From positions 1,550,001 to 1,614,000 of the forward strand of contig NZ_CP102099.1 of assembly GCF_024582815.1 (NCBI RefSeq): a stretch of DNA of 64,000 bases. The letters are read 5' to 3'. Positions within the stretch are counted from its first letter, which is position 1. Every line of letters begins with the position of its first letter. A program made the translations under genes and the position numbers. This document shows, in pieces, positions 1-64,000 of this stretch. The DNA is from Acinetobacter colistiniresistens (GTDB lineage: Bacteria; Pseudomonadota; Gammaproteobacteria; Pseudomonadales; Moraxellaceae). The notes beneath the pieces are model-generated. The model was not told where the DNA came from. It saw only the letters and a program-made list of their open reading frames with translations, and searched no databases.

Positions 1-1822
1 CAATCTTCGCCGCTTGTTTCGGGTTCATCAAACCCGTCGTACGTTTTTGTACCAAAGTCTCAAGATCAACACCGTCAATCAGGTCTAATGGGTCAAGCAC
101 GTTACCCTTAGACTTCGACATTTTTTGGCCTTCGCCATCACGAACCAGACCGTGTACATAAACCGTTTTAAACGGGACTTGTGGCGTACCATCTTCGTTC
201 TTCATGAAGTGCATCGTAAACATGATCATACGAGCAACCCAGAAGAAGATGATGTCAAAACCGGTCACCAATACATCAGTTGGATGGAACGTATTGAGGA
301 AATAGTTTTCCGCATCTTTCTTGGCATCGCCAGTCCAACCTAGAGTTGAGAAGGTCCACAACGCAGAAGAGAACCATGTATCCAGTACGTCTTCATCTTG
401 GTTTAACACAACATCCGCAGGGATGTTGTTTTTAGCGCGGACTTCAGCTTCGTTACGACCGACATAAATGTTGCCTTCAGCATCATACCAAGCTGGGATA
501 CGGTGACCCCACCAAAGCTGACGCGAGATACACCAGTCTTGGATGTTGTTCATCCACGCCATGTACATGTTGCTGTACTGCTCAGGAACGAACTTGATAC
601 GACCATCTTGAACCGCTTCAATTGCAGGTTGTGCCAATGGTGCAATTTTTACATACCATTGGTCTGTCAATAATGGCTCAACGATCACACCTGAACGGTC
701 ACCACGAGGTGGTTTCAGCGTATAAGGTTGGATTTGATCTAACCAGCCTTCAGCTTCAGCTTGTTCAACCAGTTTTTTACGCGCTGCAAAACGCTCTAAA
801 CCAATATAGTCCGCAGGAGCAGGGATGGTTTTAGAAATTTGCTCGCCTGCTTTGGCAATGTATTCAAACTCAGCCAATACTTCTGCATTTTTATTGAAGA
901 TATTGATGATTGGCAATTCACAACGCTTACCGACTTCATAGTCGTTAAAGTCGTGTGCAGGGGTGATTTTTACACAGCCTGTACCGAATTCTTTATCGAC
1001 ATATTCATCTTTAACGATTGGAACAGCACGACCTGTAATTGGTAGGATAATGTTCTGACCCACAAGGTGTGTATAGCGTTCATCATCCAGTGCCACAGCA
1101 ACCGCAGTATCACCTAACAAGGTTTCAGGACGAGTCGTAGCGACAACGATATGGTCTTTACCATCATGGGTACGAAGGTTTTTATCTTCAAAGAAATATT
1201 TGAAGTGCCACAATGAACCTGCTTCTTCTTTATCTGATTCAACTTCTAAATCTGACAGGGCCGTTTGTAGTTTCGGGTCCCAGTTGACGAGGCGTTTGCC
1301 ACGGTAGATTAAGCCATCTTCATGCAGTTTAACGAAGACTTCTTTGACTGCATTGGATAAACCTTCATCCATAGTGAAGCGTTCACGCGACCAGTCTACT
1401 GAAGAACCTAAACGACGGATCTGACGGGTGATGGTATTGCCTGATTGCTCTTTCCATTCCCAGATTTTTTCGATGAATTTTTCACGACCTAAGTCATGAC
1501 GGCTGACACCTTGCGCTCCCAATTGACGCTCGACCACCATCTGCGTTGCAATCCCTGCATGGTCAGTCCCGGGTTGCCATAAGGTGTTTTTACCCATCAT
1601 ACGGTTGTAACGGGTCAGTGCATCCATGATGGCATTGTTAAAACCATGCCCCATGTGCAGGCTACCCGTGACGTTCGGTGGCGGAATCATGATACAGAAT
1701 GATTCACCTTGACCTGAGGGTTTGAAATAACCTTGTTGTTCCCAGATTTGATACCATTTCTTTTCGATCTCGGTTGGATCGTAAGTGGTTGCAATATTTT
1801 GAGCAGATTGAGCGTCAGTCAT
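1..1822 (-). CDS. valS: Valyl-tRNA synthetase, N-terminal part (runs off the left edge)
   Basis: Class I aminoacyl-tRNA synthetase that charges tRNA-Val in the cytoplasm. About 607 residues are visible from the ATG at 1822 and the C-terminal tRNA-binding part lies outside the window. The HIGH-like signature is [13 protein letters not shown] near residue 48-60, and the KMSKS loop reads KMSKSKGN near residue 567 (about nt 100-125). Between them lie the CP1 editing-domain stretch (for example [15 protein letters not shown]) and the HRIPAWYD and [12 protein letters not shown] blocks typical of ValS. The frame is uninterrupted to the edge. Family assignment is firm; only the missing C-terminus limits the call. 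Confidence 0.96.
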
Positions 1823-2191
1823 AGTACAGAAGATTAAAATTGAATAAAAAATTAGATCTATTGTAGCAAAAAATCCTCGCTTCTGTAGGCATTTCAGCCT
1901 GAGCGGATGTGAATGATAAAAGCCGCTTAAAGAATGACTAATTTGCGGTTTTTTGAACTGTTATAGAAGGGTGTTTAGTACATCTTCATAAAATGGTTTT
2001 GATTACCGCTAATTGGCTACTCAATTACCATAACATCTTTATAGACTTCATTTTTTTCTAAAAAAGCCGATGAAAGGCGTTGGATTTTTATACAAATAGG
2101 ATTAGATTTGTCTAATGCATCACATAACTTAAAAATATTGATGCTTAAAACAACAATATAAAAATGCGAAAAACTAAAAAAGGTGCTGCTC
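1823..2191. other. Intergenic region between valS and the paralogue pair
   Basis: About 370 AT-rich bases separating divergently transcribed genes, so promoters for both must lie here. An imperfect inverted repeat around 1918-1955 (AAAAGCCGC ... GCGGTTTTTT) resembles a weak terminator but sits between two divergent starts. No coding frame with a ribosome-binding site was seen. Confidence 0.5.
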
Positions 2192-2872
2192 ATGACTTAT
2201 TCAATCCTGTTGAAAATTAATGACGTTACACATGGACAATTTGAAAGCATTCGTCAGCAACTGAATGCAGGCACGCATGAAAGCCAGTCTCGTATCTTGG
2301 GTGAAGTGCTGTCAGAAATTGCCTGTGAGATTGTCGAGCAGGTCTTTTCCGTGTTATTGATCCAAAATCGCCAACCGAATCAGTTAACCCAAAAATATAC
2401 GGCTGAATCTGAGAAAGTAATTCAACAGATTATTGCTGCGGTACGCAAATATATGCCATGGTCGATTGCGTTATTTGGCAATGAGCGTCTCTGTCCATTT
2501 GCCAATTATTTTTCCAATATGATCAAGTATCACGATGAGCTGGTCTATGTGTCTTATCCGATTGATCGGCAATTGGTTCAGCAAGCACATACGCTCGTTA
2601 CGCAACTGAAAAATAATGAAATCAGTGAGATGGTTGATGTGTTCCAAACCTTGATTCAAATTGTCGATTTAGGCGTGACCAGCTTGATTCGTGAACCGAA
2701 AAAATGTCTGAATTTTAATACTGTAGTGGATAAAACTTTAAATGGAGTGATTAATATGACGGCACATTTAAGTTATAAGCGTTTAGAGAAAATGGGCAAT
2801 CAGGTGGATAGTGATGCGGCAACAGATTGCGTCAAGCATTTTTTAGCATTTATGCATGTCGATACAGAATAG
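2192..2872 (+). CDS. Unrecognised protein, first of a tandem paralogue pair
   Basis: A 226-residue protein with no family I can name. I chose the ATG at 2192 because AAGGTG lies about 5 bases upstream; a GTG at 2183 is the in-frame alternative. No signal peptide or clear membrane segment is visible and it reads as mostly helical. It shares long blocks with the protein at 2985-3647: ESEKVIQQI, RKYMPWSI, FGN-RL, REPKKCL and VVDKTLNGVINMT. The conserved basic, cysteine-containing C-terminal third is the strongest shared signature. The pair precedes an SDR gene on the same strand, which suggests but does not prove a functional link. Confidence 0.75.
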   Translation: MTYSILLKINDVTHGQFESIRQQLNAGTHESQSRILGEVLSEIACEIVEQVFSVLLIQNRQPNQLTQKYTAESEKVIQQIIAAVRKYMPWSIALFGNERLCPFANYFSNMIKYHDELVYVSYPIDRQLVQQAHTLVTQLKNNEISEMVDVFQTLIQIVDLGVTSLIREPKKCLNFNTVVDKTLNGVINMTAHLSYKRLEKMGNQVDSDAATDCVKHFLAFMHVDTE

Positions 2873-2927
2873 AGTGTGCTAAATTCGGCAAGTACAATGC
2901 AAAAAATGATAGAAAAGTTGATCTGAT

Positions 2928-2956
2928 AAAAGGGCTTGTATCACAAGCTCTTTTTT
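2928..2956 (+). terminator. Rho-independent terminator between the paralogues
   Basis: A 12-bp stem (AAAAGGGCTTGT, ATC loop, then ACAAGCTCTTTT, one G-T wobble) runs into a T tract. It should end transcription of the first paralogue, so the second may have its own promoter. Confidence 0.75.
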
Positions 2957-2984
2957 ATGTGATCTAAAAATTAGGGTTATTAGA

Positions 2985-3647
2985 ATGAAGACCGCCGTTT
3001 TTTTAAATATTCATGCGGATACTTATGCAAGATTTGCACATATTCGGACGCAGTTATTACAAGGAAATAAAGAGAGTCAGGCTAATGCTTTAGGTAATGT
3101 TTTATCTGAAATGGCTTGTGAAGTGATTGAACAGGTTTTTATAGTGCTATTACAAGAAAACCAGCAGCATTCACAAACGGGTGAATCTGAAAAAGTCATA
3201 CAACAAATTTTAGAGGCCATTCGCAAGTATATGCCATGGTCAATCTCGTTCTTTGGCAATGACCGCTTAATTCCTTTGGTCGAATATCTTTCTAAAACCT
3301 TATATCTTGAAGATGAACGTATTTATATGACTTATCCTGTTAAGCAGCAATTGGCTGAGCAGATCCAAGCATCCAGCCAGAAACTTATACAGGGTGATCA
3401 TGCTGAAATTTTAAAAGCATTGAAATTATTAACCGAAGTGATTGATGTTGGGGTAACTCATTTAATCCGCGAACCGAAGAAATGTTTGAAGTTCAATTTT
3501 GTGGTCGATAAAACCTTAAATGGAGTGATTAATATGACCACTCATCTTGGTTATAAGCGTCTGGAAAAATTAGGTTCGCAAATTGATCAGCAGTTGGCTG
3601 CAACATATGTGGATTACTTTCTTAAGTTTATGCGTCAGCAAGCATAG
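2985..3647 (+). CDS. Unrecognised protein, second of a tandem paralogue pair
   Basis: A 220-residue cytoplasmic-looking protein starting at ATG 2985, with TAGGG about 8 bases upstream. By eye at least half of its residues match the upstream paralogue across the whole length, including RKYMPWSISFFGNDRL in the middle and REPKKCLKFNFVVDKTLNG near the C-terminus. This indicates an old tandem duplication rather than a recent one. It ends 13 bases before the SDR gene, so the two are probably co-transcribed. Function unknown; no DNA-binding or catalytic motif is evident. Confidence 0.75.
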   Translation: MKTAVFLNIHADTYARFAHIRTQLLQGNKESQANALGNVLSEMACEVIEQVFIVLLQENQQHSQTGESEKVIQQILEAIRKYMPWSISFFGNDRLIPLVEYLSKTLYLEDERIYMTYPVKQQLAEQIQASSQKLIQGDHAEILKALKLLTEVIDVGVTHLIREPKKCLKFNFVVDKTLNGVINMTTHLGYKRLEKLGSQIDQQLAATYVDYFLKFMRQQA

Positions 3648-3660
3648 GTAGAATATCAAA

Positions 3661-4467
3661 ATGGCAAAACTCAAAACGCTTGAAAATAAAGTGGTCTGGA
3701 TTACAGGCGCTTCTTCCGGTTTAGGCAAAGCCTTGGCACGGGAATGTGCCTTGCAAGGCGCACAAGTAGTCCTGACTTCACGTCGTTATGATGAACTGGA
3801 AGCGGTACGAGTGGGTTTACTTAAACCTGAACAACACCTTTCGATTGCAGCAGACATTACTGATGAAGCTCAAGTCCGCCATGCCCATGAACAGGTTTTG
3901 GCCTGTAAGGGACGGATTGATTGGTTAATCAATAATGCGGGTTTGAGTCAACGGGCCCTGATTCAAGACACCACCATGCATACTGAACGTGCCATTATGG
4001 AAGTAGATTATTTTTCCCAAGTCTTCTTTACCAAAACCGTATTACCCACTTTTCTGCAACAAAAATCAGGTCGGGTGGTGTTTGTTTCCAGTGTGGCAGG
4101 CTTGTTGGGTACGCAATATCGTGCCACGTATTCTGCTGCTAAGGCGGCGATTCATATGTGGGCCAACAGTTTGCGTGCTGAAGTAGCGAATGATGGGGTT
4201 GAAGTCTCGGTGGTCTTTCCTGGTTTTGTTAAAACCAATGTCTCTTTTAATGCGCTGAATGGTGAAGGAAAACCGCAAGGGTATCAGGATGAAGCCATTG
4301 AAAATGGTCTCGATGCCGATGTTTTTGCTGAACGGGTGGTGGAATCCTTAATGGCAGGCGAGCAATATATTGTCGTCGGTGGGAAAAAAGAGCAATTGGG
4401 TGTGTTGGTCTCTCGATTGTCACCCAACTTGTTGTATAAGATGATTCGCAAAATGAAAGTGAAATAA
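3661..4467 (+). CDS. Short-chain dehydrogenase/reductase (classical SDR)
   Basis: NAD(P)-dependent oxidoreductase of 268 residues. The Rossmann nucleotide motif TGASSGLGKA is at residues 15-24, NNAG near 90, the catalytic serine in VSSVAG near 140, and the YSAAK tyrosine-lysine pair near 155-159. The length and the C-terminal extension ending in a basic LYKMIRKMKVK tail resemble DHRS7-like SDRs that act on lipids or steroids. The substrate cannot be read from sequence. It is followed 2 bases later by the PP-loop ATPase gene, so the two are an operon. Confidence 0.9.
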   Translation: MAKLKTLENKVVWITGASSGLGKALARECALQGAQVVLTSRRYDELEAVRVGLLKPEQHLSIAADITDEAQVRHAHEQVLACKGRIDWLINNAGLSQRALIQDTTMHTERAIMEVDYFSQVFFTKTVLPTFLQQKSGRVVFVSSVAGLLGTQYRATYSAAKAAIHMWANSLRAEVANDGVEVSVVFPGFVKTNVSFNALNGEGKPQGYQDEAIENGLDADVFAERVVESLMAGEQYIVVGGKKEQLGVLVSRLSPNLLYKMIRKMKVK

Positions 4468-4469
4468 GT

Positions 4470-5174
4470 GTGAACAATCGCAAGAAAGCCGTTTTTAATT
4501 GGAGCGGTGGCAAAGACTCATCCCTCGCATTGTATAAAGTCTTACAGCAGGACGAGTTCGAGGTGATTGCCTTATTAACCACGGTCAATGAAGAAACAGA
4601 GTTGTCGTCCATGCATGCCATTCCACATGCACTGTTGGAAAAGCAGGCCGAGAGTATTGGTATTCCACTCTATCCTGTATTTTTGCCAAAGAATCTGCCT
4701 GTCTATGAACAACGGATGCTGGATGCTGCCCATCATTTTAAAGCCCAAGGTGTTGAACATTTCATCTTTGGTGATATCTATCTCAGTGATGTGCGTCAAT
4801 ATCGGGAAGAGCGTTTACATCCATTAGGCATTGAAGTGGTTGAACCCATTTGGAATCTCAACTCTAACCAAGTCATGCAGAATTTCTTGGATTCAGGGAT
4901 TAAAACCAAAATTATCGTGACCGATGCCAGCAAGCTCGATGCGTCGTTTATTGGGCAAGATATCGATGCAGCGCTAATTGGGCGGATGCCGAGCGACGTC
5001 GATGTCTGTGGTGAAAATGGCGAATACCATACCTTTGCTTATGCAGGTGGGTTATTCAAGTTTCCTGTGGAATTTGAAATTGCTGAAACGCGGCAGATGT
5101 CATATGAGTTTAAGCTGGAGGATGGGGAGGAGAAAACCTATCATTATTGGCAAGCGATCTTTGCCGAATCCTAA
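4470..5174 (+). CDS. Dph6-type PP-loop ATP-binding protein
   Basis: A 234-residue adenine-nucleotide alpha-hydrolase-fold protein. The PP-loop SGGKDSSLA is at residues 11-19, and the EVVEPIWNL and ENGEYHTFAY blocks are typical of the Dph6/diphthine-ammonia ligase family. Bacteria lack diphthamide, so bacterial members probably amidate or otherwise modify another substrate, which is not known. The start is GTG at 4470, two bases after the SDR stop (a second GTG lies at 4468 out of frame), consistent with translational coupling. Confidence 0.85.
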   Translation: MNNRKKAVFNWSGGKDSSLALYKVLQQDEFEVIALLTTVNEETELSSMHAIPHALLEKQAESIGIPLYPVFLPKNLPVYEQRMLDAAHHFKAQGVEHFIFGDIYLSDVRQYREERLHPLGIEVVEPIWNLNSNQVMQNFLDSGIKTKIIVTDASKLDASFIGQDIDAALIGRMPSDVDVCGENGEYHTFAYAGGLFKFPVEFEIAETRQMSYEFKLEDGEEKTYHYWQAIFAES

Positions 5175-5176
5175 GC

Positions 5177-5207
5177 AAAAATCCTGTGTCATACACAGGA
5201 TTTTTTT
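5177..5207. terminator. Bidirectional terminator
   Basis: A 13-bp perfect stem (AAAAATCCTGTGT / ACACAGGATTTTT) with a CAT loop and T tracts on both strands. It lies between the convergent PP-loop and YbjQ-type genes. Confidence 0.85.
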
Positions 5208-5646
5208 AATGTGTGTTGATGATTGCTGTTCCATAGGCAAACACTTCAACCATCCCACCTTGCATCCCCAATTCAGTGGTACTGAGTCGAACGCCCATAA
5301 TCTGATTGGCACCCATGGCATCTGCTTCTTGCTTAAGACGAATCACAGCTTCACGGCGTGCACGTTCCACCACACTTTCATAGCTGACTAAACGCCCGCC
5401 GAAAAAGTTTCGAATGGTGGCCAATACATATTTAAAATAGTCATGTGAGATCACTACATTACTGCTGATCATTTGCCCACGCGCTGTGGTTTGCACAAAA
5501 CGATTGGTATCAATTCGAATATGTGCAAATTGTTTTTCTTTCTGCTCCAGTTCGCGCAAGTGTTTTTGTTCGATATGACGACCAAAGCCCCAGCCAACTG
5601 CGAAGAGAATCAAAAACAGAACAATCTGAAAAATTAATCCTTCCAT
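5206..5646 (-). CDS. Membrane-anchored YbjQ/UPF0145-type protein
   Basis: A 146-residue protein with one N-terminal membrane helix (residues about 5-22, IFQIVLFLILFAVGWGF), a short charged linker, and a YbjQ-like heavy-metal-binding-fold domain from about residue 50. That domain carries the signatures RARREAVIRLKQEADAMGANQIMGVRL and EVFAYGTAI. Most YbjQ proteins are soluble pentameric beta-rich proteins of about 105 residues, so the membrane anchor is an addition. It lies 8 bases downstream of a soluble YbjQ paralogue and is probably co-transcribed. Biochemical role unknown. Confidence 0.8.
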   Translation of the reverse strand: MEGLIFQIVLFLILFAVGWGFGRHIEQKHLRELEQKEKQFAHIRIDTNRFVQTTARGQMISSNVVISHDYFKYVLATIRNFFGGRLVSYESVVERARREAVIRLKQEADAMGANQIMGVRLSTTELGMQGGMVEVFAYGTAIINTH

Positions 5647-5654
5647 GTCGTTGC

Positions 5655-6023
5655 CTATGCAGCAAATGGATCAGGCAATTTAGGGGCAACTGGTTGCACT
5701 ACCACAGCGGTACCGTAGACAAACAGTTCAGAGGCGCCTTGGGCAATATTTGAAGTTGAAAAGCGAATCCCGACAATGGCATTCGCGCCCAATGCTTGAG
5801 CCTTGTCAATCATACGTTGTGTGGCTTCCTGACGTGATTCCTCCAGTAGTTCGGTATAACCTGTCAATTCACCACCCACGATATTTTTTAAACCAGCCAT
5901 CAGATCACGGCCGACATGTTTACTGCGCACGGTGCTGCCATAAACCACATCAAGCTGACGTAAAATTTCGTGACCCGGTACAGACTCTAAACTGCTTAGT
6001 AACATTGTATTTTCAAAAATCAT
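5655..6023 (-). CDS. YbjQ/UPF0145-family protein
   Basis: A 122-residue protein from ATG 6023. An in-frame start further upstream at 6080 falls inside a perfect terminator stem, so the internal start is preferred; ATG 6005 is also possible. Family signatures are TVRSKHVGRDLMAGLKNIVGGEL, the helix SRQEATQRMIDKAQALGANAIVGIRF and LFVYGTAVVV near the C-terminus. YbjQ proteins form a compact multimeric fold and are often called putative heavy-metal-binding, but the function is unproven. It is followed by its membrane-anchored paralogue at 5206-5646. Confidence 0.85.
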   Translation of the reverse strand: MIFENTMLLSSLESVPGHEILRQLDVVYGSTVRSKHVGRDLMAGLKNIVGGELTGYTELLEESRQEATQRMIDKAQALGANAIVGIRFSTSNIAQGASELFVYGTAVVVQPVAPKLPDPFAA

Positions 6024-6064
6024 TAATCTATTTACTTTGAAGATAAGAAATATTCGCAATTGTT

Positions 6065-6100
6065 GCAATAAAAAGCTCACCGAAGTGAGCTTTTTATTGC
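6065..6100. terminator. Perfect 16-bp terminator stem at the end of adeK
   Basis: Arms 6065-6080 and 6085-6100 are exact inverted repeats around a CGAA loop, with T/A tracts at both sides. The adeK stop codon (6094-6096) is inside the right arm. It ends the efflux operon. Confidence 0.85.
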
Positions 6101-7575
6101 AAAAGATAAAAATTATTTTTTGCGTAATGCTGTTGTGAACTAGAAGGCTGATGCGTTATGGTTTCACTGGTCGTCGCTTTTATGCCACCACCCAATGTTT
6201 TATACAGCTCGACTTGGTTGTTCAAGTCTGCTTGTTGTAATAACAATAAACCTTGTTCAGCCGAATAAGCCGAACGTTGCGCATCCAATACCGTTAAATA
6301 GCTATCAATACCTGCACGGAAGCGGGCATTAGAAAGTTTATAGGTGGTATTGGTCGCATCGACTAAACGACGTTGAGCGGTTAAGCGGTCGCCAATGTTG
6401 GCACGCGTCGCCAAAGCATCGTTCACCTCACGGAAAGCCGACTGTACTGACTTTTCATAGTTAGCCAGTGCAATTTTTTGATCGGTTTCAGAGATCTTGA
6501 TATTGGCTTTACGTGTACCCCAGTCAAAAATTGGAATATTTAAGCTAGGTCCGATTGACCATGCGCCATGACCAGCCTTGAACAGATCACTTAAATCAGT
6601 TGAGGCATAACCCGCAGAACCGGTTAAGCTAATGGTTGGGAACAATTGCGCTTTAGCAGCACCAATATTCGCTCCTGCAGCACTTAATTGGTATTCAGAA
6701 GCTTTAACATCAGGACGGTTGTTGAGCAAATCACTTGGTAAACCTGCACTTAAAGCACCTTTTTGGGTAATGCGTGCGACCTGTTGTTGTGGCAACAAGT
6801 TTTGAGGCACTTGCTGACCCACAAGTAAGTTCAACAGGTTTTGTGCCTGTGCGACTTGGGTTTTGTAATTTGCAACATCGTTACGGGCAGTCTCTACTGA
6901 AATCTGTGCCTGACGCACTGGGATTTCACTATCAATACCAACATCGAAACGTTTCTTGTTTAAGTTAAACGAATCTTGTTGAGCTTTCAGCGTCTGATCA
7001 GCCAATTTTAAATGTGCATTGGCATAAGAATAGTTTAACCAAGCTTGAGTCACTTGACTGATCAAGCTGATTTGCGTTGCATCACGTGAGCTCTGCGTTG
7101 CAAGATAGCTATCCAAAGCTGCATCTTTCAAGCTACGTACACGACCCCAGAAATCCAACTCATATGCAGTAAGGCCTAAGCCGACTTGATACGTTGAATA
7201 TGGATTATTTGGGTTCACATTTGGAGAAACTTGACGAACCGCACTGCCACTTGCACCAATCGTTGGTAATTGGTTGTTTTCCGAAATTTGGTATTGCTGT
7301 TGCGCTTTTTGAATATTCAAAGCCGCAGTACGTAAATCACGGTTATTGGCAAGCGCCAGATCAATCACTTGCAGTAAACGTTGATCAGCAAAGAAATCTT
7401 TGTAACCTTGTTCTGCGATTGATTTTCCAGAAGCATTACCATAAGACGCGTAGCTTTCAGGAATATCTGAGCTTACAACAGGCTCTGGCCCGCGCATGCT
7501 TTGGCAGGCAGCCAAAGACAGCGCGAGTGCAGAGATTGCAATGCCACGACCGGAAATAGACCATACAGTTTGCAT
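6094..7575 (-). CDS. adeK: Outer-membrane efflux channel AdeK (OprM/TolC-like lipoprotein)
   Basis: Outer-membrane factor of the AdeIJK tripartite pump, forming the trimeric exit duct. The protein has 493 residues from ATG 7575; GGAG lies 11 bases upstream and a TTG at 7584 is the alternative. A lipoprotein signal peptide ends in LSLAAC, so the mature protein is acylated at Cys. Two OEP repeats follow, with ELDFWGRVRSLKDAAL in the first half and IPIFDWGTRKANIKISE and NDALATRANIGDRL in the second. The start lies 5 bases after the adeJ stop. The residue-level resemblance to A. baumannii AdeK is strong from memory. Confidence 0.94.
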   Translation of the reverse strand: MQTVWSISGRGIAISALALSLAACQSMRGPEPVVSSDIPESYASYGNASGKSIAEQGYKDFFADQRLLQVIDLALANNRDLRTAALNIQKAQQQYQISENNQLPTIGASGSAVRQVSPNVNPNNPYSTYQVGLGLTAYELDFWGRVRSLKDAALDSYLATQSSRDATQISLISQVTQAWLNYSYANAHLKLADQTLKAQQDSFNLNKKRFDVGIDSEIPVRQAQISVETARNDVANYKTQVAQAQNLLNLLVGQQVPQNLLPQQQVARITQKGALSAGLPSDLLNNRPDVKASEYQLSAAGANIGAAKAQLFPTISLTGSAGYASTDLSDLFKAGHGAWSIGPSLNIPIFDWGTRKANIKISETDQKIALANYEKSVQSAFREVNDALATRANIGDRLTAQRRLVDATNTTYKLSNARFRAGIDSYLTVLDAQRSAYSAEQGLLLLQQADLNNQVELYKTLGGGIKATTSETITHQPSSSQQHYAKNNFYLLQ

Positions 7576-7580
7576 CACGA

Positions 7581-10500
7581 TCAATGCTCCTGATTATTTA
7601 AAGTTTTAGGTTTGTACTTAAAGATACTACGAATCCACACGAAGAATACAGGGATGAAGAAAATACCTAAAAGTGTTGATGAGAGTACACCACCGAGTAC
7701 ACCATAACCGACTGAGTGTTGGCTAGCTGCACCAGCGCCACTTGAAAGGGCTAATGGTAAAACACCTAAACCGAATGCAAGTGTGGTCATGATAATTGGA
7801 CGTAAACGCATTTTTGCAGCATGTAAAGTTGCTTCAAAAAGCTCCTCACCTTGTTCCTGTAATTCTTTTGCGAATTCTACGATCAAGATCGCATTCTTCG
7901 CAGATAGACCAATTACAGCGACAAGTGCGACTTGGAAGTAAATGTTAAAGGATAAGTTTGGATCACCTTTAATCGTCATCCCTAACCATGTCAAAGCAAA
8001 GGCACCAATAATACCTAAAGGTACAACCAGTATGACAGACACAGGGACTGACCAGCTTTCATATAATGCAGCAAGACACAGGAATACGATGAGTAAAGAA
8101 AGAACTAATAGTGGACCTTTCTGGTCACCAGAATCACGTTCTTCTAACGATAAGCCGGTCCATTCATAGTCAAAACCAGTTAAGCCCATAGAGGGTAACT
8201 TACCTACGATTTCTTCCATGGCTAACATTGCATCACCAGAGCTAACACCTCTTGCCGGTGTACCTTGGATGTTGACAGATGATACGCCGTTATAACGCTC
8301 TAAACGAGGAGAACCATAGGTCCATTCACCTTTGGCGAATCCAGAAAATGGAACCATCTCACCTTTATTGTTGCGGACATACCACTTGTTTAGGTCTTCA
8401 GGCATCATACGGGTATCCGCTTCACCTTGGACATAAACTTTTTTCACACGACCGCGGTCAACGAAGTCATTGATATATGAACCACCCCAAGCCATGCTCA
8501 TGGTGCTATTAATATCTGCAATACTGACACCCATTGCACCTGCTTGCGCTTGATCAATGGTGATTTGATATTGTGGTGTATCTTCTTGACCATTTGGACG
8601 AACACCTGCAAGACGTTTATCTTGTGATGCCATACCTAGAATAGCATTACGTGCAGCAATCAGCTTTTCATGGCCTTGACCACTTGCATCTTTTAACTGA
8701 AGATCAAAGCCCGAAGCCACACCCAATTCAGGCATTGCTGGTAGCTGTAGTGGCATGATGTAAGACGCATCTTTCACAATCATGTTCAATGCCATACCAC
8801 GTTGAATGATGGCACCAATCTGTGATTCTGGTGTTTTACGTTCACTCCAGTCTTTCAACTTAATGAAGGCTAGACCTGCGTTTTGCCCCACCCCTGTAAA
8901 TGAGAAGCCAGAAACTGTAAAGATTGACTCTACATGTTCTTTTTCCTTATGTAGGAAGTAGTCGGTCATTGTGCTGATGACTTTGTCGGTACGCTCCAAG
9001 CTTGCACTTGGTGGTAATTGCACCAATGTCATGACCACACCTTGGTCTTCATCTGGTAAGAATGAAGTTGGTAGCATTTTGTATAAACCAACGATACCGA
9101 CAAAAGTAGCAAGGTAAATTACCAGAGAAAAAATCCAATGGTGAGTCATACGATTCACACCATTTTTATATTTTTCTGAAACCTTTTCAAAGCTACTGTT
9201 AAACCAACGGAAGAAACGCGCAAAAATATTGTTGCTTTCTGGCTGGTTTGGATCGTGTTGTTTTAACAAGGTCGCACATAGGGCAGGGGTAAAGGTTAAA
9301 GCAATGAGTAAAGATAAGATCATTGCTGTAACCAAAGTGATCGAGAACTGACGGAAGATGACCCCAGTTGTCCCACTGATGAATGCCATTGGTACGAATA
9401 CAGCTGTTAAAACACTGGTAATACCAACTAAAGCACCCGAGATCTGACTCATTGACTTTTCAGTTGCAGGCACAGGTTCGAGATGCTCTTCCTGCATCAC
9501 CCGTTCAACGTTTTCGACCACAACGATGGCATCATCCACCAACAGACCAATGGCGAGTACCATTGCGAACATGGTGAGGGTGTTGATCGAGAAGCCGAAG
9601 ATATTAATCACGGCAAAAGTACCCAGTACAACCACAGGTACCGCCAGCGTTGGAATAATCGTTGCGCGCCAGTTCTGCAAGAACAGGAACATGACGAGGA
9701 ATACCAAGACCACTGCTTCGATCAGGGTATGTACAACACTTTCAATCGATAAACGAATAAATGGAGTGGTGTCATATGCAAGTTTGTCTTTTAAACCGCT
9801 TGGATAGTTATGACGTAACTCAGATAAACGCTTTTCAACGGCCGCTGCGGTATCTAGGGCGTTGGCACCTGTTGCAAGTTTGATTGCAACACCACCTGCT
9901 GGATTACCATTAAACTTTGAGTCGAATTGATAGTTATCTGAACCAAGTTCAACACGAGCAACATCACCTAAGCGAACTTGTGCACCGCCTGCAGTATTTT
10001 TCAGGAAGATGTTTTTAAATTGTTCAGGTGTTTGCAACATGGTTTGTGCATTGACTGTGGCGTTAAGTACCTGACCCGCAGTTGCTGGTGCGCCACCGAG
10101 CTGACCAACCGCCACTTGCGAGTTTTGGGCACGAATGGCAGTTGCAACATCATTTGGCGTCAAGTTAAAGCTGGTCAGTTTTGCTGGATCCAACCAGATT
10201 CGCATCGCATAAGAGCCACCAAACACTTGGAGTTCACCGACACCAGCTACACGACTGAGTGGCTCAGAAATATTTGAGTTCACATAGTCTTTAATATCTG
10301 ATGCAGAAAGACTGTTATCTGGTGAGTAAAATGCAATAACTTGCATGAAGCTTGCACCAGACTTGGTGACCTTTACCCCTTGACGTTGTACGTCAGCAGG
10401 TAAAAGTGCTGTTGCTGATTGTAGTTTGTTTTGAACCTGAACTTGGGCGATATCTGGATCAACACCTTGTTCGAAGTTTAGGTTAATCGATGCTTGACCA

Positions 10501-10754
10501 TTACCTGCACTGTTTGAAGAAATATAGCGTAAACCGTCCAAACCATTCATTTGTTGTTCAATGATTTGAGTCACGGTATTTTCAACAGTTTGAGCAGATG
10601 CCCCAGGGTAAGTTGCAGAGATTGTTACCGTGGGGGGAGCAATTGTTGGATATTGTGCAACAGGCATTTTTGTCAGCGTGATAATACCCGCCAACATAAT
10701 GACCAGTGCAATCACCCAAGCAAAGATTGGGCGATGGATAAAAAATTGAGCCAT
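7581..10754 (-). CDS. adeJ: RND multidrug efflux transporter AdeJ
   Basis: Inner-membrane proton/drug antiporter of the HAE1/AcrB family, 1057 residues, the full family length. The N-terminus FFIHRPIFAWVIALVIMLAG is TM1. The proton-relay aspartates are in GLLVDDAIVVVENVERVM near residue 407. The second-half TM10 block GLSAKNAILIVEFAKEL carries the conserved lysine. Two large periplasmic porter loops lie between TM1-2 and TM7-8. It sits between the adaptor gene (12 bases upstream) and the channel gene in a single operon. In Acinetobacter AdeIJK exports beta-lactams, chloramphenicol, tetracyclines, fluoroquinolones and other compounds (established for A. baumannii). Confidence 0.96.
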   Translation of the reverse strand: MAQFFIHRPIFAWVIALVIMLAGIITLTKMPVAQYPTIAPPTVTISATYPGASAQTVENTVTQIIEQQMNGLDGLRYISSNSAGNGQASINLNFEQGVDPDIAQVQVQNKLQSATALLPADVQRQGVKVTKSGASFMQVIAFYSPDNSLSASDIKDYVNSNISEPLSRVAGVGELQVFGGSYAMRIWLDPAKLTSFNLTPNDVATAIRAQNSQVAVGQLGGAPATAGQVLNATVNAQTMLQTPEQFKNIFLKNTAGGAQVRLGDVARVELGSDNYQFDSKFNGNPAGGVAIKLATGANALDTAAAVEKRLSELRHNYPSGLKDKLAYDTTPFIRLSIESVVHTLIEAVVLVFLVMFLFLQNWRATIIPTLAVPVVVLGTFAVINIFGFSINTLTMFAMVLAIGLLVDDAIVVVENVERVMQEEHLEPVPATEKSMSQISGALVGITSVLTAVFVPMAFISGTTGVIFRQFSITLVTAMILSLLIALTFTPALCATLLKQHDPNQPESNNIFARFFRWFNSSFEKVSEKYKNGVNRMTHHWIFSLVIYLATFVGIVGLYKMLPTSFLPDEDQGVVMTLVQLPPSASLERTDKVISTMTDYFLHKEKEHVESIFTVSGFSFTGVGQNAGLAFIKLKDWSERKTPESQIGAIIQRGMALNMIVKDASYIMPLQLPAMPELGVASGFDLQLKDASGQGHEKLIAARNAILGMASQDKRLAGVRPNGQEDTPQYQITIDQAQAGAMGVSIADINSTMSMAWGGSYINDFVDRGRVKKVYVQGEADTRMMPEDLNKWYVRNNKGEMVPFSGFAKGEWTYGSPRLERYNGVSSVNIQGTPARGVSSGDAMLAMEEIVGKLPSMGLTGFDYEWTGLSLEERDSGDQKGPLLVLSLLIVFLCLAALYESWSVPVSVILVVPLGIIGAFALTWLGMTIKGDPNLSFNIYFQVALVAVIGLSAKNAILIVEFAKELQEQGEELFEATLHAAKMRLRPIIMTTLAFGLGVLPLALSSGAGAASQHSVGYGVLGGVLSSTLLGIFFIPVFFVWIRSIFKYKPKTLNNQEH

Positions 10755-10766
10755 GCAATCTACCCC

Positions 10767-12017
10767 TTAAGCTTCTGCAGTTGCTTTTTGTTCAGCTTTT
10801 GGTGAATTGGCTTTTTGTTGTTCAGCTGCTTTTGGCGCTGTATTTTGACCTTCAGCTGCTTTTGGTTGATAAGGTTTGGCAGACACTTCTTGTCCTTCTT
10901 TCACCTTGGCTACACCATCAACAACAACTTTATCACCAGCTTGTAATCCATTAGTTACAATCCAGTCCTGACCTTTTACACCTACGGTTGTAATTGGACG
11001 AGTCTCAATTGTGCCTTTGGCATTGACCACTAAAGCAACGGCTTGACCTGTCGGTAAACGAGATACAGCTGCTTGTGGAATTAGGTATGCGTTTGGCAAA
11101 ACGCCTTGTGAGATTTTAGCCGTTGCATACATCCCTGGTAAGAGCAAGTGGTTTGGATTGGAGAACACTGCCCGTAATGTCACCGTACCTGTATCTGGGT
11201 TTACACTGGCGTCAGAGAAAGCCAATTGACCTTCAACTGGGTATTCTGAACCATCTTCAAGCGTGATCTTGACACGGGTATTGTTGCTGTTGTTTAAACT
11301 GCCTTTGCTTAACTGTTGGCGTAGACGCAGTAATTCAGCACTCGATTGATTGATATCAACATAGATTGGATCAAGTTGTTGAATTGTCACCAAAGGATCT
11401 GCTTGATTTGCAGTGACCAATGCACCTGGCGTCACCGAAGAACGGCTAGACTGGCCTGAGATAGGCGCGCGAACTGTTGAGTAACCTAAAGTAATTTCTG
11501 CATTTTTCAATGCTGCTTCAGATGCTGCAACATCAGCTTCAGCCAATTTCACTTGCGCATTGATATCATCATATTCCTGTTTAGAAACCGCATTGGTTCC
11601 AACCAGTTGACGATAACGACCTTCTTTCACGCGTAAGGCATTTAAGTTTGCTTGTTGACGCAATAAGGTTGCACGAGCATTGTCTGCTGTGGCACGGTTG
11701 GTATTGGCATCAATTTGATAAAGTGCTTGACCTGCTTGAACGTAGCTACCCTCAGCAAATAATCGTTTTAAGATCACGCCACCAGTTTGTGGACGAACTT
11801 CCGAAACTTGGTATGCTGAGGTTCGCCCTGACAGTTCGACGTTTTGTTCAACACTTTGTGGTTGAGCGACAATGACACCCACTTCTGGAGGCGGCATTTT
11901 TTGGGCAGCAGCAGCTTGCTGTGCATTTTTAGGGTCTTTGCTACAACCAACAAGCGCAATGCTTGTTGCTAATGCGCAAGCAGTTAGGGCAGGAGCCCAA
12001 AGCTTAGCCGACATCAT
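10767..12017 (-). CDS. adeI: Efflux periplasmic adaptor AdeI (membrane-fusion protein)
   Basis: Periplasmic adaptor linking AdeJ to AdeK, 416 residues. The lipoprotein signal ends in ALVGC near residue 25. Then come the split lipoyl domain (SEVRPQTGGVILKRLFAEGSYV), a helical hairpin (about residues 105-175), the second lipoyl half (GYSTVRAPISGQ) and beta-barrel/membrane-proximal domains. The C-terminal tail is a low-complexity Ala/Lys/Gln stretch of about 35 residues. The start ATG 12017 follows GAGGTGG. The gene begins 14 bases before the end of the upstream pap2 reading frame, implying coupling. Confidence 0.95.
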   Translation of the reverse strand: MMSAKLWAPALTACALATSIALVGCSKDPKNAQQAAAAQKMPPPEVGVIVAQPQSVEQNVELSGRTSAYQVSEVRPQTGGVILKRLFAEGSYVQAGQALYQIDANTNRATADNARATLLRQQANLNALRVKEGRYRQLVGTNAVSKQEYDDINAQVKLAEADVAASEAALKNAEITLGYSTVRAPISGQSSRSSVTPGALVTANQADPLVTIQQLDPIYVDINQSSAELLRLRQQLSKGSLNNSNNTRVKITLEDGSEYPVEGQLAFSDASVNPDTGTVTLRAVFSNPNHLLLPGMYATAKISQGVLPNAYLIPQAAVSRLPTGQAVALVVNAKGTIETRPITTVGVKGQDWIVTNGLQAGDKVVVDGVAKVKEGQEVSAKPYQPKAAEGQNTAPKAAEQQKANSPKAEQKATAEA

Positions 12018-12653
12018 TATTCCACCTCAATTTAGATTTTTTATCTAAAAACAAATTGTTGCTGAAAGTGCTTTGATACAGCCAAAACCAAAGCAACGAA
12101 GTCCAAATCAACCCAATTCCCCAACCGGCAAGTACGTCAGTTGGGTAGTGAACCCCAGCGTAAACTCTAGATATCCCCATGAAGATAAACCATAAAGTAG
12201 ATACTAAAATGACACTGTTGCGATGTTTATATTGTTGACACAACAATATGGCTAAACTCGCAAGGGTTGCAGCATAAAGGCTATGGGCACTTGGGAAGGA
12301 TGCGCCATAACTTTGAACCAAGTGATAAAACTCCATTGGTCTTGGCCGATCAATACTCCATTTCAGAACCCAACCAATCGCAATACTGCCACTCACACTA
12401 AAAGAGATAAATATCAAATTTTTATAATTTTTAATCCAAGTTTGGTAAAGACACAAAAATGTGGTTAAAAATAGTAAAAAGGCATCCCACCGAGTCTGGA
12501 AAGCAGAATTGTTACATGATTAAGCGTAAATGAACGGTGCTCAAAAAAAGCTTGAACACTCAAAAGATCTAAAGTTGATGCGTTGGGATTGATTAATCCA
12601 ATCACACCAAGTCCTAAAAAAAAGCAACCAATACAAAGCAATAGGTAAGGCAT
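12004..12653 (-). pseudogene. PAP2-family phosphatase gene split by a one-base frameshift
   Basis: Two overlapping frames together encode one membrane phosphatidic-acid-phosphatase-type protein. The 5' frame (12465-12653, MPYLLLCIGCFFLGLGVIG...) stops soon after RLGGMPF. The 3' frame continues with FLCLYQTWIKNY and carries all three family motifs: KWSIDRPRP, FPSAHS, and SRVYAGVHYPTD. Adding one base to the five-A run at 12476-12480 (T5 on the coding strand) joins them as PFLLFLTTFLCLYQ, giving about 215 residues. It may be a true mutation, a slippage site or a sequencing error. It lies between the efflux promoter and adeI and overlaps adeI by 14 bases. Confidence 0.85.
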
Positions 12654-12702
12654 CCGCTACTCATTTTTTGCTTAACCGATGTTTAGGGGTGTTGAGTGTT
12701 TG

Positions 12703-12733
12703 AAAGTGTACTCGCGAGTACACTTTTGGTCAA
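12703..12733 (-). promoter_or_regulatory. pap2-adeIJK promoter with palindromic operator
   Basis: On the minus strand a -35 box TTGACC (12733-12728), a 17-base spacer and a -10 box TACACT (12710-12705) lie about 50 bases upstream of the pap2 start. A perfect 24-bp palindrome (12703-12726; half-site AAAGTGTACTCG) covers the -10 box and all but one base of the spacer. This is the classical place for a repressor operator. In A. baumannii adeIJK is repressed by the TetR-type protein AdeN, encoded elsewhere, which makes an AdeN-like regulator the leading candidate. Binding is inferred. Confidence 0.75.
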
Positions 12734-12734
12734 G

Positions 12735-13240
12735 TCTTGAAATTTTATGATAATTTCATTTCTATGTTTTTTAAGATGTAGTAAAAAACATAACAAAATT
12801 TGATGTATATCTCATTTTTACTTTGATCTTTTCATCTGTTAAAAGAGGTTCTACTTATCATAAATGCTCTAGTTAATATTGTAGAGGATCTTCTAAAGGT
12901 GTAATTCAACCCAATTAGAACATATAGATTTATATCGACTTTTAGGCTTCAAGTACAGTATTTAGAAATGAAGTACTAATTATTTGTTAACAGTGTCAGG
13001 TTACTAACCAAGCGGGGAAATGAGCTGGTATAACTTAAATCTTTCCATTTCTTTTGAGAGACGTAGGCGTTGAGGTCATAGTCTCTCCTGATCATAGGCG
13101 ATACCGTGACAGAGCAGAGGTCTATTGATTAATAGATGTAGGGAATACCAATCCATTTAAACTATTTTTTGGTTGGCTGATTATGCGCAAAAATAGTTCA
13201 AAGGTTAGACTTTTACTTTGAGGTCTTTGTCTGTAAAAGC
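12735..13240. other. Gene-free region with several hairpins
   Basis: About 500 bases between the efflux promoter and the end of the Gcr-type gene. No reading frame with a ribosome-binding site was seen. The right half contains inverted repeats: GAGAGAC 13056-13062 with GTCTCTC 13081-13087, CTATT/AATAG near 13112-13126, and AACTATTTTT 13160-13169 with AAAAATAGTT 13189-13198. It could hold an unannotated small RNA or a decayed element. Confidence 0.4.
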
Positions 13241-15289
13241 TTAGTGGGGTGTTGGACTATTTTTGCTTTGCTCTTCAACCTCGACCGGTTGCTTTGGAGG
13301 CCAGAAAAAATCACTTGGTCGCGTGAGAAAGTGGGTGGTTACTAATTTTGCTAAGGGCTTCCATTGTGCAAAACGCACACGTCGTGCACGAAGTGCAACA
13401 ATAATGGTCAAGGTAAAGCTAACAAATAAGTTGGTTAAACCAATCAGCATCACACCAAGAAATGAGACTAAAATCAAACCAATGTCAGGACTGCCAATGG
13501 TCATTAAACCTTGAATAAAGTTTGCTGAAGCAAAGGCGATGTGACGAATATCTAAAGGCAAGCCTAAAATAAATCCAATGGTTCCCATGCTGCCAAGCAT
13601 AATCCCGAACAGAAAGTTACCAGCCAATGCCCCGAGATTGGTTTCGATATAATTGGCAAACTTGTCTAAGCGTTTTTGCCCCATCCAGCGTTTTAGGCTT
13701 CGATGCTGTTTTAAGCGAGGACCGACTTTACGGTAGACTGCCAAGTTATCGAAATAACCTGCAATTAGACCAGAGAAGAATAAGCACACACCAGCAATTG
13801 CCGCATGTGGAACAGCTAAAGAGGTGAATGGATTCAGGCTGTGTAAGAGTGTGGCCGATTTGGCATGACTGAGTAAAGGTTCGCCCAAATTGTATTGCCA
13901 TAAATAGGTAATTAATGCTGCAGTTGGGATGGCAATCGAGATATTGCCTAAAATGGCGATGAACTGGGTTCGGATAATATTAATAATCAATGCGGCCAGT
14001 TCTGCAATCTGTGCGGTTTTGCTGCCTTTTTGTTGCTGTACGGTTGAAGCCAGAGCGGCTGCAGTCATGGCTGGCTGCTTGGTGGCAACGGTAAAGTGCA
14101 ACACATGAATCAGCATAAAACCAAGCGCATAGTTCATGCTGTATAAAAAAGCATGACCAAACGGCGCCAGTACCAAACGGGCTGTTAAAATCTTGAGTGT
14201 TGCCATGGTGGCAATAATCGCACCAGCACCAGCGGCTGCTTTATACATGCCAAAGAAGCCGGCTTTGTCTGTACTTACGTAATGTTCACCTGTTTTACTG
14301 GCATTTTCCGTCACCTGTAAGGCAATTAACTCACTGGTTGAGGTGAGTAAATGACGGACACTTTTCTCATTATAATGCGCTTTGGTTAAGTCAGTGATTA
14401 ACTCACCTAATGCCGTGTATCGAGCGTCATTCTTGCTGGCCAGTAAGGTCAGTAACAGTTCGATACGGTCAATGGCTTGCTCTAGTAGCGACAATAAATA
14501 GGTCAGACTGATACTGACACCAATCCGTTTAGTGGCACGGCGAATTTTCAGTACGACTTCACGACATTGATCCAGCATTACAAAGGCTTGAGAGGCATCT
14601 GGTGGCGGTAAAACTGCAACCGCATCTTGGTCATCAATCTGTTTTTTATATTTTTCAATGAACTCTACAATTTCTCGGTTTTGTACCAGAAAAGGAGATT
14701 CATATTCCGTAATATCGGGTTGTGCATTGATAAATTCAGGATATAAGCCGATCCCACTGATCCGATAAGATAGTACCGTAATGGCTTTAATGAGCTCATT
14801 CTTTGAAATCTGTTTTTCAGTAGTATTGCTTTGACTTTCACCTAACAGGTTAAAGAGCGTAATCCAGTCCTGATTGTCAATCAGATCGAGCCATTCACTG
14901 TCATTTTCCTGATGAAAGACTTTCCCAATCAAGGTTTTGAGTTGTTGGCCATCTTCGACTAAAGGAAGGAAATGTGCGCCTAAACGTTGTCCTAACTGAT
15001 TCCAGAAGCCATCCAGCGAGAGAATGCCGCTATCGGCATATAAACTAATCTGTTTATATTGGCTGATCAGTTTCAGTAAAAAATTCTGTACGAGAATTGC
15101 TGATGTTGGTGTCAGCAATAATATTTTGATCAACGCATGAATACGTTGTTTGACTTCATCTGCATCATTGGAATTTTTGGGGCGTATCCGATTGACCAGT
15201 TCAATCAGCAGTTGTTCATCAAGAACAGCTTGAGGTTGATCAAGCTGTTCCTGCATTTTTAAAAAAAGATCAGATACAGTTAATTGCAT
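13241..15289 (-). CDS. Gcr-type 'site-specific recombinase' family membrane protein (PF10136-like)
   Basis: A 682-residue protein: a long helical cytoplasmic N-terminal half (about 1-330), then several membrane segments (for example FGMYKAAAGAGAIIATMATL, IAIPTAALITYLWQ, AAIAGVCLFFSGLIAGYF and VSFLGVMLIGLTNLFVSF), and a basic C-terminal tail. The family is named after a gonococcal protein reported in site-specific recombination. The multi-pass membrane architecture makes a direct recombinase role doubtful, and I see no tyrosine- or serine-recombinase catalytic motif. It starts 14 bases after the ispB stop and is probably co-transcribed with it. Confidence 0.8.
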   Translation of the reverse strand: MQLTVSDLFLKMQEQLDQPQAVLDEQLLIELVNRIRPKNSNDADEVKQRIHALIKILLLTPTSAILVQNFLLKLISQYKQISLYADSGILSLDGFWNQLGQRLGAHFLPLVEDGQQLKTLIGKVFHQENDSEWLDLIDNQDWITLFNLLGESQSNTTEKQISKNELIKAITVLSYRISGIGLYPEFINAQPDITEYESPFLVQNREIVEFIEKYKKQIDDQDAVAVLPPPDASQAFVMLDQCREVVLKIRRATKRIGVSISLTYLLSLLEQAIDRIELLLTLLASKNDARYTALGELITDLTKAHYNEKSVRHLLTSTSELIALQVTENASKTGEHYVSTDKAGFFGMYKAAAGAGAIIATMATLKILTARLVLAPFGHAFLYSMNYALGFMLIHVLHFTVATKQPAMTAAALASTVQQQKGSKTAQIAELAALIINIIRTQFIAILGNISIAIPTAALITYLWQYNLGEPLLSHAKSATLLHSLNPFTSLAVPHAAIAGVCLFFSGLIAGYFDNLAVYRKVGPRLKQHRSLKRWMGQKRLDKFANYIETNLGALAGNFLFGIMLGSMGTIGFILGLPLDIRHIAFASANFIQGLMTIGSPDIGLILVSFLGVMLIGLTNLFVSFTLTIIVALRARRVRFAQWKPLAKLVTTHFLTRPSDFFWPPKQPVEVEEQSKNSPTPH

Positions 15290-15303
15290 AGATAGTCAGA
15301 AAA

Positions 15304-16281
15304 TTATTGTAGTCGATGTAAAGCCATTAAAGTCAAATTGATCAGTGCTTGGCGATATTCATTATCTGGTAGCGCTTTTAACGCCTCTAAAGCGGCATCC
15401 GTTTCTTGTTGGGCACGTTTTTGACAGTAATCTAGGCCACCTGAGTGATGAACAATTTCAATCACTTTATCTAAATGCTCCACACCACCCGTTGCAATAC
15501 TACGACGAATGATCTCGTGATCATCACCAGTTGAATGCGCTAATGCTGAAATTAACGGTAAAGTCGGCTTGCCTTCCATTAAATCATCACCAATATTTTT
15601 ACCTAATGTTTCTGCATCAGAGGTGTAATCTAAAATATCGTCAATAATTTGAAAGGCATTACCAAAATGACCTGCGAAGCGACGCAAAGGTTCACGATAT
15701 TCTTCCGTCCCTGCCAAAATGGCTGCGCCTTCGGTGGCGAGCTCAAATAAACGGGAGGTTTTACCGTGGATAATTCTTAAATAGGTTTCTTCAGTGGTTT
15801 CTGGCTGGTGCTGAGATTGCAGCTGTAATACTTCACCTTCTGCGATTTCACAGGTTCCTGTTGAAAAATCTTTTAATAAGGTCATATTATTTAAATCGAC
15901 CAATAAATCAAAAGCTCTTGAAATCAGAAAGTCACCGACCAAAACAGCAGTCTGGTTGTTCCAGGTTGCATTTGCAGTGGGGCGACCACGGCGTAGGCTC
16001 GATTCATCTACGACATCGTCATGCACCAAGGTCGCGGTATGTAGCATTTCAATCACGGCTGCCAAGTGTTGTGCTTGTTGCATATTGGCTAGACCGCAGG
16101 CACGCGCAGCGAGTAAGCACATGATCGGACGCATACGTTTACCGCCTGCTTCTACGACATGCTTGCTGACACTCATCACTAAACCGACTTTAGAGCTAAT
16201 TCCTTCATTAATGAGGCGATCCATCGCAGCAAAATCTGTCGCAACAGGGGAGAGAATGTCTTGCTTAAAATCGATAACCAT
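15304..16281 (-). CDS. ispB: Polyprenyl (octaprenyl) diphosphate synthase
   Basis: Trans-prenyltransferase that makes the long isoprenoid side chain of ubiquinone, 325 residues. The first aspartate-rich motif is in LVHDDVVDESSLRRGRPTAN (about residue 90) and the second in FQIIDDILDYTSDAETLGKNIGDDL (about residue 212-230). GGKRMRP near residue 47 is the substrate-binding block. The chain length (C40 versus C45) cannot be read with confidence; Acinetobacter makes mostly Q-9, so the product may be solanesyl diphosphate. It is divergent from rplU-rpmA, the usual gammaproteobacterial arrangement. Confidence 0.93.
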   Translation of the reverse strand: MVIDFKQDILSPVATDFAAMDRLINEGISSKVGLVMSVSKHVVEAGGKRMRPIMCLLAARACGLANMQQAQHLAAVIEMLHTATLVHDDVVDESSLRRGRPTANATWNNQTAVLVGDFLISRAFDLLVDLNNMTLLKDFSTGTCEIAEGEVLQLQSQHQPETTEETYLRIIHGKTSRLFELATEGAAILAGTEEYREPLRRFAGHFGNAFQIIDDILDYTSDAETLGKNIGDDLMEGKPTLPLISALAHSTGDDHEIIRRSIATGGVEHLDKVIEIVHHSGGLDYCQKRAQQETDAALEALKALPDNEYRQALINLTLMALHRLQ

Positions 16282-16628
16282 ATGAAGAAAAACCTCGTAT
16301 AGGTGGGTAATGTTGCCAAGTGTATCAATTAATCGGCCACTTAACAGTTATACAGACTGTGTAATCCGTCATTTAAGACACGATGGTGAGTTTTTTGGTC
16401 TTAATTTAGACAGAAAAGGGAGTTTCCCACCGAATGCCATCACTTTAATTATGGCGTTGTAAAAACACAGCTTGTTATCGTTGCAATTTGTTTTTTTAAA
16501 TGTATTTCAAATTTTGATCAGAAGCAATCAAAACAGTTCGTCATCAATCTAATTGATTTTGCTCAAAAATTCAAACAAGTTAACGATATCCATATGTTTA
16601 TGTAAAATCACTTGTTGTTTGATCAATT

Positions 16629-16657
16629 TTCACTTAAAATTTGTCCCCTTGTATAAC
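16629..16657 (+). promoter_or_regulatory. Probable rplU-rpmA promoter
   Basis: -35 TTCACT (16629-16634), a 17-base spacer and -10 TATAAC (16652-16657), about 70 bases before the rplU ATG. The sequence matches sigma-70 boxes and the position is right; the start site is not shown. The rest of the 16282-16729 interval is AT-rich with no gene seen. Confidence 0.6.
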
Positions 16658-16729
16658 CCCAGTGGCGTTCGTCTTAAGATCGGTATATCCCTTTATCGAC
16701 ACGACGACACGGGCAAGTTGGAGTACATT

Positions 16730-17041
16730 ATGTACGCAGTAATCCAAAGCGGTGGTAAACAGCACCGTGTTGTTGAGGGTGAAACCCTTAAAGTAGAATT
16801 ATTGAAAGCTGAAACTGGCGCGACTATTACGTTTGATGACGTATTAATGGTTGTTAACGGTGACAACATTCAAATCGGTGCTCCAGTTGTAGCTGGCGCA
16901 AAAGTAACTGCAGAAGTAGTTGGCCATGGTCGTCACGACAAAATCCGCATCATCAAAATGCGTCGTCGTAAACACTACCGTAAGCAACAAGGTCACCGTC
17001 AATGGTTTACCGAGTTGAAAATTACTGGTATCGCAGGCTAA
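16730..17041 (+). CDS. rplU: 50S ribosomal protein L21
   Basis: 103-residue ribosomal protein that binds 23S rRNA in the large subunit. The start [14 protein letters not shown] at ATG 16730 is preceded by TTGGAG. The conserved C-terminal block [19 protein letters not shown] is complete. An open frame extends upstream to 16553 but lacks family similarity. It heads the rplU-rpmA operon, 18 bases before rpmA. Confidence 0.98.
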
Positions 17042-17059
17042 TACGAGGAGTAAATAGAC

Positions 17060-17314
17060 ATGGCAACTAAAAAAGCCGGTGGATCGACGAAGAACGGTCG
17101 TGATTCGAATCCTAAGATGTTAGGTGTTAAAGTTTACGGTGGTCAAACTGTAACTGCTGGTAACATCATCGTTCGTCAACGTGGTACAGAATTCCACGCT
17201 GGTGCAAATGTTGGTATGGGCCGTGACCATACTTTATTTGCTACTGCTGACGGCGTAGTAAAATTTGAAGTGAAAGGTCAATTTGGCCGTCGCTATGTAA
17301 CTGTTGAAGCTTAA
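17060..17314 (+). CDS. rpmA: 50S ribosomal protein L27
   Basis: 84-residue ribosomal protein near the peptidyl-transferase centre. [16 protein letters not shown] and the block [20 protein letters not shown] are diagnostic. AGGAG lies 9 bases upstream of the ATG. It ends the rplU-rpmA transcript at the following terminator. Confidence 0.98.
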
Positions 17315-17328
17315 GTTTTAATAGTTCG

Positions 17329-17355
17329 AAAAACCCGCTTTTAGCGGGTTTTTTT
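17329..17355 (+). terminator. Terminator of rplU-rpmA
   Basis: Stem AAAAACCCGCT / AGCGGGTTTTT with a TTT loop and a T tract, 14 bases after the rpmA stop. Confidence 0.88.
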
Positions 17356-17388
17356 ATATGTACTGGATTTTTGCAGTATGTATTGGTT

Positions 17389-18252
17389 TTAAGATTTCCC
17401 AAAAGCCCCGCGTTTTAAATCCTCATAGGCCTGTAAAATTTCCGCATAACTGTTCATCACAAAAAAGCCATGTCCATTGATTGGCTCCTGCAAAGATGGC
17501 GCAGATAAAAATAGCAGATCACTATGCTCTAATGCCGTAATTGAAACATCGGTATCAAAGCTCGACATTACCGCTAAGGCTTGTTCTTCCAAAATGTCTT
17601 CATGTTCAGTGAATTGAAGCTTACCTTTACGGAGATAAATTAAAGTGCTGTCGCCATGCTGGGCAGGAAGTATTAACGGATGCCCTTTATTTAAATGAAC
17701 GTCTAAGACCTGCATCGGGCTAAATGTTTGTGCTATGCCCTGAATATTTTGAAACTGTCCCGCCACAATCCGCACATAGCCTGCATCTTGTTCGAGTGGT
17801 ACTTTAGGGATGGTGTGATTCAATAAACTTTGATAACGCGGTGGAGACATCTTATCTTTTGCGGGAAGGTTGACCCATAATTGCAGCATTTCAAAGTATC
17901 CGCCCCGTTCACGAAAGGCAGGGCTAAAATGTTCTGTATGCTGAATGCCAGAGGCTGCAGTCATCCATTGCACATCACCTTGTCCGATGATTCCGCCTTG
18001 CCCGGTTGAGTCTTGGTGTTGTAGTTCGCCCGCAAACACAAATGTCACCGTTTCAAAACCACGGTGTGGATGTTCATTCACGCCTTTTTTACTGCTTTTT
18101 GGCGCCAAGCGCCCTGGCCCTAGGTGATCTAGCAATAAAAAGGGGGAGGTGGTATTGCCCAGCTCTTGATAAGAGAACACGGAAAGAGCTGGATAAAAAT
18201 CACCAATCGCAAATCGAGTGTCATTGCGGTGGATAAAGGCAAGACTTTTCAT
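17389..18252 (-). CDS. Pirin family bicupin protein
   Basis: 287-residue iron-binding bicupin. The N-terminal cupin carries HPHRGFETVTFVFAGELQHQD (metal-ligand histidines near residues 62-64) and WMTAASGIQHTEHF. The C-terminal cupin (about 165-285) is more degenerate. Bacterial pirins include quercetin 2,3-dioxygenases and regulators of pyruvate metabolism; which applies is not evident. It is convergent with rpmA and stands alone. Confidence 0.9.
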   Translation of the reverse strand: MKSLAFIHRNDTRFAIGDFYPALSVFSYQELGNTTSPFLLLDHLGPGRLAPKSSKKGVNEHPHRGFETVTFVFAGELQHQDSTGQGGIIGQGDVQWMTAASGIQHTEHFSPAFRERGGYFEMLQLWVNLPAKDKMSPPRYQSLLNHTIPKVPLEQDAGYVRIVAGQFQNIQGIAQTFSPMQVLDVHLNKGHPLILPAQHGDSTLIYLRKGKLQFTEHEDILEEQALAVMSSFDTDVSITALEHSDLLFLSAPSLQEPINGHGFFVMNSYAEILQAYEDLKRGAFGKS

Positions 18253-18543
18253 GAATGATACAGGTTAAAATCATTGGTTTTTAGCTTAGCAAATGTTGAT
18301 GATCCGTCTAGATTCAAGCTGATCAATAATTTTCCCTGATCGGACATTGACGAATGCCACTGGTGAATGGTCGAAAAGTTAATTTTCGTTCTTACAATCT
18401 CTACATAAAGGCTGTAACTTCATACATAATGCAGAACTTTGCGACACGAATTACACAAAACCATTGCTTTTCTTCATTTTTTTAATGATCAAAAACAGTA
18501 AGATGTCGTCATACCAGTAGAAATCTGATAGAAGGTTGTTTTT

Positions 18544-19242
18544 ATGAATTTCGTAAAAAAAATGGCTTATGCTGCAACGTTAAGTGCAATGACACTTGCT
18601 CCTGTTGTGAGTAGTCAGGTCTTCGCTGCACCAGTTGCTGCATCGGCCCAGCAAGCCACGACCAGTTTGGTTCAACAGCTATCTGGCTTGCAACGATTCA
18701 CCGCAGATTTTGAACAAACCACAAAAGTGGCAACCAGTAATAAAGCAGTACAAAAAAAGGGTTTAACTGCTCAACATATGAATCAGGCTTTTAAGGGGAC
18801 GATGAAAGTTGAACGTCCCGGAAAGTTCTATTGGGAGACCACGAGTCCAGCAAAACAAACGATCGTGACTACAGGTAAAGTGGTGTGGATTTATGATCCA
18901 GACTTACAGCAAGCGGTACGTCAAAGTCTGGATGACCAAATTGCCAATACGCCTGCATTGTTGTTATCAGGTAATACCAATCAGATCATGCAAACATATC
19001 GTGTGACTCAGCCTGACCGCACCAAGTTGTATTACACCTTGTATCCAAAACAGGAAGATGGGGCTTTCCAAAGTCTGACCATTAGTTTTGGAGCGAATAA
19101 AGCGCCCAACTTGATGGTATTACAGGACTCTTTAGGTCAGACCACTTATGTGCGTTTTAGCAACCTGAAAGTGAATCAGCCGATTCCAGCTTCGGTGTTT
19201 AATTTTACCCCACCTAAAGGCACCGATATTATTGATCAGTAA
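18544..19242 (+). CDS. lolA: Outer-membrane lipoprotein carrier LolA
   Basis: Periplasmic chaperone that takes lipoproteins from LolCDE to the outer membrane, 232 residues. A signal peptide of about 28 residues ends near VFAAPVA. The mature part has the LolA features LQRFTADFEQT, GTMKVERPGKFYWET and GKVVWIYDPDLQQAV. It is slightly longer than the E. coli protein because of an insert (SNKAVQKKGLTAQHMNQA) before the second strand. It is monocistronic, with a strong terminator after it. Confidence 0.93.
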   Translation: MNFVKKMAYAATLSAMTLAPVVSSQVFAAPVAASAQQATTSLVQQLSGLQRFTADFEQTTKVATSNKAVQKKGLTAQHMNQAFKGTMKVERPGKFYWETTSPAKQTIVTTGKVVWIYDPDLQQAVRQSLDDQIANTPALLLSGNTNQIMQTYRVTQPDRTKLYYTLYPKQEDGAFQSLTISFGANKAPNLMVLQDSLGQTTYVRFSNLKVNQPIPASVFNFTPPKGTDIIDQ

Positions 19243-19257
19243 TCGATTGCCTCCTCT

Positions 19258-19286
19258 AAAAAGCCGCAACTGTTGCGGCTTTTTTT
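19258..19286 (+). terminator. Terminator of lolA
   Basis: 12-bp stem AAAAAGCCGCAA / TTGCGGCTTTTT with a CTG loop followed by T residues, 15 bases after the stop. Confidence 0.88.
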
Positions 19287-19366
19287 CTGGGCGAATTCTG
19301 GATACATTTTTTAATTTCATCTCTGGGCAAGGCTTTGTATAGTGAAGAAAAACATCAGAGACTTGC

Positions 19367-20131
19367 ATGACGATGAAGACTTCACAATTATCAAAAATGA
19401 TTCCACTGCTCCCAATTCTGACAGTTGTTGCACTTGCGGGTTGCCAACCCAAAAAGGACAGTTCAGCGACAACGGAAAAAGTGGATATTCCATTGATTCA
19501 TGCAAAAGTCATGGCGGTTAAACTGCCAAAACAAAAAGTGTGTCTGGAGGATGGCTGTACCACTTATGATTTACAAACAGTTGAAACCAATCAGAAATGG
19601 ATTGATGACTATTTCGTAAACCGGATGAAAAAGGCCGAGCCAAATGCATTTTCCAATATTGCGGATCAAAAAGTAAAAGTTCCAGCGGATGAGCCATCGC
19701 AAAGTGAAAGCAGTACTTATGTGCGTTTTATTGGGCAAAACTATAATCTAGCGACTTTTGCGATTCAGACTTATTCCTATTCTGCGGGGGCGGCACATGG
19801 TATGTCACATCAAGAATTTGTGAATTTTGATTTGAGCAATAAAAAACATATCACGGTCAGTGAATTGCTCAAGCCTGATATGAATACCAAACTGCGTGAT
19901 GAACTGTATGCATCCAATCAAAACTGGCTCGAAGACCATAGCATCAAGAAAGAGCAACTCCAGATCAGCGATAACTATTATTATGGTGTGAATGGTATCG
20001 TATTTGTTTATCCGCTGTATGAACTGGCGTCCTATGCTGAAGGCATGAGTGAATTGACGTTACCATATTATGCTGCCAAACAGTTTGTGAAGGCGGAATA
20101 TTTACCGAGCCTGCCTAAAGATCCAAACTAG
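19367..20131 (+). CDS. DUF3298/RsiV-like lipoprotein
   Basis: 254-residue predicted lipoprotein; the signal ends in VVALAGC near residue 26. The C-terminal part carries the DUF3298 signature: YSYSAGAAHGMSHQEFVNFDL followed by ITVSELLKPD and later GIVFVYPLYELASYAEG. Related domains are found in RsiV anti-sigma factors and in periplasmic or cell-wall proteins, but there is no sigma factor next door. The envelope location is inferred from the lipobox; the function is unknown. It lies between lolA and serS. Confidence 0.82.
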   Translation: MTMKTSQLSKMIPLLPILTVVALAGCQPKKDSSATTEKVDIPLIHAKVMAVKLPKQKVCLEDGCTTYDLQTVETNQKWIDDYFVNRMKKAEPNAFSNIADQKVKVPADEPSQSESSTYVRFIGQNYNLATFAIQTYSYSAGAAHGMSHQEFVNFDLSNKKHITVSELLKPDMNTKLRDELYASNQNWLEDHSIKKEQLQISDNYYYGVNGIVFVYPLYELASYAEGMSELTLPYYAAKQFVKAEYLPSLPKDPN

Positions 20132-20139
20132 TTCTTCTC

Positions 20140-20168
20140 CAGCATCTACATCTCAGGTGTAGATGCTG
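20140..20168 (+). repeat. Strong hairpin between the lipoprotein gene and serS
   Basis: 11-bp perfect stem CAGCATCTACA / TGTAGATGCTG with a 7-base loop, just after the lipoprotein stop. It lacks a T tract, so it could be a weak terminator, an RNA-stabilising hairpin or part of the serS leader. Confidence 0.6.
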
Positions 20169-20243
20169 AGACTTTGTTGCCAATCGCTGTATTTTTTTAG
20201 GTTAAAGCCTTACACTATAGCCAGTTTTTTTCTCTATTCATGA

Positions 20244-21521
<1,278 letters not shown>

Positions 21522-21590
21522 ACTTTGCATCGAATGTGTGTGCATCGTTTTTGCTTGAGCTCAGTCAGATTGAAAATATAGAGGCGTGAT

Positions 21591-22982
21591 GTGGAAATTT
21601 TCCCAATCTCTTTAAAGTTGCAGCAGCAACGTGGTCTGATTGTGGGTGGTGGGCATATTGCCTACCGCAAAGCAAGCCTGCTCGTCAAAGCTGGTGCAAT
21701 CGTCGATGTGATTGCACCAGACATCCTTCCTGAATTACGCCAACTGGTTGAGCAATCGACAGGGCAATATATTCAAGCGCCTTTTTCTGAAAATGTTTTG
21801 TCAATGCCTTATCGCTTGGTGATTGCTGCGACAGATCAGCCCGAAGTCAATAAAAGTGTATTTGAACAGTGTGAACAGCGTCATCTGCTGGTGAATAGTG
21901 TTGATGATATTCCGCATTGTCGCTTTATGGTGCCTGCGATTATTGATCGCTCGCCCTTGGTAATCTCGGTGGCTTCCAATGGCGCATCACCCGTGTTATC
22001 CAGACAGCTACGTACTCAGATCGAAACCATTGTGCCGCATGGTATGGGCAAATTGGCTGAATTTTCAGGCCAGTGGCGTAAGCAAGTCAAAGCCAAAATT
22101 GCCAATCCAGACGAACGCCGTGTCTTCTGGGAAAACCTGTATGCCAGCCCGCTGAAAGAACAGGTTTTCAATGATAATATCGATGTAGCCAATGATCTGA
22201 TTGAGCAGGCTTTAACAGAATGGACTGCGCCGAAAGGTGAGGTGTATCTGGTGGGAGCAGGGCCGGGTGATCCAGAACTGCTGACTTTAAAAGCCTTACG
22301 TTTGATGCAACAAGCCGATGTGGTGATTTATGACCGTTTGGTGTCAGCACCGATTCTAGATTTGTGTCGCCGTGATGCTGAAAAGATTTATGTGGGTAAA
22401 GCACGTTCTAATCATTCTGTTCCACAAGATGGTATCAACGCCTTATTGGTAGATTATGCGCAACAAGGTAAACGTGTATGCCGCTTAAAAGGTGGTGATC
22501 CTTTTATCTTTGGGCGTGGTGGAGAGGAAATTCAAGAGTTGGTGGAAGCCAATGTGACGTTCCAAGTTGTGCCGGGGATTACCGCAGCTTCAGGTTGTTC
22601 GGCTTATGCGGGTATTCCACTAACGCATCGTGATTATGCGCAAAGTGTGCGTTTCCTGACAGGGCATTTAAAAGAAGGCTCACCTGAGTTACCTTGGAAT
22701 GAACTGGTTTACGAAAACCAAACTTTAGTCCTTTATATGGGACTGGTCGGTTTGGAACGTATTTGTGAGCAATTGATAGCCCATGGCCAGCGTCCAAGCA
22801 TGCCTGTGGCCTTAATTTCCAAAGGTACTACCCCTGAGCAAAAAGTGGTGGTAGGTACATTGGCAGACATCGCAACCAAAGTATCTGAACATCAGATCGT
22901 GGCGCCGACTTTAACCATTATTGGTGAAGTGGTGAGTCTACGTGAACAGTTAAAATGGCAATCCCTCCCAACCTCCCTTTAA
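21591..22982 (+). CDS. cysG: Siroheme synthase (fused precorrin-2 dehydrogenase/ferrochelatase and uroporphyrinogen-III methyltransferase)
   Basis: Trifunctional enzyme that makes siroheme for sulfite and nitrite reductases, 463 residues. The N-terminal CysG_N domain begins MEIFPISLKLQQQRGLIVGGGHIA-type with a NAD-binding GGG motif (residues about 16-20) and runs to about 205. The SUMT domain starts GEVYLVGAGPGDPELLTLKAL near residue 216 and has CRLKGGDPFIFGRGGEE. The start is GTG 21591 with GAGG upstream. The last residues (after LKWQS) are encoded inside a hairpin repeat, so the C-terminus is probably shaped by that insertion. Confidence 0.94.
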   Translation: MEIFPISLKLQQQRGLIVGGGHIAYRKASLLVKAGAIVDVIAPDILPELRQLVEQSTGQYIQAPFSENVLSMPYRLVIAATDQPEVNKSVFEQCEQRHLLVNSVDDIPHCRFMVPAIIDRSPLVISVASNGASPVLSRQLRTQIETIVPHGMGKLAEFSGQWRKQVKAKIANPDERRVFWENLYASPLKEQVFNDNIDVANDLIEQALTEWTAPKGEVYLVGAGPGDPELLTLKALRLMQQADVVIYDRLVSAPILDLCRRDAEKIYVGKARSNHSVPQDGINALLVDYAQQGKRVCRLKGGDPFIFGRGGEEIQELVEANVTFQVVPGITAASGCSAYAGIPLTHRDYAQSVRFLTGHLKEGSPELPWNELVYENQTLVLYMGLVGLERICEQLIAHGQRPSMPVALISKGTTPEQKVVVGTLADIATKVSEHQIVAPTLTIIGEVVSLREQLKWQSLPTSL

Positions 22983-23030
22983 AAAAGGGAGGAGTCCCCC
23001 TCTTTTTTAAAGAGGGGCTAGGGGAGATTT
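22961..23030. repeat. Two-hairpin repeat element overlapping the end of cysG
   Basis: Two perfect 9-bp stems with 3-base loops lie side by side: CCTCCCTTT/AAAGGGAGG (22972-22992) and CCCCTCTTT/AAAGAGGGG (22997-23017). They are enclosed by imperfect inverted ends (ATCCCTCCC ... GGGGAGAT). This layout resembles REP/BIME or small MITE-like dispersed repeats. The cysG stop codon lies in the first hairpin. Confidence 0.75.
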
Positions 23031-23047
23031 TAAAGTAGAGAAAATTT

Positions 23048-23518
23048 GTGATTCATGTCGTTCTATATGAGCCTGAGATTCCAGCGAATACAGGTAATAT
23101 CATTCGTTTATGTGCCAATACAGGTGCGCAGCTACATTTAGTCAAACCATTGGGTTTTGAGCTGGATGATAAGAAGTTGAAGCGTGCAGGTCTGGATTAC
23201 CACGAGTGGGCGAGAATGCAAATCTGGGACAATATCGAACTTTGTCTTGCCGACTTAAAAACCAAAGGCGTTGAGCATGTCTTTCCGCTTACCACCAAAG
23301 GGACAGCGACACCGCAAACGGTTAATCTGAATCGCCCAGTTGCTTTGTTGATGGGGCCTGAAACCCGTGGTCTGCCAGAGCAGGTGCGTTTGATGTTCCC
23401 GCAAGAGCAATGGATTCGTTTGCCGATGGCGGAAAATTCAAGAAGCTTAAACCTTTCGAATGCAACTGCCGTGATTGTCTATGAAGCGTGGCGACAACAG
23501 GGGTTTAAACAACTCTAG
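23048..23518 (+). CDS. trmL: tRNA (cytidine/uridine-2'-O-)-methyltransferase TrmL
   Basis: SPOUT-class enzyme that 2'-O-methylates the wobble base (position 34) of tRNA-Leu isoacceptors, 156 residues. The start is GTG 23048 ([26 protein letters not shown]). The trefoil-knot SAM site appears as [11 protein letters not shown] and [26 protein letters not shown]. It follows the hairpin repeat after cysG on the same strand, so it could share the cysG transcript if the repeat does not terminate it. Confidence 0.94.
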
Positions 23519-23527
23519 TTTCGCAGC

Positions 23528-23914
23528 TTAGAGATCACCATACGGGCTGGCCACAACCAACGTATAACCATTCAGATCTTTAAACCAAATCTCCCGGTGA
23601 TGTGCATTGGGGTTGTATTTGGGGCCTTCTAAAATTTCGGCTTGATGGGTTTGTAAATTCTCTGCAATCTCATCAAATTGAGTACTTTCAAACCAAAGTA
23701 AAACGCCGTTACCAACTACCCGTTTCGGGTCTCCGATATGTGAGTGGTCATGGGCTTGCCATTGATGCAATTGCAGCACCATGCACTGCCCAAACAGCAA
23801 TTGTTCATATTCTCCGCCACCATGTCCGCTCTTTAAACCCAGTACCGTTTGATACCACAGGCTGGTTTTCTCAACATCGGCTACCGCAATCAAAGGCTGT
23901 GGGTACATATGCAT
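23528..23914 (-). CDS. VOC (glyoxalase/bleomycin-resistance fold) protein
   Basis: 128-residue protein with the paired beta-alpha-beta-beta-beta modules of the vicinal-oxygen-chelate fold: IAVADVEKTSLWYQTVLGLKSG at the N-terminus and HREIWFKDLNGYTLVVASP at the C-terminus, where a metal-ligand Glu is expected. The substrate is not inferable. It begins 9 bases after the HxlR regulator stop on the same strand, so the two form an operon. Confidence 0.85.
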   Translation of the reverse strand: MHMYPQPLIAVADVEKTSLWYQTVLGLKSGHGGGEYEQLLFGQCMVLQLHQWQAHDHSHIGDPKRVVGNGVLLWFESTQFDEIAENLQTHQAEILEGPKYNPNAHHREIWFKDLNGYTLVVASPYGDL

Positions 23915-23923
23915 CTCACGAAA

Positions 23924-24307
23924 TTATTCGAATTGTTGTTGCTGTATCGTATCAAAACGTTGTTGAGCGTATATTACTTGTTCGATGTTACTTTCAGCCC
24001 AATCTTTGAGTTGGTACGCCATTTCTGCAACTTCCAGACCGAGTGGTGTGAGTGAATAATCAACCCGAATCGGTGCCGTATCTTGTACTTGTCTTTGAAT
24101 AAAGCCATCACGTTCCAGCATTTTTAGTTTCTGGGACAATACTTTAGGTGAGATGCCTTGAATGCTCTTTTTGAGTAAATTGAAATGTTGGGTATCTCGG
24201 GCGAGTGTATTGATAATCAACAAAACCCATTTGTCTGCAATTTTTTCAAAAAATAAACGAGCAGGACAATGTTGTTGATAAATATCATATTTTAATGCCT
24301 GATTCAT
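23924..24307 (-). CDS. HxlR-family transcriptional regulator
   Basis: 127-residue winged-helix regulator. I chose ATG 24307 because GAGGG lies about 9 bases upstream; an ATG at 24322 has no ribosome-binding site. The conserved N-terminal cysteine is in QQHCPARLFFEKIADKWVLLII, and the recognition helix region is FNLLKKSIQGISPKVLSQKLKMLERDGFIQR. Several HxlR members sense quinones, diamide or aldehydes through that cysteine. It is divergent from a flavodoxin-like gene with a palindrome between them, which suggests it controls that gene and itself. Confidence 0.9.
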   Translation of the reverse strand: MNQALKYDIYQQHCPARLFFEKIADKWVLLIINTLARDTQHFNLLKKSIQGISPKVLSQKLKMLERDGFIQRQVQDTAPIRVDYSLTPLGLEVAEMAYQLKDWAESNIEQVIYAQQRFDTIQQQQFE

Positions 24308-24341
24308 AGCGACAACCCTCATTTCTACAATGTGATGCCCG

Positions 24342-24390
24342 TAGTTACCAATAGGTAACTAATTGACATCTAGTTTCTAAAATATATCAT
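24342..24390 (+). promoter_or_regulatory. HxlR-type operator and flavodoxin promoter
   Basis: A perfect inverted repeat TAGTTACC-AATA-GGTAACTA (24342-24361) abuts a -35 box TTGACA (24363-24368), which is 16 bases from a -10 box TATCAT (24385-24390) reading toward the flavodoxin gene at 24425. Position and symmetry fit an operator for the adjacent HxlR regulator; binding is inferred. Confidence 0.72.
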
Positions 24391-24424
24391 TAAATCGAAC
24401 TTTTGAAAAATTTTGGATAATCCC

Positions 24425-24979
24425 ATGACAAAAATTGCGGTTGTATATTTCTCTGGCTATGGCCATACCAAAGTGGTTGCTGAAACTTTTGCAGGTGCGA
24501 TTGATGCCGCTTTGATTGAAATTGATCAGAATGGTGAGATCACAGAGCAAGACTGGCAGACTTTAAATGATGCGCAGGGTATTGTTTTTGGCGCACCGAC
24601 GTATATGGCGGCAACGCCTTGGCAATTTAAGAAATTTGCCGATGCATCTTCAAAAATCTGGTTTACCCGTGGTTGGCAAGATAAAGTCTTTGCAGGTTTT
24701 ACAAACAGCGCGAGTTTGAATGGTGATAAGCAAGTGACCTTGATTCAATTACAAACCTTGGCCTCTCAGCATGGTGGTATTTGGGTGAGTTTGGGGTTAT
24801 TACCAGCCAATACCAAAGATGCAAAACGTGAAGATGTAAACAACTTAGGTGGCTCGGTTGGATTGCTGGTTCAGTCACCATCGGATGCGAGTACCGATGA
24901 GATTCCGACAGGGGACTTGGAAACAGCGAAACTTTATGCAAAACGTGTGAAGTCGATTGTTGAAAAATTGCATGGTTGA
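24425..24979 (+). CDS. Flavodoxin/WrbA-like NAD(P)H:quinone reductase-type flavoprotein
   Basis: 184-residue FMN-binding protein from ATG 24425 (a TTG at 24413 is the alternative). The phosphate-binding loop is VYFSGYGHTKVVAE at residues 7-20; GAPTYMAATPWQFKKF and AGFTNSASLNGDKQVTLIQL are the flavodoxin/WrbA isoalloxazine-contact blocks. Relatives reduce quinones by two electrons and protect from quinone stress. That fits its position next to an HxlR regulator, a family that includes quinone sensors. Confidence 0.87.
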   Translation: MTKIAVVYFSGYGHTKVVAETFAGAIDAALIEIDQNGEITEQDWQTLNDAQGIVFGAPTYMAATPWQFKKFADASSKIWFTRGWQDKVFAGFTNSASLNGDKQVTLIQLQTLASQHGGIWVSLGLLPANTKDAKREDVNNLGGSVGLLVQSPSDASTDEIPTGDLETAKLYAKRVKSIVEKLHG

Positions 24980-24993
24980 GCTTTTAAGACAAT

Positions 24994-25022
24994 AAAAAAG
25001 GCGCATTTAGCGCCTTTTTTAT
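24994..25022. terminator. Bidirectional terminator
   Basis: 11-bp stem AAAAAAGGCGC / GCGCCTTTTTT with an ATTTA loop, between the convergent flavodoxin and permease genes. Confidence 0.88.
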
Positions 25023-25033
25023 TCCGTTAACAA

Positions 25034-26443
25034 TTAGTGTCTGTCATCAAATTCATTATGCTGTGGTGCATTGTATTTGAAGCCTTTGGTCTTGTAGGCA
25101 AGATAACCGACACCAATGACGGCCCAAGCCAAACCAATCTGTAAAGCTAATTTGTCAATTTCCAACCACATCATAAACACGCTGGCGAAACCCAGTGTTG
25201 GGATAATGATATAGCTGATAATGTCTTTTGGTGTCTTGTTCTTGCCATCTCTCAACGCATAGCGAGAAATCACCGAGAAGTTAACAAAGCTAAATGCAGT
25301 TAATGCACCAAAGCTAATCAAGTTCACGATATGCTCAAGATCAAGGAAGCCTGCAGATAAAGCCACAACACCAACGATCAGGATGTTGTAAGTTGGGGTG
25401 TGTAAACGTGGGCTAATATGACCGAATAATTTTTTATTGATTACACCATCACGGCCCATCACATACATCAAGCGTGATACACCTGCGTGTGCCGAAATAC
25501 CTGATGCCATCACTGCTACCACTGCAAAGTAGAGCACCATAGTCTTAAATGCCAGACTACCAATGGCTGCAACCATGACTGGTTGAGACTCATCCAGTGG
25601 GTTGAAATAGGTCGTCGGATTACTTGGGAAGTAAAGCTGAATAAAGTAGGTGCTGACAATGAAGATGATACCCGCAAGTAATGCTGTGGTGAAAATTGCA
25701 CGTGGCAAGGTTTTTTCAGCATCTTTGGTTTCTTCTGCCAGTGAAGAAAGCGCATCAAACCCGGTAAACGAGAAGCAGAGTACGGTCGCACCTGCAATTA
25801 ACGCCCCGACAGAGGTCACTTCATTCCAGAATGGCGCAAGCGACCATAACTCAGCTTTGTCTGGATTGAGTGTGCCATCGGCATACACACCTTGTGTAAG
25901 TAGGATATAGACCTGATACACAAAGTAGAAAATGACACCGAGCTGGATTACGACAATGGTACTGTTAAAACGCGCGACAAAACGTGCACCAAACAGGTTG
26001 ATCACCGTCATCAGAACGGTTAAACCAATTACCCAAATCCAGTTATTTACTTCTGGGAAGAGTGCTCTCAAATAAATATCGGCAAGAATGATATTCACCA
26101 GAGGAGAGAGCAAATAATCTAACCATGAAGACCAACCCACCATAAAACCAACATTAGGGTGAATCGACTTTTGGGCGTAAGTATATGCAGAACCAGAAGA
26201 CGGATAACGACGAATCATATGACCATAACTGATCGACGTTAAAAGAATTGCAACTAAGGCAAATATGTAGGAAGTCGGTACATGACCACCACTTCGTTCA
26301 GATACTAAACCAAATGTATCAAATAAAGTTAATGGTTGAATATAAGCTAAGCCAATAATGATGATGTGCCAAAGCACAAGATTCTTTTGAAGCTTCGCTG
26401 TTGGTTGAGTCCCAGATAAATTTGTCAACGGCGTTATCCTCAT
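25034..26443 (-). CDS. APC-family amino-acid permease
   Basis: 469-residue inner-membrane transporter with about 12 hydrophobic segments (for example NLVLWHIIIIGLAYIQPLTLF, SYIFALVAILLTSISYGHM and VGALIAGATVLCFSFTGFDALSSLAEETKDAEKTLPRAI). The last stretch is the conserved APC block containing the helix-6 break. The likely substrate is an amino acid or amine; the specificity cannot be read. It is monocistronic by spacing, with about 250 bases to the next gene. Confidence 0.88.
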   Translation of the reverse strand: MRITPLTNLSGTQPTAKLQKNLVLWHIIIIGLAYIQPLTLFDTFGLVSERSGGHVPTSYIFALVAILLTSISYGHMIRRYPSSGSAYTYAQKSIHPNVGFMVGWSSWLDYLLSPLVNIILADIYLRALFPEVNNWIWVIGLTVLMTVINLFGARFVARFNSTIVVIQLGVIFYFVYQVYILLTQGVYADGTLNPDKAELWSLAPFWNEVTSVGALIAGATVLCFSFTGFDALSSLAEETKDAEKTLPRAIFTTALLAGIIFIVSTYFIQLYFPSNPTTYFNPLDESQPVMVAAIGSLAFKTMVLYFAVVAVMASGISAHAGVSRLMYVMGRDGVINKKLFGHISPRLHTPTYNILIVGVVALSAGFLDLEHIVNLISFGALTAFSFVNFSVISRYALRDGKNKTPKDIISYIIIPTLGFASVFMMWLEIDKLALQIGLAWAVIGVGYLAYKTKGFKYNAPQHNEFDDRH

Positions 26444-26632
26444 AATCGTTGATCAAAGATCAGCCATAGTGTTAAGGATCGTTTGAGACAAAAACGATCC
26501 CCCGTACAAAAAACGAAAGTGCGCCAATCTATCCTAAAACACTATAAATTGTCAGTACTTTTATGCTTTTTTTAGCAATTTTTTTGCCAATTGGGTAAAT
26601 AAATAGATGAATAAAGATTCATTTAAAAATAC

Positions 26633-26667
26633 AAAGCCCCGATATTCAATCAATATCGAGGCTTTTA
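26633..26667 (-). terminator. Terminator of the alcohol dehydrogenase operon
   Basis: 14-position stem AAAGCCCCGATATT / AATATCGAGGCTTT with one mismatch and a 5-base loop, 30 bases downstream of the dehydrogenase stop. Confidence 0.75.
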
Positions 26668-26696
26668 AGTGCTAAATCTTGATTTAACTCAGTGTA

Positions 26697-27881
26697 TTAC
26701 CATGCTTTTTGTAAGATTGCACGAATGTCCTGCAAGTTTGCTTCTTTCGGATTGTAAATGATGGAACCATCATTCAGCGCCTTGTCAGCCACTTCATCCA
26801 GTTGTGCTTCAGTGACTTTACCTGTTTCACGTAAAGTGCGTGGCAATTTGGTCAGGCTGAATAAACGATCACGCATCGCTAAAATTGTGGCAATCGCTTT
26901 GTCTGCACGTAAATTGGCTGGCGTTTGAGCATAAATATCAGCACCCGCGAGTGGCAGCAGTAACTCACCAATCTTGTCGCCATTAATTTCTTTGTTGTAA
27001 TCCAGCACGTAGGGCAGGAATAAGTTCATGCATAAACCGTGGGGTAAATGTGCAACTGCGCCCAATGCATGACCCAATGAATGAACTAAACCGACCATTG
27101 AATTCGAGAACGCAATCCCTGCCATGGTAGAAGCTTGAGCCAGTTCTAAACGACCTTGTACATCGCTTGGATTGTCTAGAACTTTGAACAGATTTTCGCT
27201 GATCTTTTTAATGCCTGCACTGGCATAGGCATCACTGAGCGGGTTAGCAGCTAAGCAGGTATAGGCTTCGACACAGTGCGTCAGTGCATCCATGCCAGTC
27301 ATGGCAGTCAGATGTGGCGGTAAAGTTTGGGTCATGCGTGGATCAAGAATCGCGGCATGTGGCATCAAGTAATAAGAGGCAAAAGCCAGTTTGACATTAC
27401 GTTGTGTATCCGAAACTACGGCAACCATAGTGGCTTCCGAGCCTGTACCAGACGTTGTTGGGATCACAAAGAAAGGTTTTAGTGGTTTTGGTAGGTTATG
27501 TGCCCCTGAATATTGCAATAAATCGTCACCACCTTCAGACACCAAGATATTGGTTGCTTTAGAGGTGTCGATGACAGAACCACCACCAATCGCAATGATC
27601 GCATCACATTTTTGCTTGCGATACAGTTCTGCGGCTAAGCGAACCACTTCCAAGCTTGAATCGGGTGGAACATCATCAAAGATCGCACCAATCACCGCAT
27701 CGGTGGTACTGAATGCTGCTTCAATTGGGCTGAGTAAACCATTGGCACGCACACCTTTATCAGTAATGACCATGGGGCGTTTTGCACCAAGCGTCGCAAG
27801 TTCAAATGGGATATGCTCTAAGGCAGCGTTACCAGCAATGACTTTTACAGGACAGAAAAACTCGTAATAAGGCTTAGCCAT
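26697..27881 (-). CDS. Iron-containing alcohol dehydrogenase (group III)
   Basis: 394-residue NAD(P)-dependent dehydrogenase. The nucleotide-binding GGGS motif is in AIIAIGGGSVIDTSKA (residues about 95-110), followed by IPTTSGTGSEAT. Metal ligands are expected in MDALTHCVEAY and in VGLVHSLGHALGAVAHLPHG (two histidines near 263-277). Family members oxidise or reduce short- to medium-chain alcohols and aldehydes; the substrate is unknown. Its gene follows the SCP2-like gene after a single base. Confidence 0.92.
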   Translation of the reverse strand: MAKPYYEFFCPVKVIAGNAALEHIPFELATLGAKRPMVITDKGVRANGLLSPIEAAFSTTDAVIGAIFDDVPPDSSLEVVRLAAELYRKQKCDAIIAIGGGSVIDTSKATNILVSEGGDDLLQYSGAHNLPKPLKPFFVIPTTSGTGSEATMVAVVSDTQRNVKLAFASYYLMPHAAILDPRMTQTLPPHLTAMTGMDALTHCVEAYTCLAANPLSDAYASAGIKKISENLFKVLDNPSDVQGRLELAQASTMAGIAFSNSMVGLVHSLGHALGAVAHLPHGLCMNLFLPYVLDYNKEINGDKIGELLLPLAGADIYAQTPANLRADKAIATILAMRDRLFSLTKLPRTLRETGKVTEAQLDEVADKALNDGSIIYNPKEANLQDIRAILQKAW

Positions 27882-27882
27882 G

Positions 27883-28416
27883 TTATGCGCTCCGTTTCAG
27901 ATATGATTTTGCGACTTTAAGATAGATATTTTTGGCACCCGTGAATTTTTCTTTTAATGTTAATTCAGCAGGGTAGCGTTTGACTGCAAGTGAAGCGATT
28001 AGCTTAGGTAAGATCAGGGCTTCCATTTTATTCAAGCAACGCACTAGACGAATCGCACTTGAAACATCACCATCGGCAATCATACGGTCATTGGCAAAGG
28101 CTTGTGCAGTACTTTCCTGAAAAGAAAATACCAAAAAAGCATGAGTTAGATGCTTGAAGGTAATGGTTAAATCAGGCTTGCCTTTGTAATTGGACAATAG
28201 TTCTAATTGTTTTTCTTCGGTTACTCGAGCAACAAATGCAGGTCCATTGGGGAAAACATTCATTGAAAGGATAAAACCAATAGGAAACTTGGACACTTCC
28301 TGTTGTACTTCATCATCCACTTGGCTTGCCATTACGAGGCCACGACCCACAACATCCATCATGAGTTTGACGTAGGCAAATTGCAAGGTGGGCTTCACGG
28401 CTTTGGTTGAAATCAC
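27883..28416 (-). CDS. SCP2-like (sterol-carrier-type lipid-binding) domain protein
   Basis: 177-residue protein with no signal peptide. A hydrophobic SCP2-type core is suggested by KPDLTITFKHLTHAFLVFSFQESTAQAFANDRMIADGDVSSAIRLVRCLNKMEAL, where the strand-helix pattern and the final G(D/E)xxxA-like helix resemble SCP2 lipid-binding folds. The assignment is moderate. The stop is one base before the iron alcohol dehydrogenase start, so the two are translationally coupled. The pair may process a lipophilic alcohol or aldehyde (inference). Confidence 0.65.
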   Translation of the reverse strand: MISTKAVKPTLQFAYVKLMMDVVGRGLVMASQVDDEVQQEVSKFPIGFILSMNVFPNGPAFVARVTEEKQLELLSNYKGKPDLTITFKHLTHAFLVFSFQESTAQAFANDRMIADGDVSSAIRLVRCLNKMEALILPKLIASLAVKRYPAELTLKEKFTGAKNIYLKVAKSYLKRSA

Positions 28417-28497
28417 TTGCTTATCCCTTGTTAAAATTATGCTAAAGCTAATTTAGAGTATTTACTCTAATTTATTTTTGTGGAATTGAAAAGTAAA

Positions 28498-29151
28498 TTA
28501 TTCAGATTTGACTATAGGGTCATTAAAGAGCTGTGTATCTTTTAAATAGCCAATAAAATCCGTACACAGTTGTTCGAAGCTTGGGTAATCTTGCAGTAAG
28601 TCTTGTAAACGCACCATTTCCAAGCCTGCGTAACCGCATGGATTGATGGTTTGAAAGCCAGTGAGGTCACAGTCAATATTCAGGGCAAGGCCATGATAAC
28701 TACGACCACGACGGATTTTAAAACCTAAGGAACCGATTTTGCGTTCATCCACATACACGCCCGGTGCATCAGGTTTGGCATAGGCATCGATATTGTATTG
28801 TTTGAGCAGATCAATCATGGCTTGTTCTGCAAAACTAACCAAGGTGCGGACATGCCATTTCAAGCGATTCAGGTCGAACAGGAAATAGGCAACCAATTGA
28901 CCTTTGCCATGCCATGTGACCTGCCCACCACGATCGGTGTGTACAACCGGTAAATGACTGTGCATCAGAATATGCTCTGCTTTACCTGCCTGTCCTTGGG
29001 TCAAGACATCTTGATGTTGTAGCAGCCAAACTTCATCAGGGGTGTTTTCATCACGATAGGTTGTGAAGTCTTTCATGGCTTCAAAACGAGTCGTGTAATC
29101 TTGTAGATCTTTAAAACAGCGAATGATTAAAGTCGGTTTTGCAACGCTCAT
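28498..29151 (-). CDS. lipB: Octanoyl-[ACP]:protein N-octanoyltransferase
   Basis: Transfers octanoate from acyl-carrier protein to lipoyl domains, including the SucB lipoyl domain encoded in this window. 217 residues. [20 protein letters not shown] and [21 protein letters not shown] are the active-site blocks, with the catalytic Lys in GFK and the catalytic Cys in [11 protein letters not shown]. It lies downstream of ybeD, the conserved ybeD-lipB order, but a terminator-like hairpin separates the two. Confidence 0.95.
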
Positions 29152-29263
29152 TACAGCAGAATTTCCTTGGCAGCTTTGAATGGATCGGTCGTTGAATTAT
29201 GGAGTGATTTGAGTCAGATAAATAGGGATGGATTGAAAAGTTGTGCTTTATTTTTTATTGCAA

Positions 29264-29299
29264 AAAAAATCCAAAACACTTTCGCATTTTGGATTTTTT
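29264..29299 (-). terminator. Terminator after ybeD
   Basis: 13-bp stem AAAAAATCCAAAA / TTTTGGATTTTTT with a 10-base loop, just after the ybeD stop. On the minus strand it ends in a T-rich run, so lipB may need its own promoter in 29152-29263. Confidence 0.75.
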
Positions 29300-29301
29300 G
29301 A

Positions 29302-29589
29302 TTAAAGCGCTGTCTTAATTAAAGGACAGGCTGCAAGATCAGCATATAAGGCATGAACTTGTTCTAACTCTTCGAAGCGCAATTGTGCGGTTAAAGAGTG
29401 GTATTTACCTGTACGTGAAGGCTGAACTTTTACAGTGTCGCCATCAAATTCTGGGAAGTGCTTCTGCAAAATATCAACAACAGCCACTCGAAGTTCATCC
29501 CCTGCATTACCAATCAATTTGATTGGATAGTCCATTGGGAAAACCCAAAGATGTTCTTGTAATTCACGAGAAGGAGTGCGGTCTAACAT
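29302..29589 (-). CDS. ybeD: YbeD/UPF0250 (DUF493) protein
   Basis: 95-residue small alpha/beta ACT-like protein. The start is ATG 29589 with AGAGG upstream; an extended frame to 29619 is not needed. Features are HLWVFPMDYPIKLIGNAGDEL and PSRTGKYHSLTAQLRFEELEQV. The family is conserved next to lipB, but its role is unresolved. Confidence 0.9.
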   Translation of the reverse strand: MLDRTPSRELQEHLWVFPMDYPIKLIGNAGDELRVAVVDILQKHFPEFDGDTVKVQPSRTGKYHSLTAQLRFEELEQVHALYADLAACPLIKTAL

Positions 29590-29610
29590 GAGCAACCTCT
29601 TAATTTGAAA

Positions 29611-29630
29611 CGCCTGCATCAGTGCAGGCG
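29611..29630 (-). terminator. Hairpin between rpoD and ybeD
   Basis: 8-bp perfect stem CGCCTGCA / TGCAGGCG with a TCAG loop, about 100 bases after the rpoD stop and 20 bases before the ybeD start. The T tract is short (TTTC on the minus strand), so it may be an inefficient terminator or an attenuator. Confidence 0.55.
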
Positions 29631-29727
29631 CTTTTGATCTAATACATAAATGGGGATGAAGTGTTGAACTTCAAGTCCTGCGCTAAACCAATACCATGCA
29701 TTGCTCTAGCACAAGATTTCCCAAAGA

Positions 29728-31611
29728 TTAGTCGTTTTCCAGGAATGAACGTAAGTGTTCTGAACGAGAAGGGTGACGAAGCTTACGTAATGCTTTCGCT
29801 TCAATCTGACGAATACGTTCACGTGTTACGTCAAACTGTTTACCTACTTCCTCTAAAGTATGGTCGGTTGGCATATCAATACCAAAACGCATTTTCAATA
29901 CTTTCGCTTCACGTTCAGTTAAGTTTTCAAGTACTTCACGAGTCGCTTCTTTTAAGCCTTCTGAGGTCGCAGCATCCACTGGTGAAGTGATGTTTGAGTC
30001 CTCAATAAAGTCACCAAGATGCGAATCTTCATCATCACCGATCGGTGTTTCCATCGAAATCGGTTCTTTTGCGATTTTAAGTACTTTACGAACTTTAACT
30101 TCGTCCATTTCCAGACGCTCACCTAATTCTTCAGGAGTCGGTTCACGGCCCATTTCTTGAAGAAGTTGACGAGAGACACGATTGATCTTGTTGATGGTCT
30201 CAATCATGTGTACTGGAATACGAATAGTACGTGCCTGATCCGCAATCGAACGTGTGATCGCCTGACGAATCCACCAAGTTGCATAGGTCGAGAATTTATA
30301 ACCACGACGGTATTCAAACTTGTCTACGGCTTTCATCAAACCGATGTTACCTTCTTGAATCAAGTCAAGGAACTGTAAGCCACGGTTGGTATATTTTTTC
30401 GCAATCGAAATTACCAAACGTAAGTTCGCTTCAACCATTTCTTTCTTGGCACGGCGAGCTTTTGCTTCACCAACCGCCATACGTTTAGAGATATCTTTGA
30501 TATCTTTCACGTTCAAACCAAGGTCTTTTTCGATATCGGCAATCTTTTGCTGGAATGCCAACACGTCTGGACGAACTTTTTCCAAATGTGCTTTGGTTTC
30601 AGCAGGTGCTTTCGCGATTTGCTCATCTAACCAAGCTGGATTTGATTCTTGCTCAGGGAAGGTGGTACGGAACTGGTTACGGTCCATACGGCCACGACGC
30701 ACTGCATAACGCATGATTTCACGTTCATTTGAACGGATTTGCTCATGTGTACCACGAATCATTTCTGAAATGATGTCAAATAAACGTGGCGTGAATTTGA
30801 ACATCATAAATACGGCAGCAAGTGCTTCAAGGGCAGCTTTTGCTTCTTCGCTATTGCGACCATGTTTTGCTACAACAGATTTGGTTTCATTCCAAGCTGC
30901 TTCCAATTCAGAGAAGCGAACTTTGGCAACTTCTGGGTCTGGACCTGAATCACCTTCAGAATCATCATCACCTTCAGACTCTTCTTCTTCATCGTCATCA
31001 TCAAGCTTGACATCTTTGCCTTTAGAAGAAGAACTATCTTCTTCTTCAATTTCAGCTTCTTCTTCAAGAACTTCAGGAATATCTTCGTCAGTTTCTGGGT
31101 CTAAATAACCAGAGAGAATATCGGCAAGACGACGCTCGCCAGTTAAAAAGTCATTATATTCTTGTAAAACAACTTCAACAGCATTTGGCCAGTAAGCAAT
31201 CGAGTGTAAAACGTCACGAATACCTTCTTCGATACGTTTTGCAATGCTAATCTCGCCTTCACGTGTAAGAAGTTCAACCGTACCCATTTCACGCATATAC
31301 ATACGTACAGGGTCTGTGGTACGACCAGGCTCACTTTCAACCGATGCTAATACGGCAGCAGCTTCTTCTTCGGCAACTTCATCCGCTGCTTCAGTTGATT
31401 CACCAAACATGGTGTCGTCAGTTTCAGGCGCACGTTCATGCACTGGAATACCAACGTCTTGAAGCATCTGGATGATGTCTTCAATCTGCTCACTTTCCGT
31501 AATTGAGTCTGGTAGATGATCGTTAACCTCAGCGTAAGTTAAATAACCTTGTTCTTTGCCTCGGCTAATCAGAGCCGCTACTTGCGAAGTAGGGGAATTC
31601 ATATCGCTCAT
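29728..31611 (-). CDS. rpoD: RNA polymerase primary sigma factor (sigma-70)
   Basis: Housekeeping sigma factor, 627 residues. Region 1.1 is at the N-terminus ([25 protein letters not shown]). The non-conserved insert is strongly acidic (about residues 185-225, many E/D/S). Region 2 has [12 protein letters not shown] and [17 protein letters not shown], region 3 [12 protein letters not shown], and region 4.2 [21 protein letters not shown] 31611 and ATG 31602 are both possible starts. It is divergent from the small acidic-peptide gene at 31958. Confidence 0.97.
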
Positions 31612-31621
31612 CTTTGCTTAC

Positions 31622-31957
31622 TCTTTTGTTGAATCTGTGGCGGTGAAAAACCGTGCATGATAGCACAATTCACGATGAATGTTTTGGATTTGATCCGTTT
31701 GCCTTAAATAAAAAATTGATTTGCTTTCACGCTTGTTACTTGAATATGGGGTTAAGTCATATTTTTTCAAGAGCAATTCCTACTTAAAGATTTTTTTTGA
31801 TTGTTGCCGTTGTTGGATTATAAATACACAAAAAAACTGATGAAAAAAAGTACAAAACACGATTTTATAGCAAAAAAATCAAATAAAACTTGACAAGGGT
31901 GCGGAAGACCGATAAATAGCGGCTAGACCCATTTATATTTTTCATTAGAGGTACTTA
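31622..31957. other. rpoD upstream region with a rightward promoter
   Basis: 336 bases between divergent genes. A rightward sigma-70-like promoter reads TTGACA (31890-31895), a 17-base spacer and TAAATA (31913-31918), about 40 bases before the GTG at 31958. The -10 match is modest. No other gene was seen. Confidence 0.5.
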
Positions 31958-32164
31958 GTGTCTTCTACAGATTTTGAATTAGATGATGATAACTACGGTG
32001 AAGATGATGTTAGTTTTGATGAGTCATCGGGTAAAATCAGCGCCAAAGAATCATTAGAAAAACGTCGTTTGATTGATGAGTTGTTAGCGCAACGTCGCTT
32101 AGAACGAGAATTAAAAGATTTTGATTATGATTTCGACGATGATGATCTTGATGACGAAGACTAA
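31958..32164 (+). CDS. PA3496-type small acidic protein
   Basis: 68-residue, highly acidic protein with a central basic helix (SLEKRRLIDELLAQRRLERELKDFDYDF) and Asp-rich ends. It resembles the PA3496 family of putative envelope-integrity proteins. The start is GTG 31958 with AGAGG upstream. The acidic tails flank a predicted amphipathic helix, so an interaction role is plausible. Conserved in pseudomonads and Acinetobacter (from memory). Confidence 0.78.
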   Translation: MSSTDFELDDDNYGEDDVSFDESSGKISAKESLEKRRLIDELLAQRRLERELKDFDYDFDDDDLDDED

Positions 32165-32236
32165 GCAAAATTGCTGAGACTTCATGTCTGAAAATGTTAT
32201 GCTGTTGCCGATGTATTTTTAAAATTGGATGAAAGA

Positions 32237-32761
32237 ATGAGCACGTTAGATTTAGACTTATTAAGTAATTATCTTGACGGTGATCAAAACGAATACGGTC
32301 TAGATTTCGCAGCGACTCATGGCTTTTTGTGTGCAATTGCCGTTGGTCCAAAATTTGATCGTTGGTTAGATGAGCTTTTTGAGAGTAATCAAAACAAGCT
32401 TCCTGCCGAAGTGCTTGAACAGGTCAAGCTTTGGCTGGAGTCAATTCGTCAGGATTTAGCCAATGAAAATGGAATCGAGTTTCCATTTGAAATCGAAGAA
32501 GCAGATGTTGAATCAAGCTTAGGCGATTGGAGTGTTGGTTTTGTTGATGCCATGTTCCTTAATGAGGAAGCGTGGTTTGCGCCTGAATTTGAAGAGCAAC
32601 TGATCGATTTAACTTTACCGATCATGGTCTTTAGCGGAATTGATGAAGAAGATCCACAAATGGAATCTTTCCGCCGTAATGGCCAGTTGATGGACGAATT
32701 GGCAGAAGAAATTCCTGAAAATTTAAATGAACTCTATCTCATGTACCACACGCCAGCGTGA
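32237..32761 (+). CDS. UPF0149 (YgfB/YecA-like) protein
   Basis: 174-residue all-helical acidic protein from ATG 32237 (MSTLDLDLLSNYL; a TTG at 32225 is rejected). The family blocks ATHGFLCAIAVGP at the N-terminus and DEEDPQMESFRRNGQLMDELAEEIPENLNELY at the C-terminus are intact. Function unproven; some family members affect ubiquinone or ampicillin-stress pathways. Downstream of the PA3496-type gene, probably one transcript. Confidence 0.88.
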   Translation: MSTLDLDLLSNYLDGDQNEYGLDFAATHGFLCAIAVGPKFDRWLDELFESNQNKLPAEVLEQVKLWLESIRQDLANENGIEFPFEIEEADVESSLGDWSVGFVDAMFLNEEAWFAPEFEEQLIDLTLPIMVFSGIDEEDPQMESFRRNGQLMDELAEEIPENLNELYLMYHTPA

Positions 32762-32821
32762 TGTGACATGTTGCACTGCGATGAGCACAGTGCATGTATG
32801 ACCGAACAAGTTAAAGATGAA

Positions 32822-32847
32822 AACGCCCGAGCAGGGCGTTTTTTTAT
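32822..32847 (+). terminator. Terminator after the UPF0149 gene
   Basis: 7-bp stem AACGCCC / GGGCGTT with a GAGCA loop and a T tract, between convergent genes. Confidence 0.82.
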
Positions 32848-32887
32848 GCCAATCGTTTGCTGTGATTGTTGCGCTTGAAAGGGAGAT

Positions 32888-33493
32888 TTAAAAATGAGTG
32901 AAAAAAAGACCTATGCCTAAAGCACTGAGGATGCAGCCAATGACTCGATTAATACTGACTTGTTGGGCGAGAATTCTGTTGCGAATAAGCGGTGTGGAAC
33001 AAAACAATGCAACCAAGCAAAACCAAACCAAATGACTGCCAGAGATAAAAACACCATATCCGATTAATGTGTGCAGGTTGTTGCCACTGGTCATCACCTG
33101 TGAATAAATGCTCATGACAAACAGTGTGGTTTTGGGGTTGAGGCTGTTGGTGAGGAAACCATGTCTGATGGCCTGCCAGCGCGTGATATCACAGTTGTTT
33201 TCGTCAAACAGAATGGGGGGGAGTGTAAAGGTTTTATAACCAATATAGATCAAATAGCCTGCACCGATATATTGAATCAGTTGAATTAAACTGGGGATGT
33301 ATTGTTGTAAAAAGCTCAGTCCAATCAAGCTATAACTGATATGTACCCAGACACCCATTGCAATACCGTAGGCGGTACACATGCCTAAATGGCGGCCATA
33401 GAGATAACTGTTTCGGGTGACAAGGGCAAAGTCTGCACCTGGACTAATAACTGCAAGCAGGGTAACCAAACCCACAGCAATGATTTCATTCAC
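32888..33493 (-). CDS. LysE/RhtB-family amino-acid exporter
   Basis: 201-residue inner-membrane protein with about six hydrophobic segments. The N-terminal VISPGADFALVTRNSYLYGRHLG is the family signature (SPGPxxx-like). SLNPKTTLFVMSIYSQ is the second conserved block. Likely a proton-driven exporter of an amino acid or derivative. It is divergent from a LysR regulator gene 101 bases away, a common regulator-exporter arrangement. Confidence 0.88.
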   Translation of the reverse strand: MNEIIAVGLVTLLAVISPGADFALVTRNSYLYGRHLGMCTAYGIAMGVWVHISYSLIGLSFLQQYIPSLIQLIQYIGAGYLIYIGYKTFTLPPILFDENNCDITRWQAIRHGFLTNSLNPKTTLFVMSIYSQVMTSGNNLHTLIGYGVFISGSHLVWFCLVALFCSTPLIRNRILAQQVSINRVIGCILSALGIGLFFTHF

Positions 33494-33594
33494 TCATTTA
33501 TTCCTAAATTGCTTCATTAAAGATTTTTTATATTTTTCATATTCTTGTTATATTTAAAATTGAAGTTAATTCCTGTTATGTATGAGTTTTTGGA

Positions 33595-34488
33595 ATGATT
33601 GAGCGATTGTCTTTGAATTCACTTAAGTTTTTTTATTATGTGGCGCGTTATGAAAGTGTCACCATTGCTGCAGAAAAGCTATTTGTGACTCAAAGTGCAG
33701 TGAGCAAACAACTTAAAAACTTAGAACAAGTTTTGGGTCTGGTGTTATTTGTGCGCGAAGCCCGAAAATTAAGTTTAACATCGGAGGGTGAAGTCCTGTT
33801 TGAATGCTGCCAGCAGGTGTTTCAACAGATTGATCAATGCTTATTGCAATTACAGCAGCACAGCAAAGTACAAAACAACCTGATTCTGTCCTGTGAACCT
33901 ACACTGGCAATGAAATGGTTGATTCCTCGCTTAGCTCAATTTAAGCGGCTTTATCCAGAGTTCGAAGTCAGCCTGTTAACCGCAGGTGGAGCGGTTGATT
34001 TTAAACAACAAGGTATTGACTTGGCTTTAAGACGAGATGATTTTGTTTGGGGGGAGGCTGTTTATAGTGAGAAAATTGCAGATGAACATATGCTCTGTGT
34101 CAATTTGAAAAAGAATAAAGAGTCACCTGCGAATATCTTTATTTCAGCATCACGTCCTAAATTGTGGCAGCAGTTTAAAACACGTTACCCAGCGCAATGC
34201 AAAGGGATTAAACAAACGTCATTGGAGCATTTTTATTTATGTATTGAGGCCTGTTTGGCTGGGTTAGGGGCGACAGTTGTATCTGCATATCATGTTGAAA
34301 GGGAAATAAAATATCAAATATTGGATTGCGTGAGTCCGGTTTATCGAGATGGATCATCATATTTTTTATTATCAGCTGGGGCATTTGAGGAGGATGTGCG
34401 TAAATTATTATTTAGAGATTGGCTGAGAGACGAGATGAATAAGAGTCAACAATGGTTTGATCGTGTGAATGATAATAAAACTGAATAA
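33595..34488 (+). CDS. LysR-type transcriptional regulator
   Basis: 297 residues. The winged helix-turn-helix is at residues 5-60 (LKFFYYVARYESVTIAAEKLFVTQSAVSKQLKNLEQVLG), with the substrate-binding domain after about residue 90 (NLILSCEPTLAMKWLIPRLAQFKRLYPEFEV). This half resembles GcvA-type regulators. It is divergent from the LysE exporter gene, which is its probable target. Complete length for the family. Confidence 0.9.
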   Translation: MIERLSLNSLKFFYYVARYESVTIAAEKLFVTQSAVSKQLKNLEQVLGLVLFVREARKLSLTSEGEVLFECCQQVFQQIDQCLLQLQQHSKVQNNLILSCEPTLAMKWLIPRLAQFKRLYPEFEVSLLTAGGAVDFKQQGIDLALRRDDFVWGEAVYSEKIADEHMLCVNLKKNKESPANIFISASRPKLWQQFKTRYPAQCKGIKQTSLEHFYLCIEACLAGLGATVVSAYHVEREIKYQILDCVSPVYRDGSSYFLLSAGAFEEDVRKLLFRDWLRDEMNKSQQWFDRVNDNKTE

Positions 34489-34640
34489 TTAAAATATTGC
34501 CGCAAGCGTTTTCCTTCTGTTTTTTCCTCCTCAGGGCAGATTAATGATGCCACAGCGGGTAATGCAGATGGAGAGGCTCTGGTTCATGCAACAACCAATC
34601 AAAATAAAATAATTTAAAATCACACTTATTGGTTGAAATA

Positions 34641-34668
34641 AAAAAAGCCATCTTTCGATGGCTTTTTT
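34641..34668. terminator. Bidirectional terminator between lysR and trhO
   Basis: 12-bp perfect stem AAAAAAGCCATC / GATGGCTTTTTT with a TTTC loop, between convergent genes. Confidence 0.88.
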
Positions 34669-34674
34669 TATTAC

Positions 34675-35607
34675 TTACAGGCGTTTTCTTTTTGCTGCGG
34701 CAATTTGTGACTGACGCATGCGGAAGCCCGCTTTTTGCTTGTCTGAGGTTTTATCAATACAGTAAACACAAGACACGCCATGTTCATAGCTTGGTAATTC
34801 TGCTTCAACTTTGGTCAGTGGCCAACCACAAGCATGACACTTGATGTTTTCGCCTTCTTCAACCCCATGGGTCACCGCAGTACGGCCGTCAAACACGAAG
34901 CATTCACCTTCCCACATGCTTTCTTCAGCAGGGGTTTCTTCTAGGTATTTTAAAATACCGCCTTTCAGATGATACACCTCGTTAAAGCCTTCCTGAAGCA
35001 GGAGTGAGGTTGATTTTTCACAACGGATACCACCCGTACAGAACATCGCAATTTTTTTGTCTTTGTGCTGTTCAAGGTTCTGTTTTACGTATTCTGGGAA
35101 TTCACGGAAACTTTCAGTTTTCGGATCAACGGCACCTTTGAAGGTCCCTGCTTTATATTCATAGTCATTACGTGTGTCGATCAGAATCACGTCATCACGG
35201 CTAATCAGTTCATTCCATTCTTTCGGGTCAAGATAGTGGCCAACCAAATCACGTGGCTTCACTTCTACCCCTAACGTTACAATTTCTTTTTTGAGTTTGA
35301 TTTTCATTTTACGGAATGGTTTTTCAGAACTCTGAGACTCTTTATATTCCATTGCGTTAAAACCTTCGTTCAGAAGGAATTGATGTACAGTATCAATGGC
35401 TGCGCGGTCGCCAGCAACGGTACCGTTAATGCCTTCAGACGCTACAATCAGAGTTCCACATAAATTGATGTTTTTCACTAAGTCGATAAGACGTTGTTGC
35501 AGATCCGCTGCATCTGAAACTTCTTTAAATTGATATAGTGCCGCAACAACCCAATTATTGGTCGCTTGCTGTTCTACAGGTGCAAGCTGTTCTACAGTAG
35601 CGTTCAT
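34675..35607 (-). CDS. trhO: tRNA uridine(34) hydroxylase TrhO (YceA-type rhodanese)
   Basis: 310-residue rhodanese-domain enzyme that makes 5-hydroxyuridine at tRNA position 34. The start is ATG 35607 (GGAG upstream). There is an N-terminal acylphosphatase-like domain (about 20-105), then a rhodanese domain with the catalytic cysteine in MFCTGGIRCEKSTSLL. The C-terminal zinc-knuckle-like block is CHACGWPL ... CVYC with a basic tail. Full length for the family. Confidence 0.93.
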   Translation of the reverse strand: MNATVEQLAPVEQQATNNWVVAALYQFKEVSDAADLQQRLIDLVKNINLCGTLIVASEGINGTVAGDRAAIDTVHQFLLNEGFNAMEYKESQSSEKPFRKMKIKLKKEIVTLGVEVKPRDLVGHYLDPKEWNELISRDDVILIDTRNDYEYKAGTFKGAVDPKTESFREFPEYVKQNLEQHKDKKIAMFCTGGIRCEKSTSLLLQEGFNEVYHLKGGILKYLEETPAEESMWEGECFVFDGRTAVTHGVEEGENIKCHACGWPLTKVEAELPSYEHGVSCVYCIDKTSDKQKAGFRMRQSQIAAAKRKRL

Positions 35608-35716
35608 GGATAACTCCAAATGTATTAAGATAGAAAAATAAGGCGCACATTTTAGCGCGAAATCGGAAAATAAGCGAGAAAACCATAAAATAAATATGGT
35701 TTTAGAGGAGTTGGTT

Positions 35717-36214
35717 TTGAGTAATGATCGTCGAATCCCATCATTGACCCCATGTGCTGGGCGTTGTTCAACGGTGTTTGGTGATCTGGTCTGCCGTGGC
35801 TGTCGCCGCTTTAATCATGAAGTGATTCAGTGGAATGCCTACACCCCAGAGCAGCGCCTAATGGTATGGAAACGCTTAGATGCACAACTGGATCAAATCC
35901 TTGTGCCTTTACTGCCATATGCAAATTTACAGCATGTTGAAAGTTTTATTCAAAATAAGCGTATCCGTGTATTAGATAATGCCAGTAATGGACGTAAGCT
36001 TTATCATGCCTTAAAAATTTGTGAAAAAAATAAACACTTGGCTCATGATAGTGGTCTGGGGATTGCTGATGCGCAGGTTAAGCCGATTTGGGATGAGTTT
36101 GAGCGCCGTGTGCTGGCTTTGGCAAAGGCAAGCTATGAATTGGCTTGGTTACGTGCCGATGGAATTAGTAATACACTACTGCGTGCACTGGAACTGGAAG
36201 AAGATGAGATTTAA
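35717..36214 (+). CDS. DUF1289-domain protein with a C-terminal extension
   Basis: The N-terminal cysteine-rich DUF1289 domain reads PCAGRCSTVFGDLVCRGCRRF (four cysteines, probable metal site), followed by NAYTPEQRLMVWKRL. I prefer TTG 35717 because GAGGAG lies 6 bases upstream; ATG 35696 is the alternative start without a site. DUF1289 proteins are usually about 60-90 residues; this one is about 165, with an additional helical region of unknown function (KLYHALKICEKNKHL...). Confidence 0.78.
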   Translation: MSNDRRIPSLTPCAGRCSTVFGDLVCRGCRRFNHEVIQWNAYTPEQRLMVWKRLDAQLDQILVPLLPYANLQHVESFIQNKRIRVLDNASNGRKLYHALKICEKNKHLAHDSGLGIADAQVKPIWDEFERRVLALAKASYELAWLRADGISNTLLRALELEEDEI

Positions 36215-36279
36215 ACAATTTAGTGCTGAAAAAAATTCATGGATAATTAAATAGCGAGATTATATCCGTTTGACTATCT

Positions 36280-38052
36280 TTATTGGGATGCGGCTATTTT
36301 AGTCCGATCAAATAGGCTTGAAAGTCGGAAAGCGCTTGGGTTTCTGGCGAAATACTGAGCGATGATCTGTTGGTCTTTTTCACGAATCAGGCTGATTTTA
36401 AAACCATGTGTGGTGCTGCCAGAAGAACGTCCTCTGCTGCGATAGAGTTTTTCAGTAATAAGGTAAGTATGTTGCCCATCACTCAAATGTCGATCAGCTA
36501 AAACTTTTAATTGTACAGGCTGCTGAAAACGGTACAGCACTTTCAGTTGCTGATAGAACTCGTCATAGACATAAACCTGTTGCTGATCTGCAAAAAGATA
36601 GCTGAAATTTCCGGGATAGGGTTCATTGCTTTGACTGCCCAGCAGTTGTAACTGAGCGGCGTCAACAGGTGTTGTTCCCCAGAATTGATGCTCAGCAAAA
36701 TCGGGCAGGGGCTGCTCATTTAAATAATAAGCGTGGCCATCGGTTGCTAAATTCAGATTTTGACTAAAACGATTGCTGCCACTCATAATTTGAGTCTGTT
36801 TAGCATTAAGCCCCTGAAGCTTTTTATCTTGGTAGTACACAACGCTTTGATCATGAATATATTGGCTGCTATTGGAAAATGCTTGGCTCTGTTGTGGGTT
36901 TAAACCGCTTAAAGCATGTGTTTTGTAGTAGACCTGTTGATCATCTTTTGCGTAAAAATAGACCAATGCATTGAAAGTAGGATGCAAGACCGCAGTAAAG
37001 TTAGCCGCATTCGCGTTGGCTAAGTGTTTATCTCGAAAGTAGACCTGTTGATCGTCTTTGCTGAAATCATTGCCTAAATAGCTTGTTCGGGCAGAATTTA
37101 AGCCAGATAAGATGTGGTCTTGCCAGTAAACATACTGTAGTGTTTTACCGACATTGCTATACAGCTCAGGCGCACGATCAGGAAGGTTATTCAAGGCTAA
37201 ACCAGTAAACTGATCAGCTTTTACTTGAGGGAGTAAAAATGTCCCTTGACCCTGTTTAAGAATATAAACCCGATTTAGATAGGTTTCAAAATTTGTGCCA
37301 GAGATTGCCTGTGTTTGTTGATGGGGGATTTCGACGCTGCCATCGTTAAATTCATGCCAAAGTAGATAGCTCATAAAAAGGCTAAAGCTGACTAAAATAC
37401 CAAGCGTTAATCCGATTGCAAACCGTCTCTGTTTTCGTTGAAAAGTGTCTAGCGCTTGCTGATCTGCAATGAGGCGAATGATGTCAATATGGGTTTTCTT
37501 GTGCAGGCTTGCGCTGCTGATCCGTTGCAACTGGTTTTGTTTCGCTAGAGATTCCAGCTTTTTCCAAAACTTGAAAAAATCACTGTGCTGTTGAGTTAAA
37601 GTAGCTGGCCACATCCATGAATTAAAATAAAAATACTGTCGATAGGGTGCGGTTTTGCTCAGAAGACTAAAGCTGTGAATTTGAGCTTGCTGCTGCCGAA
37701 GCTGTATTTGAATCAGATCCTGCCAATTGAAAAAAACAGATTGCTTTGCATCATCCAGCGCAATGCCTTGCTGGTATAACTTAAAGGTGATGGAGCGTCT
37801 AAAGTACTTCTGATAAAGCTGGTTATACAGGTAAACAATGGCAAGCAATAAGCCGAACATTAAGGCGATATTGAAAAGCTGGGCGAAAAAAGGAATAAAC
37901 TGATAAAAGTAATACAGGCTTGAATCATAAATAAAGTAAATGAAAACCGCCCAAGTCAGTATGATCATCAATAAAAACAGCGTAAAGAACGCAATTTTCA
38001 TTTCAAATATGAGTAGGGTGACCTGTATTAAAACAGAGGATTTTTTTATCAT
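36280..38052 (-). CDS. DKNYY-repeat membrane protein
   Basis: 590-residue protein. Two membrane segments are near residues 18-50 and 55-80, then a cytoplasmic stretch, a third segment near 210-232, and a long extracytoplasmic part made of DKNYY-type repeats (DDQQVYFRDKHL, DDQQVYYKTHAL, DQSVVYYQDKKL, DGHAYYLNEQPL). The DKNYY family is of unknown function. Start alternatives are ATG 38052 and ATG 38001. Overall it is a membrane-anchored repeat protein with the repeats outside. It stands alone between trhO-side genes and gltA. Confidence 0.8.
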   Translation of the reverse strand: MIKKSSVLIQVTLLIFEMKIAFFTLFLLMIILTWAVFIYFIYDSSLYYFYQFIPFFAQLFNIALMFGLLLAIVYLYNQLYQKYFRRSITFKLYQQGIALDDAKQSVFFNWQDLIQIQLRQQQAQIHSFSLLSKTAPYRQYFYFNSWMWPATLTQQHSDFFKFWKKLESLAKQNQLQRISSASLHKKTHIDIIRLIADQQALDTFQRKQRRFAIGLTLGILVSFSLFMSYLLWHEFNDGSVEIPHQQTQAISGTNFETYLNRVYILKQGQGTFLLPQVKADQFTGLALNNLPDRAPELYSNVGKTLQYVYWQDHILSGLNSARTSYLGNDFSKDDQQVYFRDKHLANANAANFTAVLHPTFNALVYFYAKDDQQVYYKTHALSGLNPQQSQAFSNSSQYIHDQSVVYYQDKKLQGLNAKQTQIMSGSNRFSQNLNLATDGHAYYLNEQPLPDFAEHQFWGTTPVDAAQLQLLGSQSNEPYPGNFSYLFADQQQVYVYDEFYQQLKVLYRFQQPVQLKVLADRHLSDGQHTYLITEKLYRSRGRSSGSTTHGFKISLIREKDQQIIAQYFARNPSAFRLSSLFDRTKIAASQ

Positions 38053-38120
38053 CAGCTTAGTGATTGGTTATGCCAAAAATGTTGTTTAAGTTTTATTTGA
38101 AGAGCATAACCGATAAAAAG

Positions 38121-38148
38121 AAAAAAGGATGCATCTGCATCCTTTTTT
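38121..38148. terminator. Terminator downstream of gltA
   Basis: 13-base inverted arms AAAAAAGGATGCA / TGCATCCTTTTTT; the two-base centre means inner pairs open. It ends gltA transcription on the minus strand. Confidence 0.82.
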
Positions 38149-38165
38149 ATCAACGCCAATCGAAA

Positions 38166-39440
38166 TTAACGTTTGATGTCGCGCTGGGTCGAGCCTGTGT
38201 AAAGCTGACGTGGGCGACCGATCTTGTAAGGACCACTGTGCATTTCTAACCAGTGGCTGATCCAGCCAACGGTACGTGCAAGTGCGAAGATCACGGTAAA
38301 CATACCCGTTGGGATACCAATCGCTTTTAAGATGATACCTGAGTAGAAGTCTACGTTCGGGTAAAGCTTACGTTCAACGAAGTACGGGTCGTTCAGTGCA
38401 ATACGCTCAAGTTCCATTGCAAGTTGCAATTGCGGATCGTTGATGCCTAATGCAGCAAGAACTTCGTCACATGTTTCTTTCATGACTTTTGCACGTGGGT
38501 CGAAGTTTTTGTAAACACGGTGACCGAAGCCCATCAGTTTAACTTCTTTACGTTTTACTTTTTCCATGAATTCAGCAACGTTTTCTACGCTACCAATTTC
38601 ATCTAACATTTTAAGTACGGCTTCGTTTGCACCGCCGTGAGCAGGTCCCCAAAGTGCAGAGATACCAGCAGAGATACATGCATACGGGTTCGCACCAGTA
38701 GAACCGGCAAGACGAACTGTAGACGTAGACGCATTTTGTTCATGGTCAGCATGAAGCGTGAAGATACGATCCATTGCACGAGCAAGAACTGGATTTACTT
38801 TGTAATCACGGTCAGCAGGCGTAGCAAACATCATGTGTAAGAAGTTTTCTGCATAACCAAGGTCATTACGTGGGTAAATGAATGGTTGACCTACCGTGTA
38901 CTTGTAGCTCCATGCTGCAAGTGTCGGGATTTTCGCGATTAAACGAATTGCAGTAATTTCGCGGTGATTAACATCTTCGATGTCTAAGCCGTTGTGATAG
39001 AACGCAGATAACGCACCAACAACACCAACCATTATAGCCATCGGGTGAGCATCACGACGGAAACCATTGAAGAAACGGCTAACTTGATCGTGAACCATGG
39101 TGTGGTTGCGTACTTTCGCATCAAATTCTGCTTTTTGTTCAGCATTTGGAAGCTCGCCATTTAAAAGTAAATAGCAAGTTTCTAAGTAGTCTGCTTGAGT
39201 CGCTAATTGATCAATTGGATAACCGCGGTGTAATAACACACCTTTGTCACCATCAATGAATGTGATCTTAGATTCGCAAGCCGCTGTCGCCATAAAACCA
39301 GGATCGAAAGTAAAGTGACCAGATGCCAATACATCTTTAACGTCAATTACATCTGGGCCCAATGTGCCGCTGTAAATTGGTAATTCAATTTCTTTGCCAT
39401 CAAGCTGTAATACGGCTTTTTTGCCAGTTGCTGCAGACAT
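38166..39440 (-). CDS. gltA: Citrate synthase (type II, hexameric class)
   Basis: Condenses acetyl-CoA with oxaloacetate, entering the TCA cycle; 424 residues. The catalytic residues are His in [12 protein letters not shown], His in [15 protein letters not shown], and Asp in [15 protein letters not shown]. The N-terminal domain carries the Gram-negative NADH-regulated-type features ([19 protein letters not shown]). The C-terminus [14 protein letters not shown] is complete. It is divergent from sdhCDAB, with an IS982 element now in the shared control region. Confidence 0.97.
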
Positions 39441-39930
39441 TCAATAGATCTCCTGTCCTGGTGAATGATTATCTGACTCGAAATACTAATCTTGTCATGT
39501 GCGAATCAGACGGTGTCAAAATTTGCTATAAGATTAGTGGCTACTAAAATTTTGTCAATTATACTTAGGGATAAAAAATGACGTTGCTACAGTCAATTAG
39601 TCATTCAGTATCGAAGAAAAAACTGAGTAAAATCACAGCACCGGTCGAGTATAATATGTCAAATCAAGTTTTAGGTGCATAAAAAAAATGAAGCACCAGT
39701 CCAATTGTAAGTAAATTTTTATTTGGCTGGGATGTTGCTGCTTATAAAATAACTACTTATCACGCTTCGCAGCCCTATATGGCTTGTGTTTTGGAGTGAA
39801 CTGTTCATTCAGAAAGCGATTAAAAACTTTACATGTAGCCTAATAATTGAGGGCTTATAGAGTAATTGGTTGTCTAAAAAATGACTGATTGATTTTGAAC
39901 AATTGAATCATAAAAATAGATTATTAATTA
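39441..39930. other. gltA upstream control region left of the IS
   Basis: 490 bases. On the minus strand TTGACA (39558-39553) with a weak -10 TAATCT (39536-39531), spacing 16, could drive gltA about 90 bases upstream of its ATG. A second TTGACA/TATTAT-like stretch lies near 39645-39665. No gene was seen. Confidence 0.45.
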
Positions 39931-40904
39931 ACCCGAATCGCGGATAAGAAATTGACTTGAAAAATAAGAGGACTAGAGCCATCAGTTGAGTTACCACACC
40001 AAACTCACAACTCTAGTCCTGATGTTCAATAGTACCGAATTATTCTGCGTAATTGATGATTTTTTTCTTAAATTTGAATCAACTTATTGGGAGTTTCTCA
40101 AACAAAACTGTGGTTCCTTAAGAATCAGAACTGCTCAACTCAAAATTTCAGAAATCTGCTTTATTGCCATTTGGTACAAATGCTCTCATTTCAATAATTT
40201 CAAAGCCTTTTTCACCTGGTTAAAAGAAGATAAAAGCCATTTATTTAAGTACTTGCCTTGCTATCAAAGGATGATTCATCTGATCAATATGCACCAATTG
40301 GCCCTACACGCTTTACATGTGGCGCTGATGAAAGACCAAACTACACAATATTTATGGATTGATTCAACAACTCTGCCAGTTTGTAAAAATCAACGGATTC
40401 AGCGTCATAAATCATTAGTCCAAATTGCATCACGTGGTAGAAGCTCAATGGGCTGGTTTTATGGCTGTAAATTACATATTGCGATGAATCAATTTGGTGA
40501 AATTGCCTGTTCTGCTTTATCGAATGGACATGTTGCTGACATAAAAATGGTTGAGCAATTGGTTGCTGGTATAGAAGCAAAACTTTACGGGGATCGAGGT
40601 TACATCAGCCAAGAATTAAAAATCAGATTGAAAGATCAAGGTATTGATTTAATTACTTATCATCGAAAGAATATGCAGGCTATTCAACTCTGTGCATCAG
40701 ATGAATATCACCTAAGACAACGCAATAAGATAGAAACATTATTCAGTTTATTGAAGGGGCAATACAATTTAGTGACGAGTAAAGCACGTAGTATTCATGG
40801 ATTTCTTGGAGGAATTTATGCCTCGCTATGCGCATATCAATTAACCCATCAAAATAAGCCAACAATTCAAATTAAGGAATCATCGGCTTAAGCAGGATCC
40901 GGGT
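39931..40904 (+). mobile_element. IS982-family insertion sequence
   Basis: 974 bp with imperfect terminal repeats of about 18 bp (ACCCGAATCGCGGATAAG at the left; ACCCGGATCCTGCTTAAG as the reverse complement of the right), 13 of 18 positions matching. It is flanked by TAATTA at 39925-39930 and 40905-40910, a 6-bp target duplication. It contains one complete transposase gene. Inserted between gltA and sdhC, in their divergent regulatory region. Confidence 0.9.
40022..40891 (+). CDS. IS982-family transposase
   Basis: 289-residue DDE transposase. ATG 40022 starts MFNSTELFCVIDDFFLKFE; a TTG extension at 39986 is rejected. The acidic triad is predicted in LWIDSTTLPVC, YGDRGYIS and RNKIETLFSLLKGQ. 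The frame is intact to the stop near the right terminal repeat, so the element may be active. Confidence 0.92.
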   Translation: MFNSTELFCVIDDFFLKFESTYWEFLKQNCGSLRIRTAQLKISEICFIAIWYKCSHFNNFKAFFTWLKEDKSHLFKYLPCYQRMIHLINMHQLALHALHVALMKDQTTQYLWIDSTTLPVCKNQRIQRHKSLVQIASRGRSSMGWFYGCKLHIAMNQFGEIACSALSNGHVADIKMVEQLVAGIEAKLYGDRGYISQELKIRLKDQGIDLITYHRKNMQAIQLCASDEYHLRQRNKIETLFSLLKGQYNLVTSKARSIHGFLGGIYASLCAYQLTHQNKPTIQIKESSA

Positions 40905-41317
40905 TAATTAATTATATTTACTATATAAATGAGCAGTATTATTTTTGACTATATATAAAGGTCGAAAAATTATGCTGCTAGAATGCGAAAAATGAACTTT
41001 TTGTGAAATAACAAGAAAAGAATTTATAAAATAAAAAGTATCTATAAAAAATAGTATTTTATTTTTATCATTACAAAACAATTAGATAGTTATTTTTGAT
41101 TGGACTTGATGGATTTATCGCTGCTATTATGTGTGTGAATGATTCTTATTTAAAGTTTTTTTCGACTAAAGCGAAAGTTGATTGTTTGTATTTTGATATT
41201 TCACGTTTTATAATTCGATGTCGTTTATAGGTTAGGCATGTGCTGTGCTTGCCTAACAATGCCAGCTTTCCTTTGAATTAATTCAAACAAACTCCGGATG
41301 GAGTTTCTACCTACAGG
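40905..41317 (+). promoter_or_regulatory. sdhC promoter and structured leader right of the IS
   Basis: 413 bases. A perfect -10 TATAAT (41209-41214) has a poor -35 TTGTAT (41186-41191) at 17 bases. About 17 bases after the -10 is an 8-bp hairpin GTTAGGCA / TGCCTAAC (41231-41257). Nearer the gene is AAACTCC / GGAGTTT (41289-41306), a hairpin that ends 11 bases before the ATG and may mask the start region. No gene was seen. Confidence 0.55.
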
Positions 41318-41719
41318 ATGCCCGCTGTGAAAAGCAACAGACCTGTCAATTTGTCCATGGGTCAGGTGTTAGCGGTAAATTTACGCTCACCCGTGGCTAT
41401 TGCATCAATTCTACACCGTCTATCAGGTGTAATCGTATTCTTATTAGTCGCAGTTCTTTTATGGATTTTGGATAAATCTTTATCTTCACCAGAAGGATTT
41501 GACTACGTTAAAAATGTCGTTTTCGGAAATATCATTGTACGTTTCATCGTATGGGTATTTGTAGCTGGCTTGATTTTCCACTTTATCGCAGGTGTGAAGC
41601 ATTTACTTGCTGACCTCGGTTTTGCTGAAGAACTTCAAAGCGGTCGTATCGCTGCTACAGTGTCATTGATCTTGTCTGCGATTGGTATCGTCGCAGCATT
41701 CGTATGGATTATGTTCTGA
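41318..41719 (+). CDS. sdhC: Succinate dehydrogenase cytochrome b556 subunit
   Basis: 133-residue membrane anchor of complex II. RSPVAIASILHRLSGVIVFLLVAVLLWIL contains the quinone-site Ser and Arg, and HFIAGVKHLLADLG has the heme-ligand His. Three membrane helices are visible. It heads the sdhCDAB operon; its stop shares one base with the sdhD start. Confidence 0.95.
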   Translation: MPAVKSNRPVNLSMGQVLAVNLRSPVAIASILHRLSGVIVFLLVAVLLWILDKSLSSPEGFDYVKNVVFGNIIVRFIVWVFVAGLIFHFIAGVKHLLADLGFAEELQSGRIAATVSLILSAIGIVAAFVWIMF

Positions 41720-42084
41720 TGAAAAGTGCTACAGGTTTAACAGGTTCAGGTTCTCGCGATTGGTATATCCAACGTGTCAGTGCTGTAGTGTTAGCTGCAT
41801 ACACTGTGGTTTTGTTTGGCTGGATCCTTTGCAATAGCGGATTTGGTTATGAACAATGGGCGGGCTTTATGCTGACTTTGCCAATGAAGATTTTCTCTTT
41901 GTTGGCAGTATTGGCGCTCGTTGCACACGCTTGGATTGGTATGTGGCAAGTCTTTACTGATTATGTAACGACTCGTCAAATGGGTCCTTCAGCTTCAGGT
42001 TTACGCCTTGTACTGACTTCTGCTGTCATTATTTCAGTGTTCGTGTACGCAATCTGGGGTATCCAGATTTTCTGGGCAAATTGA
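41719..42084 (+). CDS. sdhD: Succinate dehydrogenase membrane anchor subunit
   Basis: 121-residue partner of SdhC from ATG 41719, overlapping the sdhC stop by one base (TGATG). SRDWYIQRVSAVVLAAYTVVLFGWIL and ALVAHAWIGMWQVFTDYV are the quinone/heme-side segments. Three membrane helices. The upstream in-frame start at 41704 is inside sdhC and not needed. Confidence 0.93.
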   Translation: MKSATGLTGSGSRDWYIQRVSAVVLAAYTVVLFGWILCNSGFGYEQWAGFMLTLPMKIFSLLAVLALVAHAWIGMWQVFTDYVTTRQMGPSASGLRLVLTSAVIISVFVYAIWGIQIFWAN

Positions 42085-42096
42085 TAGGAAGAGATC

Positions 42097-43992
42097 ATGG
42101 GCGCAATTAACCCTAAAGAAGATTATTCAAATATTCAAAACCTCACTTTTGATGCAGTCATCGTTGGTGGTGGTGGTTCAGGTATGCGTGCTGCTTACCA
42201 ACTTGCTCAAGCGGGTTTAAAAGTTGCAGTATTGACCAAAGTATTCCCAACACGTTCGCACACGGTTGCTGCTCAAGGCGGTATTGGCGCATCGTTAGGT
42301 AATATGCAGGAAGATAATTGGCATTACCACTTCTATGACACGGTGAAAGGTTCTGACTGGTTAGGCGATCAGGACGCAATCGAGTTCATGACGCGTGAAG
42401 CACCAAAAGTTGTTTACGAGCTTGAACACTTAGGTATGCCGTTTGACCGTAACCAAGATGGTACGATCTATCAGCGTCCATTCGGTGGTCACTCTGCAAA
42501 CTACGGTGAAAAAGCAGTTCCACGTGCGTGTGCTGCTGCTGACCGTACAGGCCATGCCTTATTGCATACCTTGTATCAAAGCAACGTTAAAATGGGCACC
42601 CAGTTCTACGTTGAATGGATTGCATTAGATTTAATCCGTAACGAAGAGGGTGATGTTCTTGGTGTAACCGCAATTGACCAAGAAACAGGTAACATCGCAG
42701 TATTCCAAGCGAAAGCAACCTTGTTCGCTACAGGTGGTGCGGGTCGTGTTTACCGTGCATCAACCAATGCTTATATCAATACTGGTGATGGTCTTGGTAT
42801 GGCTGCTCGTGCGGGTATTCCATTACAGGATATGGAATTCTGGCAATTCCACCCAACGGGTGTTGCTGGCGCAGGCGTATTGTTAACGGAAGGTTGTCGT
42901 GGCGAAGGTGCGATTCTTCGTAACAAAGATGGCGAACCATTCATGGAACGTTATGCGCCGACTTTAAAAGACTTGGCACCGCGTGATTTCGTATCACGTT
43001 CAATGGACCAGGAAATTAAAGAAGGTCGTGGTTGTGGTCCTAAAGCCGATTATATCTTGTTGGATATGACGCATTTAGGTGCTGAAACCATTATGAAACG
43101 TCTGCCATCTGTATTCGAGATTGGTAAGAAGTTTGCAAACGTTGACTGTACCAAAGAGCCAATTCCAGTTGTACCAACAATCCATTATCAAATGGGTGGT
43201 ATTCCAACCAATATTCATGGTCAAGTGGTTGTTCCGCATGGTGTGGAAGAGGGTGAATTCTCTGCACACTATGATAAAGATACTAAAGAGTATTCTTATA
43301 AAGGTACGCGTGATTATGTGAAACCTGTAAAAGGTTTCTATGCAATTGGTGAATGTTCTTGCGTATCAGTACATGGTGCAAACCGTTTGGGTACCAACTC
43401 ATTGCTTGACCTTGTGGTATTTGGTAAGGCAGCAGGTGAACACATCATTGATTATGTGACTAAGCATCATGGCGATGACTATGCACCGCTTCCAACTGAT
43501 GTCTTGGTTAACACCCTGGAGCGTATTCGTAAGTTGGATGATTCAACCACGGGTGAAAATGCACAAGAAGTTGCTGATGCAATCCGTGACATCGTACAAG
43601 ATCACGCGGGTGTATTCCGTACTCAAGCATTGCTTGATAAGGGTGTAAAAGAAATTCTTGCGATTGAGCCACGTGTTCGTAACATTCATTTGAAAGACAA
43701 ATCTAAAGTATTTAACACAGCACGTGTTGAAGCATTAGAAGTTGAAAACTTGTATGAAGTGGCGAAAGCGACTCTAATTTCGGCTGCTGCGCGTAAAGAA
43801 TGTCGTGGTGCGCATACGGTTGTTGACTATGAGTTAGCACCTGACCACCCAACCTATTCATATGGTCGCCGTGATGATGAGTGGATGAAACATACATTAT
43901 GGTATTCATCAGACAATCGTCTTGAATATAAGCCAGTACGTTTCAGCCCATTAACGGTTGAAGCAATTGAACCTAAACCACGTACATTCTAA
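42097..43992 (+). CDS. sdhA: Succinate dehydrogenase flavoprotein subunit
   Basis: Oxidises succinate to fumarate with covalent FAD, 631 residues. The dinucleotide fold is AVIVGGGGSGMRAAYQLAQAG. The FAD-linked His is in TRSHTVAAQGGIGASLGNM. The active-site HPTGVAGAGVLLTEGCRGEG and the Arg-containing VHGANRLGTNSLLDLVVFG are intact. The C-terminal YGRRDDEWMKHT block is present. It lies 12 bases after sdhD. Confidence 0.98.
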   Translation: MGAINPKEDYSNIQNLTFDAVIVGGGGSGMRAAYQLAQAGLKVAVLTKVFPTRSHTVAAQGGIGASLGNMQEDNWHYHFYDTVKGSDWLGDQDAIEFMTREAPKVVYELEHLGMPFDRNQDGTIYQRPFGGHSANYGEKAVPRACAAADRTGHALLHTLYQSNVKMGTQFYVEWIALDLIRNEEGDVLGVTAIDQETGNIAVFQAKATLFATGGAGRVYRASTNAYINTGDGLGMAARAGIPLQDMEFWQFHPTGVAGAGVLLTEGCRGEGAILRNKDGEPFMERYAPTLKDLAPRDFVSRSMDQEIKEGRGCGPKADYILLDMTHLGAETIMKRLPSVFEIGKKFANVDCTKEPIPVVPTIHYQMGGIPTNIHGQVVVPHGVEEGEFSAHYDKDTKEYSYKGTRDYVKPVKGFYAIGECSCVSVHGANRLGTNSLLDLVVFGKAAGEHIIDYVTKHHGDDYAPLPTDVLVNTLERIRKLDDSTTGENAQEVADAIRDIVQDHAGVFRTQALLDKGVKEILAIEPRVRNIHLKDKSKVFNTARVEALEVENLYEVAKATLISAAARKECRGAHTVVDYELAPDHPTYSYGRRDDEWMKHTLWYSSDNRLEYKPVRFSPLTVEAIEPKPRTF

Positions 43993-44006
43993 TCGGGAGA
44001 ACAAAG

Positions 44007-44717
44007 ATGAGTAGAGGCACTCGTACATTCGAAATCTACCGCTATGATCCTGATAAGGATAAAGCGCCGTACATGCAAACGTTCAAACTTGAGTTAACCG
44101 ACAAGCACCGTATGTTGCTTGATGCGTTACTTGCGTTGAAAGTGCAAGATGAATCATTAACATTCCGTCGCTCTTGCCGTGAAGGTATTTGTGGTTCGGA
44201 TGGTGTGAACATCAATGGTAAAAATGGTTTGGCGTGCTTGTGGAACTTGAACGACTTACCAGAGAAGATTGTGATCCGTCCTTTACCTGGTTTACCAGTA
44301 GTAAAAGACTTGGTTGTAGACATGAACCAGTTCTATGATCAATATGACAAGATTCAACCGTTCTTGATTAACAATCAGCCAGCACCAGCGAAAGAGCGTT
44401 TACAGTCTCAAGCAGAGCGTGAGCACTTAGATGGTCTGTATGAATGTATTCTTTGTGCATGTTGTTCAACATCATGCCCATCATTCTGGTGGAACCCTGA
44501 TAAGTTCCTTGGACCATCTGCATTGTTAAATGCATACCGCTTTATCATCGATTCTCGTGATACGGCAACACAAGAACGTTTGGCTCGTTTAGATGATCCG
44601 TTCTCTTTGTTCCGTTGTAAAGGGATCATGAACTGTGTATCTGTATGTCCTAAAGGTTTAAACCCGACAAAGGCAATTGGTCACATTCGTAATATGTTGT
44701 TAGATCAAGCAGGTTAA
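44007..44717 (+). CDS. sdhB: Succinate dehydrogenase iron-sulfur subunit
   Basis: 236-residue electron-transfer subunit of complex II. The [2Fe-2S] site is CREGICGSDGVNINGKNGLAC. The [4Fe-4S] and [3Fe-4S] cysteines are in CILCACCSTSCPSFWWN and CKGIMNCVSVCPKGLNPTKAIG. It is followed by a terminator, so sdhCDAB can be transcribed apart from sucAB. Confidence 0.98.
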   Translation: MSRGTRTFEIYRYDPDKDKAPYMQTFKLELTDKHRMLLDALLALKVQDESLTFRRSCREGICGSDGVNINGKNGLACLWNLNDLPEKIVIRPLPGLPVVKDLVVDMNQFYDQYDKIQPFLINNQPAPAKERLQSQAEREHLDGLYECILCACCSTSCPSFWWNPDKFLGPSALLNAYRFIIDSRDTATQERLARLDDPFSLFRCKGIMNCVSVCPKGLNPTKAIGHIRNMLLDQAG

Positions 44718-44734
44718 TCTGTTTTTCTAATGTG

Positions 44735-44766
44735 AAAAAGGAGCTCCGAAAGGGGCTTCTTTTTTT
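44735..44766 (+). terminator. Terminator after sdhB
   Basis: 13-bp stem (AAAAAGGAGCTCC / GGGGCTTCTTTTT, two G-T wobbles) with a GAAA loop and T tract, 18 bases after the sdhB stop. Confidence 0.82.
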
Positions 44767-45452
44767 ATTTGAATTTGATTGAGAAATGAAAATGCTTGTT
44801 TGTTAATTTGGGACTTGAATTTTGGCAATTTGGCCTAAAATATTTATAGATTTTGCTGTTAAATAAAATCAAAACAATCAATATATTTAAAATATTGGTT
44901 TATTTTTCATCAAATTGAATAGCATTTGTGCAAGATTTGTAGAGAATGTTTATTTTTGATCGATTGGAGTGCAACTTTTATCAAAAGGGCGGTATATTAG
45001 AATATAATTTGATATGTGTATTTCGCTGCTTTATGGATGGTATGTGTCAAAAAATCAATCCAAGCATGAGAACATGTTAGGATTTCTGCCACACATGAAA
45101 TCAAAAAATAAACAGATTCTGGATGTTATCATTGGATAGGGTCTTGTAGATTTGTACAGGTTTCATCAAAAAGTCAATTTAGAAAAGTTAAAAATTTAGT
45201 TAATTTTTCTAAAATGATTTGCAAAAAATTGCTCGATTTCATCGAGTATGAAAAATGAGTTATGGATCTTGAATTGAAGGTGCATAGCTCATTTGTTACA
45301 TCAAAGGGAATACTCCTGATGTGTAGTAATAATGTCTCAAGGTTGGATGATCTTGAGTAGTAGTGTCGTGTTTACCAATTTGACACTATGAATCATGGGT
45401 GTGCTTAAAAGGCAGCCTGTATTATTTTTTGCAATAGGAAATGGGTCCAAAA
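44767..45452 (+). promoter_or_regulatory. Long gene-free leader upstream of sucA
   Basis: About 690 AT-rich bases with no supported gene. Close to sucA are two hairpins: CTCAAG/CTTGAG (45336-45357) and TAGTGTC/GACACTA (45361-45388). The sucA promoter must lie here because a terminator follows sdhB; I could not pick one promoter with confidence. Confidence 0.45.
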
Positions 45453-48293
45453 ATGCAAGAAGTTGCTGACGCATTGCGTCTTGACACTGAACTTTCCGCT
45501 GATAGTGCAGCGTATATTGAAGAGCTATACGAACAGTACCTAACTTCTCCAACCTCAGTGTCAGAGGATTGGCGTGAATATTTCGATAAATACCCTAAAG
45601 GTGATCAACCACACGGCAGTGTGCGCGAGCAATTCCTCCTTTTGGGGCGTAATGCAAGCCGAGTTCAGCCTGTTGTACAAAGCACTGTAAGTACAGAACA
45701 TGAGCGTCGTCAAATTGGTGTTTTACAACTTATCGCTGCTTACCGTAACCGTGGTCATCAAAAAGCTAAACTCGATCCATTAGGTCTGGCGAAACGTGAA
45801 GACGTTCCTGACCTCGATTTATCTGCTCACGGTTTAACGAAATCTGATCTTGATACTGTATTCAATACAGGCAATCTCGCAATTGGCAAAGCAGAAGCAA
45901 CATTGTCTGAAATGGTTGATGCCATGGAAGCAACTTACTGTGGTTCAATTGGTGCAGAATACATGCACATCGTTGACACTAAAGAAAAGCGTTGGATTCA
46001 ACAGCGTTTGGAAAGTGTTCGCGGTAAATTCAATTTTACTAATGATCAGAAAAAAGGTTTCTTGGAGCGTTTAACTGCTGCAGAAGGCTTAGAGAAATAT
46101 CTTGGTAACAAATTCGTTGGTGCGAAACGTTTCGGTGTAGAAGGCGGTGAGTCTTTTATTCCAATGATGAACGAAATCATTCAACGTGCAGGTAGTGTCG
46201 GTTGTAAAGAAGTTGTGATTGGTATGCCACACCGTGGTCGTCTCAACCTTCTTGTTAACATTATGGGTAAAAACCCTGCGGATCTTTTTGGTGAGTTCGA
46301 AGGTAAGAGCCTGCATAAAAAAGGTTCTGGTGACGTAAAGTATCACCAAGGTTTCTCTTCAAACGTCATGACTCCAGGTGGCGAAGTTCACTTAGCATTG
46401 GCGTTTAACCCATCCCATCTTGAAATCGTTGGCCCTGTGGTCGAAGGTTCAGTACGTGCACGTCAAGTTCGTCGTCGTGACATTGGTGGTGATGATGTAC
46501 TGCCTGTTATCGTGCACGGTGATGCTGCATTTGCAGGTCAAGGTGTAAACCAAGAAACCTTCCAGATGTCACAAACACGTGGTTACACAGTGGGCGGTAC
46601 CGTTCATATCGTGATCAACAACCAAGTGGGCTTCACGACATCTGATCCACGCGATACACGTTCTACAGAATACTGTACTGACGTTGCAAAAATGATTCAG
46701 TCGCCGATTTTCCATGTCAATGGTGATGATCCTGAAGCTGTTATTTTCGCGACTCAAATTGCACATGACTTCCGTCATGAATTCCGTAAAGATGTTATTC
46801 TAGACTTGTTCTGCTATCGTCGTCGCGGTCATAACGAGGCAGACGAACCATCTGCAACTCAACCATTGATGTATCAAGTGATCAACAAGAAAGCGACGAC
46901 ACGTACCTTGTATGCGGATCAACTGGTGCAAGAGAAAGTACTTGATCGCTCAAGCGCAGATGCGATGGTTGAAGGCTACCGTTCTGATCTAGAAGCAGGT
47001 AACCACGTTGCCAATGCCTTGGTACGTGAACCAAATAAAAAGATGTTCGTCGATTGGACACCTTATTTGGGCCATGAATACACCGATCTTTGGGATACAA
47101 CGTTCAGCATTGATCGTTTGAAAGAGCTTGGTTTGAAAATGAATACATTACCAGAAGGTTTTGTATTGCAACGCCAAGTTCAAAAAGTGATTGATGACCG
47201 TGTGAAAATGCAAACAGGTGAAATGCCACTCAACTGGGGTGCTGCTGAAACTTTAGCTTATGCATCTTTGCTTGATGATGGCTTCCTTGTGCGTATCACG
47301 GGTGAAGACGTGGGTCGTGGTACATTCTCACACCGTCATGCCAAATTACATAACCAGGTTGATGGTTCTGTTTACATTCCGCTTTGCCATATTAAAGAGA
47401 ATCAACCGCGTACTGCGATTTACGATTCTTTATTGTCTGAAGAAGCTGTGCTTGCATTTGAATATGGCTATTCAACTACATTACCGAAAAGCTTGATCGT
47501 TTGGGAAGCACAATTCGGTGACTTCGCAAACTGTGCGCAAGTGGTGATTGACCAGTTTATCGCTTCGGGTGAAACCAAGTGGGAGCGTGTATGTGGTCTA
47601 ACCATGTTGTTGCCACACGGTTATGAAGGTCAAGGTCCAGAGCATTCATCTGCACGTTTAGAGCGTTTCTTGCAGCTCTGTGCTGAAGACAATATGCAAG
47701 TGATGACACCAACGACGCCTGCACAGATTTTCCATGCATTACGTCGTCAGGCAGTTCGTCCGATCCGTAAACCGATGATCGTAATGTCACCTAAATCATT
47801 ACTCCGTCATAAACTTGCGACTTCAACTTTAGATGAATTAGCAAACGGTTCATTCCAAACAGTGATCGATGAAATTGATCAAATCAACAAAGCTGACGTA
47901 ACTCGCTTAGTGCTTTGCGGTGGTAAGGTTTATTACGATTTACTCGAAAAACGTCGTGAACTTGGTTTAAACCATGTAGCCATCGTGCGTATCGAACAAT
48001 TGTATCCATACCCAGAGCAACGCTTGGCTGAAGTTATGGCTGAGTATCCAAACATTCAAGAACTTGTTTGGGCACAAGAAGAGCCGAAGAACCAAGGCGC
48101 TTGGTTATTCATCGTTCCTCGTTTGTATGAAGACGTTCTTAAATCTGGTAAACAAATCCGTATTAGCTATGCTGGTCGTGACGCTTCTGCCGCACCTGCT
48201 TGTGGCTCGCCATACTTGCATGCAAAACAACAAGCTCAGCTTATCAATGACGCACTTGCGATTGAAGTTGATCAATCAGGAGATTCTAAATAA
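45453..48293 (+). CDS. sucA: 2-oxoglutarate dehydrogenase E1 component
   Basis: Thiamine-diphosphate-dependent decarboxylase of the OGDH complex, about 946 residues. I prefer ATG 45453 ([11 protein letters not shown]) by family resemblance; ATG 45441 is in frame. ThDP and active-site blocks include [48 protein letters not shown] and INNQVGFTT. The C-terminal domain has [22 protein letters not shown]. The last base overlaps the sucB ATG. Confidence 0.97.
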
Positions 48294-49483
48294 TGGCAAC
48301 CGAAATTAAAGCACCGGTATTTCCAGAGTCAGTTGCTGACGGTACGATCGCAACTTGGCACAAGAAAGTAGGTGAACCTGTATCACGTGATGAAGTGATC
48401 TGTGACATTGAAACCGATAAAGTTGTTTTAGAAGTGGTTGCTCCAGCTGATGGTAGCTTAGTTGCAATCATCAAAGATGAAGGCGATACCGTTCTTTCTG
48501 ACGAAGTGATTGCTCAATTCGAAGCTGGTGCTGTTTCTGCAGCTGCTCCTGAAGCTGCTGCCCCAGCAGAAGCTGCACCTGCTGCATCTGCACCTGCGGC
48601 TGCTGCGTCAACTCAAGCAGTTGATCAAAACCAAGCACCTGCAGTACGTAAAGCATTATCTGAAACAGGTATCAATGCTGCTGATGTTCAAGGTACAGGC
48701 CGTGGTGGTCGCATCACCAAAGAAGATGTTGCGAACCATAAGCCAGCTGCATCAGTTCAACCATTAAGCGTTGCTGTAGGCGAGCGTATCGAGAAACGTG
48801 TTCCAATGACACGTTTACGTAAGCGTGTTGCTGAGCGTTTATTGGCAGCTACACAGCAAACTGCAATGTTAACTACGTTCAACGAAGTTAACATGAAGCC
48901 AATCATGGAAATGCGTAAGCAATATAAAGATGCTTTCGAAAAACGTCATGGTGCGCGTTTAGGCTTTATGTCTTTCTTCGTTAAAGCTGCAACTGAAGCG
49001 TTAAAACGCTACCCAGCTGTAAACGCATCTATTGATGGCGACGATATCGTTTATCACGGTTTCTATGACATCGGTGTAGCAGTTTCTTCTGACCGTGGTT
49101 TAGTTGTTCCAGTACTTCGTGATACTGACCGTATGAACTATGCAGAAGTTGAAAACGGTATCCGTGACTATGCTTTCAAAGCACGTGACGGTAAATTAGG
49201 CATCGAAGATATGACTGGCGGTACGTTCACAATTACGAACGGCGGTACTTTCGGTTCATTGCTTTCAACTCCTATCTTAAACCAGCCACAAACTGCAATT
49301 TTGGGTATGCATAAAATCCAAGAGCGTCCTATGGCGGTGAATGGTCAAGTTGAAATCTTGCCAATGATGTACTTAGCGCTTTCTTATGACCACCGTTTAA
49401 TCGATGGTAAAGAAGCAGTAGGTTTCTTGGTAACAATCAAAGAATTGTTAGAAGAGCCAGCTAAACTCATTCTTGACCTATAA
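48293..49483 (+). CDS. sucB: Dihydrolipoamide succinyltransferase (E2 of OGDH)
   Basis: 396-residue E2 core. The lipoyl domain has the modified Lys in [11 protein letters not shown] (residue about 43). An Ala/Pro-rich linker (85-105) precedes the E3/E1-binding domain ([22 protein letters not shown]). The catalytic domain ends with [16 protein letters not shown], which contains the catalytic HxxxDG. The lipoate is attached through the LipB/LipA route; lipB is in this window. It overlaps the sucA stop by one base. Confidence 0.97.
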
Positions 49484-49497
49484 TTTTTTATTTAAAA

Positions 49498-51048
<1,551 letters not shown>

Positions 51049-51184
51049 GACATAAGGTGTGGTTCGCCACACTTTTTTGAATGATGATGATTGTCTGGTT
51101 CAGGCAATCATTTATTCAATATGTAGCAGTCTGATTTTAAGAAGATCTGGGCTGTATCACACAAACAACATAGTAGGTAACTAA

Positions 51185-52351
51185 ATGAACTTACATGAGT
51201 ATCAAGCTAAAGCATTATTGAAAGAATATGGCATGCCAGTACAAGAAGGTATCTTGGCAACAAATGCAGACGAAGCAGTTGCTGCATTTGAACAGCTTGG
51301 TGGTAAATTCGCAGTAATGAAAGCGCAAGTTCATGCTGGTGGCCGTGGTAAGGCTGGCGGCGTTAAAGTTGCAAAATCTAAAGAAGATGTCATTGAATTT
51401 GCTAACAACATCATTGGTACTCGTCTTGTAACGTATCAAACAGATGCAAATGGTCAGCCAGTAAACAGCATCATCGTTGCTGAAGATGTTTACCCAGTTG
51501 AGCGTGAGCTTTACTTAGGCGCGGTTGTAGACCGTTCTAGCCGTCGTATTACTTTCATGGCTTCTACCGAAGGTGGTGTAGAAATCGAGAAAGTTGCGGA
51601 AGAAACGCCTGAAAAAATTATCAAAGTTGAAGTTGATCCTTTAGTTGGCTTACAACCATTCCAAGCACGTGAAGTTGCGTTTGCTTTAGGTTTGAAAGAC
51701 AAGCAAGTAGGTCAATTTGTAAAAATTATGGCTGCTGCTTACCAAGCATTTGTTGAAAATGACTTTGCATTATTTGAAATTAACCCACTTTCAGTTCGTG
51801 AAAATGGCGATATTTTATGTGTAGATGCGAAAGTAGGTATTGACTCTAACGCGCTTTACCGTTTACCTAAAGTTGCTGCTTTACGTGACAAATCTCAAGA
51901 AAATGAGCGTGAATTAAAAGCATCTGAATTTGATCTTAACTATGTTGCTTTAGAAGGTAACATCGGTTGTATGGTGAATGGTGCTGGTCTTGCAATGGCA
52001 ACGATGGACATCATCAAACTTTATGGTGGTCAGCCTGCAAACTTCCTTGACGTTGGTGGCGGTGCTACGAAAGAGCGCGTAATCGAAGCGTTCAAAATCA
52101 TCCTTGCTGATACGTCTGTACAAGGTGTTTTAATCAACATCTTCGGTGGTATCGTACGTTGTGACATGATTGCTGAAGCAATTATTGCAGCGGTTCAAGA
52201 AGTAAACGTAACTGTACCAGTTGTTGTTCGTTTAGAAGGTAACAACGCTGAGTTAGGTGCTAAATTACTTGATGAATCAGGTTTGAAATTAATTTCTGCG
52301 AACGGTTTATCTGATGCCGCAGAAAAAGTTGTAGCTGCAGTTAAAGCGTAA
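51185..52351 (+). CDS. sucC: Succinyl-CoA synthetase beta subunit
   Basis: 388-residue ATP-grasp subunit. It starts [16 protein letters not shown]. The glycine loop [16 protein letters not shown] and the Mg-nucleotide region [11 protein letters not shown] are present. The C-terminal CoA-ligase part reads [19 protein letters not shown] and [17 protein letters not shown]. Spacing to sucD is 12 bases. Confidence 0.98.
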
Positions 52352-52363
52352 GGAGTATCAATC

Positions 52364-53254
52364 ATGAGCGTATTAATTAATAAAGACACTAAAGTATTGG
52401 TACAAGGTTTTACTGGTAAAAACGGTACTTTCCACTCTGCACAAGCTTTAGACTACGGTACAAAAGTTGTCGGTGGTGTTACTCCAGGTAAAGGTGGTAC
52501 AACTCACCTTGACTTACCAGTATTCAACACAATGAAAGAAGCAGTACGTGAAACAAATGCAGACGCATCTGTTATCTATGTACCAGCTCCATTCGTTTTA
52601 GACTCAATCGTTGAAGCGGTTGATTCAGGTGTTGGCCTAATCGTTGTGATCACTGAAGGTGTTCCAACAATCGACATGCTTAAAGCTAAACGCTACTTAG
52701 AAACTAACGGTAACGGTACTCGTTTAGTTGGTCCTAACTGCCCAGGCGTGATCACTCCAGGTGAATGTAAGATCGGTATTATGCCTGGTCACATCCACCA
52801 ACCAGGTCGTATTGGTATCATCTCACGTTCAGGTACATTGACTTATGAAGCTGTTGCTCAAACAACTAAGCTTGGTTTAGGTCAGTCTACTTGTATCGGT
52901 ATTGGTGGTGACCCAATCCCAGGTATGAACCAGATTGAAGCACTTCAATTGTTCCAAGACGATCCAGATACTGATGCAATCATCATGATCGGTGAGATCG
53001 GTGGTACAGCGGAAGAAGAAGCTGCTGAATTCATCAAATCAAACGTGACTAAGCCTGTAGTGGGTTACATCGCTGGTGTAACTGCGCCTAAAGGCAAGCG
53101 TATGGGTCACGCTGGTGCGATCATTTCTGGTGGTCAAGGTACTGCTGAAGAGAAATTTGCTGCATTTGAACGTGCGGGAATGGCTTACACACGTAGCCCA
53201 GCTGAGCTTGGTTCTACTATGTTGCAAGTTTTAAAAGAGAAAGGTTTAGCGTAA
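52364..53254 (+). CDS. sucD: Succinyl-CoA synthetase alpha subunit
   Basis: 296-residue CoA-binding subunit. The CoA fold is [19 protein letters not shown]. The phosphorylated His is in [40 protein letters not shown] is intact. It ends the TCA block at the following strong terminator. Confidence 0.98.
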
Positions 53255-53274
53255 TACGTTAGATTTTAATCTTT

Positions 53275-53306
53275 AAAAAACCCCAATGGAAACATTGGGG
53301 TTTTTT
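53275..53306. terminator. Strong terminator after sucD
   Basis: 14-bp perfect stem AAAAAACCCCAATG / CATTGGGGTTTTTT with a GAAA tetraloop. It ends the block and the convergent phoD gene. Confidence 0.93.
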
Positions 53307-53350
53307 ATTGAGTTGTAGGGCTATTCAATTTTGTTTTACAGCACTTTCTT

Positions 53351-54991
53351 TTAACCTAAGACAGCTGTTAATTCTTGGGTATATTGAGAAATACCATCCA
53401 GATTAAAAAATTCGACTGTCAACGCTTTACTTTGAGGATCAATATTCACTTCACCGAAGAACTGGTAACCATCCAAAGGCGAGAGATTCGCTTTACCCGC
53501 AGGTGGGGTTTTTTCAAAGATTACTTGCCCACCAAACGTTGCATCCATTTCATTGGGGCCAAAAGTACCCGCATTTAGTGGTCCTGCGACAAATTCCCAG
53601 AAGGGCGAAAAATCAGTAAATTGAGCTTGAGTATTATCATAATAATGTGCGGCGCAATAATGAACATCTGCAGTCAGCCAGACTATATTTTTTACTGCTT
53701 TAATACGACGGAGTAAGCCTGCAATTTCCAGTTCACGACCAAGAGGCACTCCATTGTTGCCATTGGCAATTGCCTCCCAAGTTTTAGCAATACCGTCAGC
53801 GACGCCAAAATTATCTTGCACATTTAAGCCGATGGGCATATCCGCTGCAATTACTTTCCATACGGCTTTTGAATTTGATAATTCATTTACCAGCCAGTTG
53901 ACTTGTGTTTCACCTAGAAATGCGGAGTCTGCATTTAAAGTCGTCTGCAAATTGGTACTATTGCCTCCACGATACGAGCGCATATCCAGTACAAACACAT
54001 CGAGTAATGGGCCATAACTGATTTTACGGTAAATGCGTTGATCGCTGAGTGCCTCGCTTGTCCAAGACATAGGAGAGTATTCTAAAAACGCCTGTTTACC
54101 GCGAGAACTCAGCGTATGAATGTCTTTTTCGGTATAAGCATTATTTTTGCTGAGGTCTTTCGTTGAAGACCAGTTATTGGTAATTTCATGGTCATCCCAT
54201 TGCCAAATTTGGGGGACTTCGGCAGCGAATCTGCGTAAGTTTTCATCCATAAAATTATAACGATAGCGACCACGGAATTCTTTCAGGCTTTCGGCGACTT
54301 TACTAACTTCTTCTGTGACAATATTTTTCCAGATGCGTTGCTCATCTGGTTTTAAGGATTGTCCTGCTTGTAAAGTCACGGTACTTTGAATTGGGCCATC
54401 CGCGTAAATGGTGTCGCCACTATGAATAAAAAAGTCTGGCTGACGTAGGCGCATCGTCTCCCAGATTCTCATACCTCCAATATCGGGATTAATGCCCCAA
54501 CCTTGTCCCGCAACATCGCCACCCCACACAAAACGAATGGGGGAGGTAGCTGTTGTCATTGTGCGGAAGCTACCGGTATAGAGTTCACTGATGGCATTGT
54601 TTTGGGTCGCATCTTCAAAGCTAACCCGCAAAAAAATATGCTGATCATTGGGCAAGCCTGTCAGGTTCACTCGTCCTGTATAGTCACTGGCTGCGGTTAC
54701 TACTGGACCTGATATAACTTTAGGTTGTTTAAAACGGTCAGTAAAGTCATATTCTACACGTAGTTTCGCAGCTCGATCCGCTTGTGCCCAAATGGTTGCA
54801 TTGCCATTGCGGACATCACCAATTTGAATCCCAGAAGGCAGTTTAGGTCTGGCATGTTCTGGAAGAATAATTGCCGGAGCTTTGTTGTCACTTAGGCCGC
54901 AGGCAGCCAGTGTTGAGAAGGATGCAACGCCGACCGCTAATTTCCCACTATTAATCAAGAAACGACGACGGCTTTGGATAAACTGCGACAT
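53351..54991 (-). CDS. PhoD-like alkaline phosphatase/phosphodiesterase
   Basis: 546-residue secreted metallophosphoesterase. The N-terminus has a twin-arginine-like signal SRRRFLINSGKLAVGVASF followed by TLAACG, so it reads as a possible Tat-exported lipoprotein. A Fn3-like N-terminal part precedes the PhoD core with metal-ligand blocks FIHSGDTIYADG, WQWDDHEITNNW and WLTADVHYCAAHYYD. PhoD enzymes release phosphate from phosphodiesters and phosphomonoesters. It is a single gene; no Pho box was identified. Confidence 0.88.
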   Translation of the reverse strand: MSQFIQSRRRFLINSGKLAVGVASFSTLAACGLSDNKAPAIILPEHARPKLPSGIQIGDVRNGNATIWAQADRAAKLRVEYDFTDRFKQPKVISGPVVTAASDYTGRVNLTGLPNDQHIFLRVSFEDATQNNAISELYTGSFRTMTTATSPIRFVWGGDVAGQGWGINPDIGGMRIWETMRLRQPDFFIHSGDTIYADGPIQSTVTLQAGQSLKPDEQRIWKNIVTEEVSKVAESLKEFRGRYRYNFMDENLRRFAAEVPQIWQWDDHEITNNWSSTKDLSKNNAYTEKDIHTLSSRGKQAFLEYSPMSWTSEALSDQRIYRKISYGPLLDVFVLDMRSYRGGNSTNLQTTLNADSAFLGETQVNWLVNELSNSKAVWKVIAADMPIGLNVQDNFGVADGIAKTWEAIANGNNGVPLGRELEIAGLLRRIKAVKNIVWLTADVHYCAAHYYDNTQAQFTDFSPFWEFVAGPLNAGTFGPNEMDATFGGQVIFEKTPPAGKANLSPLDGYQFFGEVNIDPQSKALTVEFFNLDGISQYTQELTAVLG

Positions 54992-55117
54992 ATTGACATC
55001 TCATTTATTTGCTGAGGTGGAGATTTTGCAGTATGAGAAGCCGAAGTGAATGAATGATGACAGCATCATGTGAATTTTTGAATAAAACCGTAAGTGCAGA
55101 TTGGCTTTATAAAAATC

Positions 55118-55146
55118 AAAAATCGGCTGCAAGGCAACCGATTTTT
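55118..55146 (-). terminator. Terminator downstream of the flotillin gene
   Basis: 9-bp stem AAAAATCGG / CCGATTTTT with an 11-base loop, T-rich on the minus strand, 46 bases after the stop. Confidence 0.7.
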
Positions 55147-55191
55147 CAAATGATTTAAAGTACTTTAGCCCTAAGATTTTGAATCTACACC

Positions 55192-56907
55192 TTAGATTTC
55201 ACTTTTAGGTTTTAACCCTTGAGTCAAACCATTGATATCGCCACCTTGTAAGCCTAATTCATTCATTAAGCTATCAATCAATGGCGCTTGTGAGCGGTAG
55301 CGTAGGGCACTATTCACAACCTGATCGGATAATGAAGCCGTTGTGCCATGTTCGGTATTTTCAGCTGAAACGGCAGAACCACCTGCAAAGCCATTTAAAC
55401 CATTGACTTGTAAAATCTTGATGTCATCAATATTTTCCATTGGTTTGACGCTTTCACGAATGATCTCTGGTAAATGCTTTAACAAGGCCAAACGGACTTG
55501 CATTTCAACCTGTTCGGCCGAAAGTACATTCGATGCTTCATTGACTGCACGGGTACCCTCAGCATCGACTTGATATTGTTTTTCTAAAGCTTGAGCAAAT
55601 AAGATTTTTGCATCTGCTTCACCTTTGGCTTTTAAACGAATCTTTTCAGCTTCCGCTTCTGCTGCAATACGCACAGCTTCAGCTTCATCGGCAGCAGCTT
55701 TTTTACCTGCATCAGCAGCAACCGTAATTGCAATCGCTTCTTTCTCCGCTGTTTGCTTTGCAGCAACCAGTTCAACTGCTTTTTGACGCTCAGCGCGTTG
55801 TGTTTCGCGGACGGTTACCACTTCTTCTTCTGCCTTCACAGCTTCAGCACGGGCTTTGTCGGCATGTGCTTTTGCCTCAGATTCAGCACGAGATTTTTCA
55901 GCAATCGCAATGGCACGATCTTGTTCTGCCAGTTCAATGGTTTTCTTCTGCTCAACCTGGGCTTTCTGAATCAACTGCGCTTTTTGAATATTTTCGTTTT
56001 CTACATCACGAGCAGAGGCGATACGTTTAATTTCGACTTCACGTTCTGCCGCAATACGTGCTTCTTCTGCTTCACGTTTTTTGCCTGCTTCTTGTGATGC
56101 AATTTCAGCGAGTTGTTCCGCTTTACGAATCGAGATTTCACGCTCTTGTTCTAGTTTGGCATATTCCTCTTCGCGAGAAATCCCTAAACGTGCACGTTCT
56201 GCTTCCAAGTTCTTGGCACGAATCGCAAGATCAGCATCCTGTTCAATGTCATTGCGCTTTTTACGACGATCTTCAATGGTTTCGGTCAGCTTGGTTAAAC
56301 CCTCGGCATCGAAGGCATTTTGTGGATTAAAGAATTTAAAGCTGGTTTGGTCTAGACCCGTTAAAGAAACCGTTTCTAATTCTAAACCGTTCTTCGATAA
56401 ATCCTCTGACACGACTTGTTGAACTTTCTGAACAAAGTCGACGCGTTTTTCATGTAGCTCTTCCATCGCCATTTCAGCCGCAACGGCACGGAGAGAGTCG
56501 ACAAATTTACCTTCAACCAAATCTTTTAATTCGGGTGGAGACATGGTTTTACGTCCCAAGGTTTGGGCTGCGGTTGCAATTGATTCGGCAATTGGTTTAA
56601 CGCGAACATAGAACTCAGCCATGACGTCAACACGCATGCGATCACGGGTAATCAAAGCTTGGTCTGCAGCACGTTTCACTTCCAGACGTAAAGTATTCAT
56701 ATTGACTGGAATAATTTCATGCAACACGGGGAGAACAATTGCACCGCCATTTAAAATGACCTTTTCACCGCCAAAACCTGTACGGACAAAAGAGACTTCC
56801 TTGCTCGAACGGGTATATAAACGTGCGATGATGAAGCCAATAAAAATAAGTGCTGCAAAAATAACACCAGCAATAATTAAAATTTCAGTCAATGCTGAAC
56901 TCAACAT
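55192..56907 (-). CDS. Flotillin/YqiK-family SPFH protein
   Basis: 571-residue membrane-microdomain protein. One N-terminal membrane helix (residues about 8-28, ILIIAGVIFAALIFIGFIIARLY), an SPFH domain (about 35-220), then a long charged coiled coil (about 225-430, rich in A, E, K and R), and a C-terminal flotillin domain. It organises lipid domains. It is 35 bases after an OB-fold membrane protein gene, the usual YqiJ-YqiK pairing. Confidence 0.9.
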   Translation of the reverse strand: MLSSALTEILIIAGVIFAALIFIGFIIARLYTRSSKEVSFVRTGFGGEKVILNGGAIVLPVLHEIIPVNMNTLRLEVKRAADQALITRDRMRVDVMAEFYVRVKPIAESIATAAQTLGRKTMSPPELKDLVEGKFVDSLRAVAAEMAMEELHEKRVDFVQKVQQVVSEDLSKNGLELETVSLTGLDQTSFKFFNPQNAFDAEGLTKLTETIEDRRKKRNDIEQDADLAIRAKNLEAERARLGISREEEYAKLEQEREISIRKAEQLAEIASQEAGKKREAEEARIAAEREVEIKRIASARDVENENIQKAQLIQKAQVEQKKTIELAEQDRAIAIAEKSRAESEAKAHADKARAEAVKAEEEVVTVRETQRAERQKAVELVAAKQTAEKEAIAITVAADAGKKAAADEAEAVRIAAEAEAEKIRLKAKGEADAKILFAQALEKQYQVDAEGTRAVNEASNVLSAEQVEMQVRLALLKHLPEIIRESVKPMENIDDIKILQVNGLNGFAGGSAVSAENTEHGTTASLSDQVVNSALRYRSQAPLIDSLMNELGLQGGDINGLTQGLKPKSEI

Positions 56908-56942
56908 GTAAACACCCTCATGTAGTAGTAATTGATATAAAA

Positions 56943-57587
56943 TTAAGCTGCAATCGCTTGGAATCCAATTTTGGTTCTTTGCGTTAAAATAACGTCCTGG
57001 CCTGGATGAAAAACTAGATCAAATTCAGGCTCAACCAAGACGTAATGGGTCTGGCCAAATTGATCTTTCACTTTGGCTTGTGCAGGGGAGTTTGGTTTTG
57101 CCTCCCCGAGAATGATATGTGCTGTTCTACCAATTAAATCATCGCTTCGGATTGCTGTGGTTTCATCTTTTGGAATAATTTTGGCAATCAGCGCAGCGCT
57201 ATAACGGACCAGTGGCATACACAGGACCAGGCAAGCGGGTGCAATGATCCAGGCAGATAGATATTGTTCAGTGAACTGGAAAAAAAGATCCTGAATAATT
57301 AAACCTGTCAGTGCATAAAGGGTTAAAAAGATAATTAACCAGATTAATAAGGGAACTTTGCCTAGATAAAGCCATTCCAGAAGTTGGGTCAGTACATTTT
57401 CAGGTTGTTCTAAGGAAACATGTGCATGATCAACATCGGTCAGACTATCAGGTAAGAACTGTTCTATAAAGCTGGAACTCCCGCCAAATAATAGCAGTAT
57501 AAATTCAAGAATACCGATAAATAGGCATAGCATCAAAGCAATGCTAAAAACGAGATTAGAAGGATGTGTCAAGAGATCCAGGATCAT
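56943..57587 (-). CDS. YqiJ-like (NfeD-type OB-fold) membrane protein
   Basis: 214-residue protein from ATG 57587. Three hydrophobic segments (residues about 10-37, 78-98, 108-130) are followed by a C-terminal OB-fold-like domain (DLIGRTAHIILGEAKPNSPAQAKVKDQFGQTHYVLVEPEFD). Proteins of this kind are encoded beside flotillins and help place them in the membrane. Upstream partner of the flotillin gene in a two-gene operon. Confidence 0.83.
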   Translation of the reverse strand: MILDLLTHPSNLVFSIALMLCLFIGILEFILLLFGGSSSFIEQFLPDSLTDVDHAHVSLEQPENVLTQLLEWLYLGKVPLLIWLIIFLTLYALTGLIIQDLFFQFTEQYLSAWIIAPACLVLCMPLVRYSAALIAKIIPKDETTAIRSDDLIGRTAHIILGEAKPNSPAQAKVKDQFGQTHYVLVEPEFDLVFHPGQDVILTQRTKIGFQAIAA

Positions 57588-57711
57588 CACGATTACTCTT
57601 ATTTCTTTTAGAGCGATTTAACAAATTTTTTATAAAAATAAAACAGTTATAAGAGTAAAGAGATTTTGTCTAAATTTCAATCTAAATCATTCATTTTCTT
57701 ATAGACGAAAA

Positions 57712-57773
57712 AACGCAATGATTGGGGTTGTCATTGCGTTGAACAACGAATCTGTTTAAAACAGTTTCGGTTG
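57712..57773 (+). ncRNA. Structured leader (candidate RNA) before a 17-codon frame
   Basis: Two adjacent hairpins: a perfect 10-bp stem AACGCAATGA/TCATTGCGTT (57712-57740) and an extended hairpin CAACGAA...TTCGGTTG with CTGTT/AACAG at its tip (57744-57773). AGGAG follows at 57776-57780. A TATAGA (57700-57705) upstream could be a -10, but the -35 is weak. It could be a translation-controlling leader or a small RNA. Confidence 0.45.
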
Positions 57774-57787
57774 AAAGGAGAAATGTC

Positions 57788-57841
57788 ATGAGATTAGTGT
57801 TAGCTAACCTACAGGGTCATACTATTAAAAAACCTGACTAA
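57788..57841 (+). CDS. Possible 17-residue peptide gene
   Basis: ATG 57788 to TAA 57841 encodes a 17-residue peptide, MRLVLANLQGHTIKKPD. A strong Shine-Dalgarno (AAAGGAGA) lies 7-8 bases upstream, much better than at many real genes here. It sits after a structured leader and before a terminator at 57958-57981 that serves it and trpS. No family is recognised. It may be a small protein, a leader peptide or chance; conservation would decide. Confidence 0.4.
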   Translation: MRLVLANLQGHTIKKPD

Positions 57842-57957
57842 GTTCATAGGTATTCATGTTAACTACTGTTAATTGATGTTAATAAGTGACGAAAATTGTT
57901 AGTTTTACGGTTTTTGTAGAGTTCCAAAATTAAACTTAAATCAAAGAGTTAAAATAA

Positions 57958-57985
57958 AAAAAGCCCAATTATGGGCTTTTTATGA
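57958..57985. terminator. Terminator of trpS, also usable rightward
   Basis: 10-bp stem AAAAAGCCCA / TGGGCTTTTT with an ATTA loop, 20 bases from the trpS stop, with A and T tracts on both sides. Confidence 0.85.
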
Positions 57986-58000
57986 GAAAAGTAACGTAAA

Positions 58001-59014
58001 TTAAAATTTGAACAAACCTAATCCAGCTTTTACTTCATCCAGTGTTTGTTGAGTAATATCACGACATTTGTCGGTACCATGTTTTAGAATATCCATGATG
58101 TAATCAGGATCTTTTTCTAATTCCGCACGACGTTCACGAATCGGCGTGATTAATTCTTTAAGTACGCCTTCTAAGCGTTTTTTCACGGTACCATCACCTA
58201 GACCGCCACGACGATAATGTGCTTTTAACTCTTCCACTTCTTCTTTGTTTGGATCGAAGGCATCGAGATAAGTAAATACGATATTGCCTTCAACCTGACC
58301 TGGGTCTTCAATACGTAAATGGTTTGGATCGGTATACATTGCATTGACTGCTTTTTTAATGTCTTTATCCGAAGCATTCAGCACAATGGTATTACCCAAA
58401 GATTTCGACATTTTGGCTTTACCGTCAAAACCAGGTAAACGTGCCATATTTGATAACAGGGCTTTACATTCTGGGAGGAGATCATGGCCAATTTGACGAT
58501 TGACACGACGTACGACTTCGTTGGTTTGCTCGATCATTGGAATTTGATCTTCCCCAACAGGTACGACAGTGGCTTTAAATGCAGTAATGTCTGCGGCTTG
58601 TGCAATTGGGTAGCATAAGAAGCCAGCAGGGATATCACGTTCAAAACCACGCATTTGAATTTCAGATTTAATGGTTGGGTTACGTTCTAAGCGAGCCACC
58701 GTCACATAGTTGAGGTAAAGCATGGTCAATTCATTCAGTGCAGGTAAGCATGATTGCACACAAATGGTGGTTTTAGTTGGATCAATCCCAACAGCAAGAT
58801 AGTCGAGCGCTACTTGAAGAATATTGTTGCGCACTTTATCTGGATTATCAGCATTGTCTGTCATTGCTTGTGCATCAGCCAATAACAGATGTTGGTGATG
58901 ACTGTCTTGTAGACCTACACGAGAGCGTAATGAACCGACAAAGTGTCCCAGATGAAGTTGTCCGGTTGGACGGTCGCCTGTCAAAATGATAGGACGTTGA
59001 TCAATATTACTCAT
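58001..59014 (-). CDS. trpS: Tryptophanyl-tRNA synthetase
   Basis: Class I synthetase that charges tRNA-Trp, 337 residues from ATG 59014 (GGAACG upstream; a TTG at 59026 is rejected). The HIGH-like motif is DRPTGQLHLGHFVGSL (residues about 14-28) and the KMSKS loop is AKMSKSLGNTI (about 200-210). The QSCLPALNELTML and GFLCYPIAQAADI blocks are intact. Confidence 0.95.
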   Translation of the reverse strand: MSNIDQRPIILTGDRPTGQLHLGHFVGSLRSRVGLQDSHHQHLLLADAQAMTDNADNPDKVRNNILQVALDYLAVGIDPTKTTICVQSCLPALNELTMLYLNYVTVARLERNPTIKSEIQMRGFERDIPAGFLCYPIAQAADITAFKATVVPVGEDQIPMIEQTNEVVRRVNRQIGHDLLPECKALLSNMARLPGFDGKAKMSKSLGNTIVLNASDKDIKKAVNAMYTDPNHLRIEDPGQVEGNIVFTYLDAFDPNKEEVEELKAHYRRGGLGDGTVKKRLEGVLKELITPIRERRAELEKDPDYIMDILKHGTDKCRDITQQTLDEVKAGLGLFKF

Positions 59015-59178
59015 GCTACGTTCCAAGATTCAGTTATTTCATAGATATAAGATTGATATTATTGTACGAGAAATAAATTTTTTCGTCAGCGATTATTTTA
59101 ACTTTTTCTAAAAATCGTATTGTGCTTTCACCATGTAATTCTACAATAGCCGTATAAATACAAAGCGAAGGAATAAAA

Positions 59179-60102
59179 ATGGCGAGTGGTTTATTACTAT
59201 TATTAGATGATATTGCAACAATATTAGATGATGTGGCACTGATGAGTAAAATGGCAGCAAAGAAGACGGCTGGGGTACTGGGCGATGATCTGGCGCTTAA
59301 TGCTCAACAGGTGAGTGGTGTCCGTGCTGATCGGGAGTTGCCTGTAGTCTGGAGCGTCGCCAAAGGTTCATTTGTAAATAAACTGATCCTAGTTCCATTG
59401 GCCCTACTAATTAGTGTGGTTGCGCCTTGGTTGATTAATCCATTGTTAATGATTGGTGGATTGTTTCTATGTTATGAAGGTGCTGAGAAAGTCATTCATA
59501 TGTTGCTACATAAAAAGGCAAACACCAGTGAAGAGGCAAGCCAAAATTTGCAGGAAATCGAGGTGGATCTCGCCAAATTTGAAAAAGAAAAAGTAAAGGG
59601 CGCAATTCGCACAGACTTTATTCTTTCGGCTGAAATTGTGGTGATTTCGTTAGGTACGGTTGCAACAGCTGCATTTATGACTAAAGTGACAGTATTAAGT
59701 ATTATTGCAATCATAATGACGATCGGGGTGTATGGTCTGGTTGCAATGATTGTGAAAATTGACGATTTAGGTTTATATTTAACCCAACAAGCTTCTGAAT
59801 TCAAAAATAAAATAGGTCAAGGTTTACTGGCGTTTGCTCCAATTTTAATGAAAATATTGTCTATTGTCGGAACGGTTGCAATGTTTTTAGTGGGTGGAGG
59901 CATTATTAGTCATACCATACCTTTATTACATCACTTTACTGAAGAAACGGTTGATCATTTAGAGTTAATCCCGAGTATTGGTTCAATTATTGGTGCAGTA
60001 ACACCAATGTTGATTAATTTGGGTGTTGGCTTAGTTGCAGGTATCGTGGTTTTGATGATTATTAATCTGTTTCAGAAAGCTTGGCCGAAGGCATCCGCTT
60101 AA
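59179..60102 (+). CDS. DUF808/YedI-family inner-membrane protein
   Basis: 307-residue membrane protein. The N-terminus [40 protein letters not shown] is the family signature. Several membrane helices follow (for example [50 protein letters not shown] and [23 protein letters not shown]). Function unknown. It is 37 bases upstream of the metallopeptidase gene, probably co-transcribed. Confidence 0.87.
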
Positions 60103-60139
60103 ACCTAGATTGTCATCATCAGCATTATATGAGGTAGCT

Positions 60140-61033
60140 ATGCGTTGGAGAGATCGTCGAGTCAGTACCAATGTTGAAGACCGTCGCGGGGGTGGCGGTG
60201 CAAAAGCAGGTGGGATTAGTATTATTGGTCTGGTGGTGGCTTTTGTCGCCTGGAAGTTTTTTGGGGTCGATCCTCAACAAGCCTATCAAGCTACACAGGC
60301 GGTCACCAATGCACAATCTTCTCAGCAAGGCAGTGCACCACAAAACTTGACTGCTGAGCAGAAAGAGGCCAGTGATTTTGTTGGCACGGTGTTGGCAGAT
60401 ACAGAAGATACCTGGACACCTGTTTTTAAACAGCTTGGAATGACTTATAAACCGCCTCGGCTGGTACTGTTTAGTGGTGTGGTTCGATCAGGTTGTGGTA
60501 CAGCTCAATCTGCTATGGGGCCTTTCTATTGTCCTGCGGACCAAAAAGTTTATATCGATACTTCTTTTTTTAAAGATATGCGTCAGCAAATGGGGATTTC
60601 TGGTGAGAAGAATCAAACTGAGCTTTCTCGTCAAGATCAGGCTGGAGATTTCGCGCAGGCCTATGTGATTGCCCATGAAGTGGGACATCATATCCAGAAC
60701 TTATTGGGTATTTCTACACAAGTGCAACAGGCACGTGCGCAGGTGAATCAAGCCCAAGGTAATCAACTTTCTGTTCGGCTAGAGCTACAAGCGGATTGCT
60801 TTGCCGGAATTTGGGCACATCAAAACCAAAAACGAACCCAGTTTTTAGAGCAGGGAGACATTGAGGAAGCGATGGATGCAGCAGAGAAGATTGGAGATGA
60901 TTATTTGCAACGTCGTGCAACAGGTCAGGTCGTTCCTGATAGTTTTACCCACGGTACTAGTGAACAACGAATGCAGTGGTTTCAAACAGGTTTGAAATCA
61001 GGAGATATCAATCAATGTAATACCTTTAAATAG
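60140..61033 (+). CDS. Neutral zinc metallopeptidase, YpfJ type (PF04228-like)
   Basis: 297 residues from ATG 60140 (GAGG 5-6 bases upstream; a TTG at 60110 is rejected). The N-terminus MRWRDRRVSTNVEDRRGGGG is a family hallmark. It is followed by one membrane helix (IIGLVVAFVAWKFFG), a Gln/Ala/Ser linker and the catalytic region. The zinc site is VIAHEVGHHIQNLLG (HExxH) with the downstream ELQADCFAGIWAH block. A membrane-anchored peptidase with unknown substrate. Confidence 0.9.
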   Translation: MRWRDRRVSTNVEDRRGGGGAKAGGISIIGLVVAFVAWKFFGVDPQQAYQATQAVTNAQSSQQGSAPQNLTAEQKEASDFVGTVLADTEDTWTPVFKQLGMTYKPPRLVLFSGVVRSGCGTAQSAMGPFYCPADQKVYIDTSFFKDMRQQMGISGEKNQTELSRQDQAGDFAQAYVIAHEVGHHIQNLLGISTQVQQARAQVNQAQGNQLSVRLELQADCFAGIWAHQNQKRTQFLEQGDIEEAMDAAEKIGDDYLQRRATGQVVPDSFTHGTSEQRMQWFQTGLKSGDINQCNTFK

Positions 61034-61313
61034 GATTGATGGATATTTGTCCTTGATTTTTATACGGAAGATATACGAATCACAAGAATAATTAACGTAA
61101 AATAACAAGGTCTATGCTGAGTTGAGGATGATTGGTTTATTATTGCATCTAAATCATTTTTGAATAAAAATAAAATATGAGATGTTTAAACTGCAGCATA
61201 GGCCTTCATTTTCTATTCAATTGCAAAAAACGCTTTTAGATTTTATAGTTGATCGGGATTATAAAGTTTAAATAAAGTCTTTGTGTTAAAAACGAAATAA
61301 ATAAAGAGGTTGT

Positions 61314-62813
61314 ATGGGTAATTATTTTCTTTTACAAGCATTAACTGTGATTTTTGCTTTATCCATTGCCACTACAATTTTTAATAAAAGGATCTTGGGT
61401 TTTCCTCAAGCTATTGGTGTTCCCATTGTTTCCGCTATTTTTGTCTTTATTTTACAGTGGGGTGCAAGCCTACTTAATGGTAATCAATTTATTACCATTA
61501 ATATTCAGAATATTGAAGCAGCTGTAAGAAATATTGATTTTTATGATTTTCTTATTAATGGTGTCATTTGCTTTATTCTAACCTCTTCTGCCTTGAAGTT
61601 TAAAATTTCAGACTTAAGAAATCATTGGAAGCCAATTAGTATCTTAGCTACGATTGCATTGGTTCTATGTGCCGGATTTTATGCAGGATTGCTATATTTA
61701 TTCCAATGGCTGGTTGGCTATCCCGTACCCATCGGTGTGTTGCTATTATTAGGTGCGGCATTGGGGGCAACGGATCCAATCGGCGTTAAAGGGGTATTGA
61801 GTTCTATTCGGGCACCTCATCATCTTATTGTAAAACTGGAAGGAGAATCATTATTTAATGATGCAATGTGTATTGCCTTATTTATGACGTTATTAAAAGT
61901 TTTACAAGGTGAGCATTTTTCACTATTGGCAACAGTTGAAACATTATTATATGAAATCTTTGTTGCTGTAATTATCGGTTTTGCATTTGGTTTCGCGATC
62001 TTACGTTTACTCCGTGGTAAACATGAGATGGAATCTCTGATTTTAACCACTGCCTTACTTGCCAGTGGATCATATCTCGTGGCTTTATTTGCACATGCCT
62101 CTGCCCCTATTGCCTGTGTTATTGGCGGACTTATCGTTGGGAATAAATGGCAAGAAATTCGTGAACAGCGCGAAATCCGTGAGGTCAATCACTTTTGGCA
62201 TACGGTTGAGGGGATCATTAATTCATTCTTGTTCACCTTGATTGGCTTGGAGTTGTTTATTCTTGATTTGAGTGCGAACCTGATTATTGGTGGGATCATT
62301 GCTTTTATTATTCTGCACCTATCTCGGTTTGCTGCAAATTTTGCCGCTTTTGCCCTGTTTCCATCTTTCCGCAAAAAAAGCTATAACGGCAGTTTAGCAA
62401 TTTTATCTTGGGGGGGAGTTCGTGGCGGGATTTCACTGGCGCTGATTCTTGCTGTCGCGAATATTCCTGAATTAAGCCAATATAGTAGCATCTTGATTGG
62501 TTATACCTTTATTAGCGTATTGCTGTCGGGGGTAGTCTGTGGTCTTGGCCTGCCAGCTGTGATGAATGCATTTTACTATAATCCAAGTGAACAAAAAGAC
62601 GGTTTGAAAGGTTGGTATCAGCGTATGTGCAATAAGATGAACCGCCGTGGCTTTAAATACATTGTAGGTGAAGATGCTTTAGGTAGAGAAACTATCACGA
62701 TTTATAATCCAGAGATTTTATTGGATCAGAAGACAGAAGATGGTGTTGCAACAATGCATCATCCGAATAAGAGAGAAGAGGTGAAACGATTGGAAAATCC
62801 TGATAATTTTTAA
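61314..62813 (+). CDS. CPA1-family Na+/H+ antiporter (NhaP-type)
   Basis: 499-residue inner-membrane antiporter with about 12 helices. The conserved ion-binding blocks are GAALGATDPIGVKGVL (residues about 145-160) and LEGESLFNDAMCIALF (about 178-193, with the Asn-Asp pair). GGVRGGISLALILAV is a third conserved helix. A hydrophilic C-terminal tail of about 75 residues follows. It exchanges Na+ (or K+) for H+ and supports pH and salt tolerance. AAAGAGG precedes the ATG. Confidence 0.9.
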   Translation: MGNYFLLQALTVIFALSIATTIFNKRILGFPQAIGVPIVSAIFVFILQWGASLLNGNQFITINIQNIEAAVRNIDFYDFLINGVICFILTSSALKFKISDLRNHWKPISILATIALVLCAGFYAGLLYLFQWLVGYPVPIGVLLLLGAALGATDPIGVKGVLSSIRAPHHLIVKLEGESLFNDAMCIALFMTLLKVLQGEHFSLLATVETLLYEIFVAVIIGFAFGFAILRLLRGKHEMESLILTTALLASGSYLVALFAHASAPIACVIGGLIVGNKWQEIREQREIREVNHFWHTVEGIINSFLFTLIGLELFILDLSANLIIGGIIAFIILHLSRFAANFAAFALFPSFRKKSYNGSLAILSWGGVRGGISLALILAVANIPELSQYSSILIGYTFISVLLSGVVCGLGLPAVMNAFYYNPSEQKDGLKGWYQRMCNKMNRRGFKYIVGEDALGRETITIYNPEILLDQKTEDGVATMHHPNKREEVKRLENPDNF

Positions 62814-62832
62814 CCTTATATTTTAAACTTTT

Positions 62833-62862
62833 AAAAAGCCTTTATAAAATAAAGGCTTTTTT
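62833..62862 (+). terminator. Terminator of the antiporter gene
   Basis: 13-bp perfect stem AAAAAGCCTTTAT / ATAAAGGCTTTTT with an AAA loop and a T tract, 20 bases after the stop. Confidence 0.88.
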
Positions 62863-63257
62863 GTTTTGTAAAATTAATAATATTGTTTAATTTTATTTGA
62901 GTGTTATTTTTGTTGTAATTTTTCTTTTAAAATTAATTTAAAATTTTATTAAGTTTTGTTTAAATGCCTTTTGGGAATTTATCTTTCTTTATTTTCATTT
63001 GTTTAAAAATGTAAATTAAAAATATAATAAATCGTTTTTTATTTTTTTATCCTTTTAAATCATTATCTTGTTTCGTTGTTTAAAAAGTATTTCAATGTGT
63101 TTTTATATTTTTGTTTTGTGCGCTATTTAACATTTATTTTGTTTGCATTAAAGTGGTGCTGTGAACTCTATCACTTAGAAACAATAATTTAAACTTAAGT
63201 TAATAATGTAATTAAGAATTGATTAAATATTTATAATTTATAATGAGGAATATAACC
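62863..63257 (+). promoter_or_regulatory. Very AT-rich upstream region of the Bap-like gene
   Basis: About 395 bases dominated by A and T, markedly richer than the surrounding genes. No reading frame with a ribosome-binding site other than the one starting the adhesin. Such tracts upstream of large surface-protein genes often bind H-NS-type silencers; that is inference. Confidence 0.5.
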
Positions 63258-63548
63258 ATGTCTCAAATACAAATTATTTCCAAGGAAAGTCACCAAACCC
63301 TTGTAAATATAACGGGAAAAACAGCCACATTGCCTTCTGAACCTTCAGTTGTATTAATTAAGGTCTCTGCAAATGATATTTCAGTTGTTAAGAGAGATGG
63401 TGTAAATGCGGTTGTAGTATTAAAAAATGGCGAAACAATTATTATTAAGGATTTCTTCAATAATGGTGAAGTAGCAGATAATAGTTTGGTGCTTCAAGGT
63501 GAAGATAATCAATACAGTTACTGCGATTGCAACAGATCCGGCAGGTAA
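63258..63548 (+). CDS. Bap-like adhesin, N-terminal domain fragment
   Basis: From ATG 63258 (GAGG about 11 bases upstream) 96 residues match the N-terminal domain of Acinetobacter biofilm-associated proteins: [24 protein letters not shown] start, [38 protein letters not shown] and [11 protein letters not shown]. The frame then ends quickly after CDCNRSGR. The Ig-like repeats continue in the next frame from the same spot, so this is a broken or mis-assembled gene start. Surface-exposed type I secretion substrate expected. Confidence 0.75.
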
Positions 63549-64000
63549 CCCATCATTACCGGGTACTGGAATTGTCGATACGGTTGCGCCAGATATCAGT
63601 TCAGTCGGATTTGCGATCAATGCAGTCACAGCGGACAACGTGCTGAATGCAGCAGAATCTACAGGCAATGTTACCTTGACAGGAACATTAACCGGTGTGC
63701 CAGCTGATGCGGCGAAAACAGTAGTGACTGTTATTGTCGATGGGGTAAGTTATACCGCTACAGTGAATGCAGCGAATGGCACATGGAGTGTCAGTGTTCC
63801 AGGTAGTGGCCTGGTCGCAGATGCAGATAAAATCATTGATGCCAATGTTAAATTTACAGATGCAGCAGGTAATAGCAGTACGGTTACAACTACCCATGCC
63901 TACAGCGTAGATGTGACTGCACCGAATGCACCAGTCTTAAATCCGATCAATGGTGTTGATCCAGTGACGGGCACAGCAGAACCAGGTTCAACGGTGAAAG
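63499..64000 (+). CDS. Bap-like adhesin Ig-type repeats (partial, runs off the right edge)
   Basis: An open frame from 63475 (GTG 63499 is the only start-like codon) to the window end encodes typical bacterial Ig-like repeats: [19 protein letters not shown], then one full repeat from [15 protein letters not shown] through [21 protein letters not shown] to [18 protein letters not shown], then [25 protein letters not shown]. It is one frame off from the N-terminal domain just upstream. The rest of the protein, probably very long, lies outside the window. Confidence 0.75.

What the first reader, a model, noticed from the sequence alone, without database searches (positions are those of the whole stretch)
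12703..12733. Perfect 24-bp palindrome fills the efflux-operon promoter
The sequence shows TTGACC-17-TACACT upstream of pap2-adeIJK, and a perfect palindrome with half-site AAAGTGTACTCG covers the spacer and -10. AdeIJK in A. baumannii is repressed by the TetR protein AdeN (established). This site is therefore a strong candidate operator for an AdeN orthologue. It also implies that pap2 and adeIJK are one transcript and that pap2 is drug-efflux co-regulated.
Basis: partly seen in the sequence, partly recalled or inferred. Interest (0 to 1): 0.7.

Follow-up and report, generated by a model that had tools for sequence, protein, structure and literature searches.

The report
Conserved operator of a multidrug-pump operon
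A perfect mirror-image DNA site fills the promoter of a drug-efflux operon in this Acinetobacter genome, is kept almost unchanged across the genus, and is most likely where the pump's repressor AdeN binds, about 650 bases away from where one published survey placed that site.

Summary
A perfect 24-bp palindrome at 12703-12726 overlaps TTGACC-17-TACACT on the minus strand, upstream of pap2-adeIJK. It is the longest perfect palindrome in the window and single-copy in the genome. The core AGTGTACT-N4-AGTACACT (at most 1 mismatch) is in 172 of 175 Acinetobacter genomes, and upstream of adeI in all 80 named relatives kept. Arms and the -35 CTTGA are near-invariant; flanks drift.

I identified the unlinked adeN orthologue. 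Outside Acinetobacter the same core (10 fixed bases, at most 1 mismatch) lies within 500 bp upstream of adeN in 12 of 14 genomes (6 of 6 genera), and in 6 of these also upstream of adeI. This ties the site to AdeN; binding was not tested. In some species extra copies precede emrAB (7 genomes) or a 215-aa membrane protein (8 genomes).

The operator reading is supported; "one transcript" only partly: gene order and close junction are conserved, but one survey maps a promoter just upstream of adeI. That survey's "AdeN operator" (-39 to -12) fits an mRNA hairpin better. That AdeN also regulates pgpB (pap2) is already in print. In this window the pap2 frame is interrupted.

The parts
12703..12726 (.). 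perfect 24-bp palindrome, proposed AdeN operator; conserved core AGTGTACT-N4-AGTACACT
12728..12733 (-). -35 hexamer TTGACC; CTTGA invariant in 80 of 80 named relatives
12705..12710 (-). -10 hexamer TACACT, inside the downstream arm of the palindrome; invariant in 80 of 80
12004..12653 (-). pap2 (pgpB-like phosphatase) region, first gene of the operon; frame interrupted here, longest open piece 12004-12456 has the PAP2 domain; full-length frames in 78 of 80 relatives
12031..12049 (-). 7-bp stem hairpin just 5' of the adeI ribosome-binding site; the equivalent place was labelled 'AdeN binding operator' in PMC9161033
10767..12017 (-). adeI orthologue (membrane fusion protein); the pap2 frame ends 14 nt inside it
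7581..10754 (-). adeJ orthologue (RND transporter)
6094..7584 (-). adeK orthologue (outer-membrane channel)

Best explanation
The palindrome is the operator through which the unlinked TetR-family repressor AdeN (gene about 985 kb away in this genome) shuts the main promoter of pap2-adeIJK. A repressor dimer on AGTGTACT-N4-AGTACACT would cover the spacer and the -10 box and abut the -35 box, so it would block RNA polymerase; an inducing ligand (fatty acids have been suggested in print for A. baumannii) would release it. Shown here: site, promoter-like boxes, conservation, adeN orthologue, and the core upstream of adeN in sister genera. Inferred: that AdeN binds it, that binding represses, that transcription starts here, and the ligand.
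For: Core in 172 of 175 Acinetobacter genomes at no more than 1 mismatch, against 7 of 175 for the reversed control pattern. 80 of 80 named loci have it upstream of adeI: 74 exact, 6 with 1 mismatch; 79 at 679-704 bp and one at 394 bp; the best match in the 3 kb from the adeI start onward is 3-6 mismatches. Mean information 1.96 and 1.98 bits per base in the arms and 1.86 in the -35 zone, against 0.64 upstream and 0.35 downstream. A match to AdeN at E<=1e-20 in 174 of 175 genomes; the own protein has all six A. baumannii AdeN residues given in PMC7990795 at a constant offset of 4, the next best of 27 TetR proteins compared (of 28) has three. Outside the genus the core (10 fixed bases, at most 1 mismatch) lies within 500 bp upstream of the AdeN match in 12 of 14 genomes, 6 of 6 genera, against 0 of 26 other TetR genes of the own genome and 44 of 3200 shuffled 500-bp stretches from those loci. 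Six of those genomes also have it upstream of adeI (G183, G185, G189, G197, G207, G215). Site and AdeN co-occur: 8 both, 6 AdeN only, 2 site only, 29 neither of 45. The recognition-helix segment GGSK-[TA]-[SA]-[IV]-Y-[KQ]-YF is shared by the 20 AdeN rows aligned and not by a paralogue.
Against: No binding, footprint or transcript start was measured. In Acinetobacter itself adeN lacks the site: nothing within 3 mismatches in the 30 adeN loci looked at, of 174. Genus-level co-occurrence alone is not significant (4/2/2/7, p=0.14) and genomes of a genus are not independent. G178 and G193 have AdeN, and the core before adeN, but none before their weak AdeI match. G148 has AdeN and AdeI matches and no core within 1.5 kb upstream of adeI. 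A more distant AdeN-like paralogue in genus g10 also has a related motif upstream (L189 at 3, L190 at 4 mismatches, L191 none within 4), so the motif may belong to a small TetR subfamily. PMC9161033 places promoter and operator just upstream of adeI. A. baumannii itself could not be examined by name.
Confidence: 0.82

Rival explanations
1. AdeN acts at the inverted repeat just upstream of adeI (TTTAGAT...ATCTAAA), as annotated in PMC9161033, and the palindrome at 12703-12726 belongs to another regulator of pap2.
For: PMC9161033 Table 2 lists -39 to -12 as AdeN operator by manual inspection, and -35/-10 boxes nearby citing TSS data. TTAGAT-N2-6-ATCTAA lies within 100 bp upstream of adeI in 63 of 80 loci.
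Against: That repeat is in none of the 9 adeI loci examined outside the 80 (seven of other genera, plus G147 and G148) and upstream of none of 15 adeN genes (13 of other genera plus the same two); it is in 1 of 30 Acinetobacter adeN loci (L129). In four genomes of genus g10 nearly the same place holds an unrelated 7-bp stem (GCCAGCA/TGCTGGC) before the ribosome-binding site, as expected of an RNA hairpin. In the window it lies inside the pap2 3' frame.
Confidence: 0.08
2. The site is a real operator of the pap2-adeIJK promoter but its main ligand protein is a TetR-family regulator other than AdeN.
For: The genome holds 28 TetR_N matches; a second AdeN-like paralogue in genus g10 has a related motif upstream.
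Against: The core is upstream of adeN itself in 6 of 6 sister genera with AdeN; none of 26 other TetR genes of the own genome has it in the 500 bp before the TetR_N match; AdeN is called the repressor of adeIJK in A. baumannii in the papers seen.
Confidence: 0.08
3. The palindrome is a chance or structural feature (cruciform, RNA hairpin in a leader) without a dedicated DNA-binding protein.
For: In 2 of 200 random windows the longest palindrome was 24 bp.
Against: Sequence, not just symmetry, is kept: 172 of 175 genomes, near-invariant arms with a drifting centre; it overlaps the promoter boxes, so it would lie mostly upstream of the transcript.
Confidence: 0.02

Closest known systems
AdeN-adeIJK control in Acinetobacter baumannii (Rosenfeld et al. 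2012; not held, known here only through citing papers)
   Same: Same pump operon, orthologue of the same unlinked TetR repressor, same pgpB/pap2 gene in front.
   Different: One printed survey puts the AdeN operator at -39 to -12 of adeI by manual inspection (PMC9161033); the conserved site found here lies 679-704 bp before adeI in 79 of 80 relatives, in front of pap2. Whether Rosenfeld et al. mapped a site I could not see.
NalC (PDB 8ke8) and CmeR (PDB 2qco and others), TetR-family repressors
   Same: NalC is the best, CmeR among the best solved relatives of the AdeN orthologue (E 9e-18 and about 1.5e-13).
   Different: I saw no NalC or CmeR operator sequence, so operators were not compared. 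NalC controls PA3720-armR (PMC3290565, start of abstract in the listing).
TetR-family operators inside a -35/-10 spacer in general (recalled, from no call)
   Same: Palindrome covering spacer and -10, repression by promoter occlusion.
   Different: Repressor gene is unlinked and, in the 30 Acinetobacter adeN loci looked at, not preceded by this motif.

Membership tests
AdeN operator of adeIJK | AdeN orthologue encoded in the same genome | tested here: met
   L003, 213 aa, TetR_N plus TetR_C_7; six diagnostic residues of PMC7990795 all match; 174 of 175 genus genomes have a match
AdeN operator of adeIJK | Palindromic site overlapping the promoter of the adeIJK transcription unit, conserved in relatives | tested here: met
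   80 of 80 loci; promoter boxes are sequence matches, not mapped starts
AdeN operator of adeIJK | Site tracks AdeN outside the genus | tested here: met
   8/6/2/29 of 45 genomes, p=0.0005 uncorrected for kinship; genus level 4/2/2/7, p=0.14; core upstream of adeN in 12 of 14
AdeN operator of adeIJK | AdeN binds the site in vitro | not testable with these tools
   none
AdeN operator of adeIJK | Promoter derepressed without AdeN | not testable with these tools
   print only: adeJ up 5-fold when an insertion lowered adeN expression in A. baumannii (PMC8585491, passage); the site itself was not examined there
pap2-adeIJK as one transcription unit | Same strand, short or overlapping gene junction kept across species | tested here: met
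   78 of 80 loci have a full-length pap2 frame ending between 37 nt before and 14 nt inside adeI
pap2-adeIJK as one transcription unit | No separate adeI promoter | tested here: inconclusive
   PMC9161033 lists -35/-10 boxes at -70 to -41 citing TSS data; the consensus scan of 11980-13240 found no minus-strand match downstream of 12705
TetR-family AdeN subfamily | Shared recognition-helix segment | tested here: met
   20 of 20 rows

The most novel reading that the evidence does not exclude
The true AdeN operator across Acinetobacter is this pap2-proximal palindrome, about 690 bp upstream of adeI and outside the 500 bp surveyed for resistance markers in PMC9161033; the site annotated there is an mRNA hairpin. 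AdeN's ancestral arrangement was autoregulatory (still seen in sister genera) and its regulon has moved between lineages to take in emrAB and an uncharacterised membrane protein beside etfA.
Probability: 0.6. Interest if true: 0.62.

Novelty: new member of a known kind. Interest (0 to 1): 0.5.

Why it matters
AdeIJK is a core multidrug pump of Acinetobacter. If the operator lies in front of pap2, surveys that read only the 500 bp upstream of adeI miss the control site, and variation there would be an unread source of pump dysregulation. It also makes the lipid phosphatase a true first gene of the operon, which fits the printed suggestion that AdeN serves lipid homeostasis (PMC8585491), and it gives a defined 16-base motif with which to predict AdeN targets in Acinetobacter genomes.

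Tried and rejected
Presence or absence of adeN within Acinetobacter could not discriminate, because adeN matches and the site are both near-universal there. My first palindrome scan seemed to show that about a dozen species lacked the site; it picked the most symmetric palindrome rather than the motif, and one search corrected this to 80 of 80. NCBIfam did not name AdeN among the 20 TetR proteins scanned of the 28 found; the identification came from residue positions in PMC7990795. Rfam: no family at or above its gathering score in 11900-13300. Folding of 12840-13245 gave no signal on either strand.

Print: paper searches (full text of the open library only). In the listings and the passages read I saw no gel shift or footprint of AdeN; most of the listed papers were not opened, and Rosenfeld et al. 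2012 and the A. baumannii transcriptome paper are not held. [quoted passage not shown] Four typed strings of the form seen in the A. baumannii complex are in no Acinetobacter paper: 3 unrelated papers hold one short string. A search for the published A. baumannii upstream string gave 0 of 175 genomes, so A. baumannii itself was not verified; the published 28-nt 'operator' string is in 7 of 80 named loci (A. lactucae, A. pittii, A. nosocomialis, A. seifertii), all of which carry the palindrome. The NalC operator sequence was sought in passages of two papers without success. Four plasmid or plasmid-like second copies (G006, G029, G048, G079) are part of a long hairpin beside a terminator-like repeat; I set them aside as probably unrelated.

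Full report
What is there. Window 12703-12726 is a perfect 24-bp palindrome, AAAGTGTACTCGCGAGTACACTTT, the longest perfect palindrome in the 64 kb; in 2 of 200 random first-order windows the longest was as long. It occurs once in the 3.89-Mb genome; no other place matches AAGTGTACT-N4-AGTACACTT within 2 mismatches and one does at 3, where the reversed control pattern has 5 places. On the minus strand TTGACC-17-TACACT overlaps it. Downstream on that strand lie pap2 and the adeI, adeJ and adeK orthologues (Pfam PAP2; HlyD_D23; ACR_tran; OEP). The gene upstream encodes a 682-aa SpecificRecomb protein on the same strand.

Conservation. AdeI relatives were fetched from named species (the best 80 kept of 137). 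All 80 have the core AGTGTACT-N4-AGTACACT upstream, 74 exactly and 6 with one mismatch, 679-704 bp before adeI in 79 and 394 bp in one (L046); the best match in the 3 kb from the adeI start onward is 3-6 mismatches. In the alignment centred on the site the two arms average 1.96 and 1.98 bits per base, CTTGA of the -35 is invariant in 80 of 80, TACACT likewise, the 4-base centre falls to 0.96, and flanks are 0.64 and 0.35. Among 175 Acinetobacter genomes 172 have the core at no more than one mismatch, the reversed control pattern 7. The three without are G147, G148 and the 64% complete G152; G147 has the shorter core GTACT-N4-AGTAC 125 bp before the matched adeI start, G148 has none within 1.5 kb, G152 was not looked at further.

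The repressor. Of 28 TetR_N matches in the genome, L003 (213 aa; C1:2547453-2548091) carries K, P, Q, L, F and M at the A. baumannii AdeN positions 15, 16, 17, 26, 64 and 174 listed in PMC7990795 (passages), all shifted by 4; the next best of the 27 TetR proteins compared has three of six at any offset tried. It is about 985 kb from the operon; PMC7944621 (passages) gives about 800 kb in A. baumannii. 174 of 175 genus genomes have a match at E<=1e-20; the weakest (about 1e-32) may not be orthologues. Its best solved relative is NalC.

Linking site and repressor. Presence within the genus is uninformative, so I went outside it. I searched AdeN in 45 of the 173 non-Acinetobacter genomes: the first 44, which cover all 15 other genera, plus G270, added because it had the site. 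14 have a match at E<=1e-10 (weakest best hit 1.6e-30). Eight have both AdeN and the 16-base core, six AdeN only, two the core only, 29 neither: p=0.0005 ignoring kinship; by genus 4/2/2/7, p=0.14 (whose printed label says E<=1e-30; one genome lies at 1.6e-30). More telling, the 10-base core GTACT-N4-AGTAC with at most one mismatch stands within 500 bp upstream of the AdeN match in 12 of the 14 genomes and in each of the 6 genera, 46-470 bp away (G199 lacks it and G217 had only 121 bp to look at). Controls: 0 of 26 other TetR genes of the own genome in the 500 bp before the TetR_N match, and 44 of 3200 shuffled 500-bp stretches cut from the 16 adeN loci (the stretches were cut at a fixed place, not always upstream). 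AdeI was searched in 10 of the 14 AdeN-bearing genomes. Six (G183, G185, G189, G197, G207, G215) have the 10-base core within 1.5 kb upstream of their best AdeI match, G178 and G193 do not, and G181 and G212 had only 290 and 18 bp to look at; second AdeI-like matches in G215 and G185 have none. The six AdeN-free genomes with an AdeI match have none. The recognition-helix segment of the repressor is shared by the 20 AdeN rows aligned, including G147 and G148, and differs in a paralogue. In Acinetobacter adeN itself has no site within 3 mismatches in the 30 best-scoring loci, so autoregulation through this motif seems absent there.

Operon. 78 of 80 loci have a pap2 frame of 199-228 aa (start codons chosen mechanically); its stop lies 14 nt inside adeI in the largest group and at most 37 nt before it in the rest; L046 and L092 lack a full frame. 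This favours one transcript from the conserved promoter. Print: pgpB is called co-regulated by adeN in PMC6814407 and regulated by adeN in PMC8412936 (passages), and 'cotranscribed' in PMC8585491 in a sentence about AdeN (passage). PMC8262867 (passage) counts insertions in the phosphatase gene or the intergenic region before adeI among mutations apparently upregulating efflux. Against a single promoter, PMC9161033 (section 9 read) lists -35/-10 boxes at -70 to -41 of adeI citing TSS data and an 'AdeN binding operator' at -39 to -12 by manual inspection.

The adeI-proximal repeat. TTAGAT-N2-6-ATCTAA lies within 100 bp before adeI in 63 of 80 loci. It is absent from the 9 adeI loci examined outside the 80 (seven of other genera, plus G147 and G148) and from the 500 bp before 15 adeN genes (L179 was not included); it occurs in 1 of 30 Acinetobacter adeN loci (L129). 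Four genomes of genus g10 have an unrelated 7-bp stem with a 4-base loop at nearly the same place before the ribosome-binding site. Structure kept while sequence changes points to an RNA element, possibly for adeI translation. This is an inference; within Acinetobacter the stem sequence hardly varies, and 16.9% of shuffled stretches also gave a stem of 6 or more Watson-Crick pairs against 71 of 80 real ones.

Other sites. 27 of 175 genomes have more than one core. I fetched the extra sites of all 27 and classified neighbours by tblastn: emrAB-type pump next to a thioesterase gene, 7 genomes (G031, G059, G065, G071, G077, G088, G174); a 215-aa membrane protein beside etfA, 8 genomes (G008, G034, G095, G098, G140, G158, G171, G172); a second pap2-adeIJK copy, 1 (G023); plasmid-like hairpins, 4 (G006, G029, G048, G079); unassigned, 7 (G013, G105, G119, G133, G156, G164, G170) plus one extra site in G158. 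For the membrane protein (matches in 35 of 175 genomes), 9 of 9 close homologues (62-100% identity) have the site 38-74 bp before the match (7 exact, one with 1 and one with 2 mismatches). Of the 26 distant ones 21 were looked at: 20 show nothing within 5 mismatches and one has 5, but two of the 20 (L276, L284) are cut by a contig end so that my stretch was misplaced. The window's genome has no match to this protein.

Mechanism. Most likely AdeN dimers occupy the site, cover the -10 and spacer, and exclude polymerase; a hydrophobic ligand releases them. Fatty acids raise adeJ expression in A. baumannii and were proposed as AdeN ligands (PMC8585491, PMC6428749; passages). Binding, repression at this site and the ligand were not tested here.

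Verdict. A real, strongly conserved operator-like site; AdeN is the best candidate binder. It is a new site of a known kind, interesting because it relocates a clinically watched control element and predicts a wider regulon.

Noticed in passing
window 12004-12653: The pap2 reading frame is interrupted in this genome (longest open piece 150 aa), while 78 of 80 relatives have a full-length frame. Could be real or an assembly error.
   Followed up: partly
window 12734-13240: The gap between the upstream recombinase gene and the promoter is 507 bp here and 404-537 bp in 10 of 80 relatives; the other 70 have 50-149 bp. The extra DNA has no Rfam match and no unusual folding.
   Followed up: partly
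window 12031-12049: Hairpin just before the adeI ribosome-binding site, with an unrelated stem sequence at nearly the same place in genus g10.
   Followed up: partly
L213, L216, L241, L242, L247, L249, L253, L254: An uncharacterised ~215-aa membrane protein beside etfA (L216 copy: no Pfam match at 1e-5, no NCBIfam match at 0.01) is preceded by the same palindrome.
   Followed up: partly
L215, L218, L220, L221, L223, L240, L255: The same palindrome lies between a thioesterase gene and an emrAB-type MFS pump in 7 genomes.
   Followed up: partly
L072 and G023:C2:49474 (L257): A pap2-adeI operon with its palindrome lies on a 177-kb plasmid of A. cumulans (L072 record title); G023 has a second copy on a contig of the same length.
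   Followed up: no
L212:4234, L214:3599, L217:3988, L219:3590: Plasmid-like loci carry the core as part of a long perfect hairpin beside a terminator-like repeat, near ohrR in three of the four; probably unrelated to AdeN.
   Followed up: no
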